This document shows positions 1 to 64,000 of a DNA stretch of 64,000 bases, in pieces. The position numbers and the translations under genes were made by a program. Source of the DNA: Halalkalicoccus sp. CG83 (GTDB lineage: Archaea; Halobacteriota; Halobacteria; Halobacteriales; Halalkalicoccaceae). How positions within the stretch are numbered: the stretch's first letter is position 1; the number at the start of each line of letters is the position of its first letter. Where the stretch lies: contig NZ_JAZDDH010000001.1 in NCBI RefSeq assembly GCF_037081715.1, positions 1,674,001 to 1,738,000 of the forward strand. Direction: 5' to 3'. The notes beneath the pieces were generated by a model. That model had not been told where the DNA came from and searched no databases. It worked only from the letters and a program-made list of their open reading frames with translations.

Positions 1-1295
1 ACCCCGAGTTCGTCGCTCACGTACTCGAGGTACGCGCGGGCGTTCGCGGGGATCGCATCGTAGCCCTCGTTCGCGACCGCCTCCCAGTCGGTCTCGGGCC
101 AGCCGTCGAACTCCCGCAGCACCGGTTCGCAGTCGGCCCACCGCTCGGTGGTGGTCGGCGTCGTCTCGATCGTCTCCCCGTCGAGTTCGTAGGCGTGGCC
201 GACGTTGACGCTCTCGAGGCCGGCCAGTACGTCGATATGGTTGATCGCGAGCCCCGTGAAGCCGCTGACGCGGGTTGCGTGGCGCAGCATGGGGACGTCG
301 AGCCACCCGACGCGGCGGGGCCTGCCCGTGACGGTACCGTACTCGCCGCCCTCCTCGCGGATGTACTCGGCGAGTTCCTCGTTCTCGCCCTCGCCCTGCT
401 CGTCGTAGCCGGGGGTGTCGCCGGCGACGCCCCCGAGTTCGGTCGGCAGCGGCCCGCTCCCGACCCGGGTGAGGTAGGCCTTGACGATGCCGATGACCTC
501 CCCGTCGCCGATGACGCCCGGGCTGAGACCGGTCCCGGTCGCGGCACCGCCAGCGGTGGGGTTCGAGGACGTGACGTACGGGTAGTTGCCGTGGTCGATG
601 TCGATGGTCGTTCCCTGTGCGCCTTCCACCATCACGGTCCGTCCGTCGGCCATGGCGTCGGTGAGGAAGTCGCCGGCGTTGACCGGCATCCCCTCCTCGG
701 CGAGGCGTTCGCCGAACCGGCGGTACTGCTCGTAGAGGCTGGCGATGTCGAACTCCTCGCCGGTCTTGACGCCGAAGACGTCCTCCGCGAGCGCGCGCTT
801 CTGCGGGACGACGTACTCGAGACGTTCCCGGAGAACGTCGGGATCGAGCAGGTCGCCGACCCGGATCCCCCGGCGGCCGGCTTTGTCCTCGTACGTTGGA
901 CCGATCCCTCGACCCGTCGTGCCGACCTTCTGGTTCGAGTCGCTCTTGGCCTCCTCCTCGATGCCGTCGAGGACGCGGTGGTACGGCAGGATGACGTGGG
1001 CGCGTTCGGCGACGCGGACGTCGGGTTCGAGCCCCCGTTCGCGAAGGGCGTCGATCTCCTCGAACAGGGTCGCGGGGTTGACGACGCAGCCGTTGCCCAG
1101 CACGCCGATCTTCCCGCGAACGGCGCCGCTCGGTACGAGCGAGAGCTTGTACTCCTCGCCGCCGTGGACGACGGTATGGCCGGCGTTGTCGCCGCCCTGA
1201 TACCGGGCGACGACGTCGACTCGGTCGCCGTAGAGGTCGACGACCCCGCCCTTGCCCTCGTCGCCCAACTGGGCGCCGACGATCGTTACGGTCAT
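1..1295 (-). CDS. purA: Adenylosuccinate synthetase, 3' end beyond window
   Basis: PurA condenses IMP and aspartate using GTP to make adenylosuccinate, the first committed step from IMP to AMP, in the cytosol. The reading frame opens at an ATG at 1295 (MTVTIVGAQLGDEGKGG) and shows the family's GTP-binding loop GDEGKG at residues 11-16, followed by the GGDNAGHT segment that binds IMP. It stays open to the window edge for about 431 residues. The family is usually 430-460 residues long, so only a short C-terminal piece should be missing. It is divergent from the winged-helix gene at 1496. The long + strand frame lying over it is its antisense shadow. Confidence 0.96.
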   Translation of the reverse strand, partial: MTVTIVGAQLGDEGKGGVVDLYGDRVDVVARYQGGDNAGHTVVHGGEEYKLSLVPSGAVRGKIGVLGNGCVVNPATLFEEIDALRERGLEPDVRVAERAHVILPYHRVLDGIEEEAKSDSNQKVGTTGRGIGPTYEDKAGRRGIRVGDLLDPDVLRERLEYVVPQKRALAEDVFGVKTGEEFDIASLYEQYRRFGERLAEEGMPVNAGDFLTDAMADGRTVMVEGAQGTTIDIDHGNYPYVTSSNPTAGGAATGTGLSPGVIGDGEVIGIVKAYLTRVGSGPLPTELGGVAGDTPGYDEQGEGENEELAEYIREEGGEYGTVTGRPRRVGWLDVPMLRHATRVSGFTGLAINHIDVLAGLESVNVGHAYELDGETIETTPTTTERWADCEPVLREFDGWPETDWEAVANEGYDAIPANARAYLEYVSDELG

Positions 1296-1460
1296 AACGA
1301 GGAGAGGGTTTCGGACCGACCGTCATACCGATTACGATCCGCCTGACCCGTCACCGACCGATCTCCGGGCGAACGCGACGTGACGGCAGGGAACCAGAAC
1401 CGTTAACCACACCCACGATAATCAGTGGGTATCGACCTTCGACCCGACCGCCGACAGCAA

Positions 1461-1470
1461 CTTTTAAAAG
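1461..1470 (+). promoter_or_regulatory. TATA box of the 1496 gene
   Basis: The A/T-rich element cttttaaaag lies 26-35 bp before the ATG at 1496. That is the spacing expected of an archaeal TATA element serving a leaderless mRNA. Confidence 0.6.
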
Positions 1471-1495
1471 TACCAACGACAAGTTAACAAGTGCC

Positions 1496-1801
1496 ATGAT
1501 AGACCGGCTTGAAAAGGAAGTCGACATGCTGGAACGACATCTTCAGGTGCTGAAGATGGTCATCGAGAACGAACCCATCGGCATCGTGAAGATGTCAAAC
1601 GAAACCGGATATCCTCACCATAAGGTTCGCTACTCGCTGCGGGTCCTCGAGGAGGAGAACCTGATCGAGCCCTCCAGCCAGGGTGCGATCACCACGGAAC
1701 GTACCGAGGAGTTCGTCGACGAACTCGACGGTAAGCTCGACGAGACGATCGACAAGCTCGAAGGGATGAAGATCGGCGGCGTTGCCGAGGTCGAGAGCTA
1801 G
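1496..1801 (+). CDS. Winged-helix DNA-binding protein
   Basis: A 101-residue acidic protein. Residues 1-20 form an amphipathic helix. Residues 20-62 read as a winged helix: the stretch MSNETGYPHHKVRYSLRVLE fits a recognition helix and is followed by a short wing. The C-terminal 35 residues are a charged helix that may dimerise. It is probably a small transcription regulator of a type common in haloarchaea; its target is unknown. The start is supported by the TATA box at 1461-1470. Its TAG stop overlaps by four bases the stop of the convergent gene at 1798-3735. Confidence 0.8.
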   Translation: MIDRLEKEVDMLERHLQVLKMVIENEPIGIVKMSNETGYPHHKVRYSLRVLEEENLIEPSSQGAITTERTEEFVDELDGKLDETIDKLEGMKIGGVAEVES

Positions 1802-3735
1802 AGTTCCGGCACGCGGACGTGAAACGCATCGCGCATCTCGATGAGACAGAGGTGATAGCCGCTGCGCCGGGAGATCGTCACGTAGCTCTCGCGGGCGTTC
1901 CTCCCGAGCAGTCCCGACCGCGTTGCCTCCACGGCCGTCTCGAGGGCGTCAGGACCGAAGAAGCTCGTCGTCACCAGCATCGCCCCCGCTAACGTCTCCC
2001 CGGCCTCCCTCGCCGCGGTCGCCGCCGTCACGAGCGACGCCACCTGCTCCTCGCCGACCGCCTCCCGCGAGTCGACACAGTCCGCCACGATCAGCGCCTC
2101 GCCCATTCGGTTCCGGAAAACGACGTCGAACGACGGGTTCTCCCCCTCGCCTGTGCCGACGTCCTCGCCGACGTCGACGATCCCGCCGAAGTCGATCCGG
2201 TCGATCTCGGGAATCGCGTCGTAGAGTCGTTCGAGCCCCTTTCGATGTCCCGTCTCGCGGACGTCGAACGACAGCGATCGGATCAGCCAGTCGGCGAAGC
2301 GGTGCTCGACGCGCTCCTCTAGGAACGTCTCGAAGGGTCGATCGCCGACCCGCACGCCCGTCGGATCGAACCCGGTGTGGCGCTCGAGTCGGAGGTTCCC
2401 GTCGACGGCCGCCCGATCGACCCCGTCCGAGTGGGCGTCCCCGAGGGTCGGCCCGCTCGCCGTCGCGTACCGGACGAACAGGTCCGTCCCCGAGAGCGCC
2501 CGCGTCGGTGCGATCGACTCGGACGGAAGCTCCTCCGCGGATTCGACCCCCGCGGGGGAGCTCTCGGCTTCGTCCGCCGTCTCGAACGTCTCGAGGCGCT
2601 CACGCAGCGAGAGCACCTCCTTTTGGAGTCGATCGGCCTCGGCCTCGGCGGCCTCCCGCAGCCGTCGTTCGACCTCGAGTTCGTTCGCTGGCTCCCGACT
2701 CGCCTCCTCGTCGAGGTCGTCGGCCACACTCGGGGTCCCGGGTTCGGTCTCGGTGACCGGTCCGACGACGGTGTTCTCGTCACGAACTCGCTCCGGCCCG
2801 GGTGCGGCCGTTCGAACGGCCTCCCGCCACCGTCGTTCGGCGGCGATCCGGTCCTCGACCGGTTCATTCACTACCGATCCCCATCGGTCGACCGCGACCG
2901 TCCGATCGACGCCGTCCTCGACGGTATCGACGTCCCGGAAATCGTCGGTCTCGAGGTCGGTGGAGTCGTCGGGGCCGCCCGGGTCGCCATTGGCAACCGG
3001 CGGGCCGTCGGCCCCGTCAGGATCGACGGCGGGGGAGGAGCCGGCCGGACCAGCGGCGGCGGAACCGGCTGCCTCGGTGTGAGCGTGATCGGTGGCGTCG
3101 ACGGGACCGTCGGCGTCGGCGATCGACCCATCGTCCCGAAGCGTTCTGCCGCTCGTGGTCGGGGACGGCCGTGCCGTCGCCGGCTCGTCCCCCGGCGGTT
3201 CCGGTAGATCGAGTTCCTCGAGCGTGACCGCCGTCACCTCGTAGATCCCGACCTCCTCGTTCGCCCGCGTCCGCGCGTCGTCATCGACGAGGAGGCGATC
3301 ACCTTCGCCGACGAACGCCACCGGTATCGAACGACCTCGGTGGTAGACGACGTAGTACTCGCCGCTGAGGACGTTCTCCGAGAGTTCGACGTAGCCGGTG
3401 AAGCCGTTCGAGGCGAGCGTCTCCGCGGCGTCCGCGAGCGGCGTGTCGTCGGTGTAGCACCGGGCGGTCGTCTCTCCGCCCCGTTCCTGCATCGCGAACA
3501 GGATCGGAAGCGCCGGATGGGGTGTGACGTGTGCGGTGATCGGTGCGTTCTCGAACGACTCCATCGGTCCGCCGAACAGGCCGATCGGGCGGCCGTCGAG
3601 CACGAACAGCCGCGTTCCGTCCGCGCTGATCACGCCGGAGAACCCCGCCTCGATCAGCGCGTGGAGGCCGGCGTAGCCGCCGTCCGTCGGTCGCGTCTCC
3701 CACCGCTCGATTCGGGCTTCCGTCTCGGCTCGCAT
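1798..3735 (-). CDS. Conserved haloarchaeal protein with acidic linker
   Basis: A 645-residue protein I cannot assign to a function. Residues 1-185 look like a compact mixed alpha/beta domain (it contains GYVELSENVLSGEYYVVYHRG). Residues 190-330 are a low-complexity acidic Pro/Gly/Asp linker, and residues 335-395 a short coiled coil. Residues 400-645 form a second globular domain with a nuclease-like flavour (FDVVFRNRMGEALIVADCVDSREAV). That last segment resembles the hydrophobic-D-E/x-K strands of restriction-endonuclease-like folds, but the catalytic pattern is not clear, so this is a guess. There are no signal peptide or membrane segments, so it should be cytoplasmic. The gene stands alone, convergent with the 1496 gene. 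Confidence 0.75.
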   Translation of the reverse strand: MRAETEARIERWETRPTDGGYAGLHALIEAGFSGVISADGTRLFVLDGRPIGLFGGPMESFENAPITAHVTPHPALPILFAMQERGGETTARCYTDDTPLADAAETLASNGFTGYVELSENVLSGEYYVVYHRGRSIPVAFVGEGDRLLVDDDARTRANEEVGIYEVTAVTLEELDLPEPPGDEPATARPSPTTSGRTLRDDGSIADADGPVDATDHAHTEAAGSAAAGPAGSSPAVDPDGADGPPVANGDPGGPDDSTDLETDDFRDVDTVEDGVDRTVAVDRWGSVVNEPVEDRIAAERRWREAVRTAAPGPERVRDENTVVGPVTETEPGTPSVADDLDEEASREPANELEVERRLREAAEAEADRLQKEVLSLRERLETFETADEAESSPAGVESAEELPSESIAPTRALSGTDLFVRYATASGPTLGDAHSDGVDRAAVDGNLRLERHTGFDPTGVRVGDRPFETFLEERVEHRFADWLIRSLSFDVRETGHRKGLERLYDAIPEIDRIDFGGIVDVGEDVGTGEGENPSFDVVFRNRMGEALIVADCVDSREAVGEEQVASLVTAATAAREAGETLAGAMLVTTSFFGPDALETAVEATRSGLLGRNARESYVTISRRSGYHLCLIEMRDAFHVRVPEL

Positions 3736-3802
3736 GCTCGGACGTCACGGCCAGGAGACATAATCCTTCCGACAAAAGGTAGGTGTAATATAGTGGCGGC
3801 GC

Positions 3803-4081
3803 TCAGATCTTCCGCTGGGCGTCGTCCGCGAGTTCCTTCATGCGCTTGCCGAGGCGGCCGGCGCTCGAGAACTCGTCCTCGCTCATGGCGTTCGCCAGCG
3901 CGTTGCCGAGGACGAACACGGCGTGTTTGTGTTCGCTCTTCGATTTGTGGACGTGCGTGGGATCGACGTCCAGCTGGTCGTAGGGAGCGAAGAGGTTCTC
4001 GTCGACCCCCTCCTGACGTTTGAAGTACTTCATGATGGTCACCATCTGATCGTGGAGTTCGAGGAGCTCGTCCTTGTGCAT
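3803..4081 (-). CDS. UPF0058 family protein
   Basis: A 92-residue protein with the features of UPF0058: MHKDELLELHDQMVTIMKYF at the N-terminus and a central segment rich in His, Lys and Asp (DPTHVHKSKSEHKHAVFVLG). The molecular role of the family is unknown. I chose the ATG at 4081 over the upstream in-frame start at 4150 because family members begin MHK and because a TATA-like element lies about 30 bp upstream. The 23 extra residues of the longer frame are Arg/Thr-rich and look non-coding. Confidence 0.88.
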   Translation of the reverse strand: MHKDELLELHDQMVTIMKYFKRQEGVDENLFAPYDQLDVDPTHVHKSKSEHKHAVFVLGNALANAMSEDEFSSAGRLGKRMKELADDAQRKI

Positions 4082-4109
4082 CTTGTTCGTCGATAGGTGG
4101 GTGGTGGTG

Positions 4110-4119
4110 TTAAGAATTT
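4110..4119 (-). promoter_or_regulatory. TATA-like element of the UPF0058 gene
   Basis: On the minus strand aaattcttaa is centred about 33 bp before the ATG at 4081, which suits a leaderless transcript. Confidence 0.45.
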
Positions 4120-4205
4120 CCCGCGTTCGAGGAGAACGTCCACGCGTCACGGACTCTCAAGGGCGATCGTCCCGAAACTCGAGCGTGGGACTCGCGGCGA
4201 ACGGA

Positions 4206-4418
4206 TCAGAAGACGTACTCGTCGTCGTGGCCCATCATCCCGTCGTCTTCGAGCGCGGCATCGTCGTCCATCTGTGCTCCGCTCGTCTTGTACGCCTTGA
4301 TTCCCGTCGACAGTAGTTCCTCGATCGCCTCCTCGCGGTTGACGAACTCGCCCTGTTCTACCATCTGGGCGATCTGCATCTCGAGGTGCTCGGGAACGGT
4401 TATCTCTACTTTCGGCAT
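4206..4418 (-). CDS. Ribbon-helix-helix (CopG-like) DNA-binding protein
   Basis: A 70-residue protein starting MPKVEITVPEHLEMQIAQMV. The alternating N-terminal beta strand followed by two helices (residues 10-24 and 27-44) is a ribbon-helix-helix domain, which dimerises so that the strand pair enters the DNA major groove. The C-terminal 25 residues are acidic and disordered-looking (DDDAALEDDGMMGHDDEYVF). The ATG at 4418 is supported by the TATA box 26-35 bp upstream; the longer upstream frame is non-coding in character. Its target is unknown. It is divergent from the molybdoenzyme at 4573. Confidence 0.85.
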   Translation of the reverse strand: MPKVEITVPEHLEMQIAQMVEQGEFVNREEAIEELLSTGIKAYKTSGAQMDDDAALEDDGMMGHDDEYVF

Positions 4419-4443
4419 CGGAACGTCCGGGGCTTCGACGGAA

Positions 4444-4453
4444 GCATATATAA
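4444..4453 (-). promoter_or_regulatory. TATA box of the ribbon-helix-helix gene
   Basis: The minus strand reads agttatatat here, 26-35 bp before the ATG at 4418. It is a strong archaeal TATA element. Confidence 0.65.
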
Positions 4454-4572
4454 CTCTGGTGGGCCCGCCGATCCCGACTCGACCATCGCTCCGCGGACGG
4501 ACGTGTCGGTTCGCGGAGGCGGATCGGCGGGCGGTCGGTAGGTCTACGTGGTTCGCCGGACTACCGACGTGC

Positions 4573-5169
4573 ATGAGCGTCACCGACGTCACCGACCTCT
4601 ATCGCGAGTTCGGCGAGGAGCGGCTGCCGCCCGGCCAGCGCGAGACCTCGGAGTTCCCGGTGCTCTCGAAGGGCCCCGTTCCGGAGTGGGACCCCGACGA
4701 GTGGGAGTTCACCGTCACCGGGGCAGTCGAGGAGGAACTCTCCCTCTCCTGGGAGGAGTTCCGGGCGCTTCCGACTCGCACGCAGCGCCAGGACTTCCAC
4801 TGCGTCACCGGCTGGAGCCGGTTCGACTGCGAGTTCGCCGGCGTCTCGTTTCCCGACCTGGCCGAACGCGCGGGCGTTCACGACGACGCCGTCCACGTCA
4901 TGTTCTCGGCGCTCGACGGCTATACGACGAACCTTCCGCTCGAGGCCTGCAACCGAGAGGAGGTGCTGTTCACCTGGGAACTCGACGGCGAGGACCTTCC
5001 GCCGGACCACGGTGGTCCCCTACGAGTGGTCACGCCACACAAGTACGCTTACAAGGGTGCGAAGTGGGTCGACGGAGTCGAGTTCCTGACCGAACCCGAA
5101 CGCGGCTTCTGGGAGAAACGCGGCTACTCCAACACCGCCGACCCGTGGAACGAGGAGCGCTACGGCTGA
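4573..5169 (+). CDS. Sulfite-oxidase-fold molybdopterin oxidoreductase
   Basis: A 198-residue protein of the oxidoreductase molybdopterin-binding (SUOX/YedY-like) superfamily. The molybdenum-ligating cysteine is Cys77 in DFHCVTGWSRFDCEF, and later motifs such as DGYTTNLPL and PHKYAYKGAKWV are typical of short YuiH-like members. It has no signal peptide, so unlike MsrP/YedY it is probably cytoplasmic. The substrate is not known. The ATG at 4573 was preferred because the upstream in-frame extension is low-complexity. The gene immediately precedes the replication origin. Confidence 0.87.
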   Translation: MSVTDVTDLYREFGEERLPPGQRETSEFPVLSKGPVPEWDPDEWEFTVTGAVEEELSLSWEEFRALPTRTQRQDFHCVTGWSRFDCEFAGVSFPDLAERAGVHDDAVHVMFSALDGYTTNLPLEACNREEVLFTWELDGEDLPPDHGGPLRVVTPHKYAYKGAKWVDGVEFLTEPERGFWEKRGYSNTADPWNEERYG

Positions 5170-5298
5170 CGATCGAACGGCACGAACGACGAACGGCCGC
5201 CGTTACCCTTCCGTGGAGTGCTCGCCGCGGAAAACGATCAATGGCGAGGCACGATCCCTCCCGATGTCGGGGACGCGAACCGGAACGAGGGCGGACAC

Positions 5299-5318
5299 AC
5301 ACCGGGTTTCCGGTGAAA
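5299..5318 (-). repeat. Origin recognition box (ORB1)
   Basis: On the minus strand this reads tttcaccggaaacccggtgt, identical over 20 bp to the copy at 7361-7380 and inverted relative to all other copies. Confidence 0.85.
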
Positions 5319-5446
5319 ACGGTCGTGAGAGAGGGGCCCCGGGGTGGGGCGACCGGAGGGAGATCGGTGAACAGAGGAAGGGATGCTAGACTCGGGAGGC
5401 GAGTCAGAGGTCGGGGCCACCCAGCCCGAGCCGTGCTCCCGATGGC

Positions 5447-5515
5447 CAGCTAATCCCGGGTTCCCGGTCGCCGGCTAATCCCGGGTTCTCAATGGCTGGC
5501 CAACCCCGGCGATCG
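5447..5515 (+). repeat. 25-bp tandem repeat inside the origin
   Basis: The 15-mer gctaatcccgggttc occurs at 5450-5464 and exactly 25 bp later at 5475-5489. A third degenerate unit (tggccaaccccgg) follows at about 5498-5510. Its function is unknown; it may be a protein-binding iteron. Confidence 0.6.
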
Positions 5516-5740
5516 ATGGCAGGAAGGTCGGTTCGAAGGACCGTCTCGAGGGAGCCATCCGTGGACTCGTAGATCGACGAAATCCACACGAACCGTAATC
5601 GGCAACTTCCGCCTCACCCACTCTCCCTCTACTTCTGACTCGACCCCGACCTACGTCCGGCCTTCTCCTCCTACTCTCTCTTTCCATGTCTAACCTATTT
5701 CTAATCTACTCGTCTCCTACAAGCATCCCACGCCGAACGT

Positions 5741-5765
5741 ATGAATGTATAGAGTTATATACTTC
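5741..5765. promoter_or_regulatory. Candidate DNA unwinding element
   Basis: This is the most AT-rich stretch between the inverted ORBs (6 G/C in 25 bp), adjoining the pyrimidine-rich tract. It is inferred to be the duplex-unwinding element because it lies between ORB1 and ORB2. Confidence 0.5.
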
Positions 5766-5988
5766 ACCTTCGTCACCGTCCATTGACTCAGTCGTCGAAC
5801 GAACGAAGGAACGAGGCGTCGGTCGTTCCCAGCCGACGCGAAACGGAGTTTCCGACCTGGAGATCGTCCTCTGGCTGAAGTCACGTAACGAACTGACGCC
5901 GGTGACCTGCCGGCGTTCGTTCGTGGTTTTCGTCCGTTCTCACGACGAGTGCCGTCCTTCGTCTGGAGCAATCCCCCTTCCCCCGCCG

Positions 5989-6008
5989 TTTCACCGGAAA
6001 CGTGGTGT
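5989..6008 (+). repeat. Origin recognition box (ORB2)
   Basis: The sequence tttcaccggaaacgtggtgt, exactly repeated 80 bp downstream at 6069-6088. Confidence 0.85.
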
Positions 6009-6068
6009 GTGCGCGCGGGTCGAACGACGTCGGTCCTCGGACGAGGAGCGTCGAAAGCGGCAGACCTA

Positions 6069-6088
6069 TTTCACCGGAAACGTGGTGT
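6069..6088 (+). repeat. Origin recognition box (ORB3), in the orc1 promoter
   Basis: This box is identical to ORB2 and ends 5 bp before the orc1 ATG at 6094. A TATA-like cctattt at 6065-6071 overlaps its left edge. Orc1 binding here would be expected to block its own transcription. Confidence 0.85.
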
Positions 6089-6093
6089 GGGGT

Positions 6094-7281
6094 ATGGTCG
6101 AGACGGACGAGCTGTTCATTCGCGACGATCCGATCTTCGTCAACAAGGAGTTGCTGGAGATCAACCACCTGCCCGACGAGGGTCGGATCGTCGGACGCGA
6201 CGAGGAGATCAAGCTGCTCGCGAACGCGGTCAACCCGGCGATCTTCGGCCAGAGCCCGAGCAACATCCTCATCTACGGCAAGACGGGCACCGGGAAGTCC
6301 TTGTGCGCGAAACACGTCTCCCAGCGCCTGATCGACGCCGCGAGCTCCGAGGGCGTCACCGCCGCGTTCGCCTACGTCGACTGCGCTCAGGACACCACCG
6401 AGACACAGGCGGTTCAGACGATCGCGAGCAGCTTCAACGACGCCGAAACGGACGTAAACGTCCCCGACAAGGGGATCAGCACGGCGACCTACTACAAACG
6501 CCTCTGGCGAATCCTCGACGAGCGTTACGACGTCGTGCTCATCATCCTCGACGAGATCGACAAACTCGCGGACGACGCCATCCTGATGCAGCTCTCGCGG
6601 GCGGGCGAGGCGGGCAAGCTCACCGACTGCAAGATCGGAGTGGTCGGCATCAGCAACAAGATCCGGTATAAGGACCGGATGGACGAGCGCGTCAAGAGCA
6701 GTCTCTGCGAGCGGGAGTTCGTCTTCCCGCCGTACGACGCCTCGCAGCTCGGCGAGATCATGGAGGCTCGCCGCGACGCCTTCCGCGACGGCGTCCTCGA
6801 AGGCGGCGTGATCCCGCGGGCCGCGGCGCTCGCCGCCCGCGAACACGGCGACGCGAGGAAGGCGATCGACATCCTTCGGTACGCCGGCGAGATCGCCCAG
6901 TCGACGGGTGCCGACTCCGTCCAGGAGGGGTACGTCACCGACGCGCGGAAGCGCGCCGAGACCGATCGGTTTCGCGAACTGATACGCGGATCGACGCCCC
7001 ACTCGCGCTACGTGCTCCACGCGCTGACGGTGCTCTCGCTCAACGGCGGCGACGGCTTCCGAACGACGGCGATCTACGACGTCTACGAGGAGATCTGTAG
7101 ACAGGAGGGCGCCGAACCGCTCTCGCTGCGTCGGGTGCGGGACCTGCTGAAGGAACACGCCTTCCTCGACATCATCGAGCAGTCGCGCCACAGCGGCGGC
7201 AGCGCCGAGGGTAGCTACACCCGTCACCGACTCCTCGAGGACGCCGACGTCGTCCGTGACGTGCTCGTCGACCCAGCCTGA
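6094..7281 (+). CDS. orc1: Orc1/Cdc6 replication initiator
   Basis: A 395-residue AAA+ initiator that binds ORBs and loads the MCM helicase. Residues 62-69 are the Walker A motif GKTGTGKS, DEID at 153-156 is Walker B, and VGISNK near 190 is sensor 1. The C-terminal third is the winged-helix DNA-binding domain (from about residue 300). I chose the ATG at 6094: homologues start close to this point, and the longer frame from 5686 runs through the two ORBs and the AT-rich core. Five ORB copies surround the gene, so it is very likely the initiator of this origin. The ORB between its promoter and ATG suggests autoregulation. Confidence 0.96.
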   Translation: MVETDELFIRDDPIFVNKELLEINHLPDEGRIVGRDEEIKLLANAVNPAIFGQSPSNILIYGKTGTGKSLCAKHVSQRLIDAASSEGVTAAFAYVDCAQDTTETQAVQTIASSFNDAETDVNVPDKGISTATYYKRLWRILDERYDVVLIILDEIDKLADDAILMQLSRAGEAGKLTDCKIGVVGISNKIRYKDRMDERVKSSLCEREFVFPPYDASQLGEIMEARRDAFRDGVLEGGVIPRAAALAAREHGDARKAIDILRYAGEIAQSTGADSVQEGYVTDARKRAETDRFRELIRGSTPHSRYVLHALTVLSLNGGDGFRTTAIYDVYEEICRQEGAEPLSLRRVRDLLKEHAFLDIIEQSRHSGGSAEGSYTRHRLLEDADVVRDVLVDPA

Positions 7282-7340
7282 TCGGCCGTTTCCGTCGATG
7301 CGTCCGGAACGGTTCCCCGTCTCCGTCCTCGTCCCTCTCG

Positions 7341-7359
7341 TTCACCGGAAACCCGGTGT
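7341..7359 (+). repeat. Origin recognition box (ORB4), downstream of orc1
   Basis: The sequence ttcaccggaaacccggtgt, a 19-bp match lacking only the first base of the 20-mer. It lies in the 148-bp gap between orc1 and menF. Confidence 0.8.
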
Positions 7360-7360
7360 G

Positions 7361-7380
7361 TTTCACCGGAAACCCGGTGT
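7361..7380 (+). repeat. Origin recognition box (ORB5), downstream of orc1
   Basis: The sequence tttcaccggaaacccggtgt, in tandem with ORB4 with one base between them. Position 7361 is 69 bp before the menF start codon. Confidence 0.8.
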
Positions 7381-7429
7381 CCGACCCCGGATAGGCACGC
7401 TGAAGGGGCCGGAACCCTGAGAACGGGTA

Positions 7430-8782
7430 ATGACGTCCTCGCACCCCGAGGGTCCGATATCCGCCGCCCAGGCCCGAACGGAGGCCGTGCTGGTGAGCCG
7501 GGCCTGCGAGGTGCCGGAACTCTCCTATCGAACGTTTCTCGCCCGCCACGACCCACCACGGATCCACTGGGCCGCGCCGGCCGGCCCCGAGATCGTCGGC
7601 GCCGGCGCGGCCGCGCGCCTGACCGCGAGCGGTCCCGATCGGTTCGATCGGCTCCGGTCGGACGCGGATCGGCTCTTCTCCGACGTCGACGCGGAACTCC
7701 CCGCATCGGTGCGACCGCGCGCGTTCGGCGGATTCGCCTTCGACGAGGATCACGGCGACTCGCCCCCTTGGGAGGGGTTCCCCGCCGCGGAGTTCGTCGT
7801 GCCGCGGATCCAGCTCACGCGAACCGACGACGGCACCTGGCTCACGGTCTCGGAGTACGGAGCCGAGGTCGACGCCGCCGCGGTGACGACCGAACTCGAA
7901 CGCGCCCGAGAGAGCCTCTCGGACTACCCCGAGATGCAGCCGAGCGGCAGGCCGCCGGGCGTCGCGGCCACCCGTCGAACGACCTCCCGGCGGGAGTGGA
8001 CCCGGCAGGTCGACGCTGCCACCGCGCGAATCGACGCCGGCGACCTTCGGAAGGTCGTGCTCGCCCAGGCGCTCGAGGCCGACCTCGAGGCGCCGATCGA
8101 GATCCCCGACGTGCTCGAACGCCTTCGCAGAACCTACCCCGACTGCTACCGGTTCCTGATCGAGCCGACCGCCACGGCCGGCTTCTTCGGCGCACCGCCC
8201 GAACGGCTGGTGTCGCTTCGGGATCGAACCGTCCGGACCGAGGCGCTGGCGGGTTCGGTCGCTCGGGGCGAGAGCCCCGAAGAGGACCACGAGCTGATGG
8301 CGTCGCTGCTCGAGAGCGGAAAGCTCGAACGCGAACACGGCGTCGTCGTCGATACGATCCGCGAACAGCTCGCACCGCTCGGCGAGGTGAGCGTCGAGGA
8401 CCGAACCGTCCGGAAGCTCGCGACGATCCAGCACCTCAGGACGCCGATCACCGCACGGCTCGCGAGCGACGAACACGTCCTCTCGTTGGTCGAGGCGCTC
8501 CATCCGACGCCCGCAGTCGGCGGGCTCCCGCCCGAGACGGCCCTGGAGACGATCCGCGAGACCGAAACGTTCGATCGCGGCTGGTACGCCGCCCCCGTCG
8601 GATGGTTCGATGCGGCCGGCGACGGCGAGTTCGCCGTGGCGATCCGATCGGGCGTCGCGAGCGGCCGGACCGTCGCGCTGTTCGCGGGCAACGGTATCGT
8701 CGCCGACAGCGATCCCGATGAGGAGTGGGAGGAGGTCCAGCTCAAATACCGCCCGATCCTCGACGCGCTCTCGCAGCGATGA
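7430..8782 (+). CDS. menF: Isochorismate synthase
   Basis: A 450-residue chorismate-utilising enzyme that converts chorismate to isochorismate, the first step of menaquinone synthesis. The C-terminal catalytic domain (from about residue 185) carries KVVLAQAL, the FLIEPTATAGFFGAPPERLV segment, LAGSVARG and the ending AGNGIVADSDPDEEWEEVQLK, all typical of the MenF/EntC/TrpE fold. The N-terminal part is the usual variable region. Its stop overlaps the menD start (ATGA), so the two genes are translationally coupled. The chorismate-binding enzymes are close relatives, but the menD partner makes MenF by far the best call. Confidence 0.94.
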   Translation: MTSSHPEGPISAAQARTEAVLVSRACEVPELSYRTFLARHDPPRIHWAAPAGPEIVGAGAAARLTASGPDRFDRLRSDADRLFSDVDAELPASVRPRAFGGFAFDEDHGDSPPWEGFPAAEFVVPRIQLTRTDDGTWLTVSEYGAEVDAAAVTTELERARESLSDYPEMQPSGRPPGVAATRRTTSRREWTRQVDAATARIDAGDLRKVVLAQALEADLEAPIEIPDVLERLRRTYPDCYRFLIEPTATAGFFGAPPERLVSLRDRTVRTEALAGSVARGESPEEDHELMASLLESGKLEREHGVVVDTIREQLAPLGEVSVEDRTVRKLATIQHLRTPITARLASDEHVLSLVEALHPTPAVGGLPPETALETIRETETFDRGWYAAPVGWFDAAGDGEFAVAIRSGVASGRTVALFAGNGIVADSDPDEEWEEVQLKYRPILDALSQR

Positions 8783-10530
8783 CCGCGCCCAATCGGAACG
8801 TCCTCTGGGGGCGAGCGATCGCTGACGAGCTCGCCAAGGCGGGAATCGAGGACATCTGCGTCGCGCCGGGCAGTCGTTCGACGCCGTTGACGGTCGCCCT
8901 CGCCGAACGCGAGGAGGTAGCGATCCATTCACATCTCGACGAGCGATCGGCGGCGTTCTACGCGCTCGGCCGGGCGAAACGAACCGACCGGCCGGCGCCG
9001 CTGGTCTGTACCTCCGGTACCGCTGCCGCGAACTTCCATCCCGCCGTGATCGAGGCGAATCAGGCGCGAGTTCCGATGCTCCTCTTCACCGCGGATCGCC
9101 CCGCCGAACTCCGCGACAGCGGTGCGAACCAGACGGTCGACCAGACGAAGCTCTACGGCGACGCCGTCCGTCGCTATCGCGAGCTACCCGAGCCCGAAGC
9201 GGACGACCGAAAACTCCGCTCACTGCGGACGACGGTCGCCCGCTCGGTCGCCGAGAGCACCGGGACGCCGGCGGGACCGGTCCACCTGAACGCCCCCTTC
9301 GCGAAGCCGCTCGAGCCGGTCGACGTTCCCGGCGACGTCCCCCCGGAGTTCGCGGAGCACCACCCGACCGCCGCCGAGGGTCGCGAGGGACCGTACGTCT
9401 CCGTGGCTCGAGGTCGTCCGGCGCTCCCGACCGCCGATCGCCGGGAGGTCGTCGACGCCGTTCGGGGGAGCGATCGCGGGCTGATCGTCGCCGGGCCCGC
9501 CGACGGTCCCGACGCGGGGGCGATCGCGGCGCTCGGGAGGGCAACGGGCTTTCCGATCCTCGCCGATCCCATCTCGGGAGTGCGTTTCGGGGTCGCCGAC
9601 CGCGCCGACGTCACGGTCGTCGGCGGCTACGACTCCTGGCTCGATACCCCGGGTTCCCCGAGCCCCGACCTCGTTCTCCGGTTCGGCGCCTCGCCGACCT
9701 CGAAGGTCCTCAGGGAGTACCTACGGGACGCAGAGGCTCGTCAGTTCCTCGTCGACCCCGCCGGCGAGTGGCGCGAGGCGACGTTCGCCGCGACGGACCT
9801 GCTGATCGCGGACGAGACACGCCTCGCGCGTTCGATCACGGCCGATCTCGACGCACCGCCGGCCGATTCCGACTGGCGCGAACGGTTCGACCGCGCCGAG
9901 GAGCGTTACTGGACGCTGATCGACGACGCCACGGACCGGCTCTTCGAGGGAGCCGTCCTCCACCACGTCTTCGCCCGTGTCCCCGACCCGGCGACCCTGT
10001 TCGTCTCCAACAGCATGCCGATCCGCGACGCCGACCGCTTCGCTCGCCCCCGGGAGGCCGACCTCACGACCCTCGGAAACAGGGGCGCCAGCGGCATCGA
10101 CGGGATCACGAGCAGCGCGCTGGGCGCCGGCAGCGCCACGGACGACCCGCTGGTGCTCGTGATCGGCGACCTCGCGTACTACCACGACATGAACGGGCTG
10201 CTCGCGATCGGCCGTCTCGCTCTGGATGCGACGATCGTCCTGCTGAACAACGACGGCGGCGGCATCTTCCACATGCTCCCCATCGAGGGATTCGACCCGC
10301 CGTTCACCGACCAGTTCAAGACGCCCCATGGCCTGGAGCTCGCGCCGACCGGCGATCTCTACGGTCTCGACTTCGTTCGAACCGACTCGCTCGAGGGATT
10401 CGTCGACGCCTACGACGCGTCGCTCGAGAGCGACGGTGCACAGGTGATCGAGGTCGTCGTCGACGGCGAGGCGAGCCACCGGAGACGTGAGGACGTCCAC
10501 GAACGCGTCGGATCGGCGTTCGACGCGTGA
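8779..10530 (+). CDS. menD: SEPHCHC synthase (MenD)
   Basis: A 583-residue ThDP-dependent enzyme joining isochorismate and 2-oxoglutarate to give SEPHCHC. It shows the N-terminal PYR domain with the catalytic Glu in HLDERSAAFYALG, the VCTSGTAAANFHPAV segment, and the C-terminal PP domain with GDLAYYHDMNGLL and NNDGGGIFHMLP, which bind Mg-ThDP. Its length matches the family (550-600). The start ATG at 8779 overlaps the menF TGA, giving a two-gene operon. The downstream pathway enzyme MenH was not found in this window. Confidence 0.95.
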   Translation: MTAPNRNVLWGRAIADELAKAGIEDICVAPGSRSTPLTVALAEREEVAIHSHLDERSAAFYALGRAKRTDRPAPLVCTSGTAAANFHPAVIEANQARVPMLLFTADRPAELRDSGANQTVDQTKLYGDAVRRYRELPEPEADDRKLRSLRTTVARSVAESTGTPAGPVHLNAPFAKPLEPVDVPGDVPPEFAEHHPTAAEGREGPYVSVARGRPALPTADRREVVDAVRGSDRGLIVAGPADGPDAGAIAALGRATGFPILADPISGVRFGVADRADVTVVGGYDSWLDTPGSPSPDLVLRFGASPTSKVLREYLRDAEARQFLVDPAGEWREATFAATDLLIADETRLARSITADLDAPPADSDWRERFDRAEERYWTLIDDATDRLFEGAVLHHVFARVPDPATLFVSNSMPIRDADRFARPREADLTTLGNRGASGIDGITSSALGAGSATDDPLVLVIGDLAYYHDMNGLLAIGRLALDATIVLLNNDGGGIFHMLPIEGFDPPFTDQFKTPHGLELAPTGDLYGLDFVRTDSLEGFVDAYDASLESDGAQVIEVVVDGEASHRRREDVHERVGSAFDA

Positions 10531-10716
10531 TCGCTTCCGACGTCTCCTTCCTCGTTCGGACCTCAGCGTTCGAGGCGCACGTCGAACGCGGATCACGACC
10601 GAGCGAGCGCGAAACGGAAAGGATATAACCGGTCGAAGGGAAGCGCCGCCACGATCACGATCCGTTTCGCAGCGTCGACGGGACGCCCGACGCGCTGTGA
10701 GAGGAGACGCTCGATC

Positions 10717-11031
10717 ATGGCATCCAACGACGGACGGGACGAGTGGGAGCTGATCGGTCGGTCCCAGTACGATCCGACCGACGACGAAAAACTCGTCACG
10801 ACGCTGGTGCTCGCCATCGCGGAGGCGAAGGATGCCGATCCGCTCGACTACTCGCGTATGCCGCCTCTGGCGGACTACTTCGACCCCGCCAGCCTCGGCG
10901 ACGCGTTCTTCGACACGGGCGGGAGGGACGGCTCCCGGGAGTCCTCGGTCGTGACGTTCATGTACGAGACGTACAGGATCACGGTGGCGAACGACGGCTG
11001 GATATCGATATACACGCCGACCGGCGCGTGA
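10717..11031 (+). CDS. HalOD1 output domain protein
   Basis: A 104-residue single-domain protein matching the halobacterial output domain HalOD1. Helices at residues 24-36 (KLVTTLVLAIAEAKDADPLD) are followed by LADYFDPASLGDAFFD and a C-terminal beta-rich FMYETYRITVANDGWISIY. HalOD1 is found alone or at the end of haloarchaeal signalling proteins. Its biochemical role is unknown and it may mediate protein contacts. The gene is monocistronic, upstream of the gvpA remnant. Confidence 0.85.
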   Translation: MASNDGRDEWELIGRSQYDPTDDEKLVTTLVLAIAEAKDADPLDYSRMPPLADYFDPASLGDAFFDTGGRDGSRESSVVTFMYETYRITVANDGWISIYTPTGA

Positions 11032-11116
11032 CCACTGAACGGGACCGAGGGGACCGGCGCCGGAGTCGTAGCGGAGACGAAAGCGTGATCATTGGCTACA
11101 CGAGGTAGGAACGTCG

Positions 11117-11343
11117 ATGAGCGAGCGATCGGAACGGCCGATCACCTCGCGTCTCGTCGAGGTGATCGATCGGGTCCTCGAGACGGGGGTCGTCGTCCTC
11201 CGGATACGGGTCTCGCTCGCGGCATAGAGGTCGTCACGGTCGAACTTTGGATCGCCGTCGGATCGGTCGACACCTTCCTCCACTACGCGACGGAGCGCTC
11301 GACCCTCGAACGAGCGACGGACGACGCGGACGGACCGGGATCG
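11117..11343 (+). pseudogene. gvpA: Frameshifted gas vesicle structural protein (gvpA-like)
   Basis: The ATG at 11117 opens 36 residues (SRLVEVIDRVLETGVVV then RIRVSL) that end at a TAG at 11225-11227. The homology continues in the next frame from 11221 with GIEVVTVELWIAVGSVDTFL and HYATE. The two halves together follow known GvpA (LAEVLDRVLDKGVVVDVW, ARVSLVGIEILTVEARVV, ASVDTFLHYAEE). One G is missing around 11219-11221, where gcg ggc ata is expected and gcggcata is found. One further residue is missing after VVV. GvpA forms the gas vesicle wall. No other gvp gene is nearby, so this is probably a stranded, inactive copy, or a sequencing error in a real lone gene. Confidence 0.82.
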
Positions 11344-11584
11344 ACCGAACCCGGAGCCCTGCAGGGTGGGACTACGATCATACCTCCATACTGTTCCGAG
11401 ACCGTCCGATCGAGTACAGCGACAGAAGACCGATCGTATCTCGGCGCCCGACGGGTCGATCGTGTCTCGGCGACCGGACCACACGTAGCCGTCGGCGGAT
11501 GCACCGTCCCCGACCGTCGACTCACCACACGCTCACGTACGCCCGCCCTCCCTCTCGAGCAAACACGGCGCCCTACGAGCGCCG

Positions 11585-11845
11585 TCAGCCGTCGATCCAG
11601 CGGACCTCCGTCCGGCCGCCGTGGCCGTGGACGCGTCGAACGTCGTCGATCCCGCCCGGATAGGAGGCGTGTCCGTTCGCGGCGGTGTCGAGGTTGGGAT
11701 TTCGCTCGTTGAGCCACTCCATCTCCACGTAGCCGGAGGGGAACTCGACGCCGACCGCGACGATACCCGTCCCCGAGGTGACCGATGCGTCCTCGTAGCG
11801 TACCAGTTCGAACCGCCGGAGTCGGTGTTGTGCTCCGTCGTTCAT
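11585..11845 (-). CDS. Conserved small haloarchaeal protein
   Basis: An 86-residue protein with no known function. RRFELVRYEDASVTSGTGIV, AVGVEFPSGYVEMEWLNERN and the closing VRRVHGHGGRTEVRWIDG give a beta-rich fold with one short helix. The pattern of a predicted barrel ending in HGHxGxTEVRW is one I associate with small haloarchaeal proteins, but I cannot attach a role. There is no signal peptide. The 240 bp upstream of its stop and downstream of the gvpA remnant hold nothing I recognise. Confidence 0.68.
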   Translation of the reverse strand: MNDGAQHRLRRFELVRYEDASVTSGTGIVAVGVEFPSGYVEMEWLNERNPNLDTAANGHASYPGGIDDVRRVHGHGGRTEVRWIDG

Positions 11846-11980
11846 CTCAGCCCATCACCGTCCTTGCCATGGTTTCGAAGGGTGGACCCACTCGTACATC
11901 AGCACTACGATCACCGGTCGACGACCCGCCATGACGACCGAGACGAAACGGGTTTGACGGCGGCGACCGCGACCCCAGGT

Positions 11981-12400
11981 ATGGCGAACCCGCGCGCACA
12001 CCACGTCGGCGTGACCGTGACCGACCTCGAGCGCGTCGTCGAGTTCTATCAGGACGTGCTCGGCCTGGCGCTGCTCGATCGGTTCGACGTCTCGGGCGAG
12101 GCGTTCTCGGAGGCCGTCGACGTCGAGAGGGCGACGGGGACCTTCGCCCACCTCGAGGGCGGCGGCGCCCGGATCGAACTCGTCGAGTACGATCCCGAGA
12201 GTGAGGCGCGGTCCGAGGCGGCCGTCAACCAGCCCGGCGCGACGCATCTCGGGCTGGCGGTCGACGACCTCGATGCCTTCCACGACGACCTCCCGCCCGA
12301 GGTCGAGACGACGAGCGAACCGCGCACGACCGAGAGCGGGACTCGCATCCTCTTCCTCCGGGATCCGGAGGGAAACCTCGTCGAGGTTCTCGAGGCGTAG
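11981..12400 (+). CDS. VOC-superfamily (glyoxalase-like) protein
   Basis: A 139-residue protein with two beta-alpha-beta-beta-beta modules of the vicinal oxygen chelate fold. It starts ANPRAHHVGVTVTDLERVVE (first metal-ligand His), has THLGLAVDDLDAF in the second module and ends LFLRDPEGNLVEVLEA, where the Glu is the usual last metal ligand. It could be a lactoylglutathione lyase-like or methylmalonyl-CoA epimerase-like enzyme; the substrate cannot be read from sequence. The ATG at 11981 is preferred to the long upstream frame. Confidence 0.88.
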   Translation: MANPRAHHVGVTVTDLERVVEFYQDVLGLALLDRFDVSGEAFSEAVDVERATGTFAHLEGGGARIELVEYDPESEARSEAAVNQPGATHLGLAVDDLDAFHDDLPPEVETTSEPRTTESGTRILFLRDPEGNLVEVLEA

Positions 12401-12532
12401 GGGCTTCGATCGGCCCCCGGCGGCCGACACCAGCATCGATCGGCCACGCTCGGCGAAACCGACGCGAAACCCTCACGTCCTCGCGTCGCCAAGGACGGGT
12501 GATCCGAACCGCGAACGCGGGGAGGAGCTCCC

Positions 12533-13252
12533 ATGCTCGATACGATTCCCTCCGAACCCTCCGCCGGCCTCGTCGTCGTCGCCCTCGCGGTGGCCATCAC
12601 CGTGGTCCGACTGCTCAGCCGACACGCGATCGCCGTAGCGGCGCTCGCGCTCGGCGTGGGCGTGGCTCACGCCCTCGGAGTACGGGGAGCGGACGCCGTC
12701 GTCGACGCTCTCGAGGCCGGGCTCTCGGTTCTCGTGGAGGTGCTGGTGTTGCTGGCGCGGGTGGTGGACTACGCCCTCGTCGCCGGCTTCGAACTGCTCG
12801 TGGCGGGCGTCGACGACCTCTCGTCGACCGGGGCGGGACCGGGATTACCGAGCGTAGGGCTGCCGGAGGTCGCGCTGCCGACGGTCGGATACCTCGGACT
12901 CCTCGCGGCGGTGCTCACGCTCTCGCTCCTCGCTGGACTGGTCCTGGTCCGTTTCAGCTACGAGACCGCCTCGTCACCCGTCGGCGCGTGGACGGGCGCG
13001 ATCGGCATCGTGCTCGGGCTGGCGGGCGCGCTGTGGACGCTGCTCCGGGCGAACGCGTTCGATCTGACGACGCTCCAGCTGCTGGGGGCGGCCGTCGCAG
13101 CCCCCATCGGTCTGGCGGTGGGCGTGCTGGCGACGCTGGTCCTCCTGAAGCCGAACTACCGTCTCGCCGAACACGCCGAGGAGATCGAGCAACGGTTCTC
13201 GCCGGAGGAGCGTACGGACGACGCTACCGAGAACGTCGAGGAGGGGTCGTGA
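12533..13252 (+). CDS. Multi-pass membrane protein of unknown function
   Basis: A 239-residue protein with about six hydrophobic segments: residues 10-30, 34-50, 65-95 (two), 122-145 and 152-172, plus a last one near 185-208. It ends in a charged cytoplasmic tail (EEIEQRFSPEERTDDATENV). A Shine-Dalgarno-like ggagg lies 12 bp before the ATG. I recognise no catalytic motif. It is convergent with the winged-helix gene at 13274. Confidence 0.72.
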   Translation: MLDTIPSEPSAGLVVVALAVAITVVRLLSRHAIAVAALALGVGVAHALGVRGADAVVDALEAGLSVLVEVLVLLARVVDYALVAGFELLVAGVDDLSSTGAGPGLPSVGLPEVALPTVGYLGLLAAVLTLSLLAGLVLVRFSYETASSPVGAWTGAIGIVLGLAGALWTLLRANAFDLTTLQLLGAAVAAPIGLAVGVLATLVLLKPNYRLAEHAEEIEQRFSPEERTDDATENVEEGS

Positions 13253-13273
13253 CGGCGCCGCGGGACCGCGGTA

Positions 13274-13603
13274 TCACTCTATGACGTCCACGTTCGGGTG
13301 GACCGGTCGCTCGCCCGCGTCGCCCGACCTGGCCAGGCTCGCGTCGAACTTCCCCCGCAGAAACAGCGCCCCCTTCTCGCTCAGCGCGTACTGCTGGGTG
13401 CGGGTGGCGTCGACGAACCCGTACGCCTGCAGCCGCGCGATGCGCGCGTCGACGTAGGACTGGGCGTAGACCATCGCGTCGCCGGCGCCCGCCTCGGCCA
13501 ACCGTTCGCGGATCTCCTCCTTCGGGAGCGGGAACTCGCTGTCCTCGAGCGCCTCGAGGACCCGTTCGTCCACCTGCGTTATCCAGTCGGCGTGTTTCCT
13601 CAT
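13274..13603 (-). CDS. Winged-helix regulator (PhiH1-repressor-like)
   Basis: A 109-residue protein beginning MRKHADWITQVDERVLEALE, followed by EFPLPKEEIRERLAEAGAGD and YVDARIARLQAYGFVDATRT. This is a winged-helix domain resembling haloarchaeal PhiH1-repressor-like proteins, with a beta wing QQYALSEKGALFLRGKFDA. The start at 13603 is chosen for its match to that family. It lies 88 bp downstream of, and on the same strand as, the big RND transporter, so it could be co-transcribed with it and regulate it. That link is inference only. Confidence 0.82.
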   Translation of the reverse strand: MRKHADWITQVDERVLEALEDSEFPLPKEEIRERLAEAGAGDAMVYAQSYVDARIARLQAYGFVDATRTQQYALSEKGALFLRGKFDASLARSGDAGERPVHPNVDVIE

Positions 13604-13691
13604 GGTACCGTGTACCTCGGCACACGTTCGGATTATCCTTTCGTACCCGCGATCGGTGCCCCGCACCGCTCGAAGCCGGATCGGACGGAAG

Positions 13692-16600
13692 TCAGTCGTC
13701 GCCTTCCGGACTCCGCGCCGTATCGACGGTGCGGGTCTCGCCGGCCACGGTCGTCTCCGCGCTCGCGTTCGTGTAGATCGCTCCCGCGTCCGTGGCGTCG
13801 GCCGAGGAGTCGTCCGTGGCGCCGCCCGGCGGGCGGAGGTACCTGTTCCAGAGCACCAACAGGCTCGGCAGAACGAACACGCTTCCGAGGAACGCGTAGA
13901 CGATCGTCAGGCCCGTGATCAGCCCGAACTGCCGGAGCGGCGGCACGATGGCGAAGGCGAGGAGGCCGAACCCGCCGACGGTCGTGGCCGCGCTGCCGAG
14001 CAGCGCCCCGCCGGTTCCGGTGACGCTGCGGTAGAGCCCCTGCCAGATCCCTCGGCCGCGTCGTCCCTCGAGGACGAACCGCTCGGTCATGTGGATGTTG
14101 TAGGCGACGCCGAGCCCGATCGTGAGGCTCGTTATCATCCCCGTTATGACGTTGAACGGGATGCCGAGGAGATACATGGTCCCGAGGATCCACGCGACCG
14201 TCAGCACGATCGGGAACAGCGTGACGGCGCCGAGCAGCGCGCTGCCGTAGAGCCTGCGGTAGACGGCCATGAGGAACGCGAACACCACGACGAGCGTCAC
14301 GACGAGGCTCTCGACGACGGTCTCGAACAGCTCCGTCTCGACGATGCCGCCGACGATCTCCCCGCCCGTCGCGGTCGCCTCCAGACCGTCGCCGTCGACG
14401 ACGGTCGCGACCGAGCGGGCGTCCTCGGTCACCGCGTCGGTGCCGGCCCCGCCCCGGACGGAGACGGTTAGCAACAGCGCCTCGTACTCGCCGGCCTCGG
14501 TCCGGTGGACCACCTCGGCGGCGCGCTCCTCGTCGGCCTCGTAGAGCGCGTCGTAGACCGCCTCGAGGTTCTCGTCGGGAACGCCGTCGCCGTCCGTGTC
14601 CGCCTCGGAGAACGTCTCGTCGAACTCCTCGTCCTCCGCGGCGACCGACTCCATGACCGACAGCGGGCTCCTGACGTCCGCGTCGCCGCTCGAGAGGACG
14701 ATCGTCGTCTCCCGTTCCGCGGCGCGTTCCTCGGCCTCGTCGACCCGTTCTAACGTGTCGTCCCGGGTGACGTCGCCCTCGATGAGCACCTGTGCCTGGT
14801 TGTCCTGGCGCAGGAAGTTGTCGTTGACGTAGTCGAGGTGTGTCTTCGCCGAGTACTCGCCGACCGCGAGCGGTTCGGGCAGCTCCTGCATCCACGCCGG
14901 CGGGTCGTCGGCGATGAGGTCCTCCTCCTCGAACGTGGTCTCGACCTGCGTCGCGCCGTAGGCGCCGCCTGCAGTCACGAGCAGCGCGGCGATCACGACC
15001 GTCCACGGGACGCGGCGGGCGGCGCGCTGGCCGCCGGCGAGGAACCCGCTCGTCAAGCCGCCGCCGGTCCCGAACGCGCGCTTTCGTCGGTCGAACCCGT
15101 AGCCCTCCAGCAGGGCGTCGAGCTCGACCTTGATCGCCGGGACGAGCACGCCGAAGATCAACAGCGCGGCGGAGATGCCGACCGCGCTGACGATGCCGAA
15201 CTCCCGGATGGGGCCGATCGGGCTGACGAGGTTCGAGAGGAAGCCGATCACGGCCGTCGCGGTGACGAGGACGAACGCGACGCCCAGCCCGCCGATGACG
15301 TGCTCCATCGCGATGCGGGTGGAGCCCCCAGCGTCCTCGTCGAGTTCGCTTCGTTGCTCGCGGTGGCGCATGAACAGGTGGATCGCGTAGTCGATGCTCA
15401 GCCCCACGAGCAACACCGGCACCGCGATCATGATCTGGTTGAACGCGATCCCGGCCCAGCCCATGAACCCGAACGTCCAGACCAGCACGAGGAGGATGCC
15501 GAACAGGCCGACGAGGATGTCGAGGAGATCCCGGTAGGCCAGCGTCAGCACGATCGTCACGAACAGCAGCGCCAGCGGGAGAACGAGCGTGAGGCTGTCG
15601 GTCATCGACCGGTCGCTCTCGTCGGCGATGACCCCCGAGCCGAAGACGAACGCGCTCTCGCCGTATCGCTCGTCCAGGGTCGACTGCATCGCGAGCTGGG
15701 AGTCGACCAGCGCGTCGGGCGCCTCGCCCTCCATGCCGCTCTGTGCCTGCTCGGTCGTCTGGGTGACGAACATCGTCCGCGCCTCGGCGTCGGTCGAGCC
15801 CGGCTCGTGATCCGTCGGTAGGAACGCGTACGCCCCGCCGTCGCCGTTCCCGTCCTCGTCGAGCACCGACTCGGTCACCTCGTCGATCTCCGACCGGTCC
15901 ATCGACTCCAGCTGTTCGATCTGCTCCTCGGTGGTGGGGTCGATCTCGGAGAGCTCGTCGAACTCCTCATCGAGTTCGTCGGCCTCGGCCTCGAGTGCCT
16001 CCCGATCCTCCTCGAGCGCGTCGGCCTCGGCCTCGAGCGCCTGACCGCGTTCCTCGAGTTCCTCACCGCGTTCTTCCAGCGTCTCGCCCCGTTCTTCGAG
16101 TGCATTACCGCGCTCCTCGAGGGATGCCTGGCGCTCTTCCAGTTCGGCGGCGTCCTCCTCGAGTGCATTACCGCGCTCCTCGAGCTCCTCGCTACGCTCC
16201 TCGAGGGCCGCCTGACGTTCCTCCAGTTCGGTGGCGTCCTCCTCGAGTGCGCTCCCGCGTTCCTCGAGATCGGCCGCCGCATCGGCGAGCACCTCCTCCT
16301 CGATGGCGCCGTAGTGTCCCTCCATCTCGGCGGTGAGATCCGCCTGTCGCCGTTCGTACTCCTCCTCGTCGATCTCGCCGGCCTCGTACTGGGCGTTCAG
16401 TTCGTTCAGCTCGGCCTGCGTTCCCGCGACGTCGTCGATCAACGGGGAGAACGCCTCGAACTCGTCCGCGGGCAGCTCCTCCTCCGCGTCCGCCCGCAGT
16501 GATTCGATCCCGGCCGCGTACTCCAGTGCCGTGATCTCGCCCTGATCGTAGGCCGTCCGAAGTTCACGCGTCTCGTCGAGCGTCTCCGTCATGAACTCGC

Positions 16601-17318
16601 CGCGGGCCTCGAGCGCTTCCCGGTCCTCCTCGAGGGCCGCCTGGCGTTCCTCGAGTTCCTCGCCCTCCGCCTCGAGTTCAGCAGCGTCCTCTTCGAGCGC
16701 TTCCTGCTCCTCCTCGAGGGCCGCCCGGCGCTCCTCGAGCTCTTCACCCTCCGCCTCGAGTTCGGCGGCGTCCTCTTCGAGCGCCTCACGGTCCTCCTCG
16801 AGTTCCGCAGCGTCCTCCTCGAGTTCCTCCTGTTCGGCCTCGAGGTTCTCGCCGCGTTCCTGAAGTTCGTTACCGCGCTCCTCGAGTTCCTCCCCGCGCT
16901 CCTCGAGTTCGTCGGCCCGGTCCTCGAGCTCGGACTGGCGTTCGTCGATGATCGCCGTCGTCGCGACGACGTTCGAGAGGTCGGCGAAGGGCTCCTCCGC
17001 GAGCGTCGGCTCGATCGTCTCGTCCTCGCGGAACTCCTGCTGGAGTTCGAGCGTCGAGATCAGCGAGGACTTCGACAGCGCGTCCCCGTCACGGACGATG
17101 ATCTGTGCGGTCGTCTCGTTGTCGTCGGTGCCGAAGTTTTCCTCGACGTACTCGAGCTTCTCCGCCTCCTCGCTGTCGGTTTCGAACTGGTCGAACGAGG
17201 AGGACTGCTCGACCGCCGTGACGCCGCTGCCGACGACCAGCGAGAGCACCAGCAGCGCGGCGATGACCGTCCGGCTTCGTCGCGTGATCGTCCGCACCAG
17301 ACGGTCACTGAGCCCCAT
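13692..17318 (-). CDS. RND/MMPL-family transporter with giant coiled-coil insertion
   Basis: A 1208-residue RND exporter. TM1 is at residues 17-36, an extracytoplasmic domain spans about 37-585, and a bundle of hydrophobic segments covers about 590-780. It contains GLSIDYAIHLFMRHREQ, typical of MMPL/RND TM4. A second single TM lies near 815 and a second external domain follows to about 1000. The last bundle has GLGVAYNIHMTERFVL. The first external domain carries two long heptad arrays of LEERGEE-like units: 16 heptads at 131-242 and 15 at 351-455, joined by a 100-residue segment. This looks like an antiparallel coiled-coil hairpin. The second external domain has a Ca-binding-like loop DTDGDGVPDENLE. 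The cargo is unknown. The family exports lipids, drugs or sterol-like molecules. Confidence 0.9.
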   Translation of the reverse strand: MGLSDRLVRTITRRSRTVIAALLVLSLVVGSGVTAVEQSSSFDQFETDSEEAEKLEYVEENFGTDDNETTAQIIVRDGDALSKSSLISTLELQQEFREDETIEPTLAEEPFADLSNVVATTAIIDERQSELEDRADELEERGEELEERGNELQERGENLEAEQEELEEDAAELEEDREALEEDAAELEAEGEELEERRAALEEEQEALEEDAAELEAEGEELEERQAALEEDREALEARGEFMTETLDETRELRTAYDQGEITALEYAAGIESLRADAEEELPADEFEAFSPLIDDVAGTQAELNELNAQYEAGEIDEEEYERRQADLTAEMEGHYGAIEEEVLADAAADLEERGSALEEDATELEERQAALEERSEELEERGNALEEDAAELEERQASLEERGNALEERGETLEERGEELEERGQALEAEADALEEDREALEAEADELDEEFDELSEIDPTTEEQIEQLESMDRSEIDEVTESVLDEDGNGDGGAYAFLPTDHEPGSTDAEARTMFVTQTTEQAQSGMEGEAPDALVDSQLAMQSTLDERYGESAFVFGSGVIADESDRSMTDSLTLVLPLALLFVTIVLTLAYRDLLDILVGLFGILLVLVWTFGFMGWAGIAFNQIMIAVPVLLVGLSIDYAIHLFMRHREQRSELDEDAGGSTRIAMEHVIGGLGVAFVLVTATAVIGFLSNLVSPIGPIREFGIVSAVGISAALLIFGVLVPAIKVELDALLEGYGFDRRKRAFGTGGGLTSGFLAGGQRAARRVPWTVVIAALLVTAGGAYGATQVETTFEEEDLIADDPPAWMQELPEPLAVGEYSAKTHLDYVNDNFLRQDNQAQVLIEGDVTRDDTLERVDEAEERAAERETTIVLSSGDADVRSPLSVMESVAAEDEEFDETFSEADTDGDGVPDENLEAVYDALYEADEERAAEVVHRTEAGEYEALLLTVSVRGGAGTDAVTEDARSVATVVDGDGLEATATGGEIVGGIVETELFETVVESLVVTLVVVFAFLMAVYRRLYGSALLGAVTLFPIVLTVAWILGTMYLLGIPFNVITGMITSLTIGLGVAYNIHMTERFVLEGRRGRGIWQGLYRSVTGTGGALLGSAATTVGGFGLLAFAIVPPLRQFGLITGLTIVYAFLGSVFVLPSLLVLWNRYLRPPGGATDDSSADATDAGAIYTNASAETTVAGETRTVDTARSPEGDD

Positions 17319-17590
17319 TCGCCTCCCCGCCTCGTACCGACGTCGTTCTGAGAATCAACTGTATGTATGCTACTACAAACGGTAGCGGGTTTATCGCTTT
17401 CGAACGCCGGCGGTGTCCTCGAACGGGACGGGACGACCCTCGGGGTGAGGGGATTAGTGGGTGTATACTCTTCATATAGCGACACGTTCGTTCACACGCC
17501 CCTCCGTGGTGGTCCCGGCGGCGGACCCCGTCCGCGGCGAGTCGTGTGTGATCGCTCATGGTTGGCCGGGACCGGCACGGATAGGGTGAT

Positions 17591-17839
17591 ATGGACGGAT
17601 CGCGTATAGGTAGTGATTCTTCGGGACCGCCGTCCTCTCGAGTCCCACCGATCACGTCATACGGAGTCTCGTATCCGGTCGTCGACGAGTCGTTGGCGAG
17701 CTTCCTGCTCCTCGTGTTCGCGTTCGCCGTCTGCGTCGCCGTCGTCGTGGGTGTCGGCAGCTACCTCGGGGTCTTCGAACCGTCCACGATTCTCGAACAG
17801 GTCGGCAGGTTCGCCATCGATCACGCGGTCGTCGAGTAG
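17591..17839 (+). CDS. Small single-pass membrane protein (tentative)
   Basis: An 82-residue frame with a Ser/Pro-rich start, one strong hydrophobic segment (SFLLLVFAFAVCVAVVVGVG, residues 37-56) and an amphipathic tail ending FAIDHAVVE. No family is recognised. The start is uncertain: the first 25 residues look less coding, and a shorter product is possible. The region to the left (17319-17590) is intergenic and carries nothing I recognise beyond an A/T-rich patch upstream of the transporter. Confidence 0.4.
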   Translation: MDGSRIGSDSSGPPSSRVPPITSYGVSYPVVDESLASFLLLVFAFAVCVAVVVGVGSYLGVFEPSTILEQVGRFAIDHAVVE

Positions 17840-17900
17840 TTCGCCGTTCCCGGCCGAGCGGTCGCTCCGCTCGTCGCACCGATCGGGTTCGAGAGCTCGT

Positions 17901-18554
17901 TCAGTACGTGAGGCGGTGGTTCCCGAGCCAGCGGTCGTCGGCGTTCGCCATCCAGTCGACGAACCCCACGAGCTGGGTGATCGTCCGGAAGTTGTAGGGT
18001 CCCCCCTCCCACGGGGCGGTGACGTCGTACTCCGCGCCGTCACCGTGGTAGAGCGCCGGTAGCGCCTGGTGGATCCCCTCGACCTCGTCGAACGCCCGAT
18101 CGCGGATCTCTCTGAGGTCGCGGTTCTCCTCGCGCCACCGCCGTTCGTGCACCCGGTCGAGGATCGTCCGCAGCGCTGCACCCTGGTCGGAGACGCTCTC
18201 GGGCAGGAAGACGCGAGGCTGGCCGAAGTCGCTCGCGGCGAGGAGGATCAACGCCCCGTCGAACTCCCCGTCGTGTTCGCTCAGCACCGTCCGAACGCCG
18301 TCCTCGTCGAGGCGGGGTCCGTTCGACTCGCGCAGCGCGAGCTGTTCCGCCACGATGTCGAGGTGCCAGTCGTTCGGGCCGCTCGAGGCGTCGCCGCCCG
18401 GACAGACGGGACGCGTTCGTCCTCGTCGCTCGGCCGCCGCTCCGGCGCTCCCCGACGCGCCGAGCGCCGAGAGGACTCCGGCGAGCGCTCCCGCGTTCCG
18501 AACCGCACGACGGCGCCTCCGACCCCGCTCGTCTTCGTCGTCTGCGTCAGCCAT
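17901..18554 (-). CDS. Predicted exported protein of unknown function
   Basis: A 217-residue protein. The N-terminus has an Arg cluster (RGRRRRRAVRN) followed by a weak hydrophobic Ala/Gly/Leu stretch (AGALAGVLSALGASGSAGAA), which may be a Tat-type signal lacking the full RRxFL core. The mature part contains DWHLDIVAEQLALRES and ends GFVDWMANADDRWLGNHRLT. No catalytic motif is recognised. The start at 18554 (MADADDEDERG) was chosen over one nine codons upstream. It is divergent from the GH3 gene. Confidence 0.62.
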   Translation of the reverse strand: MADADDEDERGRRRRRAVRNAGALAGVLSALGASGSAGAAAERRGRTRPVCPGGDASSGPNDWHLDIVAEQLALRESNGPRLDEDGVRTVLSEHDGEFDGALILLAASDFGQPRVFLPESVSDQGAALRTILDRVHERRWREENRDLREIRDRAFDEVEGIHQALPALYHGDGAEYDVTAPWEGGPYNFRTITQLVGFVDWMANADDRWLGNHRLTY

Positions 18555-18695
18555 CGTCGTACCGATACGGCCGTTTCCCAAAGGTTCTGCCGTTTGTCGT
18601 CCGCGCGGCTCTCGAGCCCTCGTGCGACGAACCGGGTGAGTCGTGAACGAGGAACGTTTAACCCGAAGAGCTCCCTGCTGGCAGTACCGATGAAC

Positions 18696-18703
18696 GAGGA
18701 GGT
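18696..18703 (+). promoter_or_regulatory. Shine-Dalgarno site of the GH3 gene
   Basis: The sequence gaggaggt ends 9 bp before a GTG start at 18713. It decides the start, since no in-frame ATG is nearby and most genes in this window look leaderless. Confidence 0.6.
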
Positions 18704-18712
18704 AGGTCGACG

Positions 18713-20830
18713 GTGAGCGTCGACGTGTCCTCGCTGGTGGCCGAACTCACGCTCGACGAGAAGATCCGACTGGTCCACGGCGCGGCCGATCCCGACGGGA
18801 GGGCGACCGGGTACGTCCCGTCGATCGATCGGCTCGGGATCCCGTCGCTCCGTCTCGTCGACGGGCCGCTGGGGGTCCGCGCGGAGGGTGAGTCGGCGAC
18901 GGCGTTCCCGGCGACGCTGTCGCTCGCGGCGGCGTGGGAGCCGTCGCTAGCGCGCGAGCAGGGCACGGCGACGGCACGCGAGGCTCGCGCCCACGACCAG
19001 GACGTCCTGCTCGCGCCCGGAGTGAACGTCGTTCGGGTGCCCCATGGCGGACGTAACTTCGAGTACTACGGCGAGGATCCCTACCTGAGTTCGCGGCTCG
19101 CCGTCGAGTTCGTCGAGGGGGTCCAGTCGGCGGGCGTGATCGCGACGGTCAAACACTACGTCGCGAACAACCAGGAGACGAACCGCTATGTGGCGAGCGC
19201 GGAGGTGAGCGAACGGGCGCTACGCGAGCTCTACCTCCCCGCGTTCCGCGCGACGGTCGAGAAGGCGGACGTCGGCTCGGTGATGACCGCCTACAACCGG
19301 GTAAACGGGGTCCACATGAGCGAGCATCGCCGACTGCTCCGTGACGTCCTGAAGGGCGAGTGGGGGTTCGGCGGCTACGTCGTCTCCGACTGGTGGGGGA
19401 CCGAGAGCACCGTCGGCGCCGCCGAGGCCGGTCTCGACCTCGAGATGCCCGGCGCCCCGTTCGAGGAGCTCCCGCCGGCCGAGGCGTTATCCGATGACGT
19501 CGATCCCGCGACCATCGAGTTTCCCGACGCCCTCCCGGCGATGCACGAGGGCGGCCTGTTCGGGGAACCGCTCCGCGAGGCCGTCGAGAGCCGTGCCGTG
19601 GACGAGGCGCTCGTCGACGAGAAGGTCGGCCGGCTCCTCCGGACGATGGACCGCTTCGGCCTGTTCGACGACGACCGTCCCGAGGGCGCGCTCGACACGC
19701 CCGCCCACCGACGGCTCGCCCGGCGGATCGCCGTCGAGGGCACGGTTTTGCTGAAGAATGACGGAATTCTCCCGCTTTCGGACGACGCCGACGTCGCGCT
19801 GGTCGGCCCGAGCGCCGAACGCGCGAAGCTCGGCGGCGGTGGCAGTTCCGAGGTCTCCCCCGTCGTCCGGACGAGCCCGCTCGAGGGACTCGGCGAGCGC
19901 GCCGCGGGTCTAACGTTCGAACGCGGCGTCGCGCCGATCGTCGAGTCGTCGCTGTTCGACGCGTTCGAGTCCGGCGGGGACGGAACAGACGAGTCGGTCG
20001 ACGAGGACCCCGACCTCGATGCCGCCGTCGCGACGGCGGCGTCCGCCGACTGTGCGGTCGTGGTGGTCCGGGACGACACCACCGAGGGCGAGGATCGCCC
20101 GACCATCCGGCTTCCCGGCGAGCAGGACGAACTCGTCTCCGCGGTCGCCGACGCCGCCAATCGGACCGTCGTCGTCCTTCGGACCGGCGGCCCGGTCGAG
20201 TGTCCGTGGATCGACGAGGTCGACGCCGTCGTCGAGACGTGGTACCCGGGACAGGCCGACGGCGAAGCGCTCGCGACCGTCCTGTTCGGCGACGCCGATC
20301 CGGGCGGACGGCTCCCGGTCACGTTTGGCCGGCGAGAGACGGACTACCCCACGGATACCGCCGAGTCGTTTCCGGGCGTGGACGACCGCGTCAGGTACGA
20401 TGAGGACGTCTTCGTCGGCTACCGCCACTTCGATCGTGAGGGGATCGAGCCGCTGTTCGCCTTCGGCCACGGACTCTCCTATGCCCGCTTCGAGTACGGC
20501 GACCCCGCCGTCGAGAGGAACGGAGATAGTCTAGAACTGTCGATCCCGGTCCGAAACGCGGGCGAGCGATCCGGTACCGAGGTCGTCCAGCTCTACGCCC
20601 GGGCGGAGGACCCGCCAGTCGTGCGGCCCGAGCGCGAACTGGCGGCCTTCGCGAAGCTCCGTCTCGACCCCGGCGAGCGGCGACGCGTCTCGCTGACGGT
20701 CGATCGCGACGCGCTCGCCCGCTACGACGAGGACGACGGCTGGTGCGTCGATCCGGGACGGTTCACGCTCCTCGTCGGACGTTCCTCGCGCGACGTCCGC
20801 GCGAAGCGATCCGTCGAGGTGAGCCGGTAG
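18713..20830 (+). CDS. Glycoside hydrolase family 3 (beta-glucosidase-like)
   Basis: A 705-residue GH3 enzyme hydrolysing beta-linked glucosides or related sugars. The N-terminal TIM barrel has RNFEYYGEDPYLSS (residues 114-127), the substrate-binding KHY at 147-149, and the nucleophile Asp226 in GYVVSDWWGTES. A Rossmann-like second domain begins near 340 (ILPLSDDADVALVGPSAE), and a C-terminal fibronectin III-like domain from about 590 (EVVQLYARAEDPPVVRPERE) completes the standard GH3 layout. It has no signal peptide, so it acts in the cytosol on imported oligosaccharides. It starts with GTG and a good Shine-Dalgarno site. The sugar ABC importer at 49.9-54.4 kb could supply substrate, but they are not linked. 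Confidence 0.93.
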   Translation: MSVDVSSLVAELTLDEKIRLVHGAADPDGRATGYVPSIDRLGIPSLRLVDGPLGVRAEGESATAFPATLSLAAAWEPSLAREQGTATAREARAHDQDVLLAPGVNVVRVPHGGRNFEYYGEDPYLSSRLAVEFVEGVQSAGVIATVKHYVANNQETNRYVASAEVSERALRELYLPAFRATVEKADVGSVMTAYNRVNGVHMSEHRRLLRDVLKGEWGFGGYVVSDWWGTESTVGAAEAGLDLEMPGAPFEELPPAEALSDDVDPATIEFPDALPAMHEGGLFGEPLREAVESRAVDEALVDEKVGRLLRTMDRFGLFDDDRPEGALDTPAHRRLARRIAVEGTVLLKNDGILPLSDDADVALVGPSAERAKLGGGGSSEVSPVVRTSPLEGLGERAAGLTFERGVAPIVESSLFDAFESGGDGTDESVDEDPDLDAAVATAASADCAVVVVRDDTTEGEDRPTIRLPGEQDELVSAVADAANRTVVVLRTGGPVECPWIDEVDAVVETWYPGQADGEALATVLFGDADPGGRLPVTFGRRETDYPTDTAESFPGVDDRVRYDEDVFVGYRHFDREGIEPLFAFGHGLSYARFEYGDPAVERNGDSLELSIPVRNAGERSGTEVVQLYARAEDPPVVRPERELAAFAKLRLDPGERRRVSLTVDRDALARYDEDDGWCVDPGRFTLLVGRSSRDVRAKRSVEVSR

Positions 20831-21020
20831 CCGATTGCAGATCGGAACCGCCGTGGCGACGTCACGACTCCTCAAGCGCTTTCGATCGTTCTGCGAGCGG
20901 TCTCAGAGCGTCCCTCGGCGGGTTCGACCGGTCGGCCGAACGTTCGACGTGATCCCGTTTTGTCCACGGGCGTAGCGGATGCAAAAGACTATGCGCGCCG
21001 TGTCGAAACGTACCGTATCG

Positions 21021-21431
21021 ATGGTCGAGGTACCAGACGGGCTGCGCTCCCTGTTCAGCGCGACCCTCGACACCCGCAACGACAAGCACGTCATTCGAGT
21101 GCCGCCGTCGGTGGTCGAGGGCGACGAGATCGATCCGACGAGAACGTACGAGGTCGCAGTCCTCGCTCGGCCGGACGTCGCCCGAGGACCGTCCGGGACG
21201 TCGGCCGACGAGCCACAGTCCCGGTCCGAGGGGAATGAGGGACCACCGGTCGCCGAGAACGACGTCCTCGACGTCACGATCGACACCGTCGGCGACCAAG
21301 GCGACGGCATCGCGAAGGTCGCACGGGGCTACGTCCTGATCGTTCCCGACGCCGAACCCGGCGACGAGGTCACCGTCAGGATCGAGACCGTGCGACCGAA
21401 CGTGGCGTTTGCGTCGGTCGTCGATCGGTAA
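21021..21431 (+). CDS. TRAM domain protein
   Basis: A 136-residue protein. Residues 1-45 form a beta-rich module (LFSATLDTRNDKHVIRVPPS), residues 50-75 an acidic linker, and residues 76-136 a TRAM domain (VLDVTIDTVGDQGDGIAKVA then GYVLIVPDAEPGDEVTVRIE). TRAM is an OB-like RNA-binding fold, and stand-alone archaeal TRAM proteins behave like RNA chaperones. The ATG at 21021 was chosen as the first start after the non-coding leader. It is a single-gene unit. Confidence 0.86.
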   Translation: MVEVPDGLRSLFSATLDTRNDKHVIRVPPSVVEGDEIDPTRTYEVAVLARPDVARGPSGTSADEPQSRSEGNEGPPVAENDVLDVTIDTVGDQGDGIAKVARGYVLIVPDAEPGDEVTVRIETVRPNVAFASVVDR

Positions 21432-21569
21432 CCGTCCCGCCTCCCGAACCGGGGTCGGGGATCTCCCGGACGAACGTTCGTGCGTCGACCGCTCGCGGAC
21501 GCCCTGGGTTCGAGGCCCGGCACGACCGTTCGAAGTGGTCCCTCGCCGATCGAACGGCGAGTCGGTCGC

Positions 21570-22235
21570 TCACTCCTCCTTTCCGTCCTTCCGGCCGACG
21601 ATGACCGTGTTCTCGACCAGCCGCTGGTGTCCACGGCGCAGCCGTTCGGAGAGCGCCTGGTGTGAGATGTCGAGGTCCTCGGCGAGGTCCGTCAGTGAGG
21701 TCCGCCGAGGAACGCTGTAGTAGCCGCGTTCGTACGCCTCGGCGATCGTGTCCTCCTGGTCCGCTGACAGGCCGAACCGACCCTGTCGGCCGTCGTCGAT
21801 GTTGTAGATCCGTTGGACGTCGATGGAGAGGTCGTGGTCCTGACAGAAGTCGTAGGTAGCAGAGAGCGCCTCCCGGCTCGGGAACAGGACCCGGAGGAAC
21901 CAGCCCCGATCCGTGCTCTCCGCGACGAGGATCGTCCCCTCCTCCTCGGTGAGAATGTGGACGAGCGTCTCGATCGAGTCGATCCAGTTCATCCGATAGA
22001 GATAGTCCTGGTCGGGTTCGGCGAGCAGTTCGAACTCGTCGATGGTCGGATCGTCCTCCAGTACGTCCTCGAGTTCGGTTCGATCCACGTCCGAGACCCA
22101 GACGTACGGCATGAGATGATCCGAGTCGTGGGCGACCATCCGTTCGATCTCGAAGTGGACGCTCTCGATCGTCTCGAGCGTATGACACAGCGCGAACTCG
22201 TCGTCCGGGAGGTAGATCTCGCCGATCGTCGCCAT
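21570..22235 (-). CDS. Bat-type HTH regulator
   Basis: A 221-residue regulator of the haloarchaeal bat family. Residues 1-155 are a sensor-like module found in this family (MATIGEIYLPDDEFALCHTL, DYLYRMNWIDSIETLVHIL). Residues 160-215 are the HTH_10 DNA-binding domain (LSADQEDTIAEAYERGYYSV, TSLTDLAEDLDISHQALSER). Members activate or repress metabolic or light-responsive genes. The target cannot be deduced. The neighbouring gene on the same strand is thiE, 74 bp upstream of this start. Confidence 0.92.
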   Translation of the reverse strand: MATIGEIYLPDDEFALCHTLETIESVHFEIERMVAHDSDHLMPYVWVSDVDRTELEDVLEDDPTIDEFELLAEPDQDYLYRMNWIDSIETLVHILTEEEGTILVAESTDRGWFLRVLFPSREALSATYDFCQDHDLSIDVQRIYNIDDGRQGRFGLSADQEDTIAEAYERGYYSVPRRTSLTDLAEDLDISHQALSERLRRGHQRLVENTVIVGRKDGKEE

Positions 22236-22309
22236 GGGGTTGGTCTAGGCTCGGAGTGGATAGGTGGTCCGGTTCGATTCGGAGCGGTCACCGGGGCCGG
22301 AGAGTCGCC

Positions 22310-22951
22310 TCATCGGCGCTTCCGTCCGGCGGCGACGGCGTCGACCAGCGTCCGGGTCGCCGTCTTCGGGTCGTCTGCGCCGGTGATCGCCGAGATGACG
22401 GCGACGCCCGTCGCCCCGGCGGCGACCACGTCGGCGGCGTTCTCGACCGTGATGCCGCCGATGCCGACCAGCGGCACGTCGACCGCGTCGGCGATCGCCT
22501 TCACGCGAGCGAGCCCGATCCCGCTCTCCTCGTCGGGGACGTCCTTCGAGGTCGTGACGAAGACGGCGCCGACGCCGAGGTAGTCGGCGCCGGCGGCCTC
22601 GGCCTCGCGGGCCGCCTCGACGCCCGAGACCGATCGGCCGACGACGGCGTCGTCCAGTAGCTCCCGCGCGACCGATACCGGGAGGTCCTCGGCACCCAGG
22701 TGGACGCCGTCGGCGTCGACGGCGGCGGCGAGGTCGATCCGGTCGTTGACGATCAGGTCGACGCCGGCGTCGGCCGTCAGGCGGCGCAGCTCCCGACCGA
22801 GTTCGTAACGGCGCCGTGCAGTAGCGTGTTTCTCGCGGATCTGAACGGCGTCGACCCCGCCGGCGATGGCCGCCTCGACGACCTCGGTGGTCGACCGGCC
22901 GGCCGAGAGGTCCTCCTGCGTGACGAGATACGTTCCGTACTCCCCGTTCAT
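22310..22951 (-). CDS. thiE: Thiamine-phosphate synthase
   Basis: A 213-residue TIM-barrel enzyme joining HMP-diphosphate and the thiazole phosphate to form thiamine phosphate. Diagnostic segments are VDAVQIREKHATARRRYELG (pyrophosphate binding), LIVNDRIDLAAAVDADGVHL, LGVGAVFVTTSKDV and LVGIGGITVENAADVVAAGA. Its length fits ThiE (about 210). The ATG at 22951 gives the usual MNGEYGTYLVT start; a longer frame upstream is not supported. It is divergent from the LLM oxidoreductase. Confidence 0.94.
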   Translation of the reverse strand: MNGEYGTYLVTQEDLSAGRSTTEVVEAAIAGGVDAVQIREKHATARRRYELGRELRRLTADAGVDLIVNDRIDLAAAVDADGVHLGAEDLPVSVARELLDDAVVGRSVSGVEAAREAEAAGADYLGVGAVFVTTSKDVPDEESGIGLARVKAIADAVDVPLVGIGGITVENAADVVAAGATGVAVISAITGADDPKTATRTLVDAVAAGRKRR

Positions 22952-23093
22952 GCTCGACGTCAGTCGCCGCCGGAGTGAAGTACTGGCGGTTTTCCGCCCT
23001 GTCCCGCCGACGCGCGTGAGCCGTCTCCGAGCCGATCCCTTTTCACCGCTCGCTCCGACCGTCCCACATGAACGACCCGAGCCGATCCCGACG

Positions 23094-24011
23094 ATGAACG
23101 GCCACGAGAACCGGGGATATCGGAGGCTGTTCGGCGAAGAGGGACTCACGTTCGGCACGGCGTTCCCGCTCACGGGCGTCGACGAGGGAGTCCCCTCGAC
23201 CGAGAGGGAGATGCGTCTGGCCGCCCACGCGGAGGGGGTCGGCTTCGACGCGCTCTGGGCACGGGACGTCCCGACCTACTGGCCGAAGTTCCGCGACGCG
23301 GGCGGGAGCTACGACCCCTGGACGTGGCTAACGCTGGCGGCGACCCACACCGGGGAGGTCGCGCTCGGCACCGCGAGCGTCGTCCTGCCGCTTCGTCACC
23401 CGCTGCACGTCGCGAAGTCAGCCGCCTCGATCGATCGGCTCTCCGACGGGCGGCTCCTCCTCGGGATCGCCTCGGGCGACCGACCGCCGGAGTACGACGC
23501 GTTCGGGGTGAACGAGGACGAGCGTGACGCGCTCTTTCGCGAGAGCGTCCGCACCCTCAGGACCGTCTGGCGCGAGGAGTTCCCCGAACTGGAGACGCGA
23601 TGGGGCAGCCTCGACGGGCGGCTGGACCTCGTCCCGAAGCCCACCGACGAAACGCTCCCGCTGCTCGTCACCGGTCGCTCCCGTCAGTCGCTCGAGTGGA
23701 TCGGCGAACACGGCGACGGCTGGCTGTTCTACCACCTCCCGCGGCGGACGCTCGAGGACTACCTCGACGACTGGCGCGGCGTCGGCGGGGGGAAACCGTT
23801 CGTCATGGCCGTGGGCGTCGACCTCGTCGCCGATCCCGGGGCCGATCCAGAGCCGATCGAACAGGGGTTTCGCGCTGGAAGCGACTGGTTCGTCGAGTAC
23901 TTCCGCGACCTCGAGCGGATGGGCGTCGACCACGTCCTCGTCTCGGTTCGCGGCGACGACCCGGAACGGGCGCTGGCGGCGTTCGCCGAGGACGTGATGG
24001 ACCAGGTGTAG
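23094..24011 (+). CDS. LLM-class flavin oxidoreductase
   Basis: A 305-residue luciferase-like monooxygenase-fold protein (F420- or FMN-dependent). Residues 17-70 carry LTFGTAFPLTGVDEG and GFDALWARDVPTYWPKFRDA. The core segments LGTASVVLPLRHPLHVAKSA and LSDGRLLLGIASGDRPPEYD are typical of the family. It resembles the subgroup found near biosynthetic or detoxification genes. The substrate is unknown and the cofactor is inferred. The ATG at 23094 is in frame and matches family starts; an ATG 26 bp upstream is out of frame. Confidence 0.88.
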   Translation: MNGHENRGYRRLFGEEGLTFGTAFPLTGVDEGVPSTEREMRLAAHAEGVGFDALWARDVPTYWPKFRDAGGSYDPWTWLTLAATHTGEVALGTASVVLPLRHPLHVAKSAASIDRLSDGRLLLGIASGDRPPEYDAFGVNEDERDALFRESVRTLRTVWREEFPELETRWGSLDGRLDLVPKPTDETLPLLVTGRSRQSLEWIGEHGDGWLFYHLPRRTLEDYLDDWRGVGGGKPFVMAVGVDLVADPGADPEPIEQGFRAGSDWFVEYFRDLERMGVDHVLVSVRGDDPERALAAFAEDVMDQV

Positions 24012-24078
24012 GGGTCGAGCACCGCGGCCAACGACGCGGATCCTCCCACCTCTCGAGTCGGCCGTCGGGGTTCCGATT

Positions 24079-24990
24079 CTACAGCGCCTTCACCCAGCCG
24101 GGCGTCGCGGCCATCCCCTCCTTGTCCTCCCAGCCGTACTCGTGGAGGTACTTCTCGAGCGCCGTGAACTCGAAACCGAACGTCTCCGAGAGGGCGCCGA
24201 TGTCGGCCTCGTAGCCCTCCTCGTTGAACCACTCGCACATGACGGTGAACTCCTCGCCGAAGCTCTCGTAGGCGTCCTCGATGGGGACGTGAACCGGTTC
24301 GACGTCGACGCCGGTGACCTCCGAGAGGACTGCCGCGGTCTCCTCGAGCGTCTTCTCGTCGCCCGCGAGCTCGAAGCGCTCGCCGACGAACGACTCGGAA
24401 TCGGCGAACGCGACCGCGGCAGCGCGGCCGACGTCGTCGACGTCGACCATCTGGAGCGGGACGCCCTCCTCGAGCGGGAGCGCGAGCGTCCCGTCCTCGA
24501 CGACGTCCTCCGCGAACGCCTCGAGGTTCTGGAAGAAGAACACCGGTTGGAGCACCGTCATCGGTAGGTCGAGATTCTGGGCGTGTCGTTCGATCTCCCA
24601 GGCGGAGTCGAAGTGGGGTACGTCGGTGTCGCGTTCGTGGCTCCCGACGCCGCTGAAGACGAACTGTTCGACGCCCTCGTCGCTCGCGACGTCCGCGAGG
24701 TTCTTCCCCTGCTGAACCTGGTTCTCGTAGCCCTGCGTCCAGAAGTTGGTCACGCCGAAGACGGCGTCTACGTCGCCGACGGGTCCCCGGAGGGTGCCGG
24801 GATCGTCCAGGTCGCCTTCGACCATCGTCACACCCCGTTCCTCGAGCGCTTGCGCCGTCTCACCGCTCGTATCACGGGTCAGCCCGCGGACGTCGAACGC
24901 CGTATCCGACGAGAGGAGGTGATCGACGACCGCTCCGCCCTGGTTGCCGGTCGCGCCGGTCACGAGGACGCGCGTCGGTTCGTCCGCCAT
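24079..24990 (-). CDS. NmrA/HSCARG-like NAD(P)-binding protein
   Basis: A 303-residue atypical short-chain dehydrogenase of the NmrA group. The N-terminal nucleotide-binding site is VLVTGATGNQGGAVVDHLL (GxxGxxG). It lacks the classical YxxxK pair, and FVFSGVGSHERDTDVPHFDS replaces it. Middle motifs such as FGVTNFWTQGYENQVQQGKN are typical. Such proteins often act as NADPH sensors or quinone-related oxidoreductases. The start is at 24990 (MADEPTRV). The 238 bp between it and the divergent methyltransferase contain no gene. Confidence 0.88.
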   Translation of the reverse strand: MADEPTRVLVTGATGNQGGAVVDHLLSSDTAFDVRGLTRDTSGETAQALEERGVTMVEGDLDDPGTLRGPVGDVDAVFGVTNFWTQGYENQVQQGKNLADVASDEGVEQFVFSGVGSHERDTDVPHFDSAWEIERHAQNLDLPMTVLQPVFFFQNLEAFAEDVVEDGTLALPLEEGVPLQMVDVDDVGRAAAVAFADSESFVGERFELAGDEKTLEETAAVLSEVTGVDVEPVHVPIEDAYESFGEEFTVMCEWFNEEGYEADIGALSETFGFEFTALEKYLHEYGWEDKEGMAATPGWVKAL

Positions 24991-25228
24991 CGTCAGTCCG
25001 ACCTCCACGCGCCGCCGAGTCGCTTCGTGTGCGATACGCCCGGTTCCGAGCCGCCCGAACGGTTGAGTGTCATTACGTTACCCGGTTCGTTCCGGAACCC
25101 TATACCCGTTCGGCGACGCCGAGGATACCACGTGACGTCGACGTTACCGGGTTCGAGCACTCCGACGACCGCCGTCGGACGCGGCGGGTTCTCCGGGGTT
25201 TTTACGCGCCGGCCCCCTACCGCAGCGA

Positions 25229-25840
25229 GTGAACTCCGACGAGGTCCTCGAAGGCTGGGCGGAACGGTCGGGCGAGTACTCGCCGGAGTACTACGCCTAC
25301 TACGGACCGGACGAGACGAGCGATCTGATCCGCGATCGAATCGACGCCGTCGTCGGTCCGGACGCGGCCGTTCTGGAACTGGGCTGTAGCTCGGGTCGGC
25401 ATCTCGCCCACCTCCACGACGGCGGTTACGAGGACCTCCACGGCATCGAGATCAACGGCGACGCGTTCGACGTGATGGCCGATAGCTACCCCGACCTCGC
25501 CGCCGCCGGGACTTTCCACCACGGCGCAATCGAGGACGTCGTGAGGGAGTTCGGCGACGACGCGTTCGACGCCGTCTACTCGGTCGAGACGCTCCAGCAC
25601 GTCCATCCAGACAACGAGTGGGTCTTCGAGGAACTCGCGCGGATCACGGCCGACCTCCTCGTCACCGTCGAGAACGAGGGCGGGGACGACGAGGAGGTCG
25701 ACGTGAACTACGTCAACGACGACTTCCCCCTCTTCTATCGCGACTGGCGCCGCGTCTTCACCGCGCTCGGCCTCGACGAGATCGACGCCGTCCCGCTCGA
25801 GCGTGACACCTTCCGGGCGTTCCGGGCGACGGAACGTTGA
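25229..25840 (+). CDS. SAM-dependent methyltransferase
   Basis: A 203-residue class I methyltransferase. AVLELGCSSGRHLAHLHDGG (about residues 47-66) is motif I, GIEINGDAFDVMADSYPD motif II and FDAVYSVETLQHVHPDN motif IV. The substrate cannot be told. It begins with GTG (gtgaactccgac) at 25229. There is no methyl-acceptor gene in the neighbourhood. Confidence 0.9.
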   Translation: MNSDEVLEGWAERSGEYSPEYYAYYGPDETSDLIRDRIDAVVGPDAAVLELGCSSGRHLAHLHDGGYEDLHGIEINGDAFDVMADSYPDLAAAGTFHHGAIEDVVREFGDDAFDAVYSVETLQHVHPDNEWVFEELARITADLLVTVENEGGDDEEVDVNYVNDDFPLFYRDWRRVFTALGLDEIDAVPLERDTFRAFRATER

Positions 25841-25902
25841 CCCGACTGGGGTCGCTTCTACCGGCTCGGAGACGCTCGACGGGCTACAGCGGATCGATCA
25901 CC

Positions 25903-25924
25903 CCGTTCGTACCGTACCGAACGG
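25903..25924. promoter_or_regulatory. Palindromic operator candidate
   Basis: The arms ccgttcg and cgaacgg flank an 8-bp centre that is itself a gtac-type repeat. The site ends 6-7 bp before a TATA-like actatacc (about 25931-25938), which lies 24-31 bp from the ATG at 25962. Its position over the BRE fits a repressor or activator site. Confidence 0.45.
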
Positions 25925-25961
25925 AGAAACCACTATACCTCGTGGTCGTTCAACGTAACGC

Positions 25962-26261
25962 ATGCCCTGCGTGTTCTGCAACAAGCCGACGTCCGACGAC
26001 GTGCTCATCGACTTCGAGGGCGAACAGGCGGTGGGGAGGCTCTGTCCACGCCACCTCTCCATGCTCAACGACGGTCGTCCGACCGAGGAGGAGGTGGACG
26101 GCGAGCTCCGTCCCGTCTGCGTGCGTCAGAACTGCAGCGAGCGGCCGAGATACGGCGTACTGCCGGGCGACTCCGTCTCGGATCTCGCTCGGACCAAGAT
26201 CGACCTCGACCGGATCCCCGATCCGGTGCTCTGTGAGACCCACTACGACGCGCTGCGCTGA
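25962..26261 (+). CDS. Small CxxC/CxxH zinc-binding protein
   Basis: A 99-residue protein starting MPCVFCNKPTSDDVLIDFEG. The CxxC at residues 3-6, CPRH near 28-31, the CVRQNC pair and CETH near the C-terminus suggest two zinc sites. Such small zinc proteins are numerous in haloarchaea and usually uncharacterised. A TATA box sits about 28 bp upstream, preceded by a palindrome (25903-25924). Confidence 0.8.
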   Translation: MPCVFCNKPTSDDVLIDFEGEQAVGRLCPRHLSMLNDGRPTEEEVDGELRPVCVRQNCSERPRYGVLPGDSVSDLARTKIDLDRIPDPVLCETHYDALR

Positions 26262-26294
26262 CCCGTCGTCCGCGACGGCCCTCCGCGATCGGCA

Positions 26295-27404
26295 CTACTC
26301 GTCGGCGCGCAGGGCGTCGTCGCCGTAGGTCTCGCGGAGCCGTTGGAGGTACTCGCGCTGTTCGCTCAGTCGTTCGGTCGGCCTCTCGTACGTGTAATCG
26401 AACATCTCGACGGGATCGCCCTCGTATCGTTCCGCCCGCTCGACGAGCGTCGTGAGCGTCTCGTCGATCTCCGTCTCGATCGACTCGACCCGGTCGTCGT
26501 CGAGCACGCCGCGCTCCCGGAGGAACGCCTCGAACCGGGCGATCGGATCGCGCTCGCGCCACCGTTCGACCTCCCGATCCTCGCGGTAGACCGAGGGATC
26601 GTCCGCCGTCGTGTGCGCGCCGAAGCGGTACTGGACGGCCTCGATCAGCGTCGGCCGCCGCTCGTCGTCACCGGGATCCACCGCCTTCTCCCGGGCGGCC
26701 TTCGTCACGACGTAGGTCGCCAGCGGGTCCATGCCGTCGACCTGAACGCCCTCGAAGCCGTAGGCGACGGCCTTCTGAGCGAGCGTCTCGCTCGCGGTCT
26801 GGCGCTCTCTGGGCACGGAGATCGCCCACTGGTTGTTGTTGCAGAAGAAGACGTTGGGGGTGTCGAAGACGCCCGCGAAATTGAGCGCCTCGTGGAAGTC
26901 GCCCTCGCTCGTCGCCCCGTCCCCGAAATGGACGACAGCAGCGCGGTCGTCGCCCGCCAGCTTCGCGGCCCACGCCCAGCCGACGGCGTGGGGAAGGTGG
27001 TCGCCGATGGTGATGTCGAGCGGGAAGACGTCGAGGTTCGCGAGCGCTGCGTTGCCCGCTTCGTGGCCCATCCAGTAGAGCAGGTACTCCCAGGGCATTC
27101 CTCGTACCGCGACGGCGCCGTGCTCACGGTACTGATACGCGATCAGGTCGTCGCGGAGGGCGTACGTGCTCCCGATCTGAGCGCCCTCCTGGCCGGCCAG
27201 CGAGGAGTAGGTTCCCATTCGGCCCTGCCGCTGGAGGCTGATCATCCGCCCGTCGAACCGCCGCGAGAACCGCATGTCGCGGTAGATCGATCGAAGCGTC
27301 CCGTCGTCGAGGTCGGGGAGGAGTTCGGGCGAGACGACGCTCCCGTCGGGCCCCAGCACCTCGATACGGTCGTCCGGGTCGCGTCGTAACACGTCTCGTG
27401 ACAT
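26295..27404 (-). CDS. Thiamine-dependent 2-oxoacid dehydrogenase E1 alpha (orphan)
   Basis: A 369-residue E1-alpha subunit of a pyruvate or branched-chain 2-oxoacid dehydrogenase. The ThDP-binding motif runs from GDGATSEGDFHEALNF (residues 161-176) to NNNQWAIS (189-196). The phosphorylation-loop-like segment FGAHTTADDPSVYR is present near the C-terminus. The E1-beta, E2 and E3 genes that normally follow are missing, so it either partners with subunits encoded elsewhere or works alone. Specificity (pyruvate versus branched-chain) is not decidable. The winged-helix gene at 27636 is divergent. Confidence 0.92.
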   Translation of the reverse strand: MSRDVLRRDPDDRIEVLGPDGSVVSPELLPDLDDGTLRSIYRDMRFSRRFDGRMISLQRQGRMGTYSSLAGQEGAQIGSTYALRDDLIAYQYREHGAVAVRGMPWEYLLYWMGHEAGNAALANLDVFPLDITIGDHLPHAVGWAWAAKLAGDDRAAVVHFGDGATSEGDFHEALNFAGVFDTPNVFFCNNNQWAISVPRERQTASETLAQKAVAYGFEGVQVDGMDPLATYVVTKAAREKAVDPGDDERRPTLIEAVQYRFGAHTTADDPSVYREDREVERWRERDPIARFEAFLRERGVLDDDRVESIETEIDETLTTLVERAERYEGDPVEMFDYTYERPTERLSEQREYLQRLRETYGDDALRADE

Positions 27405-27603
27405 CCACCCGTACGATGGCGGGGAGCGTCATAAAGCCGCTCGGCTACGGTGTGACGCGTACCGAACGGAGCGACGAGCCGCCTCCCGGAACGAACCGAC
27501 GGGACCGTCGGTGAGCGAACCGCCCTCGGTCTCCGCTCGCGCTCGGTCGTGGTCGGAAAACCGGGTCCGACGCCGCTCGAACCCTGAATTACTCACAGGG
27601 AGA

Positions 27604-27612
27604 ACGTTTATT
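27604..27612 (+). promoter_or_regulatory. TATA-like element of the PadR gene
   Basis: The A/T-rich acgtttatt lies 24-32 bp before the GTG start at 27636. Confidence 0.5.
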
Positions 27613-27635
27613 CTACTCAACGACGTCTAATTGAT

Positions 27636-27923
27636 GTGTTCGAGCTCACTGGATTCCAGCGCGATCTTCTCTACGTGATCGCCGGACTCGACGACCCACA
27701 CGGTCTCGCGATCAAGGAGGAGCTGGAGGAGTACTACGAGAAGGAGGTACACCACGGGCGTCTGTATCCGAACCTCGATACGCTGGTCGAGAAGGGGTTC
27801 GTGAAGAAGGGGGAGGTCGACCGCCGGACGAACTTCTACCGGCTCAGCGACCGCGGAGAGCGGGGGATCGAGTCGAGACGGGAGTGGGAGGACGAGCGAC
27901 TCGGGACCCTCCTCTCCGCGTAG
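27636..27923 (+). CDS. PadR-family winged-helix regulator
   Basis: A 95-residue PadR-like protein. The stretch FQRDLLYVIAGLDDPHGLAI then HHGRLYPNLDTLVEKGFVKK is the PadR winged helix with the conserved TyrPro motif (GRLYPNLDTL). The C-terminus is shorter than usual, so it is a minimal PadR with little ligand-binding part. The start codon is GTG at 27636. An ATG two bases upstream is out of frame. The target is unknown. Confidence 0.92.
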   Translation: MFELTGFQRDLLYVIAGLDDPHGLAIKEELEEYYEKEVHHGRLYPNLDTLVEKGFVKKGEVDRRTNFYRLSDRGERGIESRREWEDERLGTLLSA

Positions 27924-27942
27924 GCTTCAACGGGTCGAGCGC

Positions 27943-28203
27943 CTACTCGCGGGTGGCGCCGAACTCGAACTCCATCGTTCCACCGGCCTTCGCCTGTACG
28001 CCCCCGAACGTTCGCGAGAGCTGTTCCTGGGCCTCCGAACCCGGCTCGACGACGGCCGAGACGGTGTTCGTGTTGGCGTCGTACTGAACGTTCCCGACGA
28101 CGACGTCGAACCCGAACAGGTCGGGGATCGACTCCCTGAGACGGGATCTGATGGCCGCGATCTCCTCCTCTACACCTGACATTTCCTCGTTCAATTCCAC
28201 CAT
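27943..28203 (-). CDS. Small haloarchaeal protein
   Basis: An 86-residue acidic protein: an N-terminal helix (MSGVEEEIAAIRSRLRESIP) then a beta-rich part, FGFDVVVGNVQYDANTNTVS and VVEPGSEAQEQLSRTFGG. I recognise no family with a known role. Translation may start at the internal Met (MSGVEEE) rather than MVELNE. It is convergent with the PadR gene. Confidence 0.65.
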   Translation of the reverse strand: MVELNEEMSGVEEEIAAIRSRLRESIPDLFGFDVVVGNVQYDANTNTVSAVVEPGSEAQEQLSRTFGGVQAKAGGTMEFEFGATRE

Positions 28204-28228
28204 TAATCACAATAGATCGTGGAGGTCG

Positions 28229-28543
28229 TTAACGATTGCCCCTGAGCGGGTTGATGCGGGACTCGCTCGCTCTCCTCCAACGAACCGGACCCGCGAACGC
28301 CTCGTCCTCCGGCCGCTCGCGCCGTAACCGGCCGAGCAGCCGATACTGGAGTCCGACCTGACAGGCCAGGATCGGAACGGCGGCGCCGAACAGCGCCATC
28401 GCGGTCGTGGATCCGACGATCGACGCCGCGCCGTAACCCAACGCGCTTCCCAGGCACAGGCCGGCACCGACGTGGAGCTCTCGTCGGCACTCCTCGGTGG
28501 CCGTCTCCCGTCGACCGTCGGGGTTGCTGGTCGGGCGTTTCAT
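28229..28543 (-). CDS. Small two-helix membrane protein (tentative)
   Basis: A 104-residue frame with a short polar N-terminus (MKRPTSNPDGRRETATEECR), two hydrophobic segments at roughly residues 25-45 and 47-63 (VGSTTAMALFGAAVPILACQ), and a basic C-terminal tail. No family was recognised. The ATG at 28543 is chosen; the longer frame is not supported. Confidence 0.5.
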   Translation of the reverse strand: MKRPTSNPDGRRETATEECRRELHVGAGLCLGSALGYGAASIVGSTTAMALFGAAVPILACQVGLQYRLLGRLRRERPEDEAFAGPVRWRRASESRINPLRGNR

Positions 28544-28645
28544 ACCTCTCCCTACTGGGGGGTCCACCAAGAGGCTCCGCCAAGGGGAGTGAAAGTGAAA
28601 CCCCGTTCCCGCTGGCGTCTCCGGTTCGACTCCCGATCGAGCCCG

Positions 28646-28765
28646 TCACGGGGTCGGCTCGTCGACCTCGGGCCACTCCTCGTTCCCGAGGAGGTGGAGC
28701 AGCGACTCGCGATGCTTCTCAGTGTTGGCATTCCACACGCCATCTTCGATCGGAGGACGACGAGC
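28646..28765 (-). pseudogene. Possible C-terminal coding remnant
   Basis: On the minus strand a frame ending with TGA at 28646-28648 reads DGVWNANTEKHRESLLHLLG then NEEWPEVDEPTP. It has the charge pattern and helical character of a haloarchaeal C-terminus, but no plausible upstream start or body. It may be the tail of a deleted gene. I cannot name the parent. Evidence is codon and protein character only. Confidence 0.3.
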
Positions 28766-28812
28766 GAGGAACGGGCGATACAGTGAAAGTGCGGGCCGGT
28801 GAACCGTCGTCC

Positions 28813-29655
28813 ATGCAGGTCCTCGTCACCGGCGGCGCCGGAACGGTCGGCACCGCGATCACGGACGGCCTCGCGGATCGGGAGGCGTACTCCGTTACGA
28901 GCCTCGACCTCGAGGAGCACCCGGATCCGGACGTCGAGTCGGTCGTCGCCGACGCACGCGACTACGGGGAGATCCGACCCCACTTCGAGGGGATGGACGC
29001 GGTGATCCACCTCGCCCACGTTCCCCTCGATGAGGGTGGACCGTGGGAACGGACGATTCGGTGGACCGAGGAACACGGCGAGAACCTCTCCGTCCACGCG
29101 AACGTCATCGACGCCGCCGTCGACGCGGACGTCGACTCGATCATCTACGCCTCGTCGAACCACGCCGTCGGGATGTACGAGGTGGAGAACGCACCCGAGA
29201 TCTACTCGCGCGGGTTCGACTTGAGGGTCGATCACACCGTCACGCCGCGACCCGACTCCATGTACGGCAACGAGAAGGTCTACGGCGAGGGGCTCGGACG
29301 GCTCGCGAGCGAGGCCCACGGCGTGCGCTTCTACGCGCTTCGCATCTGCTCGGTGCGCGACCCCGAGTACGACCACCCCTACGGCGACGCGGAGGCCGGC
29401 GTCGAGCGGGGCGAGTTCGAGCGCGGCGACGAGGCCTACGAACGGCAGGTCGCGCGCATGAAGTGCACGTGGCAGTCCCGGCGGGACCACGCCCACATGG
29501 TCGAGCGCTGTCTGGTGGACGAGACGGTCGAGTTCGACGTCTTCTACGGGGTGAGCGCCAACGACCGTCGATGGTTCGATATCGAACACGCGCGCCGGAC
29601 GATCGACTACGAACCGCGTGACGACGGCGAGGAGTGGAAGGAGCCGCCCGAGTAG
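28813..29655 (+). CDS. NAD-dependent sugar dehydrogenase/epimerase, Azf-like
   Basis: A 280-residue extended SDR. The NAD site is MQVLVTGGAGTVGTAITDGL. IIYASSNHAVGMYEVENAP and SMYGNEKVYGEGLGRLASEA supply the catalytic Ser/Tyr/Lys region (YxxxK variant YGNEK). The SSNHAVG and FYGVSANDRRWF segments resemble archaeal Azf, the NAD-dependent glucose-6-phosphate dehydrogenase of haloarchaea, but uronate dehydrogenases share them. The exact substrate is therefore open. The ATG at 28813 fits the family; the in-frame start at 28783 adds ten unlikely residues. Confidence 0.82.
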   Translation: MQVLVTGGAGTVGTAITDGLADREAYSVTSLDLEEHPDPDVESVVADARDYGEIRPHFEGMDAVIHLAHVPLDEGGPWERTIRWTEEHGENLSVHANVIDAAVDADVDSIIYASSNHAVGMYEVENAPEIYSRGFDLRVDHTVTPRPDSMYGNEKVYGEGLGRLASEAHGVRFYALRICSVRDPEYDHPYGDAEAGVERGEFERGDEAYERQVARMKCTWQSRRDHAHMVERCLVDETVEFDVFYGVSANDRRWFDIEHARRTIDYEPRDDGEEWKEPPE

Positions 29656-29792
29656 ACGCCGAGATCCGAGAGCGGCGCTCGTGGTCTCCGCCCTCCGACG
29701 AGAGCGTCCCGCTCTGCTCGCCGATTCCTTTTAACTGAGTTGCTCATCCAAGGGAGAACGCTATTGATGTAACCGTCGACCGTGTTTATAGA

Positions 29793-30173
29793 ATGAACGA
29801 CATATCGACGAGGTCCTCCCTGCCGGTCGCGACCTCAGTCAATCAGAAGGCGAACAGGCGTCGCTGGTACGTACTGCGGTATCTCCGTGAGTGCACCTAC
29901 CCCGCGACGGTCACGGAACTGAGCGAGTACGTCGCTCCGCGACTGGGCGAGACCACCGACCGGATCGGGGAGAGGCTGCGAGACGACCTGCGGGTCCTGG
30001 CCGCGTGCGACGCCATCGACTACGACCCGGAATCGGCGCTCGTCTGTCTGGGCGAGACTCCTGACGCGTTCGCGGAGCACGTCCGCCGGGCGATCGTCGC
30101 CGGCGCGATCAGTCACCAGAAACCACCGAGGCGCAAGCTGACCCACATGGGTTCGTCCGACGATACCGAGTAG
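29793..30173 (+). CDS. Haloarchaeal winged-helix protein
   Basis: A 126-residue protein with RRRWYVLRYLRECTYPATVT then ELSEYVAPRLGETTDRIGER, LRDDLRVLAACDAIDYDPES and FAEHVRRAIVAGAI. It has a winged-helix shape related to DUF7344-type haloarchaeal regulators (tentative). A relative with the same order of motifs lies at 31047-31406 on the other strand, on the far side of the CDP-alcohol phosphatidyltransferase gene. Confidence 0.78.
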   Translation: MNDISTRSSLPVATSVNQKANRRRWYVLRYLRECTYPATVTELSEYVAPRLGETTDRIGERLRDDLRVLAACDAIDYDPESALVCLGETPDAFAEHVRRAIVAGAISHQKPPRRKLTHMGSSDDTE

Positions 30174-30381
30174 ACCGGCAGACGGCAGAGTTCCCGTCGA
30201 CGAATCCGATCGCCGTTTTCGGGCGTTCGGACCGACGACGGAGGCGGTCGTCCGTCCGACGACTCGCCGGCGAGGAATGCGGCCAGTTATGGGGTTCTCG
30301 TCCGTGGACGGCAGTAGAGATGCCCGACGATACCGTACCCGACGGACCCGCGTTCCGCCGTCCGTCGTCGTTCACCCCTCA

Positions 30382-30990
30382 ATGACGCTCGACCGGCTCA
30401 GACCCGTCGCCGAGCGGCTCATCGCGCCGTTCGTCTCGGTCTCGATCCGGCTCGGTCTCACGGCCAACGCCATCAGCCTCGTCGCCTTCGTGCTGGCTCT
30501 CGCGGCGGGGGCCACGCTGTACGTGGCCGGCTCGGCGCCCGAGTGGTATCTCGTCGCCGGACTGTTGGTCCTCCTGAACGGCCTGCTCGACGTGGTCGAC
30601 GGGGCCGTCGCCAGGGAGACGGAGGCGGCGTCCGAGGCCGGCGACCTCCTCGATCACGTCCTCGATCGCTACGCGGACGTCGTCATCCTCGGCGGCCTCG
30701 CCGTCGGGGTCGGCCGGTACGGACTCGGACTGCTCGCCATCACCGGCGTGTTGCTGACCGCCTACATGGGAACGCAGGCACAGGCGGTCGGTCTCGGGAG
30801 GATCTACGGCGGGCTCCTCGGGCGGGCGGACATCCTCGTCCTGGTGACCGTGACCAGCGTGCTGGCGACGTGGGTGCGGTTCGACGTCCTCGGGCTCACG
30901 ATCGTCGAGTGGCTGGTGGCGTTTCTCGCCGTCGTCAGCCACGTGACGGCGCTTCAGCGGTTCCTCCGGGCGTGGAACGGGCTCCGGTGA
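30382..30990 (+). CDS. CDP-alcohol phosphatidyltransferase
   Basis: A 202-residue integral membrane enzyme that transfers a phosphoalcohol head group from CDP-lipid or CDP-alcohol. It has a perfect family signature D-x2-D-G-x2-A-R-x8-G-x3-D-x3-D: Asp70, Asp73-Gly74, Ala77-Arg78, Gly87, Asp91 and Asp95. Six hydrophobic segments are visible. In archaea this family makes archaetidylglycerol-phosphate, archaetidylinositol-phosphate or archaetidylserine; specificity is not decidable. The ATG at 30382 gives the standard N-terminus. Confidence 0.93.
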   Translation: MTLDRLRPVAERLIAPFVSVSIRLGLTANAISLVAFVLALAAGATLYVAGSAPEWYLVAGLLVLLNGLLDVVDGAVARETEAASEAGDLLDHVLDRYADVVILGGLAVGVGRYGLGLLAITGVLLTAYMGTQAQAVGLGRIYGGLLGRADILVLVTVTSVLATWVRFDVLGLTIVEWLVAFLAVVSHVTALQRFLRAWNGLR

Positions 30991-31046
30991 GGGTGTCCGG
31001 TCCGGCCGGCGGCGATCCGACGGCCGGTTCGGACGCTTCCGTGGCC

Positions 31047-31406
31047 TCAGTCGGTCGTGACTCGGGGTGGCGTCAACCGGAGGATCGCTCCCGCGTTGGC
31101 CGCCCGGCGGACGTACTTCTCGAACGTGCCGCGGTCGTCGAAGAGACAGACGAGGTCGGTGTAGGAGTCGTACCTGACGACGTTACAGTCGCTCAGCGCC
31201 GGCAGGTCCCTCTCCGTCAGTTTGGACTCGATCTCCTCGCACGACGAGTCCATGTGCGACGCGACGTATTCGCTGACTTCGCTGATCGGCGTCGGATGGC
31301 GACGCGACGATAGGTGTCGGAGGGCGAACCAGCGACGGTGACTGTCGCGGTAGCTCACGGCGGACGGGCCGGCTGACCGGGGGCCCGCGTTCCTCTTGCT
31401 CGACAT
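31047..31406 (-). CDS. Haloarchaeal winged-helix protein, relative of the 29793 gene
   Basis: A 119-residue protein. RRWFALRHLSSRRHPTPISE, VSEYVASHMDSSCEEIESKL and FEKYVRRAANAGAILRLTPP line up in order with RRWYVLRYLRECTYPATVTE, ELSEYVAPRLGETTDRIGER and EHVRRAIVAGAISHQKPP of the 29793 product. It is a winged-helix regulator of unknown target. The convergent placement around the phosphatidyltransferase suggests local duplication and inversion. Confidence 0.78.
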   Translation of the reverse strand: MSSKRNAGPRSAGPSAVSYRDSHRRWFALRHLSSRRHPTPISEVSEYVASHMDSSCEEIESKLTERDLPALSDCNVVRYDSYTDLVCLFDDRGTFEKYVRRAANAGAILRLTPPRVTTD

Positions 31407-31667
31407 GGTATCTCATGGACCTCTCTCCAGAACACCCTCCGGCTTGCTAAGGCAGGCCGAATAAATCAGAAGCGTCATCTCGAACAGCCCGAACGACGAT
31501 TCGTGCCGATGTTTCCGCTAGAAGAGAACGATCGATCGCGATAGCGGGAAGCAGGTGGACGTAGTCACATATTCGATCGTTACGATCGTCTCCTCTCGGT
31601 CTCGGCTCAGTGAAATCGTCGGCGGTCGAACCACAAGGTCTATCATGGTAGAGTTAGTCAAGTCATA

Positions 31668-31690
31668 TGATACCACACGCGGTGTGATCA
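31668..31690. promoter_or_regulatory. Imperfect palindrome before the 31694 gene
   Basis: The left arm tgat-(ac)-cacac and right arm gtgtgatca are complementary with a two-base bulge and a gcg centre. The element ends 3 bp before the ATG at 31694, so binding there would block translation initiation or transcription start. Confidence 0.4.
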
Positions 31691-31693
31691 AGC

Positions 31694-31942
31694 ATGAGTG
31701 AGATGTATGCCGTTCGGAACGAATCGCTGTGTACCCCGACGTACGCGCGTCAACTGATCGAGAGCGCCGTCGAGAGCGGCGCGTCGAAGATCCATCTGGG
31801 ATCACTCGAGTACACTACGTGGGCGGCCGCCGAGGAACTCGCCACGCTCGCGGCCGAGTACGACATCGAGTACGTCGGCCTCCGGGAGGGTACGAGGCGA
31901 ACCCTCGAGTCCGTGAACGCCGGGACGATCCCGAGCAGCTGA
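31694..31942 (+). CDS. Small alpha/beta protein (STAS-like fold suggested)
   Basis: An 82-residue protein: YARQLIESAVESGASKIHLG, SLEYTTWAAAEELATLAAEY and IEYVGLREGTRRTLESVNAG. The order helix-strand-helix-strand resembles a minimal STAS domain, but the match is by eye only. There is no signal or membrane segment. The upstream 287 bp (31407-31693) contain the imperfect palindrome and no other gene. Confidence 0.6.
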   Translation: MSEMYAVRNESLCTPTYARQLIESAVESGASKIHLGSLEYTTWAAAEELATLAAEYDIEYVGLREGTRRTLESVNAGTIPSS

Positions 31943-32216
31943 CCGCGATCGAACCGCGGCCCTCTCCCGAATCTCTTCACTCGCCGTCCCTCGTACGGGC
32001 GGAGGAGCCGGGAGCGCCTCCGCCCTCGCACCAGTTCAGTGATCCGCGATCGGATGCAGCTTGATTCCTCCGGTCGGGTCGAATTCTCCTCGGGGAAGTC
32101 GATCCTAGGCCGCTCGAGAGCGTAACGATCGATCCCGGACGAGGTGCTTCATCGATCGTCCCTCAGGGACGAACGCGATGACGAACCTTTTTGCACCGTC
32201 TCACCAATTCGGCGCC

Positions 32217-33131
32217 ATGGCTTCGGCGCTCATGGACGACGATCGGTGGGAGGCGGTTTCAGGGTTCGAGTTCGATGACCTCACCTACCACCGGGCGATC
32301 GACGTGGGCGCGGTGCGGATCGCGTTCGACCGGCCCGAGGTGCGAAACGCCTTCCGCCCGGGTACCGTCGACGAGCTCTACCGGGCACTCGATCACGCCC
32401 GCAAGCAGACCGACGTCGGCTGCGTCCTGCTGACGGGCAACGGCCCCTCGCCGAAGGACGACGGCTGGGCGTTCTGCTCGGGCGGCGATCAATCCGTGCG
32501 CGGCGGCTCGGGCTACGAGTATCGCGGCGACGACGAGGCGAGCGCCGAGGACGCGAGCGACGTCCGCGAGGCGAAGGCGGGTCGCCTGCACGTTCTGGAG
32601 GTCCAGCGGCTGATCCGATTCATGCCCAAACCCGTCGTCGCGGTCGTTCCCGGCTGGGCCGTCGGCGGCGGCCACTCGCTGCACGTGATCTGTGACCTCA
32701 CCCTCGCGAGCGAGGAGCACGCGAAGTTCCTCCAGACCGACCCCGACGTCGCGAGCTACGACGCCGGCTTCGGCTCCGCGTACCTGGCGAAACAGATCGG
32801 CCAGAAGAAGGCCCGCGAGGTGTTCTTCCTCGGGAAGACCTACTCCGCGGCGGAGGCAGCGGAGATGGGCATGGTCAACGAGACGGCTCCCCACGAGGAA
32901 CTCGAGGACGTCGCCCTCGAGTGGGCCGAGCGGATCAACGGAAAGAGCCCTACCGCGATCCGCATGCTGAAGTTCGGGTTCAACGCGGTGGACGATGGCA
33001 TGGTTGGCCAGCAGGTGTTCGCCGGCGAGGCGACTCGACTGGGGTACATGACCGACGAGGCCAGCGAGGGGCGCGACGCCTTCCTCGAGAAGCGCGACCC
33101 CGACTTCGACGACTACCCCTGGCACTACTGA
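32217..33131 (+). CDS. menB: 1,4-dihydroxy-2-naphthoyl-CoA synthase
   Basis: A 304-residue crotonase-fold enzyme that cyclises o-succinylbenzoyl-CoA to DHNA-CoA. Family hallmarks are AFCSGGDQSVRGG (oxyanion hole), VPGWAVGGGHSLHVICDLTL, the MenB-specific SYDAGFGSAYLAKQIGQKKA with its catalytic Asp, and EVFFLGKTYSAAEAAEMGMV. The ATG at 32217 was chosen because a T-rich TATA-like element (about 32186-32195) lies 22-31 bp upstream. A second frame start at 32178 would add 13 residues. It stands alone, away from menF-D and menA-C-E. Confidence 0.95.
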   Translation: MASALMDDDRWEAVSGFEFDDLTYHRAIDVGAVRIAFDRPEVRNAFRPGTVDELYRALDHARKQTDVGCVLLTGNGPSPKDDGWAFCSGGDQSVRGGSGYEYRGDDEASAEDASDVREAKAGRLHVLEVQRLIRFMPKPVVAVVPGWAVGGGHSLHVICDLTLASEEHAKFLQTDPDVASYDAGFGSAYLAKQIGQKKAREVFFLGKTYSAAEAAEMGMVNETAPHEELEDVALEWAERINGKSPTAIRMLKFGFNAVDDGMVGQQVFAGEATRLGYMTDEASEGRDAFLEKRDPDFDDYPWHY

Positions 33132-33239
33132 AGCGGTCGCCGGAGACGGTCGTCGTCGGGTGAGTCCGCCGACTCGAGGGACCCGAGAACCGTGCGCCAT
33201 CCGGGCTTACCGATCGCGTTCTGGATCGAGGGACGCCGG

Positions 33240-33617
33240 TCAGCGCGTATCCAGGACGTACCTCGCTGTGGCGACCAGTAGGACGAGACCGACGAGGATC
33301 GTCACGCCCTGTGCGACGGCGGCGATCGTCGAGCCGACTGGCCCGCCCGTCAGCAGCGCGATCACGTCGGGGATCCCGCGCATCGAGCCCAGCACGCCGA
33401 ACAGCGCGAGCAGTCCGATGCCGTAGACGGCGAGGCGTTCGCGACCGGTCCGGAGCCCCGCCATCCCCAGGAGGGCGATGGCGACGCCGAGCAGGGCCGG
33501 GATCAGCGCCGTGACGCTCGCGAAGTCGGAGAGCACGTAGGCGCCGGCGCCCAGAACGACGAGCGCACTCCCGAGTGCGATGCCGAGCGTAGACGTGACT
33601 CTTCCCGAGGTGGTCAT
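33240..33617 (-). CDS. Small multi-pass membrane protein
   Basis: A 125-residue protein with four hydrophobic segments (residues 11-30, 36-55, 63-80 and 98-118) separated by short loops. It has a Gly/Ala/Leu-rich composition and a short basic C-terminus. I recognise no motif. It belongs to the many uncharacterised haloarchaeal small membrane proteins. It is divergent from the Tat-exported protein. Confidence 0.72.
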   Translation of the reverse strand: MTTSGRVTSTLGIALGSALVVLGAGAYVLSDFASVTALIPALLGVAIALLGMAGLRTGRERLAVYGIGLLALFGVLGSMRGIPDVIALLTGGPVGSTIAAVAQGVTILVGLVLLVATARYVLDTR

Positions 33618-33834
33618 ACCCGTACTGTTCACGAGTCCGTATAGGGTCTTACGGTGGCGTTGCGTCCCGAGGCAGGAGTCACGAACGGTCGCTCTCCGAA
33701 CATTGAAGCCCGGGACTCCCCTTCCTGCGGACGAACATGGTACGGGAGGGTCGGTCGCCGACGAACGCGAGTACGCCCCGGGGCCCACGGTCGCGACGGA
33801 TCGCGCGACGCGGACCGGCGTCTCGACCGGGACG

Positions 33835-35919
33835 ATGACCGGCGCCGACGAACGGCCCGGCAGCCAGCCGTCGGGCGGGGGCCGGCTGTCGCGTCGCGCG
33901 TATCTCCTCGCCGGCGGCGCCGCCGCCGTCGGAACGACCGCCGTTGCGGCCAGCGATCTCGTCTCGTCCCCGGCACCGAACCGAGAGCCGCATCCCGAGT
34001 CGGACGCACCTCCCACGTTCCTCTGGATGCACGCCCACTTCTGGCTCGAGCCGCGGATCCGGCAGAACCTCTTCGCGTTCGCGGACCGCCACGACATGGC
34101 CGTCGTCCTCTCGCAGCCCGGACCCACGAGGCGGCCGGACGCGGCGGTCGACGAGTTCATCGAGGGGCCGCTCACGGAGGCCAGCGAACGCGGGCTGTCT
34201 ACGTGGCTCGCGACCGGCGTGTTGAACTCGATGACGGCACCGGAGTTCGTCTCCGACGCGGAGAAGCGAGAGCGCCACCTGCAGGGACTGCGAACGCTCA
34301 CGGAGGCGTACGACGAGCGGTTTCCCGACGGCCGGGTCGTCCTCTGGCAGGAGGCGCCGATCTCCGGCTACTGGAGCAGCGATGGCCAGGTCTGGGACGC
34401 CGAATCGGTCGAGAACCTGCAGCGACACGGGCCGGCGATCTTCGAGGACCAGCGGCGGATCGTCAAGGAGGTCAGCGACGGCATCGACGTCGGCATCTTC
34501 CCTCACTTCACCTACGTCGTCGACTCGAAGAATCCGGAGGTGTTCGAGCAGTTGCTGGACGACCTCCGAGCGCGCGACGCCGTCCCCGACTTCACCTGTG
34601 TGGACTTCTACCGCGGCAACTACGAGCCACACGTCGGACCGACCGGCGCGAACGATGCCGTCCGATCGCTCATCGGGAACGCCCGTACCCACACCGACGA
34701 CCGCGAGGTCTTCTACATGGGACAGGCGCACACGAACAAGACGGGCTACACCCCCAGCAAGCAGTCGCTCCGGATGGACGTCCACGCCGCCGTTGACGCC
34801 GGCGCGGACTCGATCGGTTACTACGCGCGCTTCGCCTACTCGCCGTCGGATCCGGGTCGCTGTTTCGATCCGTTCATCCCGAAGACCGACACGAGCGATC
34901 AGTTCCGCGAGCGCCCGGAGGCCACCACGTACTCGCTCGGCCGCGATCGGTTCATATACGCGTACTCGCTTCTGTTCGGGCGCGAGGAGGGCTACGAGCG
35001 GTCCGGAACGTTCGACCTCTGGCTCGAGGGTTCGGGCCTCGATTTCCACGAGCACCGCCTGTGGCTCGAGACGGCGGCGGGCGAGCGGGAGTTCGTCGGC
35101 GACGTCAACGGCTATCTCGACACGGATCACCTCTACGACCCGCCACGCGACGACCACGTCTCCGTCCTCCACGCGCTCGACCGCGATCGGCATCTCGCCG
35201 ACGATGGAGAGGGAGCGGGGACGCTCTCGCTCCGGATCGAGACGCCCAACGACGCCACCGACGCGACGCTTCGCTCCGTCTCGGCCGTCCCGTTCGATCC
35301 CGATTCCTACGTCTCCGAACCCGAGGCGATGGGGCTCCTCGACGACGCCGACCCCGCGGCGTTCGCGCTGGGCCATCGACGGGTCGACGAACGGCTCGTA
35401 CCGGGCGAGTCGCTGACCCTCCGGCTCGACCTCGCACCCCCGGAAGAGACGGGTTCGATCGACGCCGTGCGCTACCCGGACGAGCGGGAGACGCTGCGCA
35501 GTCTGGAGGCGTTCGAGGCGGACGGCGGGTTCGACCCCGAGTCGGCGTTCGACCTCTGGGTCGCCGGCGACGGCCTGGCGGCGACCGCCGACCCCGGCGG
35601 CGACCGCGTCGTCCTCCTGCACGACGGCTCGGCGATCGACGCGGTCGAGCACAGCGCCGCGTCGTCCGCGTCGAACGGGGCGGCGGCGTTCTACGGCATC
35701 GACCGCGGGTCGCTGTTCAACGGCGAACGCGGGCGCGACCCCGCGTTCTCCGTCCGACTCGAGTCCGACGCCGGCGAGGCCGGTTCGGTCGACCGCGCCT
35801 ACGCGATGCCGTACTTCGGCCGCGGCAACCTGCTCACGCCCGCGAGGATCGCCTCGCTCGTCGAGGCGGACCCGGCGGGAGCGCGGAACTTCGCTCTGGG
35901 ACCGCTGGACGTGCCGTAG
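33835..35919 (+). CDS. Tat-exported protein of unknown function, barrel-like
   Basis: A 694-residue protein with a twin-arginine signal: RLSRRAYLLAGGAAAVGTTA. There is no lipobox at the expected place, so it is secreted or wall-associated. Residues 60-400 contain TFLWMHAHFWLEPRIRQNLF, VLWQEAPISGYWSS, FPHFTYVVDSKN and DSIGYYARFAYSPSDPG. The spacing of strands and the Glu in WQEAP fit a TIM barrel such as a glycoside-hydrolase-like domain, but no family is certain. Residues 420-694 are two similar beta-rich modules with FDLWLEGSGLDFHE and FDLWVAGDGLAATA as matching starts. A binding role is possible. The start at 33835 gives a standard Tat n-region. Confidence 0.75.
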   Translation: MTGADERPGSQPSGGGRLSRRAYLLAGGAAAVGTTAVAASDLVSSPAPNREPHPESDAPPTFLWMHAHFWLEPRIRQNLFAFADRHDMAVVLSQPGPTRRPDAAVDEFIEGPLTEASERGLSTWLATGVLNSMTAPEFVSDAEKRERHLQGLRTLTEAYDERFPDGRVVLWQEAPISGYWSSDGQVWDAESVENLQRHGPAIFEDQRRIVKEVSDGIDVGIFPHFTYVVDSKNPEVFEQLLDDLRARDAVPDFTCVDFYRGNYEPHVGPTGANDAVRSLIGNARTHTDDREVFYMGQAHTNKTGYTPSKQSLRMDVHAAVDAGADSIGYYARFAYSPSDPGRCFDPFIPKTDTSDQFRERPEATTYSLGRDRFIYAYSLLFGREEGYERSGTFDLWLEGSGLDFHEHRLWLETAAGEREFVGDVNGYLDTDHLYDPPRDDHVSVLHALDRDRHLADDGEGAGTLSLRIETPNDATDATLRSVSAVPFDPDSYVSEPEAMGLLDDADPAAFALGHRRVDERLVPGESLTLRLDLAPPEETGSIDAVRYPDERETLRSLEAFEADGGFDPESAFDLWVAGDGLAATADPGGDRVVLLHDGSAIDAVEHSAASSASNGAAAFYGIDRGSLFNGERGRDPAFSVRLESDAGEAGSVDRAYAMPYFGRGNLLTPARIASLVEADPAGARNFALGPLDVP

Positions 35920-35969
35920 GTTCCCGTTCGTGAGCGCTATGCGGCGAATCGTGGTCGTACCGGCTACGG

Positions 35970-36509
35970 CTACGCCGTCGGATCCCAGCCGACGAACTCC
36001 TCCTCGAGTTCGACGCCCAGCGCGTCGATGACGCCGCCGAGCGCGGCGTACCCCTCCGCGAGCGCCGCGATGCCGACCACCGCCGAGTCGTCGTACAGTT
36101 CGGCGATCGCGTCGTGGGTTCGGTCGTCGACCTCGCCGCGGACGACCGCGAGCGCGTAGCGCAGCAGGGTAGCCTCCTCCGGCTCCAGCGCGTCGAACTC
36201 GCCCGCCGAGACCGCCGCGATCGTCTCGTCGGTCACGCCCTCGCCGCGCGCGATTCGGACGTGTTGGTGCCACTCGTAGGCGTTGTCGATCTCGCGGGTG
36301 ACAGCCAGCACCACGAGCTCACGACGGCGATCCGAGAGCCCGCTGTCGCTCCACAGCGAGCCGAAGAAGCCCCGCATGCCGGCGAGTACCTCGGGGTTGT
36401 TGCCGAGCGCCTGGTAGACGTGGAGCGGGCGATCCTGGAGCGACGAGACGAGCAGGTCGCGGTGTTCCTCGGGGACGTCCTCGCTCTCGACGTACGGTAC
36501 GCGTGCCAT
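35970..36509 (-). CDS. Carboxymuconolactone decarboxylase/peroxidase-related (AhpD-like) protein
   Basis: A 179-residue all-alpha protein. REIDNAYEWHQHVRIARGEG marks the CMD/AhpD-like family. The AhpD-type CxxC is replaced by EWHQH, as in the decarboxylase and peroxidase-related branches that lack the cysteines. It may act on a gamma-lactone or on hydroperoxides; substrate unknown. The ATG at 36509 is chosen (MARVPYVESEDVP). Confidence 0.86.
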   Translation of the reverse strand: MARVPYVESEDVPEEHRDLLVSSLQDRPLHVYQALGNNPEVLAGMRGFFGSLWSDSGLSDRRRELVVLAVTREIDNAYEWHQHVRIARGEGVTDETIAAVSAGEFDALEPEEATLLRYALAVVRGEVDDRTHDAIAELYDDSAVVGIAALAEGYAALGGVIDALGVELEEEFVGWDPTA

Positions 36510-36697
36510 GCGAACGGGTTGAACGGACGGACGGTTAGTTCTGTGTACCGTGGTACGACGACGGTTCTGCACGACGGCCGTCGGGTGCATCCCGTCGTCG
36601 GTTTCGCTTAATGCCGGTCGGAGAGGCGTCACGACGGAGAGCTGCGTTCGTCGCCCGCCCGAACGACTTATCCGATCGCTCGAACCAGCATACGGGC

Positions 36698-37162
36698 ATG
36701 ACCGGGTCCGACTTCGACGGGTTCGACCACGACGCACACATGCGACGGGCGCTCGACCTCGCTCGCGAGGCCGCCGACCGTGGCGACCGACCGTTCGGCT
36801 CGGTGCTCGTCCGCGACGACCGGGTCGTGATGTCCGAGTCGAACCGCGTGGTCACGGAGGACGACGTTCGTCGCCATCCCGAACTCCACCTCGCCTACCG
36901 TGCCTGCCGGGAGCTGACCGACGAGGAACGCGCCGAGACGGTCATGTACACGAGCACGGAGCCGTGTCCGATGTGTGCCGGTGGGATGGCCAGTGCCGGG
37001 TTCGGACGGGTCGTCTACAGCGTCGCCGGCGACGAGCTCGCGGCGTTCACCGGCACCGCACCGTCGGTCCGATCGGCGGAGATCCTCGACGACCTCATCG
37101 ACGTCGCCGGTCCCGTTCTGAACGACGAGGGACGACGGCTCCACGAGACGTTCGACTGGTGA
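36698..37162 (+). CDS. Nucleoside/cytidine-type deaminase
   Basis: A 154-residue zinc-dependent deaminase. The metal and catalytic motifs are His60-Pro-Glu62 (HPELHLA) and PCPMC (Cys90 and Cys93), i.e. HxE and PCxxC. It resembles the TadA/GuaD-like group. It could deaminate guanine, cytosine or a tRNA adenosine; the sequence does not decide. A TATA-like cttat lies 28-31 bp before the ATG at 36698. Confidence 0.9.
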   Translation: MTGSDFDGFDHDAHMRRALDLAREAADRGDRPFGSVLVRDDRVVMSESNRVVTEDDVRRHPELHLAYRACRELTDEERAETVMYTSTEPCPMCAGGMASAGFGRVVYSVAGDELAAFTGTAPSVRSAEILDDLIDVAGPVLNDEGRRLHETFDW

Positions 37163-37342
37163 CCCCGCCGGCGAACTCGTGACCGGGGACCACGCCCCCC
37201 GATCGGGACGGTCGACGAACGCGTCCTTCGCGTTCGTGGGTTCCGAGAGCCCGCCGTCGAGGGTCGTAACGACGTCCGCTCCGTCGAGCGACGGGCGGAA
37301 AACCACAGCCGCTATGCGTCGCGCTTCCCACGGTTTGGACGA

Positions 37343-38278
37343 ATGAGCACGGTCGAGGTCTCACGTCCGAAGGCGTGGCTGATGGCCGCCCGCCCGCAGA
37401 CGCTGCCCGCGGCGGCCGCGCCGGTGATCGTCGGAAGCGGCCTCGCCGTCCACGACGGCCTCTTCGCCCCGCTGGCGGCGCTCGCGGCGCTGGTCGGCGC
37501 CGCGCTGATCCAGATCGGGACGAACTTCGCCAACGACTACTACGACGCGATCAAGGGCGCCGACACCGACGAGCGCCAGGGTTTCACCCGGGTCACCCAA
37601 TCGGGACTGATCGGCGCCGACGAGGTCAGGCGCGCGATGGTCGCGACGTTCGCGCTCGCGATTCTCGTGGGCACCTACCTCGTCTACGTCGGCGGCGTGC
37701 CGATCCTCGTGATCGGCCTCGCGAGCGTCGCGAGCGGGATCGCCTACACCGGAGGCCCCTACCCCTTCGGTTACCGCGGACTGGGCGACCTCTTCGTCTT
37801 CGTCTTCTTCGGCCTCGTCGCGGTGACGGGCACCTACTACGTCCAGGCCGCGGCGTTGCTCGCCGACCCGTTCCCGCTCTGGATCCCTCCCGAAACCGTG
37901 ACGAGCGAGGCGCTGCTCGCGAGCCTTCCGATCGCGGGGCTTTCGACGGCGATCCTCGTCGTGAACAACGTCCGCGACCTCGAGACCGATCGCAAGACCG
38001 GAAAGCGAACGCTCGCGGTGATGCTGGGCTACCGGTGGAGCCGGATCGAGTACGCGGCGCTGCTCGCGCTCGCCTACCTGGTTCCGCCGCTGCTGCTCGC
38101 CTACGGGTTCGGCGTATGGGTCCTCCTTCCCCTGGTGACGCTGCCGTACGCCGCCTCGATAGCCCGAACGGTCGCGACCCGGACGTCGGGCGATGCGCTC
38201 AACCCGGCGCTCGAACGGACGGGGAAACTGCTCGCCGCCTACGCGGTGCTGTCCGCGACGGGGCTGGTACTTTCGTGA
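37343..38278 (+). CDS. menA: DHNA polyprenyltransferase
   Basis: A 311-residue UbiA-family prenyltransferase that adds a polyprenyl chain to DHNA, giving demethylmenaquinone, in the membrane. The first Asp-rich motif is NFANDYYDAIKGADTDERQG and the second is NNVRDLETDRKTGKR. About eight TM segments are visible. It is the first gene of the menA-menC-menE cluster, and its TGA overlaps the menC GTG start. Confidence 0.95.
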   Translation: MSTVEVSRPKAWLMAARPQTLPAAAAPVIVGSGLAVHDGLFAPLAALAALVGAALIQIGTNFANDYYDAIKGADTDERQGFTRVTQSGLIGADEVRRAMVATFALAILVGTYLVYVGGVPILVIGLASVASGIAYTGGPYPFGYRGLGDLFVFVFFGLVAVTGTYYVQAAALLADPFPLWIPPETVTSEALLASLPIAGLSTAILVVNNVRDLETDRKTGKRTLAVMLGYRWSRIEYAALLALAYLVPPLLLAYGFGVWVLLPLVTLPYAASIARTVATRTSGDALNPALERTGKLLAAYAVLSATGLVLS

Positions 38279-39309
38279 CCCGGATCGAACGCCGCGCGTT
38301 CTCGCTGGCGCTCGACTCGCCGCTGTCGACGGCCGCCGGCGAGATCGACCGGCGGGAGGGGATCGCGATCCGCGTCGGCGACGACCCTCGAGGAGTCGGC
38401 GAGGCGACCCCGCTGCCGGGCTGGACCGAGTCGTTCGAGGGCTGTCGAACGGCGCTCTCGGGCGTTTCGGAGTCCGATCCACGGGCAGCGCTCGCGGACC
38501 TCGACGGTCGACCCGCCACCCGGCACGGTCTCTCGCTCGCGATCGCCGATCGGGAGGCACGACGTGCAGGCGTTCCGCTGTATCGTCATCTCGGGGGAAA
38601 ACGGCGCGTCGAGCGGCTGGCGGTCAACGCCACCGTCGGCGACGGATCCATCGAGGAGACGGTCGAGGCCGCCACGAACGCGATCGCCGAGGGATTCGAG
38701 ACGATCAAGTGCAAGATCGGCTCCCGTCCGCTCGACGAGGATCTCGAACGCGTTCGGGCAGTGTACGATGCCGTCAGCGACGTCGCGTTGCGTCTCGACG
38801 CGAACGGCGCGTGGGATCGGCGGGAGGCGGATCGAGCGCTCGACGCGCTCGCGAATCTCGACGTCGAGTACGTCGAACAGCCCCTCCCCGCGGACGACGT
38901 CGCGGGCCACCGCGCACTCGCCGGCGGGCCGGTGCCGATCGCCCTCGACGAGACGCTGGCCGACCGGAGCCCCGACGGGATCGACTCGCTCGTCGATGCC
39001 GCCGACGTGCTGGTCCTGAAGCCGATGGCGCTCGGCGGTCCGGATCGTACGCTCGATATCGGTCGCCGCATGCAGGACGAGGGACTCGGTATCGTGATCA
39101 CGACGACGATCGACGCCGTGATCGCCCGAACGGGCGCGATCCACGTCGCGGCGGCGCTCGACGTCGAGCGGGCCTGCGGGCTGGCGACCGCAGACCTGCT
39201 CGAGGAGGACATCGGAACGGATCCCGCGACCGTTCGCGACGGGAAGATCGCCGTCCCGCAAGCAGCGGGCCTGGGAACGGACGGCCCATGGGGTGGCGGG
39301 GATGCGTGA
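38275..39309 (+). CDS. menC: o-Succinylbenzoate synthase
   Basis: A 344-residue enolase-superfamily enzyme that dehydrates SHCHC to OSB. It has the catalytic Lys in FETIKCKIGSRPLDEDLERV, metal ligands in LRLDANGAWDRREAD, EYVEQPLP and PIALDETLAD, and the second lysine in VLVLKPMALGGPDR. It starts with GTG at 38275 overlapping the menA stop (GTGA), so translation is coupled. Family length is 320-370. Confidence 0.94.
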   Translation: MTRIERRAFSLALDSPLSTAAGEIDRREGIAIRVGDDPRGVGEATPLPGWTESFEGCRTALSGVSESDPRAALADLDGRPATRHGLSLAIADREARRAGVPLYRHLGGKRRVERLAVNATVGDGSIEETVEAATNAIAEGFETIKCKIGSRPLDEDLERVRAVYDAVSDVALRLDANGAWDRREADRALDALANLDVEYVEQPLPADDVAGHRALAGGPVPIALDETLADRSPDGIDSLVDAADVLVLKPMALGGPDRTLDIGRRMQDEGLGIVITTTIDAVIARTGAIHVAAALDVERACGLATADLLEEDIGTDPATVRDGKIAVPQAAGLGTDGPWGGGDA

Positions 39310-40768
39310 CCTCCTGCGCTACCAGCGCCACGCCGCCCCGCGTTCGACGGCACTGATCGACGCCCGGTCGGACGAACGATGGACCTACGCGGAACTCGAC
39401 GAACGGGTCGATCGGACGGCCGGGCGGCTTCGCTCACTGGGGCTCGAAGCGGGCGACCAGCTCGGCGCTCTCCTCGACGGCTCGCCGGCGTTCGTCCGGC
39501 TGCTACACGCGGCGTGGCGGATCGGCGCGCTCTTCGTCCCGCTGAACACGCGTCTCTCGAAGCCGGAGCTGCGGGCACAGACCGATCGGGTCGACCTCGA
39601 CGCGTTCGTCCACGACGACGAACCGTCGGAGACGGAACTCGGGAGCGTTCCGGTTCGATCCGTGGAGGGTTCCGGCTCGCTCGCCGAGGAGCAGGACGTC
39701 GAGTCCTCGCCGACCGATCGGTCCCTCGACGATCCCAGGACGATGCTCTTCACGTCCGGAACGACCGGGGAGCCGAAGGCTGTCGTCCTCACCGCGCGGA
39801 ACCTGCTCGCGAGCGCGGTCGCCTCCGCCTTCCGGATGGGGGTGCTCCCCGACGATCGGTGGTACGATCCCCTCCCTCCGTACCACATGGGCGGGCTCGC
39901 GCCGATCGTCCGCTCGGCGCTCTACGGGACGTGCGTCGTCCTCGGAGGCGAGTTCGACGCCGAGCGGGCGCTCGACGATCTCCGCTCCCACGAGGCGACC
40001 GGGGTCTCGCTCGTGCCGACGATGCTCGCTCGGCTGCTCGACGCCGGCGACCTTCCGGACTCGTTGCGGTTCGTCCTCACGGGGGGTGCGCCGACGCCCC
40101 GCGAGCTGATCGAGCGCTGCGAGGGCCGCGGCGTGCCGATCCACCCCACCTACGGCATGACCGAGACGGCCTCGCAGGTCGCCACCGCCCGCCCCGAGGA
40201 GGCGTTCTCCCGTCCCGAGCGGGTCGGCCGTCCGCTGGCGTTCACCCGGGTGCGGGCGGTCGACGACGGGGAGCCGTTGGCGACGGGCGAGCCGGGCGAG
40301 CTCGTCGTCAGCGGGCCGACCGTCTCGTCCGGCTACTACGGCAACCCCGAGGCGACCCACGCGGCGTTCGGTTCGGAGGGCTATCGGACGGGCGACGTGG
40401 GCGTGGTCGAGGCCGACGGCTCGCTACGGGTGATCGGCCGGGTCGACGACGTGGTGATCACGGGCGGCGAGAACGTCCATCCCGCCGAGGTCGCGACCGT
40501 CCTTCGCTCACATCCCGCCGTCGAGGACGCGGCCGTCGTCGGCCTTCCGGATCCGAAGTGGGGCGAGCGCGTCTGTGCGCTGGTCGTCGCCGATGGCGTA
40601 ACGGAGGGTGAGCTTCGCTCGTTCTGCGAGGGGCGCCTCGCCGACTACAAGCGCCCGAAGACGATCGCCTTCGCCGACGCGCTTCCCCGTACGGCCTCCG
40701 GGACGGTCGACCGCGAGGCCGTTCGCGAGCTTCTCCGCGACCGTTCGCGTTCAGAGCGCCTCGAGTAG
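39293..40768 (+). CDS. menE: o-Succinylbenzoate--CoA ligase
   Basis: A 491-residue adenylate-forming enzyme activating OSB to OSB-CoA. It shows the P-loop-like motif LFTSGTTGEPKAVVLTARNL, YGMTETASQVATARPEEAFS, GYRTGDVGVVEADGSLRVIG and the catalytic Lys at YKRPKTIAFADALPRTASGT. The start overlaps the menC end; either the ATG at 39293 or the one at 39302 is possible. The 3' end overlaps the convergent aminotransferase gene by 18 bp. Confidence 0.94.
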   Translation: MAGMRDLLRYQRHAAPRSTALIDARSDERWTYAELDERVDRTAGRLRSLGLEAGDQLGALLDGSPAFVRLLHAAWRIGALFVPLNTRLSKPELRAQTDRVDLDAFVHDDEPSETELGSVPVRSVEGSGSLAEEQDVESSPTDRSLDDPRTMLFTSGTTGEPKAVVLTARNLLASAVASAFRMGVLPDDRWYDPLPPYHMGGLAPIVRSALYGTCVVLGGEFDAERALDDLRSHEATGVSLVPTMLARLLDAGDLPDSLRFVLTGGAPTPRELIERCEGRGVPIHPTYGMTETASQVATARPEEAFSRPERVGRPLAFTRVRAVDDGEPLATGEPGELVVSGPTVSSGYYGNPEATHAAFGSEGYRTGDVGVVEADGSLRVIGRVDDVVITGGENVHPAEVATVLRSHPAVEDAAVVGLPDPKWGERVCALVVADGVTEGELRSFCEGRLADYKRPKTIAFADALPRTASGTVDREAVRELLRDRSRSERLE

Positions 40769-41860
40769 CGCGTCGACGTCCGCTTCGGTGTTGACCGCGT
40801 GGACCGACGCCCGGACTGCCCCCGTTGGAAGGCTCCTGACGCGTATCCCCTCGTCCCCGAGTCGTTCGACGGTCGTCTCCGGGTCCTCGACGGCGAACGT
40901 CACTAGCCCGCTCTCGTACTCGCGAGGACTCAGTAGGCGCTCCTCGCCGAGTCCTTCCTTGAGCCGGTCGGTGAGCTCCTCGATGCGTGACTCGATCGCG
41001 CCGTAGCCGATCGCGTCCATCGTCCCGATCGCCTCGCGAAGGCCGACGTAGGGCGCGGGGTTCGTGGTCCCGATCTCCAGGCGCCGAGCGCCCGGGTGGA
41101 ACTCGTAGACGTCCGCGTCGGGCTCCGCGACGCTCCGGTAGCCCACCGACCGGGGCTCCAGTTCGGCGAGAAAGTCCTCCGAGACGTGGAGAAACCCGGC
41201 GCCCCAGGGTCCAAGGAGCCACTTGTGACCCGCGGCGGCGACGGCGTCGGCGTTCCATCCGGTGACGTTCATCTCCGCCTGGCCCGGCAGCTGGACGGCG
41301 TCGACGAGCACCCGTGTGCCGACGTCGTGGGCGACGTCGACCAGTTCCCGGACCGGAAGGCGGGTCCCGTGGGTCCAGGTGAGCGCGCTGAAACAGACCA
41401 GCCGGGCGTCCGAGACCGCCTCCGCGTAAGCGTCGGGGTCGATTCTCCCACTCTCGGTCTCGAGGACGCGTACCTCCAGGTCGTGGAGGTCGGCGAGACG
41501 CTGCCAGGGGAGGATCCCCGCGGAGTGTTCGAGGTCCGTCCGGACGACGACGTCGCCCGGCTCCCAGTCGATCGCGCTCGCGACCCGGTTGATCCCGTCC
41601 GTAGTGCTCTGGGTGAGCGCGATCGACTCCTCCTCGACGTTCAGCAGACCGGCGACCGCCTCGCGGGCCTCGGCGTAGGCGCGATCGGCCGCGGCGTACA
41701 TCCCCTCCCCGCGGGGTGAGTCGTACTCGTGGTGAGCGAGAAAGTCGGTGGCGGCCTCGACGACGCGACGGGGGCTCGGCCCGCTCGCGCCCGTGTTGAG
41801 GTAGACCGTTCCCTCGTCGTCGAACCCGGGCGTCTCGGCGCGGAGCTCCTCGGGTGTCAT
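40751..41860 (-). CDS. Class V PLP-dependent aminotransferase/cysteine-desulfurase-like protein
   Basis: A 369-residue fold-type I PLP enzyme. The PLP Schiff-base lysine is Lys213 (AAAGHKWLLGPWGAG). Other fits are YLNTGASGPSPRRVVEAATD, SIALTQSTTDGINRVASAID and LVDAVQLPGQAEMNVTGWNA. It resembles the isopenicillin-N-epimerase/SufS-like class. The cysteine of cysteine desulfurases could not be confirmed, so desulfurase activity is not claimed. It overlaps menE tail to tail by 18 bp. Confidence 0.9.
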   Translation of the reverse strand: MTPEELRAETPGFDDEGTVYLNTGASGPSPRRVVEAATDFLAHHEYDSPRGEGMYAAADRAYAEAREAVAGLLNVEEESIALTQSTTDGINRVASAIDWEPGDVVVRTDLEHSAGILPWQRLADLHDLEVRVLETESGRIDPDAYAEAVSDARLVCFSALTWTHGTRLPVRELVDVAHDVGTRVLVDAVQLPGQAEMNVTGWNADAVAAAGHKWLLGPWGAGFLHVSEDFLAELEPRSVGYRSVAEPDADVYEFHPGARRLEIGTTNPAPYVGLREAIGTMDAIGYGAIESRIEELTDRLKEGLGEERLLSPREYESGLVTFAVEDPETTVERLGDEGIRVRSLPTGAVRASVHAVNTEADVDALLEAL

Positions 41861-41920
41861 GGGCGGGCTTCGACGGGCACGACCATCAGTCCTCCCGATC
41901 GACGATCGACCGACGGTCAA

Positions 41921-41928
41921 CTTTAAAC
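41921..41928 (+). promoter_or_regulatory. TATA box of the 41952 gene
   Basis: The element ctttaaac lies 24-31 bp before the ATG at 41952, consistent with a leaderless mRNA. Confidence 0.6.
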
Positions 41929-41951
41929 GCCTCGCCGCGCGAGAGTACGGT

Positions 41952-42302
41952 ATGAGCGCCGCCGAGACCGAAGCCGAGCTGTCGGAGGACGAGCACGAAG
42001 GGCTCGAACTCGTCCGTGAGAGCGGAGGGATCCACCAGAGCGACTTCTGGAAGGAGCTCGGCGTCTCATCCCGAAAGGGGAGTCGCATCGTCGAGAAGCT
42101 CGCCCGAAACGATCTGATCGAACGACACGAGACGGTCTACAACGGACACAACACCTACCTCCTCACCCCGACCGCCCGGGACCTCGACTTCTCGCTGCTG
42201 ATGGCCGGCGACATGCTCTCGCCGTTCATCGGCGAGGAGGAGATCAACCCTCAGAGCGACGCGTTCTCCCAGTGGATGATGAACCTCGCGTACGAGGGCT
42301 GA
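41952..42302 (+). CDS. Helix-turn-helix regulator
   Basis: A 116-residue acidic protein with a winged helix: EGLELVRESGGIHQSDFWKE then LGVSSRKGSRIVEKLARNDL and IERHETVYNGHNTYLLTP. A short tail ends MMNLAYEG. The Lrp/MarR-like domain suggests a DNA-binding role. Haloarchaeal relatives are common and mostly uncharacterised. A perfect 12-3-12 palindrome lies 60 bp after its stop (42363-42389). Confidence 0.87.
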   Translation: MSAAETEAELSEDEHEGLELVRESGGIHQSDFWKELGVSSRKGSRIVEKLARNDLIERHETVYNGHNTYLLTPTARDLDFSLLMAGDMLSPFIGEEEINPQSDAFSQWMMNLAYEG

Positions 42303-42362
42303 CGACGATCTCCTCCGATTCGATCGAACGAACGTCCAGCTATCGCTTCGTAACGTGGATAT

Positions 42363-42389
42363 CGATCGATCATGCACCATGATCGATCG
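42363..42389. promoter_or_regulatory. Perfect inverted repeat, operator or terminator candidate
   Basis: The left arm cgatcgatcatg (42363-42374) and right arm catgatcgatcg (42378-42389) are perfect complements around a cac spacer. It lies between the winged-helix gene stop and the zinc-ribbon start (42444), about 24 bp before that gene's TATA box. Confidence 0.65.
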
Positions 42390-42412
42390 GTATACATCTA
42401 ATAACTACGACA

Positions 42413-42420
42413 TGTTTAAC
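42413..42420 (+). promoter_or_regulatory. TATA box of the zinc-ribbon gene
   Basis: The element tgtttaac lies 24-31 bp before the ATG at 42444. Confidence 0.55.
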
Positions 42421-42443
42421 CGGTTTCGGCGACTATCGATCGT

Positions 42444-42638
42444 ATGAACTGTCCGAAATGCGCCGAATCGATGGCCGAAACGTACGGATACCACGTCTGC
42501 ACTCGCTGCGGTTACCTTCCCGTACAGGGATCCGGGGCCTGTCAGGTGACGAAGGCGAAACACCTCGTCGGACTCGTTCGCCGGCTCTTTGGCGGCCGTG
42601 GCGGATCGTCGTTCCCCACCTCCCGAAAGGCCGAGTAA
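42444..42638 (+). CDS. Small zinc-ribbon protein
   Basis: A 64-residue protein starting MNCPKCAESMAETYGYHVCT. CPKC at residues 3-6 and CTRC at 19-22 form one zinc ribbon. The basic Arg-rich tail (LVRRLFGGRGG) suggests nucleic-acid contact. The function is unknown. It has its own TATA box. Confidence 0.75.
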   Translation: MNCPKCAESMAETYGYHVCTRCGYLPVQGSGACQVTKAKHLVGLVRRLFGGRGGSSFPTSRKAE

Positions 42639-42762
42639 CCCGCTTAGTCCTCTCCTGCGCTCGCCGCACGAACGATTTCCTCTCACCGAACCCGGCCCGA
42701 CGAACCGGAGACCGACGGCCCACCTATCGATCCCGCCGCCGGCCGAGCGATGGAACGCGATC

Positions 42763-44340
42763 TCAGCTGGCCGCCGGCTGTATGCGTTCGATCCCGGTGA
42801 ACTCGAACCGTGCTCCGCCGTGCCGGCTCTCACCCAGTGATACGTCCCAGCCGTGTGCCTCGGCGACCTGCTGGACGATGTTCAACCCGAATCCGGTCCC
42901 TCCCTGTACGGTGGAGTAGCCGGTCTCGAACACCTGTTCGCGCTCCTCGACGGGAATTCCGGGTCCGTTATCCGCGACGTAGAACCCGTCGTTGAGGTCA
43001 CCGACCGTGAGGCTCACCCCGTCGTCTCTGGAGGCGTCGGACTCGGGTCGATGGGCCCTCGACCCGTGTTCCACCCCGTTCCGGAACAGGTTCTCGAACA
43101 GCTGGCGCAGGCCGTTCTCGTCCGCCCGAATCGTTCGTCCAGTATCGACGGTGAGCGTCGCGTCCGCGGTAACGACGGTCCGCCAGCTCTCCTCGACGAG
43201 ATCGGCCAGCGTGATCGCCTTCGGGTCCGTGATCCGCTCGCCGGCCCGAGCGAGCGCCAGCAGCTCGTCGATGAGGACCTCCATTCGATCGAGCGCACGA
43301 TAACACCTGTCGAAGTGATCGACCTCTCCATTCTGCTCGGCGAGCTCCAGCCACCCGCCCAGGATGTTCAACGGGTTTCGAAGGTCGTGCGAGACCAGCG
43401 ACGCGAACTCCTCGAGCTGTGCGTTCTTGCGCTTCAGCTGCTCCTGGGTACGCTGGCGAGTGAGCTCGTAGCTCAGCCACTGGCTTATCAGGTCGACGAG
43501 CGTGACCTCCCACTCCGAGAACCCGTCGACCCGTGGCTCCCTATCGTAGAAGCAGAACGTACCGTACACCTCCCCGTCGACGATGACTGGCGCACCGAGA
43601 TAGCAGGCGATCCCCCAGTCGGTGTAGCCCGCTCGGTCCGTAAGCTCCGGCGCGTCCCGGACGACGTTGGCGAGCGCTAAGGTCCTCCGCGTGGCCGCCG
43701 TCCGCTCACAGTTAGTCGCCGACAGGGGCGCCCTTTCGCCCGGCTGAATGCTTCCGTCCGGCGTTCGAACCCGTTCGAACTCGTAATCCTCGCCTCGGAT
43801 CCGCGAGAGCGTCGCGAATCCGGTTCCGAGGACCTCACAACCGATCCCGAGAAGCGCATCCACCTGTTCGGTGAACGATCGCTCCGCGTCCGCGGTCACG
43901 TCGTACATCTCCCGAAGGACGCGTTCGCGTTCCTGGATCGGCTCGCCCTGGCGATGCCGTTCCGTTGCGTCGCGAAGGTACACCGTCAGCCCCGTCCCAC
44001 AGGGGACGGCCCGCGCCTCGGACCAGGTCCCGAGGGGTTCGTAGTACTCCTCTCCCGTGGCCGGTTCGCCGCTCTCCATCGCCCCGTGATACCGCTCGTA
44101 AAACGGGGTTCCGATGGCCTCCGGGACCTCGTCCCAGAGACACGTGCCCTCGAGTTCGCCGGGGGTGAGGTCACGACCCGTCGTCCGCGACAGGAAGCCA
44201 CGAGCCCGATCGTTGGCGTAGACGAACCGCCAGCCTCCGTCGACGACGAAGAACGGATCCTCGACCGTATCGAGGGCGGCACGCAGGAGCTCCTCGGAGG
44301 AGCCGGGGGTTGGCGGTGATTGATAATCGTCCTTCGTCAT
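42763..44340 (-). CDS. PAS-GAF histidine kinase
   Basis: A 525-residue soluble sensor kinase. A PAS domain spans residues 17-130 (DTVEDPFFVVDGGWRFVYAN) and a GAF domain about 145-295 (CYLGAPVIVDGEVYGTFCFY). The HisKA domain has His318 in SLVSHDLRNPLNILGGWLEL. The HATPase has N box ENLFRNGVEHGS, G1 VADNGPGIPV and G2 GTGFGLNIVQQ. There is no membrane segment. No response regulator gene is adjacent; haloarchaeal orphan kinases are common. A minus-strand TATA-like attattac (about 44363-44371) sits 23-31 bp before the ATG. Confidence 0.94.
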   Translation of the reverse strand: MTKDDYQSPPTPGSSEELLRAALDTVEDPFFVVDGGWRFVYANDRARGFLSRTTGRDLTPGELEGTCLWDEVPEAIGTPFYERYHGAMESGEPATGEEYYEPLGTWSEARAVPCGTGLTVYLRDATERHRQGEPIQERERVLREMYDVTADAERSFTEQVDALLGIGCEVLGTGFATLSRIRGEDYEFERVRTPDGSIQPGERAPLSATNCERTAATRRTLALANVVRDAPELTDRAGYTDWGIACYLGAPVIVDGEVYGTFCFYDREPRVDGFSEWEVTLVDLISQWLSYELTRQRTQEQLKRKNAQLEEFASLVSHDLRNPLNILGGWLELAEQNGEVDHFDRCYRALDRMEVLIDELLALARAGERITDPKAITLADLVEESWRTVVTADATLTVDTGRTIRADENGLRQLFENLFRNGVEHGSRAHRPESDASRDDGVSLTVGDLNDGFYVADNGPGIPVEEREQVFETGYSTVQGGTGFGLNIVQQVAEAHGWDVSLGESRHGGARFEFTGIERIQPAAS

Positions 44341-44457
44341 TAACTCTAAATGGAAACGAAGAGTAATAATCCTGCTGCTTAGGAAAGCCGACCGCACGTG
44401 CGATTCCGTCTCGGCGGCGCGAGCCGGCGAGACGGGACGTCAACGGGCAGATCTCGC

Positions 44458-45729
44458 TCAGTCCTCTACTGCGCTCGCCGCGCGAACGATCTCACGCTCG
44501 CCGAACGCCGGTCCGACGAACTGGAGCCCCACGGGCAGACCGTCGGTGTCGCCCGCCGGGACCGAGATCGCGGGCAGGTTCGCGAGGTTTATCGGCACCG
44601 TGTTCGCGTCCGCGAGATACATCTGCAGCGGATCGTCGAGGCTCTCGCCTCGCTCGAACGGCGGGGTCGGCATCGTCGGACTCGCGAGGACGTCCGCCTC
44701 CGAGAGGGCGTCCTCGAAGTCCCGTTCGATCCACGCGCGGGCGTCCTGGGCCTTCGCGTAGTACTTCTCGTGGTAGCCCGCCGAGAGCGCGTAGGTGCCC
44801 AGCAGGATCCGGCGTTTGACCTCGTCGCCGAAGCCCTCCTCGCGGACCGCCGCGAACGTCTCGTTCCAGTCGCCCTCGAGGTCGTGGTCGGGGCCGTAAC
44901 GCACCCCGTCGAAGCGCGCGAGGTTCGACGAGGCCTCCGACATCGCGATCACGTAGTAGGCGGCGACCGCGTGTTCGATCGATGGGAGGCTCACCTCGTG
45001 GTAGCTCGCGCCCTGCGATTCGAGCTCGTCGATCGCCTCCCAGAACGTCTCGACGACGCCCTCGTCGGCGCCCTCGAGGAGTTCGGTCGGGATCCCGATC
45101 TCGAGGCCGTCGACGTCGCCGTCGGCCGCCCCGGCGTAGTCCGTCTCCGCACCTTCGTCCCTGGTTGTCGCGTCGCGCTCGTCCGGCCCCGAGACGACGT
45201 CGAGCAGCTCCGCTGCCTCCTCGACGGTGGAGCCGAACGGCCCGATCTGTTCCAGGGAGTTGGCGTAGGCGACGAGCCCGTAGCGCGAGACCAGCCCGTA
45301 GGTGGGCTTGATCCCGACGACGCCGCAGAACGCCGCGGGATTACGGACGGAGCCGCCGGTATCGGTGCCGAGCGCCAGGTCCGCCTCGCCGGCGGCAACC
45401 GCGGCCGCCGATCCGCCCGACGACCCCCCGGGAACGCGCCCCTCGGCCGCCGGGTTCTCCGTGGGTCCGAACGCCGAGGTCTCGGTGGTCGAGCCCATCC
45501 CGAACTCGTCCATGTTGGTCTTGCCGACGATCGTCGCGCCCGCCGCCTTCAGTCGCTCGACGACGGTCGCGTCGTAGGGCGGGACGTAGTCGGCGAGCAT
45601 CGCCGATCCGCACGTGGTGCGGACGCCCTCGGTGCTGATGTTGTCCTTGACGGCGACCGTCCGGCCGGCGAGCGGCCCCTCCGAATCGCCCTCCGTTCGC
45701 TCCTCGGTGATGAAGATACCGCCGCTCAT
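44458..45729 (-). CDS. gatA: Glutamyl-tRNA(Gln)/aspartyl-tRNA(Asn) amidotransferase subunit A
   Basis: A 423-residue amidase-signature enzyme that releases ammonia from glutamine for tRNA-dependent amidation. The catalytic triad is visible as Lys28 (VAVKDN), cis-Ser103 (PGGSSGGSAAA) and nucleophile Ser127 (DTGGSVR), with the family's 75- and 24-residue spacing. It starts with ATG at 45729, overlapping the gatC stop (ATGA). In archaea GatCAB usually serves Asn-tRNA formation. GatB is not in the window. Confidence 0.96.
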   Translation of the reverse strand: MSGGIFITEERTEGDSEGPLAGRTVAVKDNISTEGVRTTCGSAMLADYVPPYDATVVERLKAAGATIVGKTNMDEFGMGSTTETSAFGPTENPAAEGRVPGGSSGGSAAAVAAGEADLALGTDTGGSVRNPAAFCGVVGIKPTYGLVSRYGLVAYANSLEQIGPFGSTVEEAAELLDVVSGPDERDATTRDEGAETDYAGAADGDVDGLEIGIPTELLEGADEGVVETFWEAIDELESQGASYHEVSLPSIEHAVAAYYVIAMSEASSNLARFDGVRYGPDHDLEGDWNETFAAVREEGFGDEVKRRILLGTYALSAGYHEKYYAKAQDARAWIERDFEDALSEADVLASPTMPTPPFERGESLDDPLQMYLADANTVPINLANLPAISVPAGDTDGLPVGLQFVGPAFGEREIVRAASAVED

Positions 45730-46004
45730 GAGACCCGCGGCCCCTTGAAGTAGCCGTCCTCGGTGTGGGGTGCGTTGCGAAGCGCCTCCTCCTGATCGAG
45801 GCTCTCGCGGACCTCGTCGGCGCGGAGCACGTTCTCGAGGTCGGCCTCGCTTTCGGTCTCGGGCACCTCATCGAGGGTCTCGAACGCCTCGAGGATCTCG
45901 ACGAACTGCTCGGTGAACTCCTCGACCTCCTCGTCGGCGAGATCGATCCGGGCGAGGTCGGCGACGTGGCGGACCTCCTCCGGGGAGACGGGCTGGTCGC
46001 TCAT
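45726..46004 (-). CDS. gatC: Aspartyl/glutamyl-tRNA amidotransferase subunit C
   Basis: A 92-residue GatC that stabilises GatA/GatB. Hallmarks are [40 protein letters not shown] and [18 protein letters not shown]. It is the first gene of the gatC-gatA pair, whose ends overlap by four bases. It is divergent from fen1. Confidence 0.95.
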
Positions 46005-46100
46005 GTCCGGGGAGAGCGTCGGCCCGAGAGTAAGGGTTTCGGATGGCCACGCCGGGCGCCTACCCGTAGCTTCAAACCCGACGCACGCCAACTCCCGCCG

Positions 46101-47081
46101 ATGGGAAACGCAGCACTCCGGGAGCTGGCCGCCATCAGGGAGGTCCCCTTCGACGACCTCTCGGGGGCGGTCGTGGCGATCGACGCCCACAACTGGCTCT
46201 ACCGGTACCTGACGACCACGGTCAAGTGGACCGCGAGCGGCGTCTACACCACTAACGAGGGAATCGAGGTCGCGAACCTCCTGGGGCTCGTCCAGGGGCT
46301 ACCGAAGTTCTTCGAGGCGGACATCGTCCCCGCGTTCGTCTTCGACGGGGTCGTGACCGACCTCAAGAGCGAGGAGATCGACGACCGGCGCGCCGCGAAG
46401 GAGCGGGCGAAGGCGGAGGCGCGATCGGCTCGCGAGCGGGGCGACCGGATCGAGGCCGCCCGGCTCGAGGCGCGAACCCAGAGCCTGACCGACGAGATAC
46501 AGCGAACGACCCGCGAGCTGCTCGACCTGCTCGACGTCCCCTACCTCGACGCCCCCGCGGAGGGCGAGGCTCAGGCCGCCCACATGGCCAAAGCGGGCGA
46601 CGTCAACTACGCCGGCACCGAGGACTACGACGCGCTGTTGTTCGGCTCGCCGCTCACCCTCCGGGGGCTTACGAGCAAGGGCGACCCCGAGTGCATGGAC
46701 CTCGAGGCCACTCTCGATCGACACGGGCTGAGTCGGGAGGGACTCGTCGACGTGGGCATCCTGTGTGGGACCGACTTCAACGAGGGCGTCCGCGGGATGG
46801 GTCCGAAGACGGCGGTGAAGGCGATCCGCGAACACGGCGACCTCTTCGGCGTGCTGGAGGCCGAGAACGCGACCGTTCCCGACGCCGAGGCCGTCCGCGA
46901 ACTGTTTCTCGATCCCGACGTCACCGACGAGTACGAGGTCGACACCGACCTCGATCCCGACATCGACGCCGCGCGTGCGTACGTGATCGACGAGTGGGAG
47001 ATCCCCGCCGAGGAGGTCGCTCGCGGCTTCGAGCGCATCGAGGAGTCGGTGGCCCAGACCGGGCTGGATCAGTGGACGTGA
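46101..47081 (+). CDS. fen: Flap endonuclease 1
   Basis: A 326-residue structure-specific nuclease that removes 5' flaps in Okazaki fragment processing and repair. The N and I nuclease domains are present: [20 protein letters not shown] (metal-binding Asp), [45 protein letters not shown] and [20 protein letters not shown]. The C-terminus QTGLDQWT is a PIP-box-like PCNA contact. The ATG at 46101 gives the usual MGNA start. Confidence 0.96.
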
Positions 47082-47441
47082 CGGTCGAAGCGCTCGCACC
47101 GGACGCCGAGGACGCGATCCGATCGCGCCGGCGGGACCGAACCCGACACCGTTCCCGTATCGAGTAGTGACCGGACGAGCGCCGTCCTCGGTGTTCGACG
47201 GCCACGTCCGGCAGCGTCCCGAACGCCGTCCTCGAGGAGGGCTCTGAATCGGGGTCGGCATGAGAACCGTGAACGAGGCCGAACCCACACTCGGACGGAT
47301 CGACACGTGCCGGGACGTCCTCGACGCCGGAGCACGGACCGTGGACGTCGTCCCGGCGCCGGCCGGTCCGCTCCGGCGTCTCTCGAATCCGGTCTCATCC
47401 GCGGGAAAAGACTACAACCGACGGTAGCGGTAGGAGGTTTT
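47082..47441 (+). other. 360-bp gene-free stretch between fen and a zinc-ribbon gene
   Basis: No convincing reading frame, structured RNA or repeat is visible. The only recognisable element is the Shine-Dalgarno-like ggaggt at 47433-47438, which serves the small gene starting at 47442. Confidence 0.6.
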
Positions 47442-47597
47442 ATGGGGACGAACCAGGACGCGAGAAAGCGTCGATACGCCTGTCAGAACTGCGGGGTTGC
47501 CTACGCGACCAAGCCGCGCTTCTGTTACGACTGCGGGTATCGAACCATCGTTCCCGCCGCCGTCCTCCTGAACGAGCCGGACGATTCTCCCGACTGA
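47442..47597 (+). CDS. Small zinc-ribbon protein
   Basis: A 51-residue protein: RKRRYACQNCGVAYATKPRF then CYDCGYRTIVPA. CxxC pairs at residues 14-17 and 28-31 are a zinc ribbon. A ggaggt Shine-Dalgarno site ends 3 bp before the ATG. The function is unknown. Confidence 0.72.
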   Translation: MGTNQDARKRRYACQNCGVAYATKPRFCYDCGYRTIVPAAVLLNEPDDSPD

Positions 47598-47689
47598 ACC
47601 GGTCTCGGTCGTCCGCCCGCGCTCTGTGGCGACGCACGGTGACGCGCCGACCCGAACCCGTTTTCACCCTTCGAGGCGCATTCAGGGGT

Positions 47690-47938
47690 ATGGACACGGA
47701 GGAAGTCGCACGCCTCATCGAGTCGGGCGTCGAGGACGCGGAGGCGACGGTCACCCAGCCCCGAGGGACCCACGACGACGACCACCTCGCGGCGGTCGTC
47801 GTCTCGCCGGCCTTCGAGGGCGAACCGCTCGTGAAACAACACCAGATGGTCTACGACGCGATCGGCGAGCACATGACCCGCGACATCCACGCGCTCGAGC
47901 TGAAGACGTACACGCCCGAGGAGTACGAGGCCCGATAG
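47690..47938 (+). CDS. BolA-like protein
   Basis: An 82-residue protein resembling BolA/YrbA: MDTEEVARLIESGVEDAEAT, DHLAAVVVSPAFEGEPLVKQ and HQMVYDAIGEHMTRDIHALE. The FEGxxLVKxHQxVY motif is the BolA signature. BolA proteins partner with glutaredoxins in Fe-S handling and affect transcription. The start at 47690 (MDTEEV) gives the family N-terminus. Confidence 0.9.
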   Translation: MDTEEVARLIESGVEDAEATVTQPRGTHDDDHLAAVVVSPAFEGEPLVKQHQMVYDAIGEHMTRDIHALELKTYTPEEYEAR

Positions 47939-48085
47939 CGCGACCGACTCCCCAGAGCCGCGCCGAGACCGCCCGACGTCCGCGAGGGGTATGGCGGACG
48001 GACGCCGTCGTCCGTCTCGGAGACGCGGACGTGCGATACGCGGCCGGGACAACGCCTATTAGCGTCGCCTCTGACCTCCGATACG

Positions 48086-49426
48086 ATGGCTGCAGACACC
48101 GGCGAGCCGGTCTACTTCGTCATCAGCGACCTCCACATCGGCGGCGACGAACAACTCGAGGAGGTCGCGTTCCTCGACGAACTGCTCTCGTTTCTCGAGC
48201 GACTCGAGACGATCGACGAGAACGCGGAGCTGATCATCAACGGCGACGCGTTCGGTCTCTGGGAGTTCACCGAGATCGAGGGTCCGGCGAAGTTCGACGT
48301 CCTCGAGACGTCGTACCCCGAACTGTTCGAGCAGCTTCGCGCGACCGGCGAGAACGTTCGGATCACGCTGTTGCCGGGCAACCACGACCACGAACTCGCC
48401 GCCTACGACGAGTACGTCGATCTGTTCGCCGAGTACAACGTCGAGATCGTCCAGGAGCAGTCGATCACCCGGCCGGTCGGCGAGCGGACGATCCACTTCG
48501 AACACGGCCACCAGCGCGACCCGAACAATCGGATCGAGGACTGGGGCAACCCCCACATGACGCCGCTGGGCTATTTCTACAACACCCACGTGGTCAGCCG
48601 GGCCGGCCACCTCTCGGATCGCGGCCGGTACAACTGGCTGAAGGACGTTCAAGCAGTGACGCCCACCGAACGGATGCCCAACTGGCTCGTCTCGAAGTAC
48701 TTCTACCGGGAGATGAACCCCCTCCTCCGATATGCCGCGATCCCGTTCCTGCTGCTGTTCAACATCAGCATCATCGTTGCGCTGCTTGCGGGCCTCGACC
48801 TGGTCGGCCTCTGGTCGATGCCCGTAGTGCGGACCGAGGACTTCCTCGCCCAGTTCGGCGCGGCCGGGGCGGCCGCCCAGCTGCTACTGACCGTCAGCGT
48901 CGCGATCTCCCTACTGCTGTTGTTCGTCGTGATCCCCCTGGCCGTGCTCGTCCGGGACGTCAGGAAGACGGTCGATCGCTTCGGCGTCTTCGAGACGGAC
49001 CTCACGGTTGACCCCGAGAAGCCGTACGCCGAGGCGGCTCGAGAGGTGTTCGAGAAACGCCCGGAGGCGGCGGTCTTCTGTTACGGACACACCCACCGGC
49101 CGAAGACGCGGGAGGTCGACGGCGGGCTGCTCGTCAACACCGGGACCTGGCTGAAACGCCTCCACCGACGCGACGTCATCGCGGGTCGACTCCCGCCGGT
49201 CTTCTACCCGTCGTACCAGCTCTGTGCCGTCCGCATCGAACCCGCCCCGGAGGCCGGGGGCGTGGCGGTCGAGTACGAGACGATCGAGAAACCGAGCCCG
49301 AGCGCCGAGGAGCTCACGCTCACCGAACGCCTTCTCACGCTCGGTCGGGAGCCGGACCCGGAGCTCCCCGACCGCACGGTCGTCGCCGACGAGGTGGCCG
49401 TACCCGCTCCCGCGGCGAACGACTGA
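48086..49426 (+). CDS. Membrane-inserted metallophosphoesterase
   Basis: A 446-residue calcineurin-like phosphoesterase. Metal-binding motifs are DLHIGGDE (residues 15-22), NGDAFGLWE (52-60, lacking the second Asp of GDxxD), GNHDHE (98-103) and FEHGHQRD (138-145). The last family motif, GHTHRP (334-339), appears only after two hydrophobic segments at about 216-240 and 264-289. The catalytic domain is therefore split by a two-TM hairpin, with both halves on the same side of the membrane. The substrate is unknown. Confidence 0.87.
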   Translation: MAADTGEPVYFVISDLHIGGDEQLEEVAFLDELLSFLERLETIDENAELIINGDAFGLWEFTEIEGPAKFDVLETSYPELFEQLRATGENVRITLLPGNHDHELAAYDEYVDLFAEYNVEIVQEQSITRPVGERTIHFEHGHQRDPNNRIEDWGNPHMTPLGYFYNTHVVSRAGHLSDRGRYNWLKDVQAVTPTERMPNWLVSKYFYREMNPLLRYAAIPFLLLFNISIIVALLAGLDLVGLWSMPVVRTEDFLAQFGAAGAAAQLLLTVSVAISLLLLFVVIPLAVLVRDVRKTVDRFGVFETDLTVDPEKPYAEAAREVFEKRPEAAVFCYGHTHRPKTREVDGGLLVNTGTWLKRLHRRDVIAGRLPPVFYPSYQLCAVRIEPAPEAGGVAVEYETIEKPSPSAEELTLTERLLTLGREPDPELPDRTVVADEVAVPAPAAND

Positions 49427-49555
49427 ACGGGCTCCGTTGCCGTCGATCGTCGCTCAGCGATCGGCGAAACCGTGACCTCCACCCACTCCTCTGACGTGGA
49501 GCGAAGCGACGTTCGACGACGGACAGGCGGGACGGGATAGTTGACGGCCGTGCGG

Positions 49556-49780
49556 TCACACCGGCGACTCGACCGCCAGATCGTCCTCGAGTCGGCGGTT
49601 GTGCAGCGCCTCGCCGGTCTCGGCGTCGAAGACGTGGATCGCCTTCTCCGGCGGGTGGACCGTCACGGTCTCGTTCTCGCGGACGCGCTGCATGCCGCCG
49701 ACGCTGGCGACGAAGCTCGAACCGTCGTTGAGAACGGCGATGCGATCGCCTATCGTCATCGCCTTCGTCTGATCGCGCGT
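49556..49780 (-). pseudogene. Internally deleted sugar-ABC ATPase remnant
   Basis: The minus-strand frame carries TRDQTKAMTIGDRIAVLNDG, which matches THDQTEAMTMGDRIAILNDG of the ATPase at 49996-51153. It passes directly to SSFVASVGGMQRVRENETVT and EKAIHVFDAETGEALHNR, which matches the far C-terminal TOBE part (REVIATVPGLQPIEPGTTAT, ESAIHLFEADGGRALHSR) of the same protein. The intervening 110 or so residues and the whole nucleotide-binding N-terminus are missing. It is inactive, and a relative rather than a copy of its neighbour. Confidence 0.83.
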
Positions 49781-49995
49781 ACCGGAGAACGGTCGTGCGC
49801 GGAGCATCCTCTTATACCCGCCGGGGAGTGCCTCGCATCTCCGAGTGTCGGTTAGCATCAAGGACGCAGAAGCGTCAGTCGTTCCGTCCGGATCGACGAC
49901 CACTTCGCGATGAGCGTCGTTTCAGCGGCGTTCGAGCGATTCGTTCGAGAAGCGCGGGTGGTCACGAGGACGAGCGAGACGCTCCCTTCCTGGCC

Positions 49996-51153
49996 TCAGT
50001 CCGACGGCTGGGCGGTCACGTTGCCGTCGGCCGACTCGAGCGAACGGCTGTGGAGCGCCCGTCCGCCGTCCGCCTCGAAGAGGTGGATCGCCGACTCGGG
50101 AAACCGGATCGTCGCGGTCGTACCCGGCTCGATCGGTTGGAGGCCGGGAACGGTCGCGATGACCTCCCGCTCCCCAAGTCGAAGGTAGACGTTGTTCTCG
50201 TTGCCCTTCGGCTCGACGACGTCGACCGACGCGTTGAACTCGTGTTCGGGATCCCGCGAGTCGTCCGAGAGGATGACCTCGACGTCCTCCGGACGGATCC
50301 CGAAGACGAGATCGGTCACGCCCTCGACCTCCTCGAGCGTCGACGATGAGAGCGGATACTCGAACGAGCCGTCGTCCGCGACGAGCCGGTCGCCCTCGAG
50401 AGTGACGTCGGCGAAGTTCATCGCGGGCTCGCCCATGAAGCCGGCGACGAACAGGTTGTTGGGCTGGTGATAGCACTCGAGCGGCGTCGCCACCTGCTGG
50501 AGCACGCCGTCGTTCAGGATGGCGATGCGATCGCCCATCGTCATCGCCTCGGTCTGGTCGTGTGTGACGTAGACCGTCGTCGTTCCCAGTTCCTCCTGGA
50601 GGCGCTGGAGCTCGGTCCGCATCTCCGCGCGGAGCTTCGCGTCGAGGTTCGAGAGGGGCTCGTCCATCAGGAACACGGCCGGATCCCGGACGATCGCCCG
50701 GCCGAGCGCGACGCGCTGCTGTTGGCCCCCCGAGAGCTCTCCGGGCTTTCGATCCAACAGCCGCTCGATCCCCATCATCTCCGTGGCCTCCTCGACGCGT
50801 GCCGCGATCTCGTCGTCGGGCATGTCGGTCGACTCCTCGAGCCCGAACGACATGTTCTCCCGAACGGTCATGTGGGGGTAGAGCGCGTACGACTGGAACA
50901 CCATCGCGATGTCCCGGTTCTTCGCCGGGACGTCGTTTATCACCCGTTCGTCGAGACGGATCTCGCCCGAGGTGATCGTCTCGAGGCCGGCGATCATCCG
51001 TAGCGTGGTCGACTTCCCACACCCTGAGGGGCCGACGAGAACGAGAAACTCGCCGTCCTCGATGTCGATCGACACCTCGTCGACGGCGACGATCTCATTG
51101 CCGTCGGTCTCCGTGAACACTTTCGTTACGTCGTCGAGTTTCGTTCTGGCCAT
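49996..51153 (-). CDS. Sugar ABC transporter ATP-binding protein
   Basis: A 385-residue MalK/UgpC/MsmK-type ATPase powering the importer. Walker A is GPSGCGKST (residues 41-49), the signature LSGGQQQRVALGRAI and Walker B/D-loop FLMDEPLSNLDAKLR. The H-loop is VTHDQTEAM. The C-terminal third is the TOBE/regulatory domain (PEDVEVILSD, VEPKGNENNVYLRLGEREVI). It is the last intact gene of a four-gene operon transcribed leftward. Confidence 0.95.
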   Translation of the reverse strand: MARTKLDDVTKVFTETDGNEIVAVDEVSIDIEDGEFLVLVGPSGCGKSTTLRMIAGLETITSGEIRLDERVINDVPAKNRDIAMVFQSYALYPHMTVRENMSFGLEESTDMPDDEIAARVEEATEMMGIERLLDRKPGELSGGQQQRVALGRAIVRDPAVFLMDEPLSNLDAKLRAEMRTELQRLQEELGTTTVYVTHDQTEAMTMGDRIAILNDGVLQQVATPLECYHQPNNLFVAGFMGEPAMNFADVTLEGDRLVADDGSFEYPLSSSTLEEVEGVTDLVFGIRPEDVEVILSDDSRDPEHEFNASVDVVEPKGNENNVYLRLGEREVIATVPGLQPIEPGTTATIRFPESAIHLFEADGGRALHSRSLESADGNVTAQPSD

Positions 51154-51202
51154 GATCAGGTCCTCCGTGGTCGTCGTACTCGTGGATTCGGTCGGTGGGT
51201 CA

Positions 51203-52114
51203 TCATATCTGGACGCCCTCCGCGAACTTATCGGCGAACAGCAGGTAGACGAACAGCGTCGGCAGTGCCGTCAGCAGCGCCCCCGCCATGCGCAGCGGGT
51301 AGTCGACACCCTCAAGCGCCTCGCCGAGCCCCGAGAGGATCAGCGTCGCCGAGGCGGCGGGATCGGTGACGCTCCCGATGATCGTCAGCGAGAAGAGGAA
51401 CTCGTTCCAGATCTGCGTGAACTGGAAGATAAACACGACCGCGAACATCGGGATCGACAGCGGCAGGACGATTCGCTTGTAGATCCGCCAGACCGACGCG
51501 CCGTCGAGCCGGGCGGCCTCGATCATCTCCCAGGACATCGTCTTGTACTGCGAGCGAAACAGCAGCGTACAGATGGGAATCCCGTAGGCGGTGTGCGTGA
51601 TGATGAGTTCGAGGATCGTCGCGTAGCGGGCCGTGAGTATCAGCCCGAGTCGGTACTCGAGCATCGCGTACTGCGACCAGAACTGCGTCAGCGGGACGAT
51701 GACCGCCTGGTACGGGATGAAGATGCCCGCGATGAACAGCGCGAACACCGCGACCTGGCCGCGCCAGTCGACCAGCGTCAGCCCGTAGGCGGCCATACTC
51801 CCGAGGATCGCACAGAGGATCGTCGACGGGATCGTAAAGAGCAGGCTGTTGACCATCCCCCGTCCGAGGGCGTCGAACGCGAACGCCCACTTCTCGAGCG
51901 TGACGCCGCCGGGACCCGGCGGGGCGAACGGCTGCGTGTTGATCAACGCTTCGGACGTCTTGATCGACGTCACCAGTCCCGACTCGATCGGGATCAGATA
52001 GAAGGTCACCAGACCGACCAGCGTCGCGTACAGCCCGACGCGTCGGAGGCCGACCCCTGCGAGCGTCGTTCGGTCGTCGGTGTGCCGCTCGGTCGAGACT
52101 GACTCCCCGCTCAT
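51203..52114 (-). CDS. Sugar ABC transporter permease, MalG-like
   Basis: A 303-residue inner permease with six TM segments. The EAA loop is EMIEAARLDGASVWRIYKRI, the site that contacts the ATPase. Its start overlaps the stop of the upstream permease (ATGA), so the two permeases are coupled. The C-terminus resembles MalG. Confidence 0.94.
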   Translation of the reverse strand: MSGESVSTERHTDDRTTLAGVGLRRVGLYATLVGLVTFYLIPIESGLVTSIKTSEALINTQPFAPPGPGGVTLEKWAFAFDALGRGMVNSLLFTIPSTILCAILGSMAAYGLTLVDWRGQVAVFALFIAGIFIPYQAVIVPLTQFWSQYAMLEYRLGLILTARYATILELIITHTAYGIPICTLLFRSQYKTMSWEMIEAARLDGASVWRIYKRIVLPLSIPMFAVVFIFQFTQIWNEFLFSLTIIGSVTDPAASATLILSGLGEALEGVDYPLRMAGALLTALPTLFVYLLFADKFAEGVQI

Positions 52115-53082
52115 AGGTTACCCCGCTGGTACTGCGTGTAGAGATACGGCGTAATCACCGCAAGCGACAGCACGAACAGCGCGATCGCGATCGCCGAACC
52201 GTAGGCCCATTCCGACCTGCCGAACGCCTCGCGGACCATCTTGGTCGCGAGGATGTCCGCGCCCTGGCGGGGACGATACCCGCCGAAGATCGCGTACAGG
52301 AAGTCGAAGGCCTTCAGCGCGAACAGCACCAGCACAACCGAGGCGCTGACCATCGCGGGCCGCAACTGCGGGATGATCACGCGTCGATACATCCGAAGGG
52401 CGCTCGCCCCGTCGACCTTCGCGGCCTCGTACTGGTCGGACGGGATCGACCGCAGCGCGGCGAGGTAGATCACCATCGTATAGCCGCTGAACTGCCATAC
52501 GAGCGCGAAGATCACCGCACCTAACACCAGTTGCGGGTTCCCCAGCCAGTTGTACGGACCGAGGCCGAACACGCCGATGAACTGGTTGACGATCCCGGCG
52601 TTGACGTTGTACATCCAGCGCCAGAACTGGGCGGTGACGATGAATGACAGCGCGAACGGCAGGAGGTAGATCGTCCGAAACGATCGCCTGAAGCGCACCT
52701 CGTGGTCGAGCAGGATCGCCAGCCCGAGTCCGATGAGCAGGCAGGCGAAGGTGAAGACCACGAGGAGGACAAGCGTGTTTCGCGTCGCCGCCCACATCCC
52801 CGGATCCTGAACCATCGCCCAGTAGTTCTGCAGGCCCAACTCGCCGTAGTCGGGTTCGCCAAACCCCGAGAACGTCGTGAGCGAGAGGAAGAAGTTCCAC
52901 CCGATGGCGGCGTAGACGAAAAATCCCATCAGCAGGAACGGCGGCCCCCAGAACGGCGCAGACTGGACGACGTCACTATCGAGCCACCGCCGGGCCGTCG
53001 AGCGGCCGTCGGCCGTCCCGCCGTCGGTCCGGACACGCCGCTCGCGTCGAAGGCGACGCACGAACGCTATGACACGATTCAT
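52111..53082 (-). CDS. Sugar ABC transporter permease, MalF-like
   Basis: A 323-residue permease with six TMs and EAA loop SDQYEAAKVDGASALRMYRR. The cytosolic N-terminus is Arg-rich. It pairs with the downstream MalG-like permease to form the membrane channel. It lies just downstream of the binding lipoprotein. Confidence 0.94.
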   Translation of the reverse strand: MNRVIAFVRRLRRERRVRTDGGTADGRSTARRWLDSDVVQSAPFWGPPFLLMGFFVYAAIGWNFFLSLTTFSGFGEPDYGELGLQNYWAMVQDPGMWAATRNTLVLLVVFTFACLLIGLGLAILLDHEVRFRRSFRTIYLLPFALSFIVTAQFWRWMYNVNAGIVNQFIGVFGLGPYNWLGNPQLVLGAVIFALVWQFSGYTMVIYLAALRSIPSDQYEAAKVDGASALRMYRRVIIPQLRPAMVSASVVLVLFALKAFDFLYAIFGGYRPRQGADILATKMVREAFGRSEWAYGSAIAIALFVLSLAVITPYLYTQYQRGNL

Positions 53083-53094
53083 ACGATCGATGGG

Positions 53095-54405
53095 TTAGAC
53101 GGCGTTCATGAAGCCGCTGGTCGCGCCGTCCACGTCGAAGGGGTCGGCGAAGGTGTCGTTGAGCACGCCCTCAAGGTCCGACTGGGTGCTCGGATCCACC
53201 GCGAGACCGTGGGCGAGCGTCGGCGGCTTCTCCGAGGCGTTCTGGAAGTCCTCGATCGTGCTCGTGAGGTACTCGTTGAACTCGTCGGTGGACACCTCTT
53301 GGAGGGTGGGGATCGAACCCTTGTACTGATTGAACTGGACCTGGGCCGTCTCACCGCCGACGAACCGGAGGAATGCGGCGGACTCCTCGGGGCTGGGGTT
53401 CTCCCCCGGATAGATGAACGAGTCGAGGTGCAGGCCGTACATTCCGTCGGTTCCGGGAAAACGGACGGCGTCCCACTCCGCGCCGTACTCCAGACCCTCG
53501 TTGATGTACGCGCCCGCGACCCAGTTGCCCTGGTGGATGAACGCCGCGTCGCCGCTCATGATGTCCTGGTTGACCTCGGTGAAGTCGACGGACGCGGCGT
53601 CGTTGTTGATGTAGTTGCTCAGTATCTGCTCGAGCGTCTCGAACGTCGATCGGACGGCCGCCTCGTCGCCCTCGCCCTCGATGAAGCTCGTGTAGGCGTC
53701 GAACCCCTGGGTGCCGAGCATGGTGACGGCCCATGTCTGAAGGATCCCCCATGGCGCGAGCGACATCGCGAAGGGCGTGGCATCCGTTTCCGTGTTGACC
53801 GTGTCCAGCGCGTCGATCAGCGCATCGACGTCGCCCAGCGAACTCGGGTCGACGCCGGCCTGCTCGACGACCTCGACGTTGTAGAAGAGGTCGTTCATGC
53901 GGTGGGAACCGATCGGAACCGCCGAGAAGCCGTCGTCGAACTGGCAGGCCTCGACGGCCTCCTGGGCATGAGTGTCCTTCAGACCGGCCTCGTCCCAGAC
54001 GTCGGCCTCGATGTCGCCGAGGGCGCCCTCGTACTGCTGGAGGTTGGCGCCCGGCCAGCCGGCGAACGAACTCGGCGGATCGTTGCTCTGGAGACGGTTC
54101 GCGACCGTCTGGTCGAGGTTCTCGTTCCCCCCACCTCCGATCGGGTTCTCGTCGATCTCCATGTCGGGGTACTCCTCCGCGAGCGCGCTGAAGAGGGCGT
54201 CGGCGGCCTCCGCGCCGTCCCCGCCGGTCCAGCCGTGGAGCACCTCGAGCGTGTTGCTCCACTCGCCGCTTCCCCCACCGCCACCGCCGCCGTCGCCGCC
54301 GTTCCCCTCACCGCCGGTCAGACAGCCCGACAACGCCAGTACACCTGCGGTCCCGGCGACGCCCCCTAGAACCGTTCGTCGCGAAAGTGAGTCATTATTG
54401 AACAT
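53095..54405 (-). CDS. Sugar ABC substrate-binding lipoprotein
   Basis: A 436-residue extracytoplasmic binding protein of the carbohydrate-uptake-1 type. A Tat signal SRRTVLGGVAGTAGVLALSG ends in a lipobox Cys (SGC), so it is a membrane-anchored lipoprotein, followed by a Gly/Ser linker. The mature part has LEVLHGWTGGDGAEAADALF and the SBP fold. I took the ATG at 54405; an in-frame GTG at 54414 would add three residues. A minus-strand TATA-like atgttaag is about 33-40 bp upstream. The transported sugar is unknown. Confidence 0.93.
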   Translation of the reverse strand: MFNNDSLSRRTVLGGVAGTAGVLALSGCLTGGEGNGGDGGGGGGGSGEWSNTLEVLHGWTGGDGAEAADALFSALAEEYPDMEIDENPIGGGGNENLDQTVANRLQSNDPPSSFAGWPGANLQQYEGALGDIEADVWDEAGLKDTHAQEAVEACQFDDGFSAVPIGSHRMNDLFYNVEVVEQAGVDPSSLGDVDALIDALDTVNTETDATPFAMSLAPWGILQTWAVTMLGTQGFDAYTSFIEGEGDEAAVRSTFETLEQILSNYINNDAASVDFTEVNQDIMSGDAAFIHQGNWVAGAYINEGLEYGAEWDAVRFPGTDGMYGLHLDSFIYPGENPSPEESAAFLRFVGGETAQVQFNQYKGSIPTLQEVSTDEFNEYLTSTIEDFQNASEKPPTLAHGLAVDPSTQSDLEGVLNDTFADPFDVDGATSGFMNAV

Positions 54406-54611
54406 GATCGGCACGAAGGGACCGAAGGAGCAGGGTCACTTAACATTTCTGTCTTACTTCATCACCGAGTTCCTCACACCGCGACCCTTTCGGAGAACAC
54501 CCGCAGGCGGCCCGATCGGGAAGACCGAACTGCAATCGGAGGGATCGGCGACACGTTCGAGGAGAGCGGCGTTCCGGTGGCTTTTACCCGACTCCTCCCG
54601 AGGTGTCGCGC

Positions 54612-56018
54612 ATGACGGAGGACTTCCGAACCGAGGAGGACAGCCTGGGCGAGGTCGAGGTGCCCGCGGACGCCTACTGGGGGGCCCAGACCCAGCGCGC
54701 CGTCGAGAACTTCCCCGTCTCGGGGACCACCTTCGGCCGGCGGTTCGTCCGGGCGCTGGGGGTCGTGAAGAAGGCCGCCGCACGGGCGAACCTCGACCTC
54801 GAACTCGTCGCGGAGGAGAAGGCGGAGGCGATCATCGAGGCCGCCGACGAGGTGATCGCTGGAGAACACGACGACCAGTTCCCGGTCGACGTCTTCCAGA
54901 CGGGATCGGGTACCTCCTCCAACATGAACGCCAACGAGGTGATCGCGAACCGCGCGACCGAGATCGTCGGCGGGGAGATCGGTTCTCGTACCATCCACCC
55001 CAACGACCACGTCAACTACGGCCAGTCGTCGAACGACGTGATCCCGACGGCGATGCACGTCGCCAGCCTGGAGGCGGTCGAGAAGGACGTGCTGCCGGCG
55101 CTCGAGACGCTCGAGGAGGCGCTCGCGGCGAAGGAGGAGGAGTTCGCGAACGTGGTGAAGACGGGCCGCACCCACCTTCAGGACGCGACGCCGGTGACGC
55201 TCGGCCAGGAGTTCGGTGGCTACCGGACCCAGATCGAGAAGGGCCGCGTCCGCGTGAAGGCGACGCGCGCCCACCTCGCGGAGCTCGCGCTCGGCGGCAC
55301 CGCCGTCGGCACCGGCCTGAACACCCACGAGGAGTTCCCCGAGCGCGCCGTGGAGTACATCAGTGAGGAGACGGGCATCGACTTCGTCGAGGCCGACGAC
55401 CACTTCGAGGCCCAGGCGGCCCACGACGCGATGAGCGAGGCCCACGGCGCCCTGCGGACGGTCGCGGGCTCGATGAACAAGATCGCGAACGACCTCCGGC
55501 TGTTGGCGTCGGGCCCGCGAAACGGACTCGGCGAGATCGAACAGCCCGAGAACCAGCCCGGGAGCTCGATCATGCCCGGGAAGATCAACCCCGTCGTCGC
55601 GGAGTCGGTCAACCAGGTCCACAAGCGGGTCGTCGGCAACGACGCGACCGTCTCGACGGGGGCGGCCCGCGGCGAGCTCGATCTCAACCTCTACAAGCCG
55701 GTGCTCGCCCAGAGCTTCCTCGAGTCCGCGAAGCTCATCACCAACGCCGCAGAACAGTTCGGCGAGCGCTTCGTCGCGAAGCTCGAGGCCAACGCCGAGT
55801 ACTGCGAGGAGCAGGTCGAACGCAGCATGGCGCTGGCGACCGCGCTCAATCCCCACATCGGCTACGACAGGGCGAGCGACGCCGCGAAAACGGCTCTCAA
55901 GGAGGACAAGACCGTTCGAGAGGTCGTCGTCGAGAAGGGGTATCTCGAGGAGGGCGAGGTCGACGAGGTGCTCGATCCCGCGAAGATGACCGAACGCGGC
56001 ATCCTCGGCCAGGACTGA
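54612..56018 (+). CDS. fumC: Fumarate hydratase class II
   Basis: A 468-residue tetrameric lyase of the citrate cycle that interconverts fumarate and malate. Signature segments are QTGSGTSSNMNANEVIANRA, NDHVNYGQSSNDVIPTAMHV and GSSIMPGKINPVVAESVNQV, the family signature with the flexible catalytic Ser loop. It starts MTEDFRTEEDSLGEVEVPAD. The length matches FumC. Aspartase is a relative, but the sequence matches FumC best. Confidence 0.95.
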   Translation: MTEDFRTEEDSLGEVEVPADAYWGAQTQRAVENFPVSGTTFGRRFVRALGVVKKAAARANLDLELVAEEKAEAIIEAADEVIAGEHDDQFPVDVFQTGSGTSSNMNANEVIANRATEIVGGEIGSRTIHPNDHVNYGQSSNDVIPTAMHVASLEAVEKDVLPALETLEEALAAKEEEFANVVKTGRTHLQDATPVTLGQEFGGYRTQIEKGRVRVKATRAHLAELALGGTAVGTGLNTHEEFPERAVEYISEETGIDFVEADDHFEAQAAHDAMSEAHGALRTVAGSMNKIANDLRLLASGPRNGLGEIEQPENQPGSSIMPGKINPVVAESVNQVHKRVVGNDATVSTGAARGELDLNLYKPVLAQSFLESAKLITNAAEQFGERFVAKLEANAEYCEEQVERSMALATALNPHIGYDRASDAAKTALKEDKTVREVVVEKGYLEEGEVDEVLDPAKMTERGILGQD

Positions 56019-56082
56019 CGACGCGGTCGGATTCGACGAAGAAATCAGTACAGTTATGCTCTCGTCCTGAGTGAGTCTCGAC

Positions 56083-56319
56083 ATGTACACGTGTCGCACC
56101 TGCAAGCGCACGTTCGCCACCGAGCTCGCGCTGTCGCTTCACCGCGACTCCTGTTCCGAGGGACAGCTGTTCTGTCAGGTCTGCGGGGACCGGTTCGCCG
56201 AGCGCCGTGCCACGCGCGACGGGTGGCACTACGCCTGCCCGAACGAGGAGTGCGACGGCGAGGGACTCACCGAGGACCTGCTCCGGATCGACGACATGCG
56301 GGTCGCGGTACGTCGATAG
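56083..56319 (+). CDS. C2H2/CxxC zinc-finger protein
   Basis: A 78-residue protein starting MYTCRTCKRTFATELALSLH. CxxC...H and a second CQVCGDRF with HYACPNEEC form two zinc sites, the first like a C2H2 finger with a shortened end. DNA or protein binding is likely. The ATG at 56083 is chosen because a TATA-like element (about 56049-56057) lies 26-34 bp upstream. An in-frame GTG at 56071 is the alternative. Confidence 0.82.
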   Translation: MYTCRTCKRTFATELALSLHRDSCSEGQLFCQVCGDRFAERRATRDGWHYACPNEECDGEGLTEDLLRIDDMRVAVRR

Positions 56320-56478
56320 CACGGACCGTCGATCCCGCGTGCGCTGGCCCCGACGGACGCGACTCGCCTCCCCGAGACCGCATTCGAGATCGACCGCGGC
56401 GGCCACACGCCGCTCCGCTCGCTTCCGAGCCCGTCGTCTGGCCGCCCGGCACCCGACCTGATCGGTTCACGAAACTCG

Positions 56479-56499
56479 ATATATAAACTTATACTTATT
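56479..56499 (+). promoter_or_regulatory. Strong TATA region of the sequon lipoprotein gene
   Basis: An A/T-rich run including atataaactt and tatacttatt lies 22-42 bp before the ATG at 56521. It is the strongest TATA-like stretch seen in the window, suggesting high expression. Confidence 0.6.
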
Positions 56500-56520
56500 C
56501 GGACCGGATTCAGGAGCGTA

Positions 56521-56763
56521 ATGCAACGACGAGAGTTCATCGCGCTCACCGGTGCCGCAACGCTTCCGCTCCTGGCCGGCTGTACGAACGACGAGGAGGG
56601 TAGCGAGGACGGAGGGCACGACGAGAACGGCACGGACGAGTCCGAGGACAACGAGAGCGACACGAACGAATCCGGACTGAACGAGTCCGACGACAACGAG
56701 AGCGACACGAACGAGTCGGGGATGAACGAGAGCGACATGAACGAGTCCGACGAGGACCTCTAA
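56521..56763 (+). CDS. Small lipoprotein of repeated N-glycosylation sequons
   Basis: An 80-residue protein. MQRREFIALTGAATLPLLAG plus Cys21 is a Tat-type signal with lipobox (LLAGC). The mature 60 residues are almost all Asp/Glu/Asn/Ser and contain eight N-x-S/T sequons: one NGT and seven NES, in repeats like DNESDTNESG. It has no globular domain. It should be a lipid-anchored, highly acidic tail outside the cell that can carry dense N-glycans. Its function is unknown; a surface coat, spacer or glycan carrier is a guess. It has a strong own promoter. Confidence 0.8.
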   Translation: MQRREFIALTGAATLPLLAGCTNDEEGSEDGGHDENGTDESEDNESDTNESGLNESDDNESDTNESGMNESDMNESDEDL

Positions 56764-56826
56764 CCGCCGGGCGCTCCCGGACGCGACTGGACGGTTTTTT
56801 ATCGCTCGACCGCGCACGGCGGAACG

Positions 56827-58698
56827 ATGACCGCGGAGTACGACTACGAATCCCTCGGGCTCGTCGCCGGTCTCGAGATCCACCAGCAGCTCGACACCGA
56901 GACCAAGCTCTTCTGTTCGTGTCCCACCGAGCGGCGTGACCCCGACGGGGCCGCTCGGCGCTTCACGCGCTATCTCCACCCGACGAGGAGCGAGCTCGGC
57001 GAGGTCGACGACGCCGCCCTTGAGGAGAGCCAGATCGACCGCGAGTTCGAGTACCTCGCCTACGACTCGACCTGCCTCGTCGAGGAGGACGAGGAGCCGC
57101 CCCATCGGCTCGACCGCGAGGCGCTCGGCGTCGCCCTCGAGATCGCCCAACTGCTCGAGATGGCCGCCGTCGACCAGGCCCACGTGATGCGGAAGATCGT
57201 CGTCGACGGCTCGAACACGTCGGGCTTCCAGCGCTCCTCGCTGATCGCCACCGACGGCGAGATCGAGACCAGCGCGGGCCCGGTCGGGATCGAGGACCTC
57301 CTGCTGGAGGAGGAGAGCGCCGCACGGATCGAGGAGACCGACGAGGGAGTGCGCTTCGGGCTCGACAGGCTCGGCATTCCGTTGGTCGAGATCGGCACGA
57401 GTCCCGACATCCGCTCGCCCGAGCAGGCGCGCGAGGCCGCCGAACGCATCGGGATGCTGCTTCGCTCGACGGGTACCGTGAAACGGGGCCTCGGCACCAT
57501 CCGCCAGGACGTCAACGTCTCGATCGCGGAGGGCGCGCGCGTCGAGATGAAGGGCGTCCAGAGCCTCGACGAGATCGACGACCTCGTCCGCGAGGAGGTC
57601 GGCCGCCAGGTCGCGCTGCTCGAGATCAGCGAGGAGCTCGCCGAGCGCGACGCCTCGGTGGGCGATCCGATCGACGCGAGCGAGGTCTTCGAGGACACCG
57701 AGAGCGGCGTCATCGGCGGCGCGCTCGGTTCGGGCGGCTCCGTGATGGCCGTTCCCCTCTACGGGTTCGACGGCCTCGTGGGCCGCGAGCTCCAGCCCGA
57801 CCGCCGACTCGGGACCGAGCTCTCGGATCACGCGAAGCGCCACGGAGCGGGCGGGATCTTCCACACCGACGAGCTTCCCGCCTACGGAGTCACCGGGAAC
57901 GAGGTCGAGGCGCTGCGTGAGGCGGTCGGTGCGAGCGAGGGGGACGCGGTCGCCATCGTCGCCGACGACACCGACACGGCCGAGAACGCGATCGAGGCGG
58001 TCGCGGAACGCGCCCGAACGGCGATGGAGGGCGTCCCCGAGGAGACCCGTGGTGCGAACGAGGATGGCACCTCGCGGTACCTGCGCCCGTTACCCGGCGC
58101 GGCGCGGATGTATCCCGAGACGGACGTCCCGCCGGTCGAGCCCGACCCCTCGGAGGTCGAGGCGCCCGAACTGCTGACCGAGAAGGTCGAGCGGTATCAG
58201 TCCGAACACGATCTGGACGCCGGGCTCGCCGAACAGGTCGCCTACGGCCGACGCATGCCGCTGTTCGAGCACGTCGTGAGCGAGGGGGTCGATCCGACGC
58301 TCGCCGCCGGCACGCTCGAGTCCACCCTGACGGAGCTTCGGCGTGACGACGTACCCGTCGGAAACCTGACCGACGACCACCTCGCGGGGACGCTCGCGCT
58401 CGTACGCGACGGCGACCTCCCCAAGGGGAGCGTCGGCGACCTGCTGCGGGTGCTCGCCGAGGAGCCGTCGTTGACGGCCGAGGAGGCAGCGGAGCGCGAG
58501 GAGCTCGGCGGCGCCTCCGAGGGCGACGTCCGGGAGGCCGTCCGCGAGGTCGTCGAGCGAAACGAAGCGCAGGTCGAGGCCGAGGGGATGGGCGCGTTCT
58601 CCGGACTGATGGGCGAGGCGATGGGCACGCTCGGCGGGAAGGCCGACGGCGAGGTCGTCAGCACCGCCCTGCGCGAGGAGATCCAGAAGCGGACCTGA
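56827..58698 (+). CDS. gatE: Glu-tRNA(Gln) amidotransferase subunit E
   Basis: A 623-residue GatB/GatE-family kinase domain protein. It begins with YESLGLVAGLEIHQQLDTET (the GLEIHxQL hallmark), followed by KLFCSCPTERRDPDGAARRF, VVDGSNTSGFQRSSLIA and EIGTSPDIRSPEQAREAAER. The insert around 270-400 is the AspRS-like GatE-specific domain, and the C-terminal YqeY-like domain ends the protein. With GatD it forms Gln-tRNA in archaea. GatD is not seen here. Confidence 0.95.
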   Translation: MTAEYDYESLGLVAGLEIHQQLDTETKLFCSCPTERRDPDGAARRFTRYLHPTRSELGEVDDAALEESQIDREFEYLAYDSTCLVEEDEEPPHRLDREALGVALEIAQLLEMAAVDQAHVMRKIVVDGSNTSGFQRSSLIATDGEIETSAGPVGIEDLLLEEESAARIEETDEGVRFGLDRLGIPLVEIGTSPDIRSPEQAREAAERIGMLLRSTGTVKRGLGTIRQDVNVSIAEGARVEMKGVQSLDEIDDLVREEVGRQVALLEISEELAERDASVGDPIDASEVFEDTESGVIGGALGSGGSVMAVPLYGFDGLVGRELQPDRRLGTELSDHAKRHGAGGIFHTDELPAYGVTGNEVEALREAVGASEGDAVAIVADDTDTAENAIEAVAERARTAMEGVPEETRGANEDGTSRYLRPLPGAARMYPETDVPPVEPDPSEVEAPELLTEKVERYQSEHDLDAGLAEQVAYGRRMPLFEHVVSEGVDPTLAAGTLESTLTELRRDDVPVGNLTDDHLAGTLALVRDGDLPKGSVGDLLRVLAEEPSLTAEEAAEREELGGASEGDVREAVREVVERNEAQVEAEGMGAFSGLMGEAMGTLGGKADGEVVSTALREEIQKRT

Positions 58699-58979
58699 TT
58701 CGCGTCTACGATCGAGTCGGCGCGGTATCCATGCGGTAGCGTCACCAAAACCGACGTCCGCAAGTCGGCGTCCGGCGCTCGCACCCTTGCCTTACTTCGC
58801 GTGCTGCCAGTACACCACCCGTTTCGCCTATCAGTGGCCGGAAACGAACGCCGACGACCACGAGTATCCGATCCGTAGGGGTGAGGCGAGATTCGGGATC
58901 AGCCGACGCGCTCCTCGATCGTCGTCGCCGTCACCGTCGGCCCTCATACCGTTCTGGACGGGTGATGAGGGCGTCCACT

Positions 58980-59348
58980 CTACGATCTCAACGCGCCGGC
59001 GATCGCCCCGCCGATCGCGCTATCGATCGCGAGGAGTGCCGCGAGAAACACGACGGCGGCGGCTATCCCACCACCGCCGAGGAGGCCGGTGACCGGATCG
59101 ATCACGCCGGTCACGCCGAGAACGGTCGTGCCGATCACGACGAACCCAGCGAGGAGTACTCCGCCGAGAGCTCCCGCGAGCAGGCCGTGCCACGCGCCGC
59201 TCCCGAGCCCACCGGCGGCGAGCCATCCGGCGACGAACCCACCGATCAATCCGCCACCGATCTGCCCGATCACCGGAAGCGCAAGACCGAGCACGCTAAC
59301 GAGCAATCCCACGACGAACCCGGTGATGACCGCCGACCATCGTACCAT
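58980..59348 (-). CDS. DUF5518 membrane protein
   Basis: A 122-residue, Gly-rich membrane protein. It has four hydrophobic segments (residues 5-28, 28-46, 50-78 and 84-118) with the GGLIGGFVAGWLAAGGLGSG pattern of DUF5518. The role is unknown. The 280 bp to its left (58699-58979) and the 229 bp to its right contain no gene. Confidence 0.85.
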   Translation of the reverse strand: MVRWSAVITGFVVGLLVSVLGLALPVIGQIGGGLIGGFVAGWLAAGGLGSGAWHGLLAGALGGVLLAGFVVIGTTVLGVTGVIDPVTGLLGGGGIAAAVVFLAALLAIDSAIGGAIAGALRS

Positions 59349-59577
59349 ATGTCAGGATAGGCGCCTGAAAAGCAAAAGCTGAACGCAGGCAACTGCCAGA
59401 GGTGGTTCCCACGAGCGACCGCGGGAACGTCGATATCGACGGAGCGTATCGGAAAACGGGAGTAACGAAGGGATCGGATCGGTGACTGTGTGTGGATCCC
59501 GAAATCGGCCGCTCCCTCCTATCGCCGTCGTCACGTACAGGGGCAGTGAGATCCGGGCACACCGAAGGAGACGACCG

Positions 59578-60291
59578 TTACTTCCGCGTCGCGCGCTCGA
59601 TCGCCCGCAGGACGCCGTGGAGCGTCGTGATCTCCCTGGTGGTGGGGTGAGCACGACCCACCAGCCGACGGACCAGCCGCATCGTCTTCGAGCGTTTCCC
59701 CTCGGGGTACTCGAGGCTTCCGAGCGTCGCGTCGAAGCGCTCGTAGAATCGTTCGATCTCGGACTCGTTCGCCCGCTCGCGCTCGACGTCGGGTAGCTGT
59801 GAGTCGGCCATCGCCAACCCGCGAAGCTCGTAGAGCGCGATCGTCGCGGCCTGTCCGAGGTTCAGTACGGGGTAGTCTGCGCTCGCGGGGATCGCACACA
59901 CTCGGTCGATGCGCGCGAGCTCGTCGTTGGTCAGCCCGATCCGTTCGCGGCCGAACAGCAGGGCGACGTCCGTCTCGACGCCGGCGAGCTCCTCGGCGAG
60001 CTCCTCCGGGGTGGCGAACGGGAACCTGACGTGTTTTCGAGCGTCCTCGTTGGTCGTCGCCGTGAAGCCGACGGTGTAGAACCTCTCGACGATCTCCTCG
60101 AAGGTGACGACCTCCGCGTCCGGAAGGACGTCCTCCCGTGCCTGTCCCGCGAAACCGTAGGCCTCGCCGTCCCGGTCGAGTTCGGGCGGGTCGACGAGCT
60201 TCAGGTCCGCGAAGCCGAAGTTCTTCATCGCGCGGGCGATGGTGCCGACGTTGCCCGGCGTCTCGGCGTCGACGACGACGACGCTGATCAC
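59578..60291 (-). CDS. TrmJ-like RNA 2'-O-methyltransferase
   Basis: A 237-residue SPOUT-fold methyltransferase. VVVDAETPGNVGTIARAMKN (after the start) and VALLFGRERIGLTNDELARI, then VLNLGQAATIALYELRG, are SpoU/TrmJ motifs 1-3. The knot binds SAM. Likely substrate is tRNA position 32. The start is GTG at 60291, overlapping the upstream gene's TGA (GTGA); the longer frame upstream is rejected. Confidence 0.92.
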   Translation of the reverse strand: MISVVVVDAETPGNVGTIARAMKNFGFADLKLVDPPELDRDGEAYGFAGQAREDVLPDAEVVTFEEIVERFYTVGFTATTNEDARKHVRFPFATPEELAEELAGVETDVALLFGRERIGLTNDELARIDRVCAIPASADYPVLNLGQAATIALYELRGLAMADSQLPDVERERANESEIERFYERFDATLGSLEYPEGKRSKTMRLVRRLVGRAHPTTREITTLHGVLRAIERATRK

Positions 60292-60812
60292 GAGGAGGGA
60301 TACTCCCGGCCGAGGTCGACGTCGCGGAGATCGATGCGTTTTCCGTCCTCGGGAGCCTCGACCTCCAGTTCCTCGAAGTCGACGTCGCTCGGGTCGGGGA
60401 CGTCCTCGGGGTCGGTGTCGACGTGTTCGATCCCGTCGTAGTTGCCCGGCGCGCGTCCGCCGCCGGCGAACCACTCGTGGAAGGCGTCCTTGAGTTCGTC
60501 CTCGCCCACGTACTCCCGTCCACCCTCCTCCCGAAACCAGTAGAGGAAGTCGGGCTCGTGCTCGTCGCAGAGCAGCACTTCCGAGCGGGGCTCGCCGTAG
60601 ACCGCCTCCGCGACGTTACACTCCGCGATCTCCTCGTCGCCGTGGATCAGCCAGCAGGCCTGACACGGCGAGGTGACGAGCAGTTCGAGGCGCTCGAGAC
60701 GCAGGCGCGTCTCCTCCGGAATCTCCGCCAACGGCTTGAACTCGCCGTCGGCGTCGAACACCTCCTGCTCGTCGAACCGCCAGCCTCGAAGCCCGATGTT
60801 CACCTTGCCCAT
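60288..60812 (-). CDS. Conserved haloarchaeal protein with Cys/His cluster
   Basis: A 174-residue protein. MGKVNIGLRGWRFDEQEVFD starts it; SPCQACWLIHGDEEIAECNV and LLCDEHEPDFLYWFREEGGR give a probable zinc site (CxxC, C, CxxH). The tail is acidic. The function is unknown. It is co-transcribed with the RNA methyltransferase gene by overlap (GTGA), so a role in RNA modification is a possibility. Confidence 0.82.
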   Translation of the reverse strand: MGKVNIGLRGWRFDEQEVFDADGEFKPLAEIPEETRLRLERLELLVTSPCQACWLIHGDEEIAECNVAEAVYGEPRSEVLLCDEHEPDFLYWFREEGGREYVGEDELKDAFHEWFAGGGRAPGNYDGIEHVDTDPEDVPDPSDVDFEELEVEAPEDGKRIDLRDVDLGREYPSS

Positions 60813-60900
60813 GGCCGTTCTACCCGCGCGGTCGGTAAAAACCGCGTGGATCGCCCGGGGAACCGGACGGCCTATCCGGTCGCCCTCCCTACTCCCGCCC

Positions 60901-62073
60901 ATGCAGAGCGTCGACGCGGCCGGGCTGGGGATCGGCGACGATCACCCGCCGCGGATCATGGGCGTGTTGAACGTCAGCCGCGAGTCACCCTACGACCCCA
61001 GCGTGTTCGACGACCCGGGCGAGGCTGCCAGGTACGTCGACCGTCAACTGCTCGCGGAGGGCGCGGACATCGTCGACGTCGGGCTGGAGTCGGCGAACAA
61101 GCGCCTCGACGTGCTCTCGGCCGAGGAGGAACTCGACCGGCTCGACGTCGCGTGCGAGACGATCGAGTCCGTGGGCGGCGACGCCGTGTTCTCGATCGAG
61201 ACTCGATACGCCGAGGTCGCAGACGAGGCGCTCTCGCGTGGGTTCGAGATGGTGAACGACGTCTGTGGCTTCGCGGATCCCGCCATGCCCGAGGTCTGTG
61301 CGGCCCACGACGCCGCGGTCGTCAAGATGGCCTCGCCGCCCGACCTCGAGCGGCCGGGTGCGGTCGAGGAGATCGACTGGGCGGCCCAGCGCTCGCCCGA
61401 GTGGGCGCGCGAGGCGAGCTACGTCGACATGCTCTACGAGGCGCTCACGCACAACGGCCTCACCGAGAAGACGATCGTCGATCCCGCGTTCGGCGGCTGG
61501 AGCGAGGCGAAGACCCTCGAGGACGACCGCGAGACGCTCCGACGCCTCCGGGAGTTCCGCGCGCTGGACCGGCCGATGCTGGTCTCGATCAACCGCAAGA
61601 ACTTCCTGCGCGAACTCGCGGATCGTTCGACCGAGGAGGCGCTTCCGGTCAGTCTCGCGGCCACGTCGATGGCCGTCGAGCGCGGCGCGCACGTGATCCG
61701 GACCCACGACGTCGCCCAGACGCGCGACGCGGCGCTGGTCGGCGAAGCGTTCTCCCGCGATCGCGTTCGGACGCCCTCGATCGAGGAACTCGACGTGACG
61801 ACGACCCGGGAGGCCGCGCGCCACCTGGGGGCCGTCGGGATCGACGACGCGCCCGCCGACGAGGGGGTAGTACGTGTCTACCGGCTCTCCGACCTCGGCG
61901 AGGACCGCAAAACGCTCGCGAACGCGGCGGCGGCCGTGCCGGGCGTCCACCTCGCCGGCGACGAACCGGCACTTCTCCTCGGTACGCCGAACCGACTCGA
62001 GGAGCTGAAAGCGACGATCTCCCCGGAGTCGGAATCGCTCTCGGCGATACTATCCGTGATACGTCATGTCTAG
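60901..62073 (+). CDS. Dihydropteroate synthase-like protein
   Basis: A 390-residue protein with a pterin-binding TIM barrel: RIMGVLNVSRESPYDPSVFD, GADIVDVGLESANKRLDVLS, and DPAFGGWSEAKTL (where DHPS has DPGIGFGK). The MGVLNVSxES start is the DHPS mark. The C-terminal 120 residues form an extra domain. In haloarchaea such proteins may act in folate or tetrahydromethanopterin-like synthesis. The specific product is inference. The MptE-like gene follows after the hairpin region. Confidence 0.85.
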   Translation: MQSVDAAGLGIGDDHPPRIMGVLNVSRESPYDPSVFDDPGEAARYVDRQLLAEGADIVDVGLESANKRLDVLSAEEELDRLDVACETIESVGGDAVFSIETRYAEVADEALSRGFEMVNDVCGFADPAMPEVCAAHDAAVVKMASPPDLERPGAVEEIDWAAQRSPEWAREASYVDMLYEALTHNGLTEKTIVDPAFGGWSEAKTLEDDRETLRRLREFRALDRPMLVSINRKNFLRELADRSTEEALPVSLAATSMAVERGAHVIRTHDVAQTRDAALVGEAFSRDRVRTPSIEELDVTTTREAARHLGAVGIDDAPADEGVVRVYRLSDLGEDRKTLANAAAAVPGVHLAGDEPALLLGTPNRLEELKATISPESESLSAILSVIRHV

Positions 62074-62085
62074 GTCTAAGAGAAA

Positions 62086-62095
62086 GCTTATAACC
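62086..62095 (+). promoter_or_regulatory. TATA box before the hairpin RNA
   Basis: The element gcttataacc would place a transcription start about 25-28 bp downstream, near 62115-62122, exactly at the left foot of the hairpin. Confidence 0.55.
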
Positions 62096-62114
62096 ACGCT
62101 GATGGAAGACGGGA

Positions 62115-62166
62115 GTGGAAGCCGGAACGGCCCCCGGGTAGGGGTACTCGGGCCGTCCCGGCCCAC
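62115..62166 (+). ncRNA. Strong hairpin: 5' leader or small RNA candidate
   Basis: The 52-nt segment folds almost fully. Helix 1 is gtgg/ccac (62115-62118 with 62163-62166) with an aa bulge, and helix 2 is gccgg/ccggc (62121-62125 with 62158-62162). After an a-c mismatch, helix 3 is acggccc/gggccgt (62127-62133 with 62150-62156). After a cc bulge, helix 4 is gggta/tactc with one G-U pair and a gggg tetraloop (62141-62144). A TATA box lies 20-29 bp before it and the MptE-like gene starts 39 bp after it. It does not match a tRNA, and a T-loop is absent. Confidence 0.6.
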
Positions 62167-62205
62167 GGAACCGATCCTACGACGTCAAGCCGATGAGCGA
62201 CCGCG

Positions 62206-62904
62206 ATGAACTTCGAGAGCTGGGAACCGATCTACGAGGCGATCCTCTCGGATCTGGGGTTCGACCGGCGGAGTGACGAACGCGCACGCGACGAACTCGC
62301 CGAACTCGCCGAATCGTTCGACGAGCGCCGTCTCGTCCCCATCGAGGGGGCGACGGTCGCGGTCGCGGGCGCCGGCCCCTCGCTCGACGCGGAGCTCGAG
62401 GTCGCCGCGGACGCCGACGTCGTGATCGCGGCCTCCACGGCGGCTGACCGGCTCCTCGAGGCCGGCGTCGCGGTCGACGTGATGACCACGGATCTGGACA
62501 AGAATCCCGGGACGGCCCGGACGCTCTCCCACCGTGGCGTTCCGGTCGCGGCCCACGCCCACGGCGACAACCGCCCCGCGATCCGCGAGTGGGTCCCGCG
62601 GTTCGATCCCGAGAACGTGCTCGCGACGACGCAGGCCGCACCCGTCGGTCCCGTACGGAACTTCGGCGGCTTCACCGACGGCGACCGGGGTGCCTTCCTC
62701 GCCGACCACCTCGGCGCCGCCCGACTGGCGTTTCCCGGCTGGGACTTCGACGACCCCTCGGTGACGCCGACGAAACGCCGCAAGCTCGAGTGGGCCGAAC
62801 GACTGCTCCGCTGGCTCGAGATCCGCCGAGGTGAGCGCTTTGCCGTCCTCGACGGCCGCCGCGAGGCGATCGATCCGCCGGACTCGGCGGGAGGTCCGTC
62901 GTGA
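62206..62904 (+). CDS. mptE: MptE-like 6-hydroxymethylpterin diphosphokinase
   Basis: A 232-residue protein of the MptE (DUF115-type) family that makes 6-hydroxymethyl-7,8-dihydropterin diphosphate, the DHPS substrate. VAVAGAGPSLDAELEVAADA, DVMTTDLDKNPGTARTLSHR and VAAHAHGDNRPAIREWVPRF are typical. It follows the DHPS-like gene at a distance of 132 bp with the hairpin between them, which supports a joint pterin role. An upstream ATG at 62193 is out of frame. Confidence 0.9.
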   Translation: MNFESWEPIYEAILSDLGFDRRSDERARDELAELAESFDERRLVPIEGATVAVAGAGPSLDAELEVAADADVVIAASTAADRLLEAGVAVDVMTTDLDKNPGTARTLSHRGVPVAAHAHGDNRPAIREWVPRFDPENVLATTQAAPVGPVRNFGGFTDGDRGAFLADHLGAARLAFPGWDFDDPSVTPTKRRKLEWAERLLRWLEIRRGERFAVLDGRREAIDPPDSAGGPS

Positions 62905-62941
62905 GGAGCCTCGTTCGGCTCGACCGTCCACGACCTGTCGG

Positions 62942-63130
62942 TCAGTCGTCGGCGAACGCGTCGTCGGGTCCCTCGAGCGTCAACAGCTGATAGGATGTAT
63001 GGCTACAGCACGACCGGCCCTGCATTCCGAGCGGTCTGACCTCGTCGGTCGGCGTGATCTCTATCGGGGAGATGCTCCCACAGTTCGCACATCTCGCCAC
63101 TCCCTTCTCGACCTCTTCGTGTCCGCTCAT
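62942..63130 (-). CDS. Small zinc-ribbon protein
   Basis: A 62-residue protein: MSGHEEVEKGVARCANCGSI then IEITPTDEVRPLGMQGRSCC. CxxC at residues 14-17 and a CC pair near residue 40 could bind one zinc. The function is unknown. The start at 63130 is chosen over the Arg-rich upstream extension. Confidence 0.65.
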   Translation of the reverse strand: MSGHEEVEKGVARCANCGSISPIEITPTDEVRPLGMQGRSCCSHTSYQLLTLEGPDDAFADD

Positions 63131-63293
63131 CGGCTCGCCGATACGCGCCCGCGAGTCATGACCGTCGTACCCTACTGGTCGGGTACGCCGTCGCGCCGGT
63201 CGAGGCACGCTCGGCGCTCGACGGCCGCCGGGCGGCGATCACGCCGCCGTGCAACGTCGCGTCTTATGTGACACACCCACGCACCCCGAACCG

Positions 63294-63590
63294 ATGCGCG
63301 CGGCTGTCCTACAGGAGTACGGCGAACCGCTGTCGATCGAGTCGGTCGATGCGCCCGACCCCGAGAGCGTCGTCGTCGACGTCGAGGCCTGCGGCATCTG
63401 CCGCAGCGACTGGCACGGCTGGCAGGGCGACTGGGACTGGCTCGGCATCCAGCCACAGCCGGGTCGGATCCTCGGCCACGAACCCGCCGGTACCGTCGCC
63501 GCCGGCGAGGACGCCGAGGACGTCTCCGAGACGCTCGAGGCGACGAGCGAGTACGACACCGTCGGCATCCCCGTGATCGACTCGTTCTGA
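63294..63590 (+). pseudogene. Internally deleted zinc alcohol dehydrogenase
   Basis: The ATG at 63294 opens MRAAVLQEYGEPLSIESVDA, the GroES-like N-terminus of a zinc-dependent medium-chain alcohol dehydrogenase, with the catalytic Cys in ACGICRSDWHGW and LGHEPAGTV. After about 68 residues it goes directly to DAEDVSETLEATSEYDTVGI, PVIDSF, the C-terminal tail of the same family. The whole cofactor-binding middle, about 240 residues, is missing, in frame. The 98-residue product cannot bind NAD. A TATA-like cttatgtg remains 24-31 bp before the ATG, so the remnant may still be expressed. Confidence 0.85.
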
Positions 63591-63674
63591 GCGACGGCCG
63601 CGCGCTCGCGCTCCGATGGGGCGGCCGACCCCGGGCGAGTCCGCGATTCGACCGCATCCTCCCGTGCGGGCGGA

Positions 63675-64000
63675 TTACGGGACGAGAACGACCTTCCCGC
63701 TGCTCTCGCGGTTCTCGATGAACCGGTGGGCCTCGTCCGCCGCCGAGAGCGGGAACGTCTCGCCGACGCTCACCTCGAGGTCCCCCTCGGCGAACCCCTC
63801 CGTGAGATCCGAGACCGACTTCAGCACGCGGTTCGGCTCGTGTCGGAGCGCTCGCCCGAGGTGGTAGCCGATCACGGAGGCGTTCCGGAAGAACACCTCC
63901 GGAGTCTCGATCCGGCCGGGCTCCCCGCTCGCGACGCCGTAGGTCACGACCCGGCCGAACGGCACCAGCGTCTTCAGGCTCCGCTCGAACGTCTCGCCGC
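63675..64000 (-). CDS. Quinone oxidoreductase C-terminus (partial, runs off the window)
   Basis: The reading frame enters from the right edge and ends at 63675. The visible 108 residues (including GETFERSLKTL then VPFGRVVTYGVASGEPG and HRFIENRESSGKVVLV) match the C-terminus of NADPH:quinone reductase-like zinc-independent MDR proteins. The substrate is unknown; the cofactor-binding part lies outside the window. Confidence 0.88.
   Translation of the reverse strand, partial: GETFERSLKTLVPFGRVVTYGVASGEPGRIETPEVFFRNASVIGYHLGRALRHEPNRVLKSVSDLTEGFAEGDLEVSVGETFPLSAADEAHRFIENRESSGKVVLVP

Follow-up and report, generated by a model that had tools for sequence, protein, structure and literature searches.

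The window analysed here, a stretch of 64,000 nucleotides from Halalkalicoccus sp. CG83, carries the gene of an MmpL/HpnN-like RND exporter with an insertion in its first external (porter) domain, and this insertion almost certainly forms a long, two-stranded antiparallel coiled-coil hairpin. The best explanation of the whole, to which we give a probability of roughly 0.6, is that the hairpin bears a tip and serves as a tunable mast. The gene and the parts of its product discussed first are located as follows.

13692..17318, minus strand: MMPL/RND transporter gene, 1208 aa (intact frame with ATG start, Pfam, AlphaFold2).
16593..16928, minus strand: arm 1, 16 Leu heptads, residues 131-242, modelled helix 112-258 (heptad count, AlphaFold2).
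16290..16592, minus strand: tip of about 100 residues (243-343), helical, with two GEI..EY turns at about 257-267 and 311-321 (Pfam, pLDDT 92-96, HMM).
15933..16289, minus strand: arm 2, 17 Leu heptads, residues 344-462, modelled helix 318-457 (heptad count, AlphaFold2).
15387..15392, minus strand: Asp643-Tyr644 of TM4 (GLSIDYAIH), a putative ion-relay pair, invariant in 32 relatives.

A wrong strand or a broken ORF was ruled out, as the minus-strand frame is intact and the plus strand has several stops. The Pfam family MMPL (PF03176) was matched in both halves of the protein, in two stretches (E = 7e-38), and HpnN was matched at the sequence level (E = 5e-26) with a model score far below the cut-off; the score on the HAE-3 model TIGR00921 is 204 bits, against a curated cut-off of 351.9. 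The AlphaFold2 model of the whole protein, a monomer obtained from an alignment of 32 sequences (pLDDT 82.7, pTM 0.64), has the 12-TM RND fold with two porter domains; in the PDB it is matched best by MmpL5 and MmpL4, and matches to MmpL5, NPC1L1 and HpnN were obtained at E about 1e-20. The counterpart in TM10 of the Asp-Tyr pair is Ala1072-Tyr1073. This replacement of Asp by Ala in the TM10 relay motif (GLGVAYSIH) is found in every readable member of the hairpin-bearing set, and Asp is kept in both halves by most haloarchaeal RNDs that have no insert. The same RND gene is also present in H. paucihalophilus, a member of the same genus.

Within the insertion, leucine recurs in 16 consecutive heptads at residues 131-236 and in 17 at residues 344-456. 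An earlier, sequence-only reading of this DNA had counted 16 and 15; its first array stands, and its second has to be extended to 17 in a row. The longest run of leucine heptads obtained in 5,000 shuffles, either of residues 37-590 or of each arm with its own composition, was seven, which rules out chance or composition as the source of the arrays. The placement of both arrays in the first external domain, with about 100 residues (243-343) separating them, was likewise read correctly, and the whole-protein model puts this domain between TM1 and TM2. The equal arms hold too: measured from conserved motifs, 118 residues precede the tip and 117 follow it. The elements around the insert follow in the order E68-76, H83-98, E106-112, hairpin, E513-521, H535-555 and E556-559 in the AlphaFold2 model. 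This is the known layout of RND porter domains, beta1-alpha1-beta2-X-beta3-alpha2-beta4, in which slot X accepts extra domains such as PD3 of HpnN or the head of SecDF (PMC8277102), and the hairpin is thus placed in porter domain 1 between strands 2 and 3. Names of SMC, growth-arrest-specific and other coiled-coil families returned by database scans were set aside as low-complexity matches well below the cut-offs.

Three lines of evidence agree on the hairpin and together support it: the AlphaFold2 model, the paired-heptad evolution of arm length, and the centred turn in relatives that have no tip. For the first of these, residues 100-490 were modelled alone with AlphaFold2 on an alignment with one congener, H. 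paucihalophilus; this single close relative was used because an alignment of eight sequences had positioned short tips wrongly, with their first half on arm 1. The insert was then modelled as two continuous helices (112-258 and 318-457), with pLDDT about 85-96 along both arms and a pTM of 0.52. In the model of the whole protein, the arms have low-confidence breaks at 163-185 and 399-415, which coincide with gaps in the alignment. The nearest solved folds to the modelled insert are antiparallel hairpins, those of the chemoreceptor 2ch7 and of Rad50, with 316-415 columns aligned along both arms in statistically weak matches. At 0.15 nm per residue, the modelled helices give a rod of about 21-22 nm. 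The antiparallel hairpin proposed from the letters alone is supported by modelling, which had been suggested as a check on it; its estimated length of about 16 nm is too short, as the modelled helices extend beyond the leucine arrays.

The tests of length, duplication and centred turn stand independent of the structure model. Arm length was surveyed in 102 haloarchaeal relatives with a measurable insert site, long RND frames from other orders (L153-L156) being left out. A hairpin-type insert occurs at the same site in about 90 of the 102, so that it was too strong to say that ordinary MMPL/RND proteins are without such arms, the more so as MmpL4 and MmpL5 have a 13 nm hairpin. Arms that do not pair, or that are missing from close relatives, had been named in advance as findings that would speak against a hairpin, and both points fell in its favour: the arms pair, and they are present in four congeners and in many genera. 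The latter also rules out a recent expansion private to one genome.

Across the family, arms range from about two heptads to about 200 residues. They fall into classes (arm 1, arm 2) of (15,17), (29,31), (36,38), (43,45) and (57,59) residues for a first type of tip, and of (19,11), (33,25), (47,39), (54,46) and (61,53) residues for a second; within the genus, classes run from (75,80) to (110,115). The steps between classes are an equal multiple of seven on both sides. On a tree built without the insert, 18 independent pairs were compared along non-overlapping paths: in 10 of them both arms had changed by exactly the same multiple of seven, and in 13 the two changes agreed within two residues. 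None of 200,000 trials in which the second arm was permuted reached the observed agreement. Of the eight pairs whose arms had not changed equally, three were off by one or two residues, and the rest mostly reflected minor differences beyond the arms. In one relative (L025), 45 residues have been added on a single side. Multiples of seven can be attributed to repeat slippage, but equal change in two arms that are about 100 residues apart points to pairing and selection.

The window copy itself carries two internal repeats of this kind.

16614..16781, minus strand: 28-residue block of arm 1 in two tandem copies (180-207 / 208-235), 89% identical in DNA and the best-matching 28-aa repeat of this arm.
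16101..16268, minus strand: 28-residue block of arm 2 in two tandem copies (351-378 / 379-406), 80% identical in DNA and, give or take 1-2 residues in the start of the block, the best-matching 28-aa repeat of this arm.

In a hairpin these two duplications would face each other exactly (180+406 = 235+351 = 586). The 28-residue blocks are apparently single-copy in congeners with a shorter hairpin, and the extra length of the window copy is partly recent. In six relatives whose insert has no tip, the turn lies 1-3 residues from the centre of the insert, and this centred turn was found in tip-less inserts of 175, 373, 400 and 415 residues. The tip-less hairpins of Haladaptatus and Halocatena copies (L055, L059, L037, L096 and L076) have arms of about 185-210 residues, or about 30 nm, and some of these are located on plasmids. 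Another relative (L005/L034) has 45 consecutive leucine heptads with no visible turn. Values of dN/dS were used for the arms, the tip and the N-terminal part; in arms and tip they are 0.2-0.5 (three congeners with arms of equal length), which indicates that the hairpin is under purifying selection.

The tip is a conserved, separate unit with two G-E-I-x-x-x-E-Y turns, and homologous tips were recovered in relatives by HMM. When scanned alone, the window tip matched GvpG (40.8 bits, gathering cut-off 30.6, E 2.6e-10) and SHOCT (29.9 bits, gathering cut-off 27, E 4.3e-7); neither family appeared when the whole protein was scanned against Pfam. For SHOCT, a role in oligomerisation has been tested and was not supported, and binding of something else was suggested (PMC3581485). 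Relatives throughout the order have a tip of like kind on short arms, and one was also recognised by eye in a genome outside the order. In the latter, the tip with its short arms belongs to an RND frame (L151) whose ORF runs on into an ABC-ATPase-like domain. Some copies of Natronococcus and Natronolimnohabitans (L104, L084, L083, L089 and L068) carry at least two tandem tip units, in inserts of 444-789 residues.

Two further genes are relevant, one next to the exporter gene and one elsewhere in the same genome.

13274..13666, minus strand: downstream gene, 25 bp past the RND stop, encoding a 130-aa protein that by eye resembles a winged-helix regulator.
G000:C2 625962-639112, ORF 5090-7651: hairpin-less paralogue (L130).

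The paralogue L130 is the closest in the genome, being 65% identical to the window protein in the core, and has 20 residues where the hairpin would be; it scores 248 bits on TIGR00921. An RND core can therefore exist without the insert. Its locus, beside a PAC2-like gene, is that of a hairpin-bearing copy (L035) in H. paucihalophilus, an arrangement that suggests an apparent loss or swap of the hairpin there. Copies within one cell differ in arm length in five of the six species checked. The downstream 130-aa protein has no clear match in Pfam or NCBIfam, and the spacing is such that the two genes are possibly co-transcribed. Among 75 relatives of the hairpin-bearing set (L032-L109), the next gene downstream on the same strand encodes a TrmB-family regulator in 52, and 23 have a TetR-like gene, mostly divergent and upstream. 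The neighbourhood of the window gene contains neither a TrmB-type nor a TetR-like gene, the TrmB-type regulator being absent there in Halalkalicoccus, and the gene context around the hairpin-bearing RND is not conserved within the genus.

As sequence, model and evolution support, the insertion folds back on itself as an antiparallel coiled coil of about 21-22 nm with a helical SHOCT/GvpG-like tip at its end. We propose that the rod would act as a stiff, adjustable mast that keeps the tip a fixed distance away from the membrane, where the tip may touch a partner, be it another copy of the pump, a surface protein or a cargo-handling protein. Over evolution the mast would grow or shrink by equal numbers of heptads on its two sides, since a heptad with no counterpart opposite would break the register of the hairpin. 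For the rod taken by itself, we regard the role of a mast as evenly balanced between right and wrong; set against a tube, a bridge to the S-layer or a decoration, a mast for the tip is favoured at about even odds. A bolder extension, which we put forward tentatively and consider rather unlikely, is that of an evolvable ruler: species, and paralogues sharing a cell, would adjust how high a conserved docking tip stands by gaining or losing facing pairs of heptads, so that their pumps reach different envelope layers or partners.

An improbable alternative is a conduit of the MmpL4/5 kind, in which the three hairpins of a trimer would come together as a helical tube for the outward passage of substrate. 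The hairpin of MmpL5 has been predicted to form such a tube of 13 nm and is essential for export (PMC12501195), the core fold of the window protein is nearest to MmpL5 and MmpL4 in the PDB, and the external-domain context is that of the same superfamily. The insert lies, however, in porter domain 1, and that of MmpL4/5 in porter domain 2. Both arms have one leucine per heptad, with heptad position 5 mostly Gly, Ala or Gln and the rest mostly Glu and Arg; the non-polar surface of each helix is accordingly a single narrow stripe in a sequence that is otherwise nearly all Glu, Arg, Ala and Gly, which suits a two-stranded hairpin and not a six-helix barrel with a lined lumen. Moreover, the neighbourhood of the window gene contains no MmpS-like gene and no gene for an Ig-type partner.

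Equally hard to sustain is the view of the sequence-only reading, that the hairpin couples the pump to the cell surface by reaching the S-layer or takes the place of an accessory adaptor. The modelled 21-22 nm compares well with the distance of 20.4 +/- 2.7 nm between membrane and S-layer in Haloferax volcanii (PMC7838353), and the window protein could thus reach that far. Reaching the S-layer does not hold as a general role: arms vary from about two heptads to about 200 residues and are unequal among the copies of a cell, which argues against any fixed distance being spanned, most members of the family are too short to reach the S-layer, and one paralogue has no insert at all. As for an adaptor, a gene for an Ig-type partner (NPCBM_assoc/CARDB) lies near 10 of 40 insert-less RNDs and near none of the 75 members of the hairpin-bearing set, and no Ig-repeat, C-terminally anchored partner was found near the window gene. 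This is weakly consistent with the hairpin substituting for such a partner, yet 30 of the 40 insert-less RNDs also have none, and the count is confounded by phylogeny.

Least probable is a dispensable decoration that folds harmlessly, has no task of its own and drifts in length by unequal recombination in repetitive DNA, a view that fits the recent 84-bp duplications, the wide range of lengths and the loss of the insert in L130 at the locus of the congener's hairpin-bearing copy, but slippage alone would alter one arm at a time, whereas the two arms shifted by one and the same multiple of seven in 10 of the 18 independent pairs, arms and tip are under purifying selection, and the tip has been retained in many genera and also beyond the order.

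Archaea have neither the outer membrane nor the adaptor proteins on which Gram-negative pumps rely, and the hairpin bears on how archaeal RND pumps handle the space under the S-layer. The natural series of hairpins, from about two heptads to about 200 residues per arm, together with the insert-less paralogue, makes this question directly testable by swapping or trimming. Facing and equal changes in arms about 100 residues apart also constitute a clear natural case of compensatory coiled-coil growth, which to our knowledge has so far come from chemoreceptors and not from transporters.

In the open-access literature, we found no description of an archaeal exporter with a paired-heptad hairpin and a SHOCT/GvpG-like tip, nor of paired length change of both arms in any transporter, nor a report of paired-heptad length classes for MmpL4/5. 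MmpL4 and MmpL5 share with the window protein the RND fold and a long antiparallel coiled-coil hairpin, of about 13 nm, inserted in a porter domain (PMC12501195, PMC12803245). They differ from it in that their hairpin lies in porter domain 2, has a disulphide at its tip and is accompanied by the partner MmpS and bound AcpM, whereas the hairpin studied here lies in porter domain 1, ends in a SHOCT/GvpG-like tip and has no MmpS-like neighbour. The hopanoid transporter HpnN (HAE-3) has the RND fold and a helical insert (PD3) that occupies the same slot in porter domain 1 (PMC8277102), but this insert has been described as a helical domain and not as a long heptad rod. The RND permeases of the HVO_A0467 type in Haloferax volcanii, which have an adjacent Ig partner (HVO_A0466), belong to the same haloarchaeal RND family; the study that described them mentions coiled-coil regions only as matches to ignore (PMC11349517). 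The partner-bearing RNDs examined here have no insert, and the hairpin-bearing set has no partner.

Outside the transporters, SMC and Rad50 proteins have antiparallel coiled-coil arms with preferred lengths (PMC5344682), but they are DNA-organising ATPases whose length preference tracks a longer, superhelical period. The closest parallel is provided by bacterial chemoreceptors, which fall into length classes with 12 to 32 paired heptads (PMC6628036): these too are long antiparallel hairpins whose heptads vary in pairs across the arms, and they are the nearest structural match of the modelled insert. As members of an unrelated family, in which the hairpin is a cytoplasmic signalling domain and forms the four-helix bundle of a dimer, they are an analogue of the haloarchaeal insert and not a relative of it.

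Follow-up and report, generated by a model that had tools for sequence, protein, structure and literature searches.

CD52 is a GPI-anchored peptide that carries one N-glycan plus O-glycans, and CD24-type mini-mucins are comparable. In eukaryotes, a sequon that combines an acidic x residue with Ser is a poorer one. The CD52 glycopeptide itself is 12 residues long (PMC11982460). In Haloferax volcanii, lipobox proteins, including the Tat protein HVO_1624, are counted among the AglB-dependent N-glycoproteins (PMC8241124). What the DXD and TIXE/SVSE motifs do in AglB is described in a further source, which also reports that glycosylated sites show little preference at X, except that Pro is excluded (PMC8342417). 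Here we describe P0001, a gene in a 64,000-nt stretch of Halalkalicoccus sp. CG83 DNA (the window), whose product is probably a lipid-anchored, intrinsically disordered glycan carrier, that is, a minimal N-linked "mucin".

A stalk-only lipoprotein gene upstream of gatE

The features of the locus are as follows.

56480..56499, + strand: promoter-like element TATATAAACTTATACTTATT, A/T at 18 of 20 positions, lying about 37 nt 5' of the ATG, with a putative role in transcription
56512..56516, + strand: possible Shine-Dalgarno sequence AGGAG ahead of the ATG, from reading of the sequence
56521..56763, + strand: P0001, a stalk-only Tat lipoprotein gene encoding 80 amino acids
56521..56580, + strand: twin-arginine signal peptide MQRREFIALTGAATLPLLAG
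56581..56583, + strand: lipobox cysteine (LAGC), residue 21
56626..56748, + strand: span from the first to the last of eight N-x-S/T sequons (NGT and seven NES), assessed by shuffling and codon reading
56793..56801, + strand: GGTTTTTTA motif ahead of gatE
56827..58698, + strand: gatE (Glu-tRNA(Gln) amidotransferase subunit E), a syntenic anchor that is not part of the function

The P0001 reading frame translates as MQRREFIALTGAATLPLLAGC followed by TNDEEGSEDGGHDENGTDESEDNESDTNESGLNESDDNESDTNESGMNESDMNESDEDL, with the split placed after the lipobox cysteine. A twin-arginine motif (MQRREF) followed by a hydrophobic stretch lies in MQRREFIALTGAATLPLLAGC, and from this motif we take the leader to be of the twin-arginine (Tat) type. 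The lipobox LAGC occupies residues 18-21, with Cys21 as the first mature residue, and the mature part of 60 residues contains one NGT and seven NES sequons, all eight with an x residue other than Pro and all on the predicted exported side. Reading frame, coordinates, leader, lipobox, mature length and sequons are exactly those given in the first-pass annotation of this DNA, which had also described the protein as lacking a globular domain. In agreement with the latter, searches of Pfam and NCBIfam gave no match above cut-off for P0001, and AlphaFold2 run without an alignment, a weak test on a single sequence, returned no secondary structure (pTM 0.12, mean pLDDT 64). The Pfam TAT_signal model did not match P0001, and it matched P0004 (see below) and P0006, a Natrinema GGPG protein, below cut-off only.

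The sequon content of P0001 is far above chance. Eight sequons were observed versus 1.95 ± 1.14 expected from 5000 shuffles of the mature residues, and none of the 5000 shuffles reached eight or more. The mirror motif [ST]-x-N does not occur in the mature part. Among the 287 window ORFs of at least 75 amino acids, P0001 has the highest sequon density (10 per 100 amino acids, with 4.8 for the runner-up), and the other window ORF that matches the twin-Arg/lipobox pattern (53095-54414, minus strand) has no sequons in the 60 residues with which its linker begins. The Ser codons of the NES sequons are mixed (AGC, TCC and TCG), which makes it unlikely that a single unit was copied very recently. Asp and Glu together make up 44% of the tail, which has one His and no His repeats. 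Lys and Arg are absent from the mature tail, and data sets obtained with trypsin would therefore miss it.

The earlier description of the strongest TATA region also holds, in that no other 20-mer of the window (window GC 67.6%) is as rich in A/T as TATATAAACTTATACTTATT, and only one other site reaches 16 of 20 A/T. By eye, an equally A/T-rich element is absent ahead of the P0001 orthologs. High expression of P0001 thus finds no support beyond the richness of TATATAAACTTATACTTATT, and the claim that the protein is abundant, for which this promoter was the sole basis, is weakened.

We compared seven Halalkalicoccus genomes using gatE (56827..58698) as the query; its identity within the genus is 84-86%, with 86% to H. 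paucihalophilus. A lipoprotein gene lies on the same strand directly upstream of gatE in five of the seven genomes, and thus P0001 is a real gene. These orthologs have eight sequons in the window genome, five in G005, four in G001 and none in G004 and G003. The G003 and G004 tails are purely acidic, and both genomes have AglB. A sixth species, G006, has no such lipoprotein gene upstream of gatE. The contig of H. paucihalophilus (G002; L009/L120) extends for 175 nt on the upstream side of gatE, and this genome was not counted. The ortholog tails carry NES, NHSHDG repeats or purely acidic sequence; at this locus the leader and the position have been kept while the tail has been remade. The first-pass annotation had named a tail both unglycosylated and unconserved as something that would speak against its reading, and the tail at this locus is indeed not conserved, which goes part of the way towards that outcome for this gene: sequons persist in three of the five orthologs and are missing from two, and the sixth species lacks the gene altogether.

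Several side observations concern the same locus. The orthologs L124 (G001) and L123 (G005) have His-rich NHSHDG repeats that contain NHS/NHT sequons plus His-x-His, which suggests metal binding together with glycosylation sites. At the end of the H. paucihalophilus contig (L009 1-175; L120), some 40 nt away from gatE, lies a lipoprotein leader in inverted orientation, which may be either a true inversion or an assembly-end fold-back. By eye, the GGTTTTTTA motif is kept in Halalkalicoccus gatE upstream regions, and a possible reading is that it marks the gatE promoter and/or the end of the lipoprotein transcript. A pattern search of the 1.2 kb ahead of gatE at 80 named gatE loci, some of them with less upstream DNA, detected no short stalk lipoprotein of this type outside Halalkalicoccus; it did show some longer lipoproteins encoded on the opposite strand.

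Sequon arrays in other haloarchaeal lipoproteins

The genome that contains P0001 encodes two further stalk-only lipoproteins, P0003 (109 amino acids) and P0004 (114 amino acids). P0003 has 13 sequons and P0004 has 12, and every tail Asn lies within a sequon in both proteins, 13 of 13 in P0003 and 12 of 12 in P0004. The same genome encodes P0005, in which a cupredoxin-like domain (Pfam E = 0.019, below cut-off) follows a similar stalk with nine sequons. In P0003, 12 of the 13 sequons are written with one and the same codon triplet, AACGAGTCC, and for this reason P0003 looks recently expanded. The leader DNA of P0003 (L089 3753-4082, minus strand) is identical to that of P0005 (L090 2094-2669, plus strand) at 75 of 81 positions, yet the two genes have unrelated DNA upstream, a pattern that an exchange of export leaders between lipoproteins would produce. 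P0003 adjoins a group-1/family-4 glycosyltransferase gene, with a DUF1616 protein encoded nearby. Homologues that share the P0003 leader (L277, L283 and L279) have no sequons, their tails consisting of DPAEDD/DPAADDEE repeats. We rejected a viral origin, as no P0003 relative was found in viral contigs, and a plasmid origin, as P0006 had no match among 72,556 plasmid records, a weak test given the low-complexity filter of BLAST.

The first-pass annotation had proposed a search for short Tat lipoproteins with at least six sequons in haloarchaea. In searches of 392 genomes of the order and of 29 genomes of the genus taken to be Natrinema, we found at least 47 stalk-only proteins, none longer than 125 amino acids and each with 5-16 sequons, in at least 41 genomes representing 10 genera and 4 families; in most genomes of the order 11-12 candidates each were scored and part of the matches were read, so the counts of 47 and 41 are lower bounds. 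The queries were sequon-rich, except for the Natrinema family, which was collected by its leader, and the gatE-locus set, which was collected by synteny. The x residue differs by lineage, with NES in P0001, NDS and NHS in G005, NHS/NHT in G001 and mostly NET in Natrinema; across lineages x varies (E, D, H, A, M), and the N and S/T positions stay. In genus g66, a stalk-only lipoprotein (L154) has no sequons.

For the Natrinema GGPG family, the 33-residue leader alone served as the query, so the set is unbiased with respect to the tail. A GGPG ortholog is present in 28 of 29 Natrinema genomes; for the remaining genome, G183, only a cupredoxin lipoprotein (L254) was found, and it was counted as having no GGPG protein. 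The tails are 49-92 residues long with 5-16 sequons each, one of them (L227) being cut by an unread base. They are low-complexity repeats of variable length, made mostly of glycosylation sites and presumably disordered, with no His repeats and no domain matches. The fraction of tail Asn that lies within sequons is 56-100% across the 28 tails, and it is 77-100% in 26 of them versus about 20% expected. All of the tails exceed their shuffled sequon expectation, with z values from 3.6 to 8.4. In two 7-kb Natrinema neighbourhoods compared by eye, the GGPG gene lies beside the same 535-amino-acid gene, which suggests that its position is shared in Natrinema. Close to the Natrinema gene, a further open frame (L259 29-610, plus strand) is likewise rich in NET/NAT sequons.

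We used ten disjoint Natrinema ortholog pairs, picked by us from 31 similar pairs, to count changes by position. Changes that break a sequon number 8 of 203 versus 19 of 99 at x, making them about five-fold rarer. By position, the counts are 4 of 101 for N, 4 of 102 for S/T changing to something else, 19 of 99 for x and 64 of 303 for the other tail positions. Fisher's test of N plus S/T versus x gives P = 4e-5, or 9e-5 with a different alignment scoring. The full set of 31 pairs, which overlap and are not independent, gives the same picture, and in three ungapped pairs N changed at 0 of 27, S/T at 0 of 27 and x at 2 of 27 positions. In-register alignment of repeats could inflate the conservation of every position in the unit, but N and x would profit from this equally. 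In the 15 pairs for which we computed both values, pN in the tails is lower than pS in all 15, two-fold or more. At the level of sequence, selection is acting on the sequon itself in the Natrinema GGPG protein; this constraint is shown for Natrinema only, and P0001 has no close ortholog.

AglB and the genomes that lack it

The genome that contains P0001 has two STT3/AglB genes that score over the Pfam cut-off. The product of one of them (L126) has all of the catalytic motifs, namely both DXD sites (GVD and DHH), TVSE and WWDYG. In the second copy (L127 1258-4146, plus strand), QHH replaces DHH and there is no match to the first-DXD pattern that we used; its activity is perhaps altered.

A search with PF02516 found no STT3 match in 15 of the 392 genomes. 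We followed up nine of these 15 by protein search, in which seven of seven control genomes were positive. AglB was not found in G006, G192, G307 and G339, and it was found in G087, G108, G366, G322 and G030 despite the PF02516 miss. Since five supposedly AglB-less genomes do have AglB, the PF02516 search alone is no proof of its absence. G006 (Halalkalicoccus) and G192 (Natrinema) are near-complete genomes with no detectable AglB whose congeners have it, and they are possible natural losses of N-glycosylation.

The tails of LSRRRF-type proteins were read at 18 of 24 loci (all except L287, L292, L299, L288, L295 and L282). The three that were read from G006, which lacks AglB, have no sequons, and the LSRRRF tail of G003, in which AglB is present, is likewise acidic and free of sequons. 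A gatE tree did not resolve the placement of G003 versus G006. In G192, also without AglB, the GGPG protein keeps five sequons, and among the 28 orthologs it has both the lowest sequon density (0.056) and the smallest share of Asn within sequons (0.56), as expected if sequons decay where AglB is lost; a cupredoxin lipoprotein keeps seven sequons, all of them in C-terminal NES repeats by eye. The proposal that sequon loss follows AglB loss at first fitted G006 and G192, but AglB-positive G003 has none and AglB-less G192 keeps seven elsewhere, so there is no clean tracking. Cupredoxin-type lipoproteins with a C-terminal NET/NES sequon array occur in Natrinema (L257, L261, L262, L268, L274 and L275), and the array is possibly a glycan tail that follows a folded domain.

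A probable glycan carrier and its alternatives

As a probable glycan carrier, P0001 would be exported by the Tat route and lipidated at Cys21, as its motifs indicate, and its acidic 59-residue tail, of low complexity and with no domain, would be unfolded outside the membrane. AglB would add N-glycans to several of the eight sites, a step suggested by the presence of the enzyme, the sequon enrichment and the protection of the sites in Natrinema. Beneath the S-layer, on the outer face of the membrane, this would give a short brush of sugars, strongly hydrated and of negative charge, resembling a minimal mucin. The protein part would be interchangeable, with leaders conserved or swapped and tails that lengthen and shorten through their repeats; all that is kept would be the sequons or, in some species, the acidic charge. 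For the class as a whole, the first-pass term "densely glycosylated surface anchor" is a reasonable inference, since the sequons are far in excess of chance, AglB is present, the proteins occur in 10 genera and N and S/T are constrained in Natrinema. The following observations count against a glycan carrier: two of the five gatE-locus orthologs are sequon-free despite AglB, the LSRRRF tails are sequon-free in both AglB-positive G003 and AglB-less G006, and AglB-less G192 keeps sequons. The sequon pattern could in part be due to charge or to the growth of repeats.

These same observations lend weight to an acidic polyelectrolyte brush, in which charge and disorder would be selected (for ion or water binding, or for spacing) and sequons would be tolerated or occasionally used. 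Its strongest point is the sequon-free acidic orthologs that share a leader with sequon-bearing ones, at the gatE locus (G004 and G003) and in the LSRRRF group (G006 and G003), to which L154 of g66 can be added; the Asp and Glu content of the P0001 tail and the several sequons retained by G192 are also in its favour. The strongest point against it is the sequon-level constraint, as it leaves unexplained both the concentration of Asn in sequons in 26 of the 28 Natrinema tails and the fact that changes that break a sequon are five-fold rarer than changes at x, and we consider it rather unlikely as the explanation of P0001. Both may apply, with a pool of acidic stalks to which some lineages add sugars, and our best reading is of a glycan carrier recruited out of such a pool, whose acidic stalks evolve fast.

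We regard it as improbable that P0001 is a relic or spare linker, namely the stalk of an ordinary lipoprotein minus its domain, expanded by slippage and without a function of its own. P0005 does have the same kind of stalk and nearly the same leader DNA as P0003 with unrelated DNA upstream, the repeated AACGAGTCC triplet of P0003 is what slippage would give, and G006 does without the gene at the gatE locus. Against such a relic speak its retention by 28 of the 29 Natrinema genomes and the fact that tail pN is below pS; moreover, the Ser codons of P0001 NES include both AGC and TCC, which cannot be interconverted by one synonymous step. A stalk that binds or scavenges divalent cations, with sequons of secondary importance, would fit the NHSHDG repeats of the G001 and G005 orthologs and the acidic residues throughout, but neither P0001, with its one His, nor the Natrinema family has His repeats, which makes this account very improbable. 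Returning to the glycan carrier, we give about an even chance to its generalisation, in which haloarchaeal "minimal N-mucins" would be widespread, domain-less, lipid-anchored peptides that arose in several leader families and were selected for closely packed AglB acceptor sites; between membrane and S-layer they would make up a glycan brush that can be tuned, and the same arrays would also serve as stalks or tails of folded lipoproteins.

Our search of the open-access literature found no description of sequon-only archaeal lipoproteins, in line with the first-pass annotation, which knew of no described protein of this kind, and in a survey of haloarchaeal lipobox proteins (PMC2945643) the words glycosylation, linker, short, low complexity and threonine are all absent. 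If the glycan carrier reading is true, archaea would have reached, by way of N-linked sugars and lipobox lipidation, the solution that animals have in mucins and GPI-anchored mini-glycoproteins. These proteins would also offer a simple handle on the hardly known zone between the haloarchaeal membrane and the S-layer, and a natural multi-site AglB substrate, a single peptide from which occupancy, spacing and the x residue could all be read. For comparison, nature already supplies orthologs free of sequons and species without AglB.

Like the AglB-dependent N-glycoproteins of Hfx. volcanii, P0001 would combine export, a lipobox, N-x-S/T sites and a host AglB; the Hfx. volcanii proteins considered here have 1-5 listed glycopeptides each, with no sequon-only protein named among them (PMC8241124). 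P0001 shares an export leader, a lipobox and an acidic stalk rich in Gly, Asn and sequons with haloarchaeal Tat lipoproteins that have disordered linkers, such as P0005, yet those proteins carry a folded domain and P0001 is stalk only. Halomucin of Haloquadratum walsbyi is likewise a haloarchaeal mucin-like surface protein, but it is a giant secreted protein, whereas P0001 would be a lipid-anchored peptide. CD52 is eukaryotic and has a C-terminal GPI anchor, whereas proteins of the P0001 kind have an N-terminal lipobox, 8-16 sequons and an archaeal OST, and there is no homology between them. The resemblance of P0001 to mucins and CD52 would thus be one of concept: like CD52, it would be a lipid-anchored peptide with no folded domain, the bulk of which would be glycan.
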